64,000 nt of DNA. Origin: Zeus faber (Eukaryota; Chordata; Actinopteri; Zeiformes; Zeidae). Position 1 is the stretch's first letter; every line of letters begins with the position of its first letter. The position numbers were made by a program, and so were the translations under genes. Location: contig OY482849.1 of NCBI GenBank assembly GCA_960531495.1, forward strand, positions 3,462,979 through 3,526,978, read 5' to 3'. Of this stretch, positions 1-64,000 are shown piece by piece. Below the pieces are notes generated by a model. It ran no database searches. It was not told where the DNA came from and saw only the letters and a list, made by a program, of their open reading frames with translations.

Positions 1-21970
<21,970 letters not shown>

Positions 21971-22620
21971 TGTTGTGAATGAATGAGTCCAGCGTATCTG
22001 CGCCCTCTCTGTGTAGGAGGCGAAGCGTGAAGGCAAAAGGCGTGGACAGCCCGAAAGGAAGGCCTCAACTCTGGCCAGGTTCCTCTGGTTCTACCTTTCT
22101 ATTGCCGTGGTAAAAAAATAAATGAAAAAATAAACACTTCGGACCTGTAAATGGAAATCCTTGTGGACATGGTTTTCAAAGGCTATAGGTTGTGAAGGGG
22201 CGGGGTTGGCAACGCGGGTAGTGCTGCATTCCAATACCACTCGGAAATAACTCCGCCAACATGGACGTCCGCAGACATTTGTGTGTTTGTCTTGCAAGCT
22301 TGTGCGGTCCACGAGCTACGAGATGTTATCAAATATTAAAATGCAACGCGAAAAATAGAGTTTGACGTATTTTCAAATAAAAACCCATGCAAAGAGAACT
22401 TTGTCGTGGTAAAATGTTTGTGCCGCCATGCTTTTGTGACGTCAGATCTGTTATCTCCACATACGCGGCTCTGACCGCCCCGAAATCCCGACTTGAACGG
22501 CCGTTCCTTTGCACTTTTCGCAGTAAGCGGTCGTATTTTTTCTTAGTTCCAGTTTAAATGGAATGCAGCATAACGCTGAATTTAAAAACACAGCTCACCT
22601 CTATCTAAGCGAATCGCCAT
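21971..22620 (-). promoter_or_regulatory. nampt 5' UTR and proximal promoter region
   Basis: This is the stretch directly upstream of the nampt start codon. It contains a GC box (GGGGCGGGG, 22197-22205) and a perfect palindromic CRE, TGACGTCA, at 22437-22444, about 470 bases before the ATG. No TATA box is placed convincingly. The transcription start cannot be fixed from sequence alone, so the extent is approximate. Confidence 0.4.
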
Positions 22621-23019
22621 TTTTAACGTGCCGGCAGGTGCTTTTACAATTCACAAGCTCCAAACGCCAAATATACTTGGGGCTTCCATGTTTTCCCGAA
22701 TAGAGGCAACGACACACAGTTCGCTTGCAAGTTAGAACTATCCACTCGGAATTACCGAGTCCCGAGTTACACATAAATGCAGCATGAGTTCCAGAGACAT
22801 TCCAACAGGAGAGAGAAGCCAAAATAATAGCAAATCATTACGGTTGAAATGTGTACGCTAAGTGGGGCGGATCGATACTACGTATCGTTTTGAAGCGCGA
22901 TTTCCGCGTCAATAGGATCGATACAAAGGAAGGGACGAGATTCTTTCTCCAAAATGAGTAAATTTGCTTTTTCTTATTCTAAGTATATTTCCTCACTTGC
23001 GGCGGCTCGGTGCTCGTCA

Positions 23020-23300
23020 GCGTTCACCTGGTGAACGGGAGCGCTTTTCCGCACCACGCCCACTTGAATCAAACGGCGAGTCAGGGAGGTGGACTGTGGG
23101 CACCGCTCAGTGTTTTATGACCCTGGATTTAACCAAAGGCGACTGGATTCCAAAGTCTCAAGAGTTCAAGGGAAACTCGACTTTCTCTACTCTGTATGGG
23201 TTGTACCAATTTGTTACACTCCCGTTTAGTTTGTTCGGAGCCCCAGCCAACGTCCAGCGGTACAGTGGACGGAGCAGTGTCATTGACTGCTGACGTTATT
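23020..23300 (+). mobile_element. Ty3/gypsy reverse-transcriptase scrap
   Basis: A short stretch gives LYQFVTLPFSLFGAP and a TLDLTKGDW-like block, the gypsy RT region around YQF and LPFGL. It resembles the RT of the element at 29739-31733, including a shared downstream word, AGTGGACGGAGCAGTGTCA. No LTRs adjoin it. It is a decayed fragment about 1.1 kb upstream of the nampt start. Confidence 0.7.
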
Positions 23301-23541
23301 ATTGTTTTCGCACCTGAGCGTTTTCTGTTAAATCCTGAATGAAACCCAGCGTGCTGGTGAACTATCTCCAAACCGGTGTCTCCCTCCGCCATTCCGCCGA
23401 ACTAGCGTAGCCAGTCACATAGAACAAAAGAACAAATAGCGAAACAAAAACAAAATCCAATAATGGACGGATGCATGGTGTGACATCTGATTGATACATC
23501 CACTGCAGCAGACGACCCTCACCCTTTGTTATCTTTTAAGG

Positions 23542-23854
23542 CAGTGGCTTCAAATTCAAATGAATTGGGGGCCACTGGCTAGGTTGTTTTCTTTTAGGGG
23601 GAAAACCGGCCTTTTTGTTTTGTTTTCTCGCACACGAGTGAATTGCCTTGTAATCCTGTTAGAAATAGCTCCCTTGTGATCTATTTAAATCTGTTTTGAA
23701 TTTTGAAAACATTAGGTACATTTTCTGGATTAATTAAGCATTGTGATTTGAAAAAAAAAAGTTGCAGGACAGATTTATCAATAAATTATCACCATGTAGC
23801 AGGCCACATTAAATTGCCAGATGTGGCCCCCAGGCCTGTAGTTTGAGACCCCTG
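23542..23854. mobile_element. hAT MITE with 8-bp target duplication
   Basis: The 313-base element has ends CAGTGGCTTCAAATTCAAAT and GTAGTTTGAGACCCCTG, flanked by TTTTAAGG (23534-23541) and TTTTAAAG (23855-23862), an 8-bp duplication with one mismatch. No coding capacity. Confidence 0.8.
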
Positions 23855-24291
23855 TTTTAAAGATAACTTGAATGCAAGCAGTGAGAATTCAAATGAGGAG
23901 GAGGGGGGGGGGGCTTTACCCTTAAATCCACCACAGGTTAAACGCTCATGCTATATTATAATATACAAATGGCTTCCATCTTGGTCCATCTAGGCATAAG
24001 TTCACAGTCTTTCCCTTGACATAAACAGTCGTCCAGACATGTCACAGTCTGAATATTTCTTCCTGATCATAATTCAACCAGACAGTACACTATAAATACA
24101 TTCCAAACCAAAAAACTGACTTTGTGACAAATTGCTACTTCTAGTTTATTAGCAGTTTGTTTTTGAAACCAAAAATTATAATGTAAGCTTTTAGGTGTGT
24201 AGATGTAGGTAGGTCTTATTACTGCTGAGTTCAAATGGTCCAGCAGTAGGGTCCTCCTGGTACTCTTATGTTGAAATATCCTTAGTTTAGT

Positions 24292-24507
24292 TTACATTTA
24301 CATTTACATTTAGTCATTTAGCAGACGCTTTTATCCAAAGCGACTTACAATTGTTCAAACACCGACGGACGCAGCCATCAGGAGCAATTAGGGGTTAAGT
24401 GTCTTGCTCAAGGACACTACAGCATGCTAGCAGGAGGAGCCTGGGATCCAACCAGCAACCTTTAGATCACTAGACCACCAGCTCTACCGCCTGAGCTACC
24501 ATCCCAG
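24292..24507 (-). repeat. tRNA-derived SINE, inverted copy
   Basis: Same family as 9305-9513, on the minus strand: tail CATTTAGCAGACGCTTTTAT at the left, tRNA-like head ending near 24507. Polymerase III A and B boxes are present in reverse complement. Confidence 0.85.
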
Positions 24508-24550
24508 AAGTGGGGGATGGTAGCTCAGGCGGTAGAGCTGGTGGTCTAGT
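24469..24550. repeat. Perfect 37-bp hairpin made of SINE heads
   Basis: The head of the SINE (24469-24505) is repeated exactly as its reverse complement (24514-24550) across an 8-base spacer. The second arm stops abruptly after GGTGGTCTAGT, so it is only a partial head. Confidence 0.9.
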
Positions 24551-24660
24551 TGCACATATTGAAATAATAATTAAAAGAAGTAAAATACACATAAGTAGAT
24601 AATAGTTTAATTAAAAGAAAATTAAAAAATAAGTACTAGATGTGGGGGTGAAAAAAACTT

Positions 24661-25038
24661 TGTGGCAGACCAGGGGGCATGGTCAAGCACCGGCTGCCGA
24701 TGACAACACAATTCACTTTCCCGCGGCCGCCAAGCTGCCTCGAATTGGCCTAATCAATGCCCGCGCGGCACTGATTGGTTAGACTCGGGCCAGGGAGATT
24801 TCTTAATGTTTGTCTGTCTTGCAGAGGGGACGGCCTCGTCAGCCAACCAGGAGCAAGACTAGTACGTCACTCCGCCCACGCCCAAAATCATCGTTATTAT
24901 TATCTATTATTTACACGTGTGGCCAGCGCGCCTTTTTGTTCTTCCGTATAATAAAAACTCTTGCCATGTTGGCAAACCATGGAAAGAAAGACTCTGTCTC
25001 CCTCCCTAAACCCTTACCTGTGGGCAGAGACTCCCACA
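24661..25038 (+). repeat. Solo LTR of the Gmr1-like family
   Basis: A single LTR starts TGTGGCAGACC and ends CTCCCACA. It matches the LTRs of 12838-16828 in reverse orientation and has no internal region. The flanks AACTT and ACCTT may be a diverged 5-bp target duplication. Solo LTRs arise by recombination between the two LTRs of a full copy. Confidence 0.8.
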
Positions 25039-25865
25039 ACCTTGAAACAAAGGATTTGCAAGTGGAGCAAAAAAAAACAAAAACATTGGGCCTTGTCAAT
25101 TGGCCCTCCTAATGTGAAACATCTGAGATAAGGATAATGGAAATCGATAATATTGTGCAGAAAAATCCATTGTCTGCACAGGAGCTGGGAGATAAAGAAA
25201 AAACATTGCTGAAAAACATAAAAAGATTAAAAACTGCTAAAGAGTGCAATATTTACAATAATAATCATACAAGAATTAGAAGTGGTGACTAATTACAAGA
25301 GCGGAGGCTATGTTGTGGTAGGGAGTTTTGCATTTATTCATTGGACAAACTGCTTCTTGAATGAATTTGGGCTGGAAAAGATTCTAATGTAATCTGGTAT
25401 GGTACAGGTAAGATGTCCCTAAAAAGGGTATATTCTGCTATTACAAAATTAAATTCAAGGACTTTCAAGTACTTTTTCAAGCACTATTTTTTTCATTTTC
25501 GAGTACTAAGCACAACACAAATATAATCAATTTTCAATGTGATCTTATCAATTAAAATATAATAATAATGGTCTCATTATGTATTATTCATATTAGTATA
25601 TTATATACAGTATATGTACATATATATCTATTATTAAACTCATTGTCATCTGCCACTATAAGTGTTAATTTACATTTTCTTGGCATAATCTAAAATGTTA
25701 TTACTTTACGATTTGCAAAACCAAAGCGGAATGTCACAAGTTTCTAGTGATCACATTTTTTCTCATAGGGACTTCTCAGTCACTTCAGCACAAAAGGGAC
25801 TATTTTCAAGGTATTCCAGTACTTAGATCTCTAAGAATGAAATTGAAGCGCCTGTCCTGGGTCTA
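25039..25865. other. Intergenic AT-rich DNA
   Basis: No gene or classified repeat seen between the solo LTR and the MITE at 25866. Confidence 0.4.
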
Positions 25866-26202
25866 GGGCCCTTTCTCAATCTGCGTTCTTGTCTGTACTT
25901 GTGTTCTTGTGGACTTGTGAAAGGTCATCAGTCGCAGCACAAGTACTGTTCCAATTCAAAGTACGCATCAAGCCAAGTCCAGTCCAAATGCCCGGATGTG
26001 GACTTGCTCCACCAATTTTATCGAGGATGCATCGGTGGTGACTTGTGTGGACTTGGGACAGCCAAGTATCCCAGAATGCATTTTGCAGAATGACCGTCCT
26101 GCGTCCTCCCGTCCCTGGGAGTACTCCCGAGTCGAACTTGCCAAGTCTGAACTACCAAGTTCGCAAGTCCGGACTTCGCGTACCTGGTATTGAGAAACGG
26201 CC
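25866..26202. mobile_element. MITE with CTTTCTCAAT-type inverted ends
   Basis: The left end GGGCCCTTTCTCAAT mirrors the right end ATTGAGAAACGGCC, and both sides carry CTAGG-like flanks. The interior is rich in GGACTTG/CAAGTCC words and lacks coding sequence. A PIF/Harbinger-type MITE is the likely class, not proven. Confidence 0.55.
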
Positions 26203-27069
26203 TAGGTAATTGGGGACCAGGATCAGTTTGGCTGTACACCTGTTGCTCGTTAGTTGGTCTAACGAGCAACAGGTAAAACTCCCATCCCCACACTCACTCA
26301 GGAGAGGAGCCCTTAAACTGTGTGTCTGAAACCCCGTCGTTTGTGTCTCTGTGCTGGAGGTCCCTGAAAATATAACCTGATGCCATAATGCAGGGTTAAC
26401 TGCCACAGACGGGTTAGAGAATTACATTTAGAAAACAAAGTAAGTTGTGAATTGAATGGGGAAGGGGGGTGGGGGGGATTGAAGACGTTTCACATAAAGC
26501 ATGGGGGTGAAAATCATCACTACGATCTAAGTATAATATTGATTTTCCTTGATTGCAGATTTTATATTCTTCGCCGGACTGCTAGATTGTAAATGGCATC
26601 ACATTTTCAAGGATCAATATCAGTGTTCTTAACATTTTTTGTGATTTAATGTTTTTCTATGGCTACAAACCCAGATCCAGTCACTGCCAGAGTTCATCAC
26701 CAAAAGTTCAACATTTCAAGTTCTTGTTGAACTTGAAATGCTGCTTGACATAAAGCTGTTGTTGTTTTTTTGACTGCAAATCTTTAGCTTTCTTTATAGA
26801 AAGATTCTCCACCTCAAAACTTGTCCGAGTGGTCACATTGTTTTCTTTCACTCTTAAAAAAAAAAAAAAAAAAAAGGCTTTTACCAAAGCTACTTAGTAG
26901 CTTAGCCTTGCTGAAAATTGTAGCTACCATGCTAATGCTGAGAACAACAAAGACTTATGGAAAGTTAGAAACCTGTAACTAAGTTAAGCGAGCTGTTGAT
27001 TAAATTAGCTGTAAATGGTGAAAAAGATGAAATGGTGTAAGAGAAGATAGCTAATGTTATCTAATTTAA

Positions 27070-27440
27070 GTGTTTAAAGCAGCACGAAGTAACTTTTGGT
27101 ATTTGGCACCCCTACAGTTTCTGAGTGCAATTAAACATTTAAACCACTGTCATAAAACTGTCCAAGAATAATTTATTTTACAGGACAAATATGAGCCTTA
27201 TCTTTCACGTTTCAATAACAGTCTATGTTACAAATGCAAATAAAATGTAGCCTAGGTTAAAACCCAGGTTACAGCGCCCATTGCACGGACGTCCCTGCTT
27301 CAGCGAGCACTCAGTCCATGGCTCCCTCAGAGCCCGGCGCGCGGATTGGCCCCCTGCTACCGGTGTAGGTAACAGATATGCTTGGCCTGGCAGATTGGCT
27401 TGCACGCACGAGTCAATGGGTGACACAAACCCTGTGCTGC
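27070..27440 (+). repeat. Unclassified interspersed repeat, copy A
   Basis: This segment matches 62480-62830 over its length. Shared words include GGCCCCCTGCTACCGGTGTA and ACAGATATGCTTGG / GCAGATATGCTTGG. There is no open reading frame with known domains and no terminal inverted repeat. GC content rises sharply toward the right part. Confidence 0.7.
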
Positions 27441-28572
27441 GTGGCTTCTCTGCAGCGGGTGCCCCGGTGCTGGGGGTGGTGGAGGGCCTGTATATCTGGC
27501 GGCCTTGCTGGCATCAGCAGGGGCTGGGATCTAACATCCAGGTGCCCCACGCTGAGCACACTCTGCTACGTGGATGGGCGCTCATGCCAGGTGGGGTGTC
27601 TGGTCGACTGCGGTGGGGCGGGCCTCGCCTTTACGTGGGGCGTGAGTGAGCATGGGGTTCCTGCTCCACCCGGGCCGCGGGTGCCTGGCACCCGCGGCCC
27701 GGGTTCTATGCCTGCGGCTGCGTCTTGTGCCTGTGTAACCTTCTGGTGACCCCTACGTGATGGGGGTACCTATGCTAAAAGTCTATGTCTAAGGTTGGAT
27801 CAGGTTACTTAAGATTCCAGGTTCACATCTGATTGGTAAGGGGATTGATTGTAGCTTGTTGAGATTTATGAGACCTCCAACCCACACAACACGTGACCAC
27901 GACTTGAGAGAATAAAAGTTATGTATTTACAAAGATACCTTCAAGAAATGAATAAAGAAATGTATATGTTCTCTCAACACTGCGGCAAACAAGATAAACA
28001 TTGACCCGAATCACATCACAAAAAAGTTAAATGAAACCGTTTGCTTGTCTTGGGCCCAAGAACGAAAAGAAACTGGAAGAAAAACCAGAAGAAAAAAACG
28101 GGGTACTCAGAATAAAAAAAACCCGCTCCTACCACCCCTGGACCCGAGCACAATGTCCATGTGACGGACGTCCGATGAGAGGTGATGGCATCCAGGAACA
28201 ACGACGATGGCGGAAGCAGTCAAATCCAGTTGGATCCAGTGGACAGGCCGACCCTCAAAAAAAAACAGCCAGGATAATGCGTCTATTTACTCAGAAAGCA
28301 CCCGTCTGGAACTCTCCCCAGTCTTGGGAGCCTCGTAAGTTACAGTGCTTAGCTATTATCTCAAAAAAATTAAACCGTAACTTAAGAACTACAGAAAATA
28401 ACTTGGGTTATACCTGCACCTAGGGGTGGGTTGTATGAGTGTGCCCCTAGGGTGTGGGGTCTCCTCGTGCTCCCTGGGACTGGGTTATGCTCCTTGGAGT
28501 TGGCGTGGGGGTTCCTCCACGGCCCTCTGGCTTCTCTGGGGGCCCGGGGGTCTTCTGTGGTCGCAGGGCAGG

Positions 28573-28611
<39 letters not shown>

Positions 28612-28652
28612 AACACATACATACAGGCGGTCCCATCACACACACACACGCA
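28573..28652. repeat. CA microsatellites
   Basis: A pure CA run at 28573-28609 and a shorter one at 28638-28652. The open frames across them, in several frames and both strands, are artefacts of the repeat. Confidence 0.95.
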
Positions 28653-29029
28653 CACACCACCACACCTGCTTCGAGTGCACTCCAGCACTCTCCTGGTTGC
28701 ATTCCTCTCCTTTCCTCCCTCATTTACTGCCTCATTACACTAGGGTTGGTGGTTGTTCTCTCCAACCAAAAACTGGGCTCTTGTCATTCTACAGGTCATC
28801 CACAGGACAGATTTATTGCAGCAATTCTTGATGATTTTAGAAATAATAAAGTGTTGCATTGCAGGTTGAGAACTTGAACTCCATATGCAGACTAACTCTG
28901 TCCTGGATGCAATAGCATACACATACTCTTTGTTGTATGCCCAGCATGCTGACAGCACAGGTTAAAAAAAAGTGCGTGAAGAATAATAAGAAAAGTGTAA
29001 ATAACATGAAAACTATTATAGTATACTAT

Positions 29030-29735
29030 TATAGATTCACGATTCAAGATTCAAGAGGTTTATTTGTCACATGCATATACTTTCATACATACGTATAGTA
29101 TATGCAATGAAATGTCAATGCAACGCACCGGTGCTTATGCACAATATGTTTGAAACTGAACACAATAGCTACCTAAAGATTTCTACTTGACTAACTAACT
29201 GATTCCTAAAATGTAATGCAATGAGTAAGTCAAATAATATAGAATAAAATAAAATAAGAACTCAAAGGTAATGCAGAGTGGGTGTACAAAATAGAAATAT
29301 AGGGAATAGTTTTATGTATATAGGATAGGCTATTATGTATATACAGATAGGTACATCATAGTGGCATGTGAATGAAGTGAGGTAGTTTGTGTAGAGATAT
29401 TCAGTACAGTATACAACAGTACGGCGCAGCAATACAGTAACACCGAACAGAACAGCAATACAGCACAGTATGCAGTGACCCAGAACAGTGATACAGTATA
29501 CAGTACAGTATGCTACATACAGTACAGTAAGGTAGTGGAGCATATGTGTGGTGACTCAGTGAGGACCTCTGGTGAGTTCAGCGTTGACAATCCTTATGGC
29601 TTGCGGGAAGAAACTCTGTCTCAGTCTCTCTGTCCTCACTGTGTGACTGCGGAGACGCTTGCCTGACCGCAGCAGCTGGAACAGTCCGTTGTTGGGGTGA
29701 TGAGGATCTTTCATGATCCTACGGGCTCTGCTACT
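29030..29735. repeat. Unclassified interspersed repeat (TTTATTTGTCAC type)
   Basis: It begins with CAAGAGGTTTATTTGTCACA, a sequence typical of the ends of fish LINE-related repeats. ACAGTA-rich degenerate tandem DNA follows, then a block including GCGGGAAGAAACTCTGTCTC. No coding sequence recognised. It abuts the LTR fossil at 29739. Confidence 0.45.
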
Positions 29736-29738
29736 ACA

Positions 29739-31733
29739 GTGGCGTAGTCGACAGGATTCTTGGCAAGGACGAAGTCGAAAAATGGAGCGGTCCTCCCTGG
29801 AGAACCTGGTCAGCCACCTGGCCCAGATGCAGGAGGCGCAGACGATGCTCCTGCAACAGCAGACTCAGACGTTCCAGGCCATAGTGCGAACGCAGGAGGT
29901 GGACCATGAAGCGCTGCAGGAGCTGCTATGGGAATGCCCATCACCCCACAGCCAGCAGCTTCCAGATGCCCCCGCCTTGGTCGTGCTGCAGTGGATGACC
30001 GGTGGGAATGATGCCGAGGCCTTCCTCACCACTTTTGAACTATCGGCGGCGGTGGGTGGATGGGCCAGCAAAGAGATCGCCCTGCGTCTGCTCTCCCTGC
30101 TTACGGAGGAGACGCAGCAGGCAGCCCACAGCCTGCTGACCGCTTCCCGCCACGATTATACGGTGATGAGGAAGACCATCCTGGACCGGCTGGGGCATCA
30201 GACACTAGAGGGACACCGGCAGCAGTTTCAAACCCTGAACTAAACCAGCGCCGGCCGGCCCTTCGCCTATGCCCAGCAGCTAAGGGATGTAGCTAGACAG
30301 TGGCTGCAGCCAGGGGAGAGGACGGCCGACCAGAGCGTCTACGTCATGGTCCTGGACTGGTTAGGCACGGCTCAATGTTTTACAACACTGGATCGAACCA
30401 AGGGCTACTGGCAGATTCCCTTGTCTCCAGAGTCCAGGGAGAAATCGGATGTCTCCACTCCCCAGCGGTTGTACCAATTTGTTACGCTTCAGTTTGGGTT
30501 GTTTCGGGCCCCAGCCACCTTTCCGAGACTCATGGACTGGGTTCTGCGCCCCCACACGTCATATGCCACCGCTTACTTACTGTAGATGATGTAATCATTC
30601 ATAGCGACAGCTGGGGGCGGCACATGCAGCATATGGGGGCAGTTCTCGAGTCCCTGAGGCTGGCGGGGCTTATCGCCAACCCTAAGAAGTGCGCGGTTGG
30701 GTGAAAAGAGGTGTGGTATCTCGGGTACCACTTGGGTGGAGGACTGGTGCGGCCCCAAGTAGATAAGACCGTGGTGATTGCGGCCAGCACAAGATCCAAG
30801 TCGAAAAAGGAGGTAAAGAGGTTCTTGGGGCTGGCCAGCTAATACTGGAGGTTCATCCCGGACTTCTCAGAGTTGACCACCCCTCTAACTGATTTGACCT
30901 CGAAAGAGAGCGTTTGAACGAGTCCAGTGGACGGAGCAGTGTCAGTGAGCTTTTGAGAGCATTTAGATGGCCCTCTGTGGGGCGGCAGTATTGCATACAA
31001 CTGACTTACTCTCCCTTTTTGTCTCTAGACTGATGCGTCGGACAGAGGGCTGGGGGCAGTGTTGTCCCAGCAAGTGGAGGGGGTCGACCGCCCGGTTCTT
31101 TGCATAAGCAGGAAACTTGCAGACCAGGTGACCAAATATAGCACAGTGAAGAAGGAGTGCTTAGCCATCAAGTGGGTGGTCGACACCCTCCGCTACTACC
31201 TCCCTGGGCCCCCTTTCACCCTCTGTTCAGACCACGCTCCGCTGCAGTGGCTCCACTGCATGAAGGACAATGTGCAGATCACCCGTTGGTACCTGGCTCT
31301 TCAGCCTTTTAAGTTCAAGGTGATCCATAGGCCGGGGGCGCAGATGGTGGTAGATGACTTCCTTTCCCGTCTGGGGGAGGGGGGTAGAGTTGGCTCCCCG
31401 GCCTAAAATGGCAATGGTCAGCGTGGTAGACTGACGCTCCCCGCCTCTGTGCCAGCTGTGGCCAATTGAATGACTGGCGAATCACAGCAGCTGGGAAGGT
31501 TTCTTATATATTAGTTTGTCTTGCAGTGAGGGCGATGGCAGGGAATGTGCGGGAGCGCTCCGGAGGAACCCGATCTGAGCCAGTCCTTAAAGTTCTGTCC
31601 TCGTTGAATGCTCCGCACTAGAGGGTTTTCTGTTTAAAACTATGAGCAAAAAAACCCGCCATGCCGGCTCTTCTGCACCGCTAACCCCGTGTCACACATC
31701 CTTAAAAGGAACCTGGGTAGCGAACACGCTACA
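29739..31733 (+). mobile_element. Gmr1-like gypsy retrotransposon fossil, gag to 3' LTR
   Basis: The internal region starts at a primer-binding-like site (GTGGCGTAGTCGACAGGATT). Then come a gag region (29780-30243, QMQEAQTMLLQQQTQTFQA through a long helical domain), reverse transcriptase (about 30355-30900, with YWQIPLSPESREKS and LYQFVTLQFGLF), RNase H (31059-31406, KKECLAIKWVVDTLRYYLPG) and a 3' LTR (about 31424-31733). RNase H abuts the LTR with no integrase after it, as expected for the INT-before-RT order. The region that would hold protease and integrase is missing, and the 5' LTR is not found. The copy is broken in several places. The LTR shares the motif TTTGTCTTGCAG with the family at 12838-16828. 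Confidence 0.8.
31424..31733 (+). repeat. 3' LTR of the gypsy fossil
   Basis: Starts TGGTAGACTGACGC, directly after the RNase H region, and ends CGCTACA. The exact left edge is inferred from its position after the pol region. Confidence 0.6.
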
Positions 31734-31930
31734 GTGTCGTCTCTTTAAAAAAACAAACATTTTTTTACTTTAAACCAAATCTTGTTATAACTTACCTTGT
31801 TGTATGTAAGTACATGGCGGTAGGTGATGTTGGGTCTCGTGTGCGTTAATTATGACATATTTACGTAGGTTTACTTATTTAAGGAGATTTAATATCGTGG
31901 CGGAATTTATGTCATTTTAGTGGTGACTTT

Positions 31931-32006
31931 TTTCCTTGGATTACATTGGTATGTAATCCAAGGAAACAGGTATGTCATGGAAACAGTTACGTTTCCATGA
32001 CATACC
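31931..32006. repeat. Two adjacent perfect 16-bp hairpins
   Basis: Hairpin 1 pairs 31931-31946 with 31951-31966 (loop TGGT). Hairpin 2 pairs 31969-31984 with 31991-32006 (loop AGTTAC). Both have no mismatch and are 2 bases apart. Confidence 0.95.
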
Positions 32007-32611
32007 AACAATTTGTGGTGTTTCTGTGAGTAATTACAATTGCACGGCCTCCATTATTCCGACCGCTTGCTGGATCTTGAACGCATTACTCAGTCGCACA
32101 TTTGAGTTTATTCGACTCGACGTGATCATTATTTTATTGTGGACTACTTTTTGTTCATGTTCGTAGCTTATGTCATTGTTGTGTTCCAGATACTTTTAGC
32201 TGTGTTGGACATATTTAGGCCGCTAAATGCATTGGACCCTGTCTGTGACATCAGGGAAATTTGGTAGATTTTAATTAATTTCTGCTCTGAATGTGGATGG
32301 ACTTGGATGAAACTTCAACCACAGGACATTTGTGACATATCGGTTCAAACAAGACGTGTACTATGTTTGTAGCTTTTGCCAATCTTCTGTTTCAAATAGT
32401 TTTCGATTTCAGAATTCAGATAATTTTCCCGGAACAATAGCTCCTTTCCAATGTTCGAGTTCACAATACATACACAAATAATATCACTTTAGTTATGTTG
32501 TCGTTTCAATCAAGAGGCAACTTTGGTTATTGTATTATTTTCTAAGTCCAATGACATCAAATGTTATTCATTGTATTGAACAGGCCTAGGTATTTCTCTT
32601 CCTCTTTACAG

Positions 32612-33610
32612 ATTTTCACTTGTGACTCTAGAGTCATCAACTCTACCTCCTTCGAGTGTCCCCGTGGGGAGCACGAGTGCAGTCACTCTGCTGCTTTGAT
32701 GATTTGGGCCACCCACAACCTCAGTTCCCCAGTTGTTGAGTGCCGGGAGAAAAAGCCCAATGTGCCATCAGAAAACGTCAAGGAAATGGAGGAGTTTTTT
32801 CCAGTATGGGAGTACAAGCCTCTGATTCGTGCAGTAACCCCAGATGACCTTAAGTTGCTGCTTAGTCAATTCCAATGCCAGTTTACTGGGCTTTCCTTTC
32901 CACTGACTGCATCATGGCCACCCACAAACACCTGGGCAGTGATGTCATCCTTGCCGCCATCAAGATGTCAATGGAGCAGCTAATGGCCATCCAGACAGCG
33001 ACAGTGGGGCAAAAGGACAATCACCTCTGGCATGGTCTGAGGAAAAGGTCGGCTGACAGCAAGCAACTTCAGAAGTGTGCTGATGGCGAAGCGTGTCACC
33101 CCTTCCCTCATTTCCAAGCTCTGTGGGAATCAGGACCTGCATGGAGCACTGGCTGTACAGTGGGGTATAGATAATGAGCAGGAAGGAATCAAGGCATGTG
33201 AAGAAGCCACGAACATGAAGGTCAGAGGGTCTGGTTTGTGGTTGGCTGACTCTGGGAACCTGGGTGCCTCCCTCGATGGCCTGGTGGGAGAGACAGACAT
33301 CATTGAGGTGAAGTACCCATACCCATGGAGGGACCATACTGTTGAGGAAGCAGTGCAGAAGAAGTCATTCTACCTTCATCAAAGGAAGGTGCTGCTTACC
33401 GCCTGAAGCAGGATCACCACTTCTGGCACCAAGTACAGGGGCAGCTTCATATCTCTGCAAAGACCACCTGCTACTTCACCATCTGCACACCCAAGCAGTG
33501 TATGATCAGACCCATCTCCCACGATGACTTCTGGCAGCGTAAGTTGGGGATCTTAGAGTCCTTCTAGAAGGAGCACCTGCTTCGGCAGCTTGTGTAGAAG
33601 TCAATGGACT
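32612..33610 (+). pseudogene. SWIM zinc finger plus YqaJ nuclease gene, broken
   Basis: A splice-acceptor-like TTTACAG precedes 32612. The frame then encodes a SWIM-like finger (CPRGEHECSHSAALMIW), the linker EFFPVWEYKPLIRAVTPDDL, and after frame changes GQKDNHLWHGLRKRSA, KRVTPSLISKLCG and the YqaJ core: WLADSGNLGASLDGLVGE, then IIEVKYP. This gives an Asp-x9-Glu-x-Lys catalytic signature as in lambda-exonuclease-type enzymes. The WHQVQGQL motif follows near 33430. Such enzymes digest or process DNA ends. The first SWIM cysteine is not visible, and several frame breaks make a working protein unlikely. The gene faces the DDE transposase downstream. Confidence 0.75.
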
Positions 33611-34479
33611 AAAACATTGTTTGTTAATAGTAAATAATAGTTAATAATTTCTGAGATCAGTTCACCTTTATACATCCTTGAAGATTTCTACATTGTTAAT
33701 TTTTTTTCTACAGCTGTTCTAATGGTTCTAATTGTTATTTTATTTATGTATTTATTTATACATTTTTTGGGAGGTAGTGGATCAGCGTTCTCGCCGCGCC
33801 ACCTGTCAGTACCTGGTAACAGGGAAGCTAATGATCCAAAACATTAAAGGAAATCCAAACAATGGTGATCATTTCATTAAGGTATGAAAACAAATGGAAT
33901 TTTTTACTGTGCAACTCTGTATTTTACAGTCAGCTGAAAGCCAATCACATAAAACCACACCCTCACGCATGCGTTATTTGAAATGTAATGCAACGAAAAT
34001 GTGCTCAGAAATGGTAATGCAGTATCTCTTTAAGATGTAAAGGTTAGTTTGCAGCTTGCACGGCATAACTGAATGTACTGAACTATAACATACATCAAAT
34101 AAGAGAAATTGTGTCTCTATGTCAGGCCTATAAATGCTATGCTACACCTATTTAATTTTATTTAATTTTTTACATGAGGTGAGGAGACTCAGGACTCAGG
34201 ACTAAACCTACTGTAGGTTCTGAGTCTGGTGGTGCCTACACACTGTATCACAGAGAGAAGAGACTGAACCGGACCAGCTACAATCATGAATTACTGACAT
34301 TTCATTGCCTTAATAATTTAGTGTAAGTCGTCAAGAAAACACAAGTTAATTCATTTAAAAACACATCAGTTGACTAACCACATGTATAGCAATTAAACAT
34401 AGCAATTAAAATATATATAAATATAATACAAAGTCTAAAGGGTCCTTTTGCACTGTGGTTGGCTCTGCAAACTGAAAGT
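33611..34479. other. Spacer between convergent transposon genes
   Basis: AT-rich DNA without recognised coding sequence between the YqaJ and transposase remnants. It may contain their 3' ends and polyadenylation signals, none assigned with confidence. Confidence 0.4.
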
Positions 34480-35270
34480 TAGTCATCCAAATTAAATGCA
34501 ACTTTGATCAAGGGAATCTGGAGATTCACGAAACCACAGCAGTGCTGCGCCACCACATCAGCGGTGCTTTGCAAGCAATGAGGAATGAAATGCAAGATTT
34601 TCTATTCTTTCAAATGGCCATTTGCCCTTTCAACCTGTATCCTGGTCCATGCAATAAGTTGAATATCACTCTTTGTCAACCTGCCATGATGGGATGTTGA
34701 CACTGACTCTGCCTGGCACAATGTCTCAGACTAAAGTTCCTTTATCAGTAAATATAAGATAACTTGACTTGAAGACCTCCAGGATTTCACTCTGAGCCAT
34801 GATGGCCTTGTCAGAGACCGATCCAGGATACAAATTGTTGCAGTATGTTATCAGAGTGTTTAGCGCCACAGCTAGCAAGACTTTAAATGAATGCATGCTT
34901 ATATATGAGGAGTAGATGTGTTTCTGAAGTTTCATGGAAGCTCTAGTAGCAATTCCAACATCTGTGCAATCAATGACCATCCTGCTGTTGCGATACATCT
35001 GGAATGAAGAGGGTAAGCTTGACAGGTTCTCAATTTCTCCTGCCTTGGCACAGTGGTCATGATGTCCTTAAACCACAACTCATGGAGAACATAGATGAAG
35101 ATGAATGTGTACTACATTTGTCACACAAGTGAGCTACACTGAAGAGCTGAGCAAGATGGCTACACTAAGTAGGTTGGTGTAGTTATCAGAGCTTCATGAG
35201 ATTCATGAAGATCTATGGTCATCAAGTGACAGAGATTCTATCTTCCAGCCAGCAAAATAATCAATGGACT
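34480..35270 (-). pseudogene. DDE transposase of ISL2EU/PIF-Harbinger type, broken
   Basis: Minus-strand translation gives, in order, MVIDCTDVGI (first catalytic Asp), YSSYISMHSFKVLLAVA, LITYCNNLYPGSVSDKA (second Asp, in SDK), LIFTDKGTLV, then in other frames IVPGRVSVNIPSW, the VERANGHLKE block (third acidic residue) and HCCGFVNLQIPLIK. This is the DDE_Tnp_4 layout. Frame shifts and stops interrupt it, mainly upstream of 34998 and downstream of 34726. A possible 5' coding piece at 35532-35350 has no recognised domain. Confidence 0.75.
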
Positions 35271-35761
35271 CTTTAAATCTCCTCATATTGCCAACAAAGA
35301 TGTGAAAGATGCTTCTGTCTGGGAGGCAAGCTTCCATTCTATTTTCCATTCATTTCGGTGTCAGCACACTGTCAACGGAGACACTCTCCTCCACACTCCT
35401 GCCCTCCACAGGCAGACACTCCTCCTCGGGCAGACTCTTCCCACGCCGGGAACCATGTTGGACCCCTGTGAAGTCCCTCTCTAAAATGGCAGCTGCACAC
35501 TCTAGAAATGCCACTGGGCCTCCTCTCTGCACACCTTAAATAAGAAAATACTAATTATACATATCTTATATGCAGGGGGTAGGCATAATTAAGTAAATAT
35601 ATCAAAAGAAAACAATTATGTTGTATAGAAAATGTATATGTCTAGCTAACACGTTAATGCTGATAACAACACAAGACTTAGAGAGTTAGAACTTAGAGGT
35701 TAGAAGTAAGAGAGCTGTTAGAGCTGAAGATGAAATTAGTTGTACATTTGCTGAGTTGAAA

Positions 35762-35764
<3 letters not shown>

Positions 35765-35821
<57 letters not shown>

Positions 35822-35822
35822 C
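35765..35822. repeat. AT then CA microsatellite
   Basis: About eighteen AT/TA units run straight into about ten CA units. Confidence 0.95.
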
Positions 35823-36385
35823 ACAAACGACAATACTATGATTGACAATATAGACACTATAATAATGACAAAAGTTCAATTTAAAAGAAGCGTGCTAAAC
35901 TATCGATAGGTTGAAAGTCATTAGAAAGGGATCATTCGCAATGGTTTATGGGATGAGTAGTTCCTTCGCTCTTAAAATAATTATGTACAGTCTTGTACCT
36001 TTGCCGTTTTTCAGTTTTCCTTTTTTTGTCTATTCATATTCGTATGTTTTATGGTCACGATTCATCTTGTAGTTGGTTGTCTTGGTTCCAGGCTTAAAGC
36101 TGTTTATCAGGATTGTCTGAACTGTCAATGGAGTGAATGAATGGGAAATTCACTTCCGAAAATGGAGCCGTTCAAAAAGTGGGCGGTCACTGGTGTGCTC
36201 TTTATGGTTTGTAAATATAGTTTATATTTGTGTTTCCCTTTCCAAACACTAGTCCCATGAATAATTTAATTATATTAAAAAAATAATAATAATAATAATA
36301 ATAAAAAACAAAAACAAACATAAACATAAAAATCAGGTTGAGGTAAAAAAAATGTCTTTTAACAAACTTTGCGCACGCCTTGTTC

Positions 36386-37041
36386 TCTCGCGATAGTCGT
36401 GATTCGGCGCGCGCTGCAACGCCTGCAAACGACACCTTTACATGAATATATCATCAGGTGGGTGCGCCCCCCCCGTGGTATGGTTCTTTTTCCGCCTCGG
36501 AACCTGCGCGGCCAGTTCGCAATTTGTTTGTTTGTGTATGTATGCATGCATGCATGTGTGTGTTTGTGTGTGTTTGTGTGTTAGCAGAGGATCATCAGTG
36601 TCTTTTACGTTGTCATCTCGCAGCTAGGAGGCGACGGTCAAGGAAACCCGCTGGAAAAGAGCTATTTCTCCACTGTTCCATCCTGCCTCCCTCCCCCTCC
36701 CCCTCCTCAAATTTCTCGGCGAATCCCCCGTCGACGGTGGCTGGAGAGTTGGAAGGCTGGGACACACGGAACCGACTACAAGTCGGAACCGACCGTCAAC
36801 TGTGAATCGTCTACAAACAGTTTTTTTTTTTTTTATACAACCGACGCTTTTGTGTCTTCCGAGCTTCCGTCTTTGTCAGGTTTTCGTCTCATCTTCATCG
36901 AGTTTATCTTTTTTATTTTTATTTTTTATTTTTTTTTTTACTTTTATTTTCACCGACGTCGCCGACGCGACATACAGGTGCAAACCGCTGCCCACCGTGT
37001 GGTGTTTATTTGTTTTCAAACAGTCTACATTCTAGATCAAC
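36386..37041 (+). promoter_or_regulatory. CADPS-family gene promoter and 5' UTR region
   Basis: GC-rich DNA before the start codon. A perfect TCTCGCGA core-promoter motif lies at 36386-36393, followed by CpG-rich GGCGCGCGC. Long T runs (36822-36832, 36908-36943) lie in the presumed 5' leader. Several upstream ATGs are present. No TATA box is obvious and the transcription start is not resolved. Confidence 0.45.
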
Positions 37042-37401
37042 ATGTTGGATCCGTCTTCTAGCGAGGAGGAAGGGGACGAGGTTGTGGAGGTGGAGAGGAG
37101 AGGGGTGACGGCCCCGAAGAGCGGGTCTGGAGTTCGGCCGTCACCCGGTCGAACCTGCGACAGCGGCGTTGGCGGCAGCGGCGGTGGCGGCGGGCTTCAG
37201 CCCCCGGGCCGCGGGGGCAGCGGCCGCCCCTCCAGCCCCAACAGCCCGACACCGGGGAGCGAGAAAGAGGATCTGGAGAAGATGCAGAGGGAGGAGGAGG
37301 AGAGGAAAAAGAGACTCCAGCTGTATGTGTTCGTCATGCGTTGCATCGCATACCCGTTCAATGCAAAGCAGCCGACTGACATGGCCAGGCGACAACAAAA
37401 G
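37042..37401 (+). CDS. cadps2: CADPS/CAPS-family secretion activator, first coding exon
   Basis: CAPS proteins prime dense-core vesicles for calcium-triggered release at the plasma membrane. This exon encodes the first 120 residues: an acidic start [13 protein letters not shown], a Ser/Pro/Gly-rich low-complexity linker (residues about 20-78), a charged helix ([19 protein letters not shown]), then [15 protein letters not shown] and [14 protein letters not shown], ending at a GTAAAA donor. This is exactly the first-exon block of vertebrate CADPS genes, whose C2, PH and MUN domains come from later exons not in the window. The start has A at -3. The paralogue is uncertain: the linker and VFVMRC look like CADPS, whereas linkage to nampt (both on human chromosome 7q) favours CADPS2. 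Confidence 0.9.
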
Positions 37402-37422
37402 GTAAAAAATAAAATTAGGGGG

Positions 37423-37461
<39 letters not shown>

Positions 37462-40400
37462 ACATGCATACAACTTCAAACTCCCAAAGAAACAGTGTCC
37501 CAACTCATAACTGCACAGTCGACTTGAGATGATTTATGGAATTAATGATGAAATTAGTTGTTTTTATAGACCCAATTACAATGAATATTGCAAGACACAA
37601 AGCTCTTCTCACAATCGTTTCAATTCGAGAGAGAGAGACAGACAGAGAGAGAGAGAGAGCTGTTGTCTTCCACCCATTGTAGTGGGTCTTGCATAAGTGC
37701 TTTCCCCCCCCCCAGGCATAATTCCTCTCTTCCAGGCCTGTACTTCTTCCTGTTTGAATCACGCAAAGCTCCTGGTTGAACCACACAGTCTACAGTTTTT
37801 AAACAGGCAGGACCTCTTTGAGTCTTTTGAGATACACTGTCCGTCCATCTTCTGTTTCCCATCAGTTTCACCACAATCACTTGGCTCATTGCTATCTATT
37901 TTCTATTTGACATATTTTATTCAAACTCAGATTTATGCCTAACAAAGAAAAACTACTATTATTTAATCTCAGTCCCTCCACACAGTCAGTTAAGCCAAAT
38001 CAGTGTCGAGATAAAATCAATTGCGCCCAACGATTGAACGACTTTGTGACACAGTATTTAGTAAAACTGTCATAATAAAACAAGCAGAAAGGTGTGGAAT
38101 GCTAGACGCCTCCTACAGGCCACTTCTATTGACGTTAGAATGTTAAAACCTTTTCAAGATATCGATGCAACAATTCAGTCCACAAAGACACCTCAGAAGA
38201 TGTTAAAATCATGACGTCAAGGCAGTAGGGCTCACTTGTCTTTTAGCTTCTAAGCATTCCGATTCAGGAATGAAGAAGACTTATCGAACAGGAAAACCTT
38301 GTTTTCTTAATGTGGTTGAGCTAAATATAAAGCAAACTGAATACCCTTTGCCAATGTGCAGTTCTGGCAATACTAAACCACGGACCAAAATGAGACGTAA
38401 TCTTGACTTGTGCTGTTGCTGGTAATGGAGCAAAGAAAATTTTAGGAGATGTCTTATATGGAGCTATGACTGGTGTGCGTTAAGTAATCGCTGCTGTGTT
38501 GTCGGACCGGTTCCTCAGTCGTAGCTTAAGGCATCAGTTTACTCATGATTAAACGGAGCTCTTTGAGTTTGCGACTATAAACAAGCTGAAAGATGTGGTT
38601 TTTAGTTTGGATGTTGCAGTGCATGTGGCAAGCCCACAGAGGGAACTATTCAGCAGTTCACCAACAGTTGTTGGACAAATTGGGCCAATTGGTCCAAATA
38701 TTGAATTGATGGCTAGAGATGAAGAATTCATTGGCTTTCAGTGTAGTTGACCACTGACAACACTGTTCAGGGGTATTCATGTTGTTTAATTTCCCTGAAG
38801 GTGCTTCTCTATATTATACTGCTAAATGTTGTCAAGTTTGTTCTGGTTACTGCAGCTGTTCACTTTCTTTGATTCCCACAGATCTAACAGAAACACAAGG
38901 TTACTTTCCCATCTCGGAAAGGGCAAAGCAAATTGGCTTTAGAGTCAAGCCCAAAGCTAATGTTTAAAACACAAGGCGAGGAGCTGGAATACTGGGAAGC
39001 CTGAACCACTTAAGTGTGGTGAACAAAATTGCTGGGAATGTCCCGAACCCCCCCCACCCACAGGATCAATAAAGTACTATCTTATGTTAGAAGCATAAAC
39101 CAAGGTCATCACTACAGAGTCAGCAACAGGTGCTTTACATTGCACAGTGGTGTCAACATGTTATCTTTGGCTTTGTGTTCTCAGGGGGTGGGTTCATATT
39201 TACTCTAGAGAGGCTATGATGAAAACCACCAGACAACATAGCTTCATCCTGAGGTGAAGGGCTCCACTCAGCTTCACGTATAATATGTTAAGTGGTGCAA
39301 AAACAAACATTACATGTAGATAAAGCATGGTGTGGAGAGAAATTTAGAGTGTACATGTCAACGGTCCCCTATATTTCAAATTCCAGCATTTGTATCTTTT
39401 CAAGTTTTATGGAATATTGTTGATAGCCCCTTCTTTGGAAAAAAAAATTGCCAAACCGGCCCACTGTGCTCCCAAGTATCTGGTTCTATCCCCATGATTA
39501 TTCAGAGAGTTTTTCGGTACCTACTGTATCGTGATTCCTGTTCACCTTGGGGCGTCAGTATGATGGAACCTGTATGAACCCTTTTGAGTCCTCAGGCTGT
39601 TACCTATTAAATGCTACTACAACAGAATCAAATCAAAAATACCTAAAGGGGCTTAATTTTCGAAAAACTAAAAAATTATATCATTTAGTATCTTCAGATA
39701 ATATTAGCAAAAGTTTATTCCACTGAATATGGGAGGGACCTTTGAATAGTCAGTCATTTCCAGAAGAGCTTCAAGCTTCATGTTGACTGATGCCTTTGTA
39801 TCAAACCTCAGTTTGTTAATACTGCATTGATTCCTCCATAGTACAAATAGTTCATTTAAAGCTTTTGTGCTCTTATTAAATAGAGTCCTTTCAAATTGTT
39901 TTTTTCTATCGGGAAGGTTAGTCTGTTAGAAAGGCATTAGTGAGTTGCTTACCTGCCCTATTGAATTATTATCTGAATAAAGCTTAAAGTGCCGACATGG
40001 AAACAATTACTCTGTTATTATTTATCTTATTGGGAGGAGATGTGTGAAGTAGGTGCTATATTGAGCTGCATTTAGAGTGCCAATATTTTGCTGACAGTGT
40101 GAGTAGAGAGGTGAAACAAACAATCATATTCAATACAATGCTAGCTTTGTTTGGACTTAGGACTAAAAGAATAAAGGCTTATAACTAGACATGTTCCAAC
40201 AATAAAAAGGTTTGATACATATTGATAGAAAATTATTTGTTCAGTTTGAGTTTCTGAGTTAATTTCTTCCCACTTCTGATGAAACTGGGACGTTTAACAG
40301 AGACGAGAAGAGGAGCAGGGGAGTGCCGCACTTTTGGAAAAATATGAAACCGATAATGTGGTTAAATTTCCCTACTTGGTATTTGACACTATAAGGAGCA

Positions 40401-43400
40401 CTGTAAGGAGTTGTAACATACTGTCATCCTGGTAAGTGACAGCCTTCTTCAGTCAGGGGGTTTGTTGTGAGACCTCCAAAATATCTTTACTCCTCCCAAG
40501 AATCTGTGCCTCCTTCCTTGTTTGCTAAAAGATTTTGGAAATGTGAAGGCCCCCGTCATATGTACTCTGTACCAAAGCTGCCATATTTAGTAAATAATGG
40601 AGGTAGAGGGACATCAGTGTGCTGCTTTTGGTTTGCCTTGAACTTAAAGTACATCAGCTTTAATTAATTTATTTAATAATTTACCGTTATGATCAAATAT
40701 GCAATAGGTGGCCCCCCACTTCTCACCTCGGTCATTACAAACTATGATTAAGGTTGAATATTTTGTTAATTTCCAACAACTGCCCAGCACATAGTCATGG
40801 TGTACTGGGGCGTGCAATTGAAACACATTCCAATTAGAATCCAGGTTTAACAGGGGTTAAATACAACAATGAAACGCACATCAAGTAAAACGGAATGAAT
40901 GACGCAGAGGTGCAGAGAGTAAAAGTTGAATGCAACAGTCTGTTTTTAACACATACTCCCTTCTACATGTTCTCAAGCACATTCACCTGTCAACTGGAAA
41001 GTGGGTGGTATTGCACTGGGTTGCTGCAAAGATTAAAAACCATGCTTGGCACCCACTAGTAAGTGCCTTTAACACTCAGCACTGTCCCTGAAATCAAGAT
41101 GGAAAGGTGAAATAATTGAGCACATTTTTTAAATAATTCTGCAGAAATGCAATGACACAATTTTATAAAAAATAAAAAAATACACAATTGAACAATGTAT
41201 TCCAAAGTGAATGGAAATAGTCAAGGTCAAAAACTGTTTTCAAAGTCAGCGTCAATTTGAGCCCCACTTAACTTGTTCTTGTACATTTTCACTTTTAGAG
41301 TTTCCTGTTAGATTTCATTCTCTACCATCTGTATTGTTTTCACTTGAAGGTCCTCTTGACCTTAGTAGCAGCCCCTGACAGCTGCTCACCATGTTATTGA
41401 TCTTCTGAAAAATTAGCTGGCTCTAATGATGAGACAGGCCATTTTAAGGAGGTCTTTTCATCTTCATTCTGACCATGTTGACATTACTTACATAACACTG
41501 TTCTACTAGAGCAGTTAGTAATGTAAAACATACTACATTTTACGTCACAGATTTCTTTATATGATCATCTGCACCATCGGATCCACTGTGCATCTCTCCA
41601 AACAAAACCAATTAACAAAAGTGTTTTTATTGTAGATGTTTTTATTTTACTTTTAGACCTTTTGTATGAAACAAAAAATTCCCGGGTGCGAGTTTCCCAG
41701 TTCGTCCCAGTGCGGTGTCCGTGTCCCACAAGCTTGGAGCACGGCAACCAAAGTTGGAACAGACTTTTAAATAAGGACTTGTAGATTTAATGAGTGAAGA
41801 TTCAGCAACTGGAATGCTTAATTCTCTCCTCAAATTTGTTCAGAAACAGATTTTGGTGGACTGATCAAGTGAAATAAGTGAAAGTTACGGAGTAAATAGG
41901 ACGAAACCTGAAAGCCATGTTCAAACGCCATTGACTCACAGAAGCCGGAACTTGTGCTCAAACGCCATTGGCTCACATAACTCGTGGCCTCAAAAGGTTG
42001 GCTCCACCCACTGAAACAGCCAGTTTTCAGACAGGTTGGATTGGACGCATGTTAGAATAGAAAGAAAGATATCCTGAAATAATCTCTAACTGAATATGAC
42101 TTTGTTTTGTATGTTTTTCCTAATCTTTCAAATGTTATATCAATATGGGGTTTGTATATCCATACGTTTGTGATGTTAAGTTTTCAAATAAAGTAAAAAC
42201 AAAAAAGAGAATCTCTGCCATAGATTGTGTTCATGTGGCGCACTGTTGATTCATTGATTCAAATCAAATGCTTGCAGCGAAAGGCCAGTCTCTTGTGATA
42301 GCAACTGTAAAGACCTTGCAAGAAAGACTGGTGGAAGCAGGCTACTAGTGGAGATGGTGCGGAGGTGGAACCTGATACTGGGGGAAATGGGGCGGCGGTG
42401 GAACCCAATACTTGTGGGGGTGGAAACTGATAGTGGTGGAAATAAGGTGGAGGTGGAACCTGATACTGGTGGAAAAGGGTGGAGGTGGAATTTGATATAA
42501 CTTGTGTGTAAATATCTTCTAAAGGCATCAATAGCCCCAAAAACATCAAATTATTGATATTCAGGTTTTGAAATTTGATTTTACCAATATCAACCAGCCC
42601 TATCCTGTAACATACTCAGTGTTGCTATATTTTTACACTATAATAAACTATGTTACAGAGTATTACTGTGCTCAAACAATTTTCGCAACGGCAGGAAACT
42701 AGGTTCTTAGAATGTGTTTACACCACCAACTGAAATGACCCAATTCTGATGTTTTGACCACATCTGACACAGATCGGATATGTATTATGAACACCTAAAC
42801 GGGAAAAAAAACACATGGATTCTTTAATTTTCATATTTATTATTAAAATAAATGTATTATAAAAAATATTCATATTTTTTTTCATTTTTTTTTTGGGCTG
42901 CATTCAAAAGTGGAAATAAATCTGATGCAAATCAGATATCAGCTATTGCCATTTCTGTCTAAACATCTAGATCTGAATTTGATGGTCTTTGCGACTCAAA
43001 CATAATCAATGCGATAACAAGCGGAACAGGTGGCGACAGTTCAAATAAAACTTTATTTATTCGAAAGTTACTGACCCATATTCTTGGTCAAAAGTTCCAA
43101 CTATACGATCTCACTAATGTTGAGTTCTCAGTTGTATCCACACACCCCTCTGAACTGAAGTAGCTGTGATCATTGCTGCACATGCCCAGGCTTCAATCAA
43201 GGCTCCCCCTTTCTTTGTTACAAAATGTAATTAATATGTTGTGTACCTCTAAAGATGCTTCAGAAAATAATAGCTTGATTTGTAATTTCTATTTCACTTT
43301 CATTCATGGCAAATGGCAAAATGGCTGTGCTCATAGGATTATGTAGTCATTATGAAGTGTGCATGTGGTGTAAACACAACCAATTGCATATGGGCAAAAA

Positions 43401-43583
43401 AATTGGATATACCTGTAGGCAACAAATCGGAACTGGGCATTAAGACCTGCAGTGTAAACGCAGCCTTAGACTGGTTCTATATTTGGAAACATATTGCTTT
43501 AACTTGCAATTCAAACAACCAGGCTAGGATAAGTTGTTGGGAATACAGAAAAAAGCTCAGTTTAAAACATTTCTTGAATGTGA

Positions 43584-43616
<33 letters not shown>

Positions 43617-43780
43617 TATTTTTATTTTTTGCAGACCATATCATTAAAGTCAAGTACAAAGTACAAATCTGTGTTCCAAAATTGTCCCCCCTCCCCCCCC
43701 TTTTTTTTCTTGGTTTGTTAGAACTAGAACAGCACCTTTCTTCAACCCCTCACCAGAGTTTCCGTTATATGGTTATTGTC
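37402..43780. other. CADPS-family intron 1, first part
   Basis: No second CADPS exon was found here. The interval holds an AT microsatellite (37426-37457), a GA run (about 37627-37660), a minisatellite of roughly 33 bases (42364-42497) and an ATT microsatellite (43587-43618). The rest is AT-rich, apparently unique intron. Confidence 0.55.
42364..42497. repeat. Minisatellite, GGTGGAACCTGATACTGGTG unit
   Basis: Three to four imperfect tandem copies with period near 33 bases. The G-rich strand is plus. It yields an artefactual open frame on the other strand. Confidence 0.75.
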
Positions 43781-43784
43781 GGTT

Positions 43785-44480
43785 TTTGACCGGGAAAATC
43801 TGTTGAAGACATTTAAATCTCTCCGGTCGTAATGTCCGGTGAAAATAATTCCCTCCAAGCACAATTTGAATTAGTGCTGGGTGGATCATTTTGATAAAAA
43901 ATAAATAAATAAAAGTCCACGGATCTGTTAATTCTCGTGCTTGGCAAGTTGGAAAGGGTAGCCAATCAGTTTGGATAATCTAAAGCTGATCTGAAAAGCT
44001 TCACCTCTGACCAATCACGTTTGTCGATATATAACTAAGCCCTGCCCCCTCCCTCGTGGACAGGTTGCGCTTGTAAACACAGTAAACAAGGAGCGGCCAC
44101 AGGGTCTAGAACTGTGAGGAGAAGCAGAGCGATGATGTATCTTTGGGACACAAACATCCGTAGTTTGGTGGTTTTTTTTTTTTTTTTTTTTATATTTAGG
44201 TTCCGACCAAAAACAGACGGTAAATATTTATTGTGTAAAATATGTAGATGGAAGATGGACAACACCAGAAACATTATTTGATTAGACCTTTATTTTGAAT
44301 ATTCAATAAAAATAATATACATCTACATTCCTTGTTGATGTCGTCCTCTATAAAGCCTGCTCAATAAACACAGATAATACTTGACCAGAATCTCTCCCAT
44401 TTTTCTGGGAAATTGAAATCTTCCAGGACAAGTTGACTGGCACCAATTATTATTATTTTTTTAATTTTATTTTTTTACAG
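43785..44480 (+). repeat. Unclassified repeat, copy 2
   Basis: Its left part (43785-44165) is matched in inverted orientation by 48405-48735 (shared words AATTCAAATTGTGCTTGGAG and GGGACACAAAC in reverse complement). Its right part (44285-44480) is matched directly by 18830-19020. A poly-T run (about 44171-44191) lies between. No coding sequence. Confidence 0.65.
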
Positions 44481-46849
44481 AACTCTAATACAGATGGACA
44501 GAGATTTCTAGAATTATAGAGGGATAGAGAGAGGGGAGGAAGTGAGCAAAGTTGACGCCTAAATAATGGAAACTAGTGTGGGCCGGAATGGTAGGGTACC
44601 TCGTAGGGGTTGCACGACTACTGTTTTTTACTAGTTGGAGAACTGCATACGTTTGATAATCAAAATAGCAGCGCCCCTGGATTTGCTATTAAGAGATGAA
44701 TTAAATATTTGCCCAATCCAAGGTTTACGCATTCTGTTAAAATCACTCGTGCATATGGATCTGTTGAAGGAAAGCCATGTCAGTGTTAAGACCCTTAAGG
44801 TGCAAAAACATTCCTTCAGATCGCTTTACTGGGCCCCCTAGGCCATTGACGTTCCAATTCACCAGCCTGATTGAAGACCCATCTGTTCCTCTCTGAGATA
44901 TTTGGATTAACCATTGATCACATCTAAAGTACAGAAAATATTAATGACGAGTAGAAATTTAGTTATCATCCTGGTAGCATCAAGAGGATATTAAAAAAAC
45001 ATGAAAAACCTTCCAGTGTGTAGCAATAATCAACACCTTCTCCCAAAAACACAAACATATATTTTGACAATGATTTAACTCAAAACCAATCAGTAAATCG
45101 TTTCCTAAGCCTGCCGTAACAGAACAAGACAAGTTGCAGGATTGGATGGTGGATTCTGCCTCCTTCTTTTCTTAATTTGGTCAAATTTGTCAATATATAG
45201 CTGTTACAATACAATAACCAATTCTTATCTTCGTAGACAGACAGCATTTATAATGAGCATGGCTCAGACCTCCTCTGGTGGAGAGCTACTTATAAATGGA
45301 ATTATGATAATTAGAATTTACCATTGTTACCAATGAGGGGACAAACAGAACTGTTGAGATTCGTTTTGTCTGTGTGGTGAGCATATACATGTGGGTGTAA
45401 GAGAGAGACACAGGCTAAGTATGACCAGAGGAGTCATGGTAGAAGTGCACCAGGTGCGTTTTGCGTAGCATACGGGCACAGGCGCGCAAGTATGGTTTTT
45501 CGCTGACTCCACCGGCTACATGGTGAAGCGTTGTAGAGAGGGGATAGGAGTTTTATAGTACTGTGATGTGTGACGGGGTTGACCAGACAGACACAATGAA
45601 GGAGACACAGACAAGCCTGGTTTTATAGCCTGCCGTGAGGCTTAACACTCCACCAGGGTTGAGGTGTCCAGTCAGAGGATAACAACCTGGGATGGCTGTG
45701 GATCAATTGCAAAATTTAACCATCAAGGTGAAATACAATTTTACTGCCGCTGTTACTATTAAAGTAATAATTCCATAAATCTGGATGCACAGTTGCAGTG
45801 AAAAGAAGATAGACAAGACGGATGCATGCTGTGTTTTACTCGAAGCACAATGATTGGTTTACGGTGCGTTGCGCTATGTAGCTGCTACTTAGACATATCG
45901 TGAAGCAAATGTCGCCGCTATGCATCTGCCTGTCCACCATATTGGAGAGGTCAAGATCTGCTTGTAAACAACATATGAACATACAGTGTGTATTGAGAGA
46001 TGCAGAGTTCTCTACAAAGTCCATTGTAACTCGCTTAATTCTGAACCAATTTTCTTGATATTTAGTTTGTTATAAATATTTGAAAAATGGAACATGATAC
46101 TGGAATTGAATTCAGTTACTCGGGGGGAATCTAATCATATTTTTCATTCACTACCATATTTACAGTAAGGAGGTGTCATGTCAGGATATGGAGGTGCCTT
46201 ATCTTGCACATTACTTTGACAATTGAGTATTAAATATTGAATGTGTTTTAAGATTTCATTTAAACATTGGACATTTTGAATGTTGTTTTCAATGAAGGCC
46301 ATGGGAAAATGTTCCCTGCTTTTAGTGTTTTACAGAATAAATGGAAAGCAAAGTTTGTCTGTTGATCCGAAAAATGATCTGATCCGTGACTCGAAACCGT
46401 GATGCTACCCGAACCCTGAGTTTTGTGATCCTTTGCACCCCTAACCGCGTCCTTTTTTTATTACGGACTTCTCTTCAGACACTTTTTCTCCCCATCCACA
46501 ATATCCTGGACAACTCCCCTCCAATCAGATTAACTTAGGCACATTATAACAACCCACCAAGGAACTTGACCCCCCCTGTCATACACAGACAGCGTGTTTG
46601 TTCTTTGTATTTTAAACAGGTCTTGATAAATAAGCAAATCCGACAGCAGCTCTAGGTCTCTGGTACAATGTAGGCTCATATAAAACACATTTAAATTGCA
46701 CTATTTGCAAAAACATTTCTCTGTAGTTTTATCTCGAGTTTCTAAAAACGCTTGCGTCACAACACGCAGTTTGGTGAAAAAAAAAAATTGATCTTTTAAG
46801 CAAAAATAGAGAAATGTAGATGGAGCCCTAGCAGTGGATTAACATGGTT
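44481..46849. other. CADPS-family intron 1, middle
   Basis: No gene. A decayed end resembling fish hAT repeats (GTGATCCTTTGCACCCCTAA) finishes near 46443. The rest is unassigned. Confidence 0.4.
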
Positions 46850-48405
46850 TGGGAGTCTCTGCCCACAGGTTGGGGTTGAGGGAGGGAGGTGGATTCCTTT
46901 TTGCCAAAATCGGTCATCGGTTATGTCGATGAACAAAAGGCTCGCTGGTCAGAAGTAGTAGTAGTAGTAGTAATGGTGTATGAGGGACGTGAGGTCTGGT
47001 AGGGAGGAGAAAATATCAACAAAGCAACGCTGAATTGCAGCCACGTCCGTCCATTGGGATGGAGAGAGATGGTCACTTTTTGAACGCTTTTTGAACATCC
47101 GGCCCCAACTCATCCCGCTCAGTGACCGGCATGACCAGAGCCACGGACGCTCCCTCCCTCCATTCTTTTAAGAGGTTTAGGTGATAAATCTGTGTCGCCC
47201 CCTACCGTTCAACTTCATAATTGAACTTGCCAACCCGCCGTGTGACCACAAAAGGCCCTTGCCACTTTGCAAGCAATTTAGAGCTGGACGTAGGGAGCAA
47301 CACTAACATCTTGTCTCCTAGTGTGAATTGTTTAAGCCGAGCCCCCCACTGTCGTATAAGAGGCACTGACCTTCCCGAACCTGGAGCAAATTCACCCATG
47401 ATAACGGCCAAAGTGCCTGTTACTTTGCTTTCAGGTCCATAACATACTGTATTCCATTCTTACTGGTGCTAGGACCTTCCTCCAAGCTTTCTTTAATTAG
47501 GTCTAGGGGTCGGAGGGGTAGGTGTCTGGGGTCTCCTGCCAAAGAGGAGTTCAAAGGGAGAAAATTCCGTGGAGACCTCCCCACACTGCAAACAACAGGA
47601 GGTCCAACCACCTGTCCCAATTACGGCTATTGTCGTGAATGAACTTTCGAAATCATGTTTTTGAGCATTTTGTTAAAGGGCTCCACCAGACCATCGGTCT
47701 GGGGATGGTAAACACTGGTCCAAATTGAGGGGATGCCCAGAAACTCTTAAAGTTCCCGAAGTGTACGTGACATAAAGGTGTCCTGGTCGGTCAGGATTTT
47801 CTTCAGAATCCCGACTCGGGAGATGACCTGAAACAGCGCCTGCGCCAACACTTTTGGCCATAATACTGTGCAGGGGCACAGGGTACACACTTCGGGGTAC
47901 CAGGTTGCATAATCCACTAGGACTAACACAAATCGATACCCACGGGCACTGCAGTCTAACGGCCCAATGAGGTCCATACAGTCTTTCGAACAGGACCATG
48001 GTTGGGGGGAGGGGCCTCAACCACTCTCTTGGCATAGTCAGAGGGTTGACTAACTGGCACTCAAGACATGCAGCGCACAATTTACGCACAAATACCCAAA
48101 TGCCCGGCCAATAAAAGCAGGCCATTATCGGCTGTCTAGTTTTATCGTGCTAGGTTACCGGCCATCGGGTTATGGTGAGCCACCTGGAAGAGCATTTATC
48201 ATCTCTCCTGTCTGAGTGTCACGGCTCACTCGATATAACCTGTCCCTAATCACTGAAAAATACGGGTGAGTGAGCACGGCGTCGGGGCGCATCACTACCC
48301 CCTCAAAGGCCCCGCTGCGACTGCTCCAGCGGAATATCGTCGATAGGGAAGGTCAAGGGGACTGGGGGAGATTCCACTGCCCCTGCACCCGTTGCCAAAC
48401 TACAT
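46850..48405 (-). mobile_element. Gmr1-like gypsy fragment with integrase
   Basis: Part of an LTR (about 46850-46975, matching 12838 onward) is joined directly to interior sequence that corresponds to about 14345-15640 of the copy in nampt intron 1. It contains the post-integrase and integrase regions on the minus strand (about 47200-48125; ARLKQFTLGDKMLVLLP, DLIGPLDCSARGYRFVLV). RT, RNase H and the 5' end are absent. Broken in several places. Confidence 0.8.
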
Positions 48406-48460
48406 ACCAAGTTGGGACACAAACGTTTGTGTCCCAACGATACATCATCTTTTTGCTTCT

Positions 48461-48497
<37 letters not shown>

Positions 48498-48735
48498 ATG
48501 AGGGAGGGGGTGGGGCTTAGTTCTATATTGACAAAAGTGATTAGTCAGAGGTGAAGCTTTCAGATTAGTTTTAGATCGTCTAAACTGATTGGCTTCCCGT
48601 TGCAACTTGCCAAGCACGGAAATGAACAGATCTGTGGATTTTTTTTATTTTTATTGAATTGCTCCACCCATCACTAATTCAAATTGTGCTTGGAGAGAAT
48701 TATTTTCACCGCACATTATGACCAGAGAGATTTAA
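48405..48735 (-). repeat. Unclassified repeat, inverted copy
   Basis: Reverse complement of the left part of 43785-44480. It contains a TG microsatellite (48464-48495). It begins at a perfect 28-bp palindrome (48411-48438) right beside the gypsy fragment. Confidence 0.65.
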
Positions 48736-49346
48736 ACCCTAACCCTGATAAGTCACAGTTTGCAACCATTTCTTTCAGTATAACATATAGTGAATGTCTG
48801 ACAATGTTGTGAGCTTCCCATTTTCGAAAAGGACATACATCTTTTTTTAAAGACTTAAAACTTGTTCTGTTGGATTACATTTAAGCACACTGAGAAGCTG
48901 GGAAGCTTAGTGGTGTGTTCCTCAATAGTAAAGAGATGTTCAGCGAGGTTGTGCTCTGAAAAGTAATTGATGGGAAAAAAATTGCAGAACTATCCTTAAG
49001 CTAATGTAGTAGTAGTACACAGAGTACTATCACAGAGTACTATCACAGAGTAGCATTTACAGTGCTTGTAAACATTGCTGAATTACACCAAGGAAACGAC
49101 AACTGGTTTGTAACTTGTAATGCAACCCTGCAAAGTGTAATCCTTAATTTGCATTTTAAGGATTAAATAATTGTACACACAAAGAACATTCTAATAGATC
49201 AGCGGTTAAAAGAAAATTTTTATTTCACTTTCAACCAGAAAACCAAGCTAAAATCTTGTAGGACAAATGAATAAAGCCTAAAGGGTTGCTTGGTGGACAT
49301 TTGAATATCAGAAAGCATTCTGTCAAAGACAGAGTAGCTTTAACGT

Positions 49347-50750
49347 TTGCTGATTGATTCAAGCTTTGACTTTCTTTTCCTTTCAGAATCATGGTTAACT
49401 GAGTCATCACCAAGGACTGCTATGCCTGGGTATCATGTCTTTAGGAAAGATAGAAAATTAGACAGAGGAGGAGTTGTCTTGCATGTTCGAGATCATTTTA
49501 AATGTGTACAAGTACATCTCAATTCCTTGCAAGACTTGGAAAGTATTGCTGTCTCTCTTGTATTGTCCCCACCTATGTCTTTTACTGTTGTTGGCATATA
49601 CGGCCCCCCTAATTCTAAAAACATTTTCTATGACAAATTGAAATCCTTACTCAAGGAAGTAGGAACAGAGACTGAATTAATTGTACTGGTATTAGGTGAT
49701 TTTAATATAAACAGGGCTGAGAAAGTGAACAGGAAAGAACTCAGAGGTATATCAGATCAGTATAATCTCACTCAAGTTATTCAAGCCCCAATCAAGGTTA
49801 CTCAATCATCACAAACGCATAGATAGATCTTATTTTTAGTAACAAATCTGAAAGAATTACAAAATCTTTGAATCTGGTATGAGGTCACTTACCTTAATTG
49901 TCTCTCATTTAAATGAAGGTGTATTTACTCTACCCCCAATGCAATTTGTTTTTCCGAAAGCATCATTCGACAGTAACTGCAAATTGTTATTTTGTTGTAC
50001 AAATCAAGTCATATCGATAAAGGAGGTGTTGTCTGAGCCATGTTTTTTAGATTTTAAGAAGGAACTGTTAATCTGTTAACTGTTAATCATAATATTTTAC
50101 TTTAACTTTCTTAATTTAATTTATCTGTCAATTCCCTGACTTGGATGGAATCCTACTGAACTAAGAGGAAACAATGTACAAGAGTGGGTGATAAGATTCC
50201 CTCATCTGCTAGTTGTACAGTAGGGGTCCTTTAAGGGTCTATTTTAGGACCAATTTTATTTAGTATATAGATTAATGATCTCTGAAGTATGTCCAGATTT
50301 TAGCATCCAGATTTAGGCTGATAATACTGTGATACCTATGCAAGATCTAAAAATCATTCTGTAGCCATGTATGCAAATGTAAGCAATGTAGTAAGCAATG
50401 TAAGCAAAACAGTTTGCATGTATTTCACAGTGAGGATCAATAATTTAGTAGATCCTGAGATTTTTATTAATGGTGAAGTCATCACATCTGTGACACAGAC
50501 ATACCTGTCTTTCAAAAAGAAAGTTAGCAGGGTCATTAGCAATATTAAGTTTAATCAGAATAATTTTCAGAGCATCACGCACCAGTTGTCCACGTCTGCT
50601 GCAAAGCTTTTTGTACATACTATGATTTTCCCAATCTTTTCTCCCTTCGTCTTACTGCATATCAACCTGGTCACAGGCATGTGTCACTACACTCAAGCCT
50701 GTGTACTTACTCTATAAACAAATCTTAAAAGTACTAGATAAAACGCCAAG
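49347..50750 (+). mobile_element. LINE remnant, CR1/L2/Rex1-like
   Basis: The first 160 codons (49347-49826) are an apurinic-type endonuclease: FLFLSESWL, GGVVLHVRDHF, VVGIYGPPNSK and VLGDFNINR appear in order. Downstream, 50090-50750, are scraps of reverse transcriptase (an IND-like block near 50270) and its C-terminal side (INGEVITSVTQTYLSF...AAKLFVHTMIFP). Stops and deletions separate these parts, and the 5' end and most of the RT are missing. The exact clade is uncertain among the CR1, L2 and Rex1 groups. Confidence 0.75.
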
Positions 50751-51944
50751 GGATTATCATTACTGTAATATCCTGAACAAAAAAAATTGAATTTCCTCAA
50801 TTTTGATAACTTCTTATTTTACTTTGTATCACTGATGTTTCAAATTATTCAAAATCTTTCAGCCACTCCCCTTAGAGGACAACAAACATTAGAAGACAAC
50901 AAACATAACCCACAAACATTAAAAATCAGGGAGCTTTGCAGTGTTTAAAACCAGCCTCATCCTCTGAGTCAGCACAAATGCATCACCACCAATGATATGC
51001 CTTGTATTTATTGTATATATCATACTGATTTTAACTATCTCACATTGATGGATTCTTATATATTGTGCTGTTTTATGTAGTGTATTTCTTGTTCTGCGGT
51101 AGTTATTTGTCTACCTGCCCAAGCACAACAGATGTAAATTAGCTTCTACTGTAGCTAAGTCTGGTGCAATAACTTTTAATTGTGCGCTGTCCCTGCAAAA
51201 ATAAACAATTACCTTTAAAAAGAATAACAAAATAAATTGCAGTAAGCTCCAGCAGAATTTTGTCTGCCACACACCAATATTTCTCATTCTCCTCATTAAG
51301 TGCAAATCCCAGAAGTCCCCTTGGTTCAATATAAAATACGAAAACTAGCCCCAGTAGTGCAGGCCCACTGTGCGCCTTAATTTTGTAAGAAGCAGGAACA
51401 CAATGGTGCTGCGTTTTCTTTCTGCTTGTGTTTCTCCTTGTTTTATTTACATTTCTTTTTCTTTGCTAATCAGATCGGGGGGGGTGGGTTAGTGGGCCCA
51501 GGTGAGGCACGTAACACAATCAGATCAGATCTGTCTGCTTGTTCTCTGCACCAAAATTGGGGCTCTGATGAATCTCTTTCCACAACCTCTCCTCCACTCG
51601 TTTGTTTAATCATGGATTCCTTCTTTTTACGGCTTTTGAAAATCAGAATTGCCTTAAAAAACAGCTGATGTTAAGCTTGGAACGCATGCCGACATGTTGC
51701 ATGCAGGGAATTATTTTACCTGAGTACTGTATTTACGTGCCGTTCTGAGAGATTTTTATTGTAATTAGACCTCAAAAGTTTTTATTTGACTCCAGCACAT
51801 TTCAAAGGGTATTTCATAGAAATAAAGTGCCATAAAGAGGAAACCAGTAGTGCAATTAAAATGGAGGGTGAGAAAAGTCAATCAGAAAAATCAAAAATGC
51901 GAGGTGTCATATTCTTTCTTGGGCCTAAAATTCTTGAGAGATGC
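50751..51944. other. Intron DNA, no gene
   Basis: Unassigned sequence between the LINE remnant and the Tc1-like remnant. A G run lies at about 51477-51487. Nothing else identifiable. Confidence 0.4.
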
Positions 51945-52646
51945 GGTTTTTGAGTACATTTTGGAGCATCTCCAAAACAGCAGATCTTGTGGGGTGTTCT
52001 GGTATGCAGTGGTACCTACCAAAAGCAGTCCAAGGAAGGACAACTGGTGAACCAGCGACAAGGTCATGGGCACCCAAGGCTCATTGATACGCGTGGGGAT
52101 CAAAGGCTTGTCCATCTTGTCCAATCCCACAGATGAGCTACTGTACAATTTCTGAAAAAATGAATGCTGGCTATGATAGAACGGTGTCAGAACACACTGT
52201 GCATTGCAGCTTGTTGCGTATGAGGCTACGTAGCCGCAGACTGAGAGGGTAAAGAGTGCCCATGCTGACCCAAGTCTACCATCGAAAGCGCCTACAATGG
52301 GGAAGTGAGCGTCAGAACTGAGCCATCGAGATATGGAAGAAGGTGGCCTGATCTGATGAACCATGTTTTCTCCTACATCAGGTGGATTTCCTGGGTAAGG
52401 GTCCGATCGAGCGGCTGTGGCTGTGCTGGAACAAGCTAGATCCAAGCCCTGGGCCCCCTCTTGCAACTTACAGGACTTAAAGGATCTGCTGCTAACATCT
52501 TGGTGCCAGATACCACAGGACACTTTCAGAGGTCTTGTGGAGTCCATGCCTTGATGGGTCAAAGCTGTTTAGGCAGCCTGAGGGGGAGCTACACAATATT
52601 AGTGGTTATTAGTGATGGTTTTAATGGTGTGGCTGATCGGTGTATA
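51945..52646 (+). mobile_element. Tc1/mariner-like transposon remnant, core deleted
   Basis: The plus strand matches a widespread Tc1-like transposon. The N-terminal part runs from ATCTTGTGGGGTGTTCTGGT through VSEHTVHCSLLRMRLRSRR and EIWKKVA. It then jumps to the C-terminal part near 52400 (ERLWLCWNKLDPS, then CTTACAGGACTTAAAGGATC). The centre, with the first two catalytic acidic residues, is deleted. The right end reads GGCTGATCGGTGTATAA. The 223-codon minus-strand open frame over it is a shadow. Confidence 0.75.
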
Positions 52647-52989
52647 ATATACAGTATGTATATATTTATTTTATTTCTAAGTTCTATGTAGCTTTTATTT
52701 CAGCGTGAATTTCAGACAGTGAGAGTCAGTGTGTGCTCTTGTGTATGCTCTTAGTGTTGTATGACAATAACAAAACCCATGTCCAAACAAATATACATAT
52801 TGATGAATAAAGTAAAACAGCAAGACGATGGTAATAAAACAACCGGGGAAAACAAACACGACGAAAAGACGTGATCGCAACAACAGAACAACAAGAAGCA
52901 TCAAGCAACAGATGCAAAAAAAAAAAAAAAAAAAAAGTAGCAGCATAATAACAAAAACAACTACACAAACAGGGAAAGGGTGGGTGTTG

Positions 52990-53225
52990 GGTGAGGATAC
53001 GGCACAGTGTAGTATATAATCAATCCTTGGACTATATTGGGAAATTGGGAAATCCTCTATCCACCTGTCTCTAGAGAAGCGTGAGGGTTTTCTCACCTTC
53101 CAATTCCTAAGGATTAGAGGCTTCACCGCAAGGTATTCCAGCACTTTTCTTTTCTGTAACCCTCCCTTGTAGCAGGGGAAATACTTGCTCTGGTTTCTTT
53201 TCAATACGTTCAAGCCTTTCGCCAC
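52990..53225 (-). mobile_element. Possible L1-type LINE ORF2 tail
   Basis: The minus-strand frame gives AVKPLILRNWKVRKPSRFSR followed by DRWIEDF, similar in layout to the C-terminal tail of L1 ORF2 proteins. A long T run on the same strand (52937-52917) could not be linked as its tail. Weak identification. Confidence 0.3.
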
Positions 53226-53724
53226 TTATTGAATATAAAAAGTGTGTGCTTTTTTGCAAAAAATCGAAATTTAAGAGCAAAGTATCCTTCCTAGTGGTGA
53301 CAACATTTCTGAATTAAAATAGTCAATTAATACTCTTCAAAATGCAGGGCTGCATGACAGTTCAATATGAATGCCTATAATTTCAATTCAAGCCAATCGT
53401 TCACCAAGACAACAGACCTGACGTCATGGCAACATGGTGGTACACGCGGCTGGTGGTGAACGTTCCCTTTGTATAGATTTTAAAACACATCTACTGTCGT
53501 TTTGAACTACTCTTCAATTTTTGTTATGTTAACACATGGACCACCGACTCGAATGACAGATTTCAGAGTTCCCATGGAACGCAGCATCACTTCCTGCTGC
53601 CTTTCAAAATGATACAAACAGGGAGTACTTTCTTATCCACCTTTTGTTACATTTGTTACATATATACGTGATGTCTTCTTGATATGTCCACTTGAGAGGA
53701 CAGAACAGAGTACCAGCAGCTTTT

Positions 53725-53826
53725 GAGAAATGCCGGTGCGGAACAAAAAGTACCGGTACGCAAAAGAGTAAAATTTAGAAGTACCAGTGCTGCGTAGCGG
53801 TGAGTACCAGCCCACTTCAAGCACTG
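53725..53826. repeat. hAT-like MITE end
   Basis: The right end reads GTACCAGCCCACTTCAAGCACTG, typical of a fish hAT-derived repeat. The opposite end was not found. Confidence 0.4.
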
Positions 53827-53999
53827 ACCACTATGTAATGTAATTTAAGTAAATTAAATTATACAAGGCTGCATACTGTAGTACACATTCTTAGCTCCTG
53901 CAATGTGTTTGCTGTTGTATTTCGTTTTTATATGGACCTTTCCAAGTTCAAGGCAGTGGAAAAAGAGTAATGTTAATGCTGTTCTGTGATTCTGCATAG

Positions 54000-54075
54000 A
54001 ATCAGAATCAGTTTTATTTGCCAGGGACATTAACATATAATAGGAATTTGTTCTGGTGAGGTTTGGTGCGTTACA
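54000..54075. repeat. Short LINE-related 3' end
   Basis: AGAATCAGAATCAGTTTTAT followed by TTGCCAGGGACATTAACA has the form of the 3' ends of fish RTE/Expander-like repeats. Very short fragment. Confidence 0.4.
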
Positions 54076-57000
54076 CTGCAGACCATTAGCATAAAAAAAG
54101 CTTAACAGTCCAATTATTTTGAATAATAATAAAATAGAATAAAAAAAATGAAAAATACAATTAAAATAAAATTGTTAAATATATACAAATAGCCAAATAT
54201 ACAAAACGCAATACTATGGAAGAGATCGCTGCATAGTTTTGGTGTATTAAGAATTCAAACAAATCATACTCCAGCAAAATATGATTTATGATTTGTATAT
54301 GAAAAGTGGATTTGAAAGTGATAAATGTAAAACAAATGAAGTTTTCTTCATCATCTCGAAAAATACCTTGATATTCTTCATTTTTAAGCATTTCCAGTCC
54401 CCTTTATGCTCAGGCAAATCAAATCCTGGCCTTGAAACAAAGGTATCATATTTGATTTACGCCATCAAAGTGATATGTAAATGCAGCGTATGAGTGTGTC
54501 TTTTGTGAGAGCAGTTTAATAGTGTCTGCATAATTCATGAGGACGCCGTGTAGAGTGCTAATGATCAGGAAAGCCTTGTCAGTTGGCCTGTTGTGTTACA
54601 TGTACTTTATATGCACACATACAGCACACCACACACGAACATATGCCAAACATGACTTCATGTTTCTCTCCCTGTCTTGCTCAGTCTCTCTCTTCACACA
54701 CATACACAGACACATAGATACTTGTGTGTATAGTGGTACCGCATGCACTTAAGAAGCCAATCAGAGTGGCCCTAATCAGTGCGGGCGGTGACTCATCCTG
54801 GCAATTTGATCTACTTGGTCTCAGAATTCCCATCATCACCGCTCAGCAGGGCCCCGGTATTTTGCCCTGCCCAGTACACAAACAGCCCTCTGAGTTAGGA
54901 AAATCAACCAGAACTTTCTTGGGTGACTTGGAATGTAGTGTACATGGGGGCCATGAAGTACCTGTTTGTGCTTTAGCTTTTCTAGAACAAACATTCGACA
55001 AGTTCTTTGCAATCAAAGCAAACAAAATGTAGAAAGCACACAAGAAGCAGAAAGATAATCACATGTAAATACACATGTAACTATCAAGTGGAGAGGGGGT
55101 TGACAGTACACAGACAGATAATAGAGGTAGTAAGAAGCCTCGTATAGAAATATATTTACTGTAGGTAATTGCAAACAACTTGTGGAGACACAGCTCATGG
55201 TTGGAACAGCCTAAACTTAAAAAAAGAAAAACACAAATGTGCCCTTACATATTGGATGCAGGATTTATGTCCAGAAAGCCGGTAGAAATACTCAGGGGCG
55301 TCATTTTAGGGTCAAGCAGGGTGTGGCAAATATGTGTTTGGGGGGTATTTTCCTAACCTTAAGCATTCAAAATGTATTTCAGATAAGCCAAATTCATAGG
55401 CGGTAGAGATTAGCACCCAGAGACTTTAGGTTAGCTGAGCATGCCAAATGTTTTTCGATAAGATAAATACAGTGAAGTGCTCATAGGCAGTCCTCATTTT
55501 CCTCATTATCCTTATCCTTATCTTGCCATACTGTAGTCAGCGGAAAGCGAGGTCACAAAGTCAGTGTACATCCATGCACTGCACAGATCACCTTAATTTT
55601 CCAAATTCTTTACTATTCGTAGTTTATTATTTATTCAGTTTATTTATTATTAGACACCAGAAACAGTGGATGGGGGGAGGGGTGGGGCCTAGTAAGAGAA
55701 GTGATTGGGCCAGCCCAGTGTCAGTATTGAAAATGAACAAATGGGCAACTGTCCCTGCTTTATGGCCCGACTGTTGGACAATTTTTTTCAATTTTATTTT
55801 TTTTACTCTATCGTCCCTAAGGTGCGTTGGCCTACCGGGAAAATGCCCATTAGCCAGATTACCAGTCCAACCTGAACCCCACACCTCGCTGGAAAACCTG
55901 CTGTTTTTGTAATAATTTCCCTGCTTCTACACATGGTGGTATTAGTTCAACTTGTGCCAACCAGGCTTGAAAAGTTAATTTGTTAAGAAGATGGACAACA
56001 TAATATAGTCAGTAATCATAGTGCTATACAGTAGTGTCTCTAGAAAACACGAAACAAAAACGCAAATGTTTAAATTAATATAAAGTGTTTTATTATTAGA
56101 GACCAAAATCAATCAGTGCTGCTAAAAGTGCACAAATGTATAGAGAATAATGTCAGACTTTGGACTTCATTTAAAAAAGATATGGATTTGATTAAAGAAA
56201 ACTGTTTAAGCAAAACATTGAATGGAACTTTGTAAATGTAAGTCTCTCTCTCTTTAAATACCATGCAACTACATCCCCGTAACTAGGGTAACAGTGACAA
56301 GTTGGTGATATTCACACAACTCAGAAATATATTAGGGCTGTCACTTTTAGTTCAGTGTTTTCAAACTTTGTGACAGTTGAAATATTCAAACATTCATGTT
56401 TCCTTTATGTTCAAATTAATTCTTACTAATTTCACATCAATAGGAGTTAGTTCAAACTTGAAAAAGACAACAAAACAATTTTGAGTAAGCAAATGGTTTG
56501 AGTGAAAACAAAAACTCCACCACAGGCAAGAAAAGGGAACTAATCAGTCTAACAGCAGAGGCCCACTCATTACTTTATTTCTACTCATTACTCATTACTA
56601 CTGCATGTGTGTGCCATGTGACAAATAAAGATTCTCCTTCTTCTACTGCTTTATTGTCGATCTTAAAGCTCAAACCCATCTTTCCCTGTATATCTGATAA
56701 CGCTTCGCGTTACAACGATAGCGCTAAGCCCTAGCAACCCACAGGTGGGGAAATGGGTGATGGTGTTTGTCAACCAAACCAGCCTTTCAATTGCGTTAGA
56801 ATGAACAGTTGATGGAAACTCAAGTGAGGTATTCTTAAAGGCCTTAGCAACGTCCTGAGCCCTATCAGTTGCCTTCATTGCTGGTACAGACCCACTCTGA
56901 AGAGTAGTTGTTAACAAGAGGTGCTCCACCGTTATACAGTGTAAATGCCATCCCCAGTTATTTTTTACCACAATTTTCAGCTATTTAACCTTTTGTCTGT

Positions 57001-57915
57001 CAATTTTACATACCACCATACGTTTTTGACAAAGCGACCATTTGTCAAACATCAAAATTTCAAGCTAAAATTGTACTTGGCTAAAAGTGGCCATATTGCC
57101 ATGCCCGCTCACTACAAAATAATTTCTTTGCGACTGAGGGGCTACAGACTTATGGTGAAAAAGTCTATTGAGCGACTTAGTTATCTGTATGCTGTGTTCA
57201 TGTTCTCTCTCCATTATCGATACTAGCTGGTAAACTGCAGTTTAGTAGCCAGCTAGGACAAAAAAATAAGAGGGGAAGCAGGAAGCAAAATTGTCATCGG
57301 TCACCCTTTAAAAGGGGCTTCTTTACTGAAACTGTTTCAGGTTTAGTCAGCGATGAAACAGACTGGCAGAGAGTGTGGAAATCACAGGAGTGAACGAAAT
57401 AGAGGGAGATTTTCCTGCCGCTGCGGCCTCTATTTGCTGATGATTCCTTGGAGTAATCCCTGATTTGACAGCAGTAGATTAGTGAATTCTACAGACGCTT
57501 CAGAGTGGACATACTACAGTGTGGGTTCTCAAATGAAAATTTAGATGTGAATTCACTTTTTTATTGGAGTGGCTGTATACTGACGACAAAATATTTTTCA
57601 CAGTGTTTGCTGGCTAGAAACAATGCAAGTAAATGCAGCTGGAGTCGTTTCTCTCTCTTGGCGATTTTTCTTGTAACAATCGAATCATCTACCACATCAA
57701 CTGGGTGCTGCATGTCAATGCTATCTGAATACAGGGTCGTGACACTTTTTTTATCTCTTACTTTTGATAATGTGATTTCGGGCAGGAGTTTATTCGCAAC
57801 ACAAGGACAGTTTTGCATAGAACAATTTTACTATTCTCTTGTGTGCTTCATATACACAATTGTGTATATGTAGTCGTGTGTGACTAACTGTTCCTCTCTG
57901 CCCTGTATTTACTTG
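54076..57915. other. CADPS-family intron 1, apparently unique
   Basis: No recognised gene or classified transposon. The stretches 54290-54570 and 54740-55020 have low repeat content and mixed composition and could be conserved non-coding DNA. No reading frame in the interval shows a known domain. Confidence 0.4.
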
Positions 57916-57921
57916 AAAAAC

Positions 57922-57975
57922 GTGTGTGTGTGTGAGTGTGTGTGTGTGTGTGTGTGCGTGTGCGTGTGCGTGTGC

Positions 57976-58011
<36 letters not shown>

Positions 58012-58024
58012 GCGCGCGCGCGTG
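57922..58024. repeat. TG / CGTG / CG alternating tract
   Basis: About 100 bases of strictly alternating purine-pyrimidine DNA with a few interruptions: TG first, then CGTG tetramers, ending in an uninterrupted CG run. Open frames on both strands across it are artefacts. Confidence 0.95.
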
Positions 58025-59665
58025 TGCAACGGTTGCCTGTTTCTTCCTCCACACGTGTCCATGTAAAGTATGAAAGCTTGAGTGTGTGTGTGTATGTCAT
58101 TGTACATGTATGCGCCCGTGCAAATACAATCTCTTGCTCTGATGAGCACTTTCTCAATCCTTTGTTGGTTGGCTGTGTGTAATCTGGGATTACCCATCCA
58201 TTTGACATTATGTAATCATCAGAAAGCCGGCGCTTATTTCTCACCATAGGAAGGAATGAGGAGACATACTGAAAGTGAAAGCTAATCTGTCGGAGTGCAT
58301 GCGGGGGTGTTTGAGAGAGTGTGTATTTTTGTGTGTGAGAGTGTTTCATTCTTAATATCTAGGTCATGGATTGGGGCTGTGTTTTCAAATTTGATTTAGT
58401 AAGGACATTCACAGGTTGTTTGTTAATCAGTGAATTGCTGGAGTGCAACATTGGTTGGAGACAAACATAATGCTGCTGTTCATGACACAATTTGAACGTT
58501 TACTGTTTGAGAATGTTTAATGCATTTTAATAACTTTTCTTACATTTTTCTCACTTTTATTCTTGCGAAACGAGCATACATCCTCTCAAAGGCATTTGTG
58601 TGATGCAGGTGATGAGGCCATTTGTTCCTATACTGGTTTCATATTCATGTTGATTTCCATAGGTAGATGGCCTTTAAACACCATTCAAGGCATGCCATTT
58701 AAGAGTCATCTGTAAATGAGCCTTGGTCAAAAGGCCCAAAAGAGAAGAGGTGTACAGTATATGCTCTTTGTGCATGTATCTGCTTTTCAAGACCTCTTCT
58801 AAATCCCACTGGAGACAGGAGTATTTTCATCACTTACAAAAATCTTTTAAATGCTTCTATTCGTCTGCCTACTGGTAGGACCTCATTTGCAGCACTCTGA
58901 GATTTTTTAGGCAGTTCGGACACTGTAAATGCAGGCCCCGATCGCCTGCTGCGAGCTCTATAGGGGTTCTGGTTTTCAGAGCCAGGCAGCTCAAATGGCA
59001 TTTTAAAATGCATTTTAAGTATGGTTTGGTCTTGAGGATTTGCATAAGGATTTTATTTCATTTTGCCAACATGTAATAAACAATTTGTACAATGTACAAT
59101 TCTTTTTCTATGCTATGGTGCAGGTGTGTTTGAGAGAGTGTGTATTTTTGTGTTAACCCTAACCCTCACAAATAAACCTCTTGAATCTCTTGGTTTGGAG
59201 AATTGTGGCCCCATAAATTTGGAATAATCAAACGCTTAGCAGCACTTGCATGGCGAGGTTATGTGGTTCCGTTGATTTGTTAGAGCTAAACGATATCATG
59301 CCATCTAGTCAGATGTAAGATTGTATGACATTGTTTTCATAACCTCCAAATTCCATTGTATATTTAAAATATAGAAGATTTTCAAGCAAATGACAATGGG
59401 CCATTTTTTTGGGGCTACCAGCAAAATAAAAGCTCTCATGTAGGGAAAGACTCCCAAAGTAATTTTCCTTTTTTCAGACATTAACACGACACTCAACCCC
59501 ATAGGTTTCTAGATCCGATGAATTGCAGGTGGCAGCTCTGGAGAATGATATTAAGTGGTTTATGGGGCCTGGCCCTGCCCCTCTGCGAGATGATTTCCTA
59601 ATGTTATTGCTTGCCATAATAGCCTGTGTTGATCCAGTCACAGAACTAGCTAACTAGCTAACTAG

Positions 59666-59707
<42 letters not shown>

Positions 59708-60030
59708 GATATACATTATTAGGCATACGAGATAAAGGCTAAAGTATATACTTTTGGGAATCCCCTCCCAGCCTCAAGGCAGATTTTGTGACTTCTTCCA
59801 ACTGGACTGCGATGTCTTCCAACTGGAGTGTGGGGGTACAATGCAAGTTCAGTACCAATTAATTGCTGCATAATTTGAGCAAGTAGGCATCCGAGTTTGT
59901 TGGATGCCATGAAAGGACAAATCCTGCTCCCTTGACACAAGACAACAGACAAACTTTATAACAAGACAGTAAGTTCAAGAAAGGGAAGTTTTATGGGGAC
60001 CTACTATTAAACACCTCAATAAAACGCCCT
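58025..60030. other. Intron DNA with AACT microsatellite
   Basis: Mostly unassigned DNA. It contains AACTAGCT/AACT tandem repeats at about 59646-59707 and a tandem duplication of TCTTCCAACTGGA near 59795-59825. No gene. Confidence 0.5.
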
Positions 60031-60034
60031 CTTA

Positions 60035-60613
60035 ACAGGCTTGCCGGCCTGTGCGGTGAAGCCACTACAGATGATACAGAATGCGGCGGCGCGACTGGTG
60101 TTCAACCAGCCAAAGAGGGCACATGTCACTCCGCTGCTCATCGAGCTCCACTGGTTACCTGTAGCCGCCTGCATCAAGTTCAAGTCTCTTATGCTGGCCT
60201 ACAGAGTGATTGCTGGGAATGCTCCCGCCTACTTAAATGCTCTTGTAAGAGCACATGTTGCCCCCCGGATGCTGCACTCGTCAAATGAGCGTCGCCTGGC
60301 TCTGCCGGCCATACAGCCACGGCAATCCAGGCTATTCTCATTTGTAGTTCCACGTTGGTTGAACGAGCTGCCAAAAATGACCAGAGCGGGGACCTCCCTC
60401 TCTGTCTTTAAGAAGCACTTGAAGACCCAGCTCTTCAGTGAGTACCTCCTGTCCTAACCTACAATTACTTAGCACCACCTAGCAGTATTTATTGTTACAC
60501 TAATGTTGTTGTTACACTAATCTCTGTCGCAATGTAGCTTGAATGTTATTCTCCCTTGTAAGTCGCTTTGGATAAAAGCGTCTACTAAATGACTAAATGT
60601 AATGTAATAAAAT
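60035..60613 (+). mobile_element. L2-type LINE, 3' end
   Basis: An open frame (60041-60457) encodes the C-terminal tail of an L2/CR1-group ORF2: QMIQNAAARLVFN, LHWLPVAACIKFKSLMLAYR, APAYLNAL, PRWLNELP and FKKHLKTQLF. The 3' UTR follows and ends in TTGGATAAAAGCGTCTACTA and AAATGTAATGTAAT repeats, the tail shared with the SINEs at 9305 and 24292. The copy is 5'-truncated, as is usual for LINEs, but the frame present is unbroken, so it is fairly young. Confidence 0.88.
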
Positions 60614-60747
60614 AAGCTTATACAGATTTGAAGCCATCAACCTTGTCACCCATCAGTCTTTCCTATCATCAGTAGTTTTCTACCATTTTATTTTATTATT
60701 TTTATTATTTCTTAGGTACCTAAACAAAAAGGACCTTTGAGTATATA

Positions 60748-61366
60748 CAGTGGGGCAAAAAAGTATTTAGTCAGCCACCAATTGTGCAAGTTCTCCCACT
60801 TAAAAAGAGGCCTGTAATTTTCATCATAGGTACACTTCGACTATGAGAGACAGAATGGGGGGAAAGATTGAAAAATTGCAGCTCAATTTTATGCTTTGCA
60901 AAATCATCTCACGGGCCGCATTAAACCTGTTCGCGGGCCTGATCTGGCCCGCGGGCCGTATGTTTGACACCCCTGGTGTAAAGGAAAGAATGAATGGGGC
61001 CATGTATCGTGAGATTTTGAGTGAAAACCTCCCTCCATCAGCAAGGGCATTGAAGATGAAACGTGGCTGGGTCTTTCAGCATGACAATGATCCCAAACAC
61101 ACCTCCCGGGCAACGAAGGAGTGGCTTCGTAAGAAGCATTTCAAGGTCCTGGAGTGGCCTAGCCAGTCTCCAGATCTCAACCCCATAGAAAATCTTTGGA
61201 GGGAGTTGTAATTCCGTGTTGCCCAGCGACAGCCCCAAAACATCACTGCTAGGTGATGATCATAGGTATACAGGTATACCTATGATGAAAATAACAGGCC
61301 TCTCATCTTTTTAAGTGGGAGAACTTGCACAATTGGTGGCTGACTAAATACCTTTTTGCCCCACTG
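60748..61366 (+). mobile_element. Tc1-like transposon remnant with hAT end inside
   Basis: Inverted ends of about 90 bases start CAGTGGGGCAAAAAAGTATT and mirror at the right (TGCCCCACTG at 61366), flanked by TA, the Tc1/mariner target. The interior keeps only the transposase C-terminus (60979-61211): [32 protein letters not shown], and [11 protein letters not shown] with the final catalytic residue. Ahead of it, about 60890-60975, lies the right end of a hAT element (GGCCCGCGGGCCGTATGTTT then GACACCCCTG), joined where the transposase N-terminus should be. Confidence 0.85.
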
Positions 61367-61544
61367 TATGTATAAAAGATGAGGTGTATCTATTTGAAAA
61401 ATATGGTCTTATTGACATTTCCAAATTGTGGGAACATAGCACCCACATTTGTATTGAGGGAATATAGGAATATATTGCCTTGTGGGCCCAGCACACGCAA
61501 GGCAAATCACCAGGGTCTGGTAGAGGCAGAGGCAGGGTGGCCTA

Positions 61545-62215
61545 GCCGTGCTGTACCTGGGCATTGGAAACTGGCGTTCGGCATGTGGAACATCACCGCT
61601 GGGAGGAAAACAGCCAGAGGTTGTGTGGGAGTTGAAGAGACACCGACTGGATATCAGAGGCTCTCACTGGGTTGCTGGGAAACACTCCACCTGGTGACTC
61701 CATAGTTCTACTGGGGGACTTCAGCCATGTGGATAATTATTGAGAATCCTGGAGTCAAGGCGTAGCCGAGGGCCGGAGTGTATCCAGTTTGGAGGGATGA
61801 GGGGGACATCACTGCTTTTTGCAGATGATGTTCTCTTTGCCTCATTAGACTGTGGTCACCAGTACTCACTAGAACGATTTGCAGCCGAGTGTGATGCGGT
61901 GGGGATGAGAGTCAGCACCTCCAAATCCGAGGACCATGGTTCTCTTTTGGAAAAGGGTAGCCTGTCCTATCTGGGTTGGGAGAGAGCAGCTGACATAGGT
62001 GGAGGAGTTGTACCGGACCGTCGTGGTGAAGAGAACTTGGCCGAGAGGCAAAGCTCTCAATTTACTGGTCAATCTTCATTCCAACCCTTACGTTTGGTAA
62101 TGAGCTCTGGGTCATGACCGAAACAAAGAGGTCCTGGAGGCAGCAGAAATGAGGTTCCTCTGCAGGGTTGCTAGGCTCGACCTCACCCATTTCAAACCTG
62201 GGCTGTAATAACATA
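61545..62215 (+). mobile_element. RTE/Rex3-like LINE remnant
   Basis: It starts with an endonuclease-like piece (KLAFGMWNI; a VLLGDFS-like block near 61715), then reverse transcriptase with LLFADDVLFASLDCGHQ and RFAAECDAVGMRVSTSKSE, the catalytic FADD intact. Near 62100 comes ELWVMTE-type sequence and AAEMRFLCRVARL. Large internal deletions and frame changes separate these pieces. No 3' end was identified. Confidence 0.75.
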
Positions 62216-62479
62216 CAGTAATGGTTCATTAACCAATTTCTATACTCAGGTATGATGCTTCGCTTCCTGTGTGTTTTTGTTTTATATTTTGATTAATTTT
62301 TTATTTTTTTCCATTAGTTAAGTTCCATTAGTAGCCCAGTCACGGCACACGATTGGTCTTTTCCTGGGTTTTTGAACATTACAAAAAAAAAACCAGAGGT
62401 TTTTGAACCATAATGTCAGAAGCCATGAATCAGCTCACTTTCAGCTGATTAGTGAAGTAAAAAAAACCTTACTGTTCTA

Positions 62480-62830
62480 GTGTTAAAGTAGCACTATATA
62501 ACTTTTGGGATTTGGCGCACCTACAGTTTCTGACTGCAATTGCACTTTTACACATCTGTTGTAAAACTGGTACGGTGTCCAAAAATAATGTATTTTACCG
62601 GAGAAATTTGAACCTTATTAGTCATGTGTCAATAACAGTCAATATTACAAACGCAAATATAATGTAGACCGAGGTTACAGCGCCCCTTGTACGGATCTTG
62701 CCGCTTCAGCAAGCACTCCACGGCTTCCCCGGAGCCTGGCGCGGGGATCGGCCCCCTGCTACCGGTGTAGGTAGCAGATATGCTTGGACTGGCAGGTGCG
62801 CACGTGTGAGTCAGAGGGTGAAACAAACCC
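62480..62830 (+). repeat. Unclassified interspersed repeat, copy B
   Basis: Matches copy A at 27070-27440 in the same orientation, from AACTTTTGGGATTTGG to AGATATGCTTGG. Family unknown. Confidence 0.7.
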
Positions 62831-62999
62831 GTGGCGCAATGAAAGTGAGGGCCGAGGCGTGCCGGCTGAGGTGCGGGTCCCCAGCACATTGGCCCACCTG
62901 ATGCGCACTGTCGGGGAGGGGGAGCGGCTACGTTTTGTATGAGCATTACTACCGGGCATTTTGAATGGCAAGTTTATAATTTATCTTTTTTCTTTATAT

Positions 63000-63374
63000 T
63001 GTGGCCAGCTAGGGCTCCTTCGAGTAAGCAAGAGGCAGGAGATTTGATTTCTCAACCAAGCGTGTTCTTTATTAGTCAGTGCTCAGCATTTAACCACTAT
63101 GCCGTTATCACGGCAGGCATGTTACTCACAGCACACACACTCTCACTCCTGGTGCACCAATCATAACATGATCACAACACATAAAAGTAATAACAATCTA
63201 TCATAACACGTGACATGGCTAACTAACACTAACGGCATAACAATTAACATTACTAAGAACACGACTAAGAACTAAGAACACACAAAACAATCCCTTTCCC
63301 CGAAAACCCCAAAACACAATAAACAAAGCATGCTGGGAAATCTCCACCCCACCTCTATTCCCCAACATGCTACA
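63000..63374 (-). repeat. 3' LTR of the terminal gypsy fossil
   Basis: TG...CA ends and position next to a purine-rich tract define it. The second LTR would lie beyond base 64000, so no LTR comparison is possible here. Confidence 0.65.
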
Positions 63375-64000
63375 TTGCCCCCACCTGACTGGTTAATTAT
63401 CCCCAGCAACCCATGTGTCCACCACAAAGTCTCTGAGGTGTTGGGGAAGTTGACGCTTTTGCCAGGTTCGCCCAGGGGGCCCTTCAGCTGCTTCTAATGG
63501 CAAGGCACAGACTGGAGGCTGCCCCTGTGCCCCTGACTCACCCTCAGACTGAGCCAAGGGTCGGTAGGGTGCAAGTCGATTTTGATAAAGAACCACCACC
63601 GGTTCCTTTTGATCAGCCGCACCCTGTACACCACATCAGACAGTCTCTCAAGGATCGTACACGGTCTCACCCAGTGGCCCATCAGCTTCGGGGAGAGGCC
63701 TTCCGCTCGGGCTGTAGACCCCCGGAGGGAAAATCCTCCCTTTTGGTGTGCTGGTTGTAAGCCCTTTTCTGACGGCCCCAGCATCGCCGAGAGCCTGCCT
63801 GGTCAGTTCATGCACCGCTCGGAGCTGCTCCCGAAGGTGGTGAAAATAGGCCATTGCCAGTTCCCCGGCCACCTCTGGTTGGGGGAGGGCCAAACACCAA
63901 GTCCACAAGGGTGCGGAGCCTGCGTCCAAACATGAGGGCTGCCGGAGTGCACTTAGTGGATTGTTGCACTGCTGTCTGATATGCCTAAAGGACCAGGGGC
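63000..64000 (-). mobile_element. Ty3/gypsy retrotransposon fossil, 3' end (cut by window)
   Basis: A minus-strand 3' LTR (63000-63374, TGTAGCATG to GGCCACA on that strand) is preceded by the purine-rich GTGGGGGCA expected of a polypurine tract. Upstream, toward the window end, is an integrase C-terminal region (63480-63784: KLMGHWVRPCTILERLSDVV, then YRVRL). Here integrase lies next to the 3' LTR, the normal gypsy order, so this is a different lineage from the Gmr1-like copies. It is broken in several places and the rest lies beyond the window. Confidence 0.8.

Follow-up and report, generated by a model that had tools for sequence, protein, structure and literature searches.

Within the 64,000-nucleotide stretch of Zeus faber DNA analysed here (the window; C5:3462979-3526978, in a genome of 803 Mb and 153 contigs), the remains of two genes lie tail to tail, a YqaJ-type nuclease on the plus strand and a DDE_Tnp_4-type transposase on the minus strand, with about 0.9 kb between their recognisable ends (Table 1). 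The convergence of the two genes described in the initial annotation is confirmed.

Table 1. Features recognised at the locus, in window coordinates. L006, L007 and L014 are other YqaJ loci of the same genome.
Feature	Positions	Strand	Evidence
Nuclease N-terminal part	32612-32983	+	tblastn 45% over 31 aa to L006, E=2.7e-5; no Pfam match
Nuclease middle part, frame shifted	32866-33040	+	tblastn 40% over 48 aa to L006, E=4e-4
YqaJ nuclease core, D-x9-E-x-K	33041-33403	+	PF09588 E=1.7e-7, 32.1 bits
YqaJ C-terminal part (WHQVQGQL), frame shifted	33400-33564	+	tblastn to L007, L006 and L014
Short conserved block between the two genes	33752-33792		collinear, 76% to L006, 45 columns, E=0.04 alone
Transposase C-terminal end	34482-34601	-	follows a stop in the Glu-block frame; match to L006
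Transposase Glu block, QVERANGHLK	34605-34730	-	frame shifted relative to the core; read from sequence
DDE_Tnp_4 transposase core	34729-35067	-	PF13359 E=1.1e-14
Tentative transposase N-terminal remains	35206-35535	-	open pieces only; without independent support

The nuclease had been recognised by a YqaJ core with an Asp-x9-Glu-x-Lys block, and this is borne out by the match to PF09588 (cut-off 22 bits) and by alignment of the block LDGLVGETDIIEVK with SPDGLVGDTGLIEIK of the solved exonuclease 3syy (E=8e-4). A PHROGs search matched phage exonuclease families (best E=3e-5), tblastn with the core finds L006 (E=9e-15) and L007 (E=2e-11), and the nuclease DNA at 32956-33515 is identical to L006 in 335 of 568 alignment columns. 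The WHQVQGQL motif is also present, in another frame; the piece that carries it has no Pfam match when searched alone, and it aligns by tblastn with the part of the L007 gene past its Gypsy insert (50% over 48 amino acids, E=3e-13). An AG preceding position 32612 may be a splice acceptor.

The transposase core was recovered again in a genome-wide profile search (E=5.8e-12). Its Asp, Asp and Glu blocks (IDCTD, SDK and VERANGHLK) are still readable, the last in a different frame, in agreement with the DDE_Tnp_4 assignment made earlier; the identity of the second catalytic Asp is assumed here. The C-terminal piece matches L006 at 60% over 20 amino acids (E from 8e-5 to 0.001, according to the search), and its counterpart sits on the strand opposite the L006 YqaJ. 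The tentative N-terminal remains gave a lone weak match to L006, in the wrong position and orientation, and no match to the THAP piece of L013. THAP was sought in the window copy and gave no match, and neither an HTH nor a THAP domain is seen in this decayed copy.

Five controls for the short block between the genes gave best E-values of 0.11-5.8; the block is possibly the tail of the transposase gene. From it to the transposase C-terminus there are about 24 bases in L006 and about 710 in the window, so the window has probably gained an insertion between the genes. Open pieces of the nuclease alternate between frames (32555-32983, 32866-33174, 33041-33406 and 33400-33564), making three frame changes, and in the transposase the frame shifts once (34729-35067 to 34605-34730), with at least one additional stop. 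This leaves both genes dead: the window copy can make neither nuclease nor transposase whole, and its single clean piece is 121 amino acids long.

Borders and flanking repeats

The span proposed at the outset, 31900..35540, contains both domains. Its first 540 bases (31900-32439) lie outside the element because they are part of an unrelated high-copy repeat, which fills about 31735-32439 and cuts the left side of the element. A search with this repeat returned 2218 first-look candidates, with 69 matches among the 40 scored. The repeat is old; its longer matches put it at 70-84% to the copies elsewhere. Inverted repeats lie within it at 31926-31971 and 31969-32006, and in several of the other copies the middle contains an extra 0.4 kb or more and the tail is CTGGACCCC(AAT)n-like. 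Nineteen of the repeat loci (of the 69 matches) were compared, each with about 1.5 kb of flank, and barring one simple-repeat match they match window 31000-37000 solely within 31732-32439. The shared stretch ends exactly at 32439 in six of the 19, three of which continue with TCAATAGG and one with TCAATAAT, which are absent there in the window. Derivation of this repeat from the element, as a non-autonomous form, is not supported.

Shared ends with a short target duplication had been put forward as proof of a single element, and a search for them at the six YqaJ loci of the genome found neither terminal inverted repeats nor a target duplication at any of them. Scans of the window flanks for terminal inverted repeats covered 32440-32610 and 31700-31760 on the left and 35500-36450 on the right, and their results did not exceed those of 20 shuffles per setting. 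A self-comparison of the six loci, where decay and other repeats have disrupted the copies, yielded chance-level arms only (best E=1.0). Terminal inverted repeats starting GG and an AT target duplication (A|AT|T) were not found, and the borders could not be fixed. An inverted repeat at 31870-31884 and 35534-35548 was rejected as a border at E=18, which is chance level; the left arm falls within the high-copy repeat described above.

Farther out, broken pieces of a Gypsy-like retrotransposon, with reverse transcriptase and RNase H-like frames, were recognised by eye at 29704-31406 (+), and there is an open frame at 37036-37527 (+). We take this frame to resemble exon 1 of the secretion gene CADPS, and by that likeness a conserved neuronal gene would lie a few kb downstream of the relic.

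Related loci and the pairing of the two genes

Searches with the YqaJ piece (three matches) and with PF09588 (four matches) identified six distinct YqaJ loci in the 803-Mb genome, window included. The window, L012, L013 and L014 match the profile, and L006 and L007 were reached through BLAST to the window only. The sequence examined comprised 9.9 kb around each of the five other loci, with a further 3.5 kb for L007; 1.2 kb of the L012 region is N. Convergent transposase remains are found at four of the six (the window, L006, L012 and L013), or three of five without the window. At L006 (C17:7.53 Mb) the nuclease pieces are in order, and the transposase C-terminus lies on the opposite strand just past the nuclease end. 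At L012 (C17:14.88 Mb) HTH_Tnp_4 (E=8.9e-11) and DDE_Tnp_4 converge on the YqaJ; the start of the DDE_Tnp_4 match is weak (16 bits, under the cut-off), the rest scores 28.2 bits, over the cut-off, and the Glu-region block was read by eye. L013 (C1:26.73 Mb) has a THAP domain (E=3.7e-8), a convergent YqaJ and a transposase stretch that matches L012 at 50% over 38 amino acids. The pairing appears at L006 from 20 amino acids, and at L013 from a short match together with a reading by eye. L007 and L014, the other two of the six, have a YqaJ without a detectable transposase in the sequence examined.

We considered whether the nuclease might be a stray gene and the transposase a Harbinger-like one apart from it, two unrelated neighbours brought side by side by chance. 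The region is rich in repeats, with Gypsy-like pieces to the left (by eye) and the high-copy repeat at 31735-32439, shared ends were not found and two of the six YqaJ loci show no visible transposase, all of which would suit such an origin. Against this, the convergent pairing is the same at four of six loci, and the 65 DDE_Tnp_4 profile matches correspond to 57 distinct loci in 803 Mb, so that chance pairing is expected at about 7e-4 per YqaJ locus. At the level of profile matches, pairs within 5 kb occur at two of the six YqaJ loci (one of five leaving out the window), with P=7.5e-6 for at least two of six. The window was selected for having the pair; without it, the one of five at profile level has a chance of about 0.004 at the same rate. 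These counts already nearly refute two unrelated elements, a reading we hold to be very improbable, and the pair is therefore most likely one element. The initial annotation had named, as an outcome that would speak against its view, genes that always occur apart in other copies; this refutation fails because of the convergent transposase remains at four of six loci, and the proposal of a single ISL2EU-type two-gene transposon is supported.

A host gene pair domesticated for a cellular function would account for the catalytic blocks that remain readable in both domains. It is contradicted by the frame changes and stops in both genes and by internal stops in three of the six YqaJ matches of the genome, and for the window copy it is already refuted, barring assembly errors at several positions, which leaves it scarcely credible. 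We conclude, with a probability of about 0.9, that the window contains a decayed, immobile DNA transposon of the ISL2EU group (Harbinger-like, PHIS superfamily) whose ancestor carried two genes tail to tail.

Genome searches with the window YqaJ DNA (one candidate scored) and with the DDE core (three scored) found only the queries themselves, so there is no close sister copy to prove shared borders. Against the window piece, protein identity is 44% for L006 and 50-51% for L007, two loci whose DNAs are 82-86% alike. For L012, L013 and L014 the identity to that piece drops to 23-28%; L013 matches L014 at 56% over 68 amino acids and L012 at 44% over 91. From these pairwise identities the genome would appear to hold two lineages, and both the pairing and its orientation are present on either side of the split between window/L006/L007 and L012/L013/L014.

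A genome search with L006 DNA found the element itself only at L006 and L007, among 40 scored of 1217 candidates; the remaining rows reflect a different repeat within L006 (query about 426-1295) and not the element. A high-copy repeat lies at about 5416-6279 of L006, between its finger-like exon and its YqaJ core; the 1217 first-look candidates, with 40 of them scored, refer to the search with the entire query. The YqaJ gene of L007 (joined with L047) is interrupted at about 5030-10913 by a Gypsy-like element, recognised by eye, whose direct repeats measure 361 bases and are 96% alike; the gene resumes beyond it. Two further transposase genes, both with HTH_Tnp_4 and DDE_Tnp_4, are long and open in a single frame on the minus strand: L035 (1468-2508, 346 amino acids) and L045 (1471-2826, 451 amino acids). 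None of the six YqaJ loci lies within 5 kb of either, and their catalytic blocks look altered by eye; they are candidates for domesticated ISL2EU-like transposases.

As in other members of its family, the ancestral DDE transposase would have cut the ends of the element and joined them to the target. The YqaJ protein probably served to resect or trim DNA ends, in the 5' to 3' direction, while the element was being excised or the donor site repaired, 5'-end chewing by such enzymes being extrapolated from lambda-type exonucleases. Two well separated lineages of one genome seem to have retained the transposase-YqaJ pairing with its tail-to-tail arrangement unchanged, and the nuclease therefore probably did something useful for the element. 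As far as they go, the ISL2EU descriptions considered here report no test of a role for the YqaJ nuclease in transposition.

A SWIM-like segment upstream of the nuclease core

SWIM zinc fingers follow the pattern CxCx(n)CxH, and such a finger had been proposed to lie ahead of the YqaJ core. The peptide encoded at 32645-32725 (+) keeps three of the four ligands (C..C.H, within C..C.H.AA), with Phe at the position of the first Cys, and the L006 homologue has only the C.H of the four. No Pfam match, PF04434 included, was obtained for the window or L006 piece at E<=10, a scope limited by the HMMER filters, which drop most matches above 0.1. Genome-wide, none of 26 SWIM places falls at any of the six YqaJ loci. 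The profile comparison thus returns YqaJ (PF09588) and DDE_Tnp_4 (PF13359) as anticipated and does not return SWIM, and the SWIM finger is not confirmed.

Judged by its alignment (Table 1), the N-terminal segment is real protein homology between the window and L006, and the SWIM-like part of it is a possible eroded zinc finger. We put forward only tentatively, and with considerable doubt, that in this lineage the YqaJ protein had an upstream zinc-finger module of its own, SWIM-like and now eroded. If it did, the transposon may have supplied, alongside its transposase, an end-resection enzyme able to target itself, in effect a small recombination kit. The suggestion in the initial annotation that a SWIM finger may target the nuclease has support at the level of the motif only. 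Among the papers listed in searches of an open-access library, none mentions a SWIM-YqaJ transposon protein in its title or the opening of its abstract, which does not by itself prove novelty.

Comparison with known systems

ISL2EU elements have AT duplications and terminal inverted repeats that usually start with GG, and most autonomous candidates are described as having a transposase with DDE, HTH and THAP domains and another gene that encodes a YqaJ exonuclease domain (PMC4482050). They occur in teleosts, for which the transposase-YqaJ gene set has already been described (PMC4482050, PMC9179366). The window resembles ISL2EU, of the PHIS group (PIF/Harbinger-ISL2EU-Spy), in having a DDE transposase gene and a separate YqaJ gene; sister loci carry THAP (L013) and HTH_Tnp_4 (L012), and this teleost genome has several copies with both genes (four of six YqaJ loci). 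It differs from the ISL2EU description in that the copy is broken and that the AT duplication and GG-starting terminal inverted repeats were not found. As regards the SWIM-like segment of the window, the word 'swim' is absent from the main texts of PMC4482050 and PMC9179366.

IS4EU, which the initial annotation also linked to YqaJ elements, is a transposon superfamily name listed for Xiphophorus genomes with table values of 0.045-0.053 (PMC4705583), and is known here from that name and table entry alone.

The window nuclease shares with the phage and bacterial lambda-exonuclease/YqaJ family (e.g. 3syy) the D-x9-E-x-K block and its flanking residues. The usual phage partner of a lambda-type exonuclease is an annealing protein. 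Unlike the phage and bacterial genes, the window gene lies in an animal genome and adjoins a transposase. This pairing of a transposase with a YqaJ nuclease is not new, and the relic in the window is a defunct member of an already described type of transposon.
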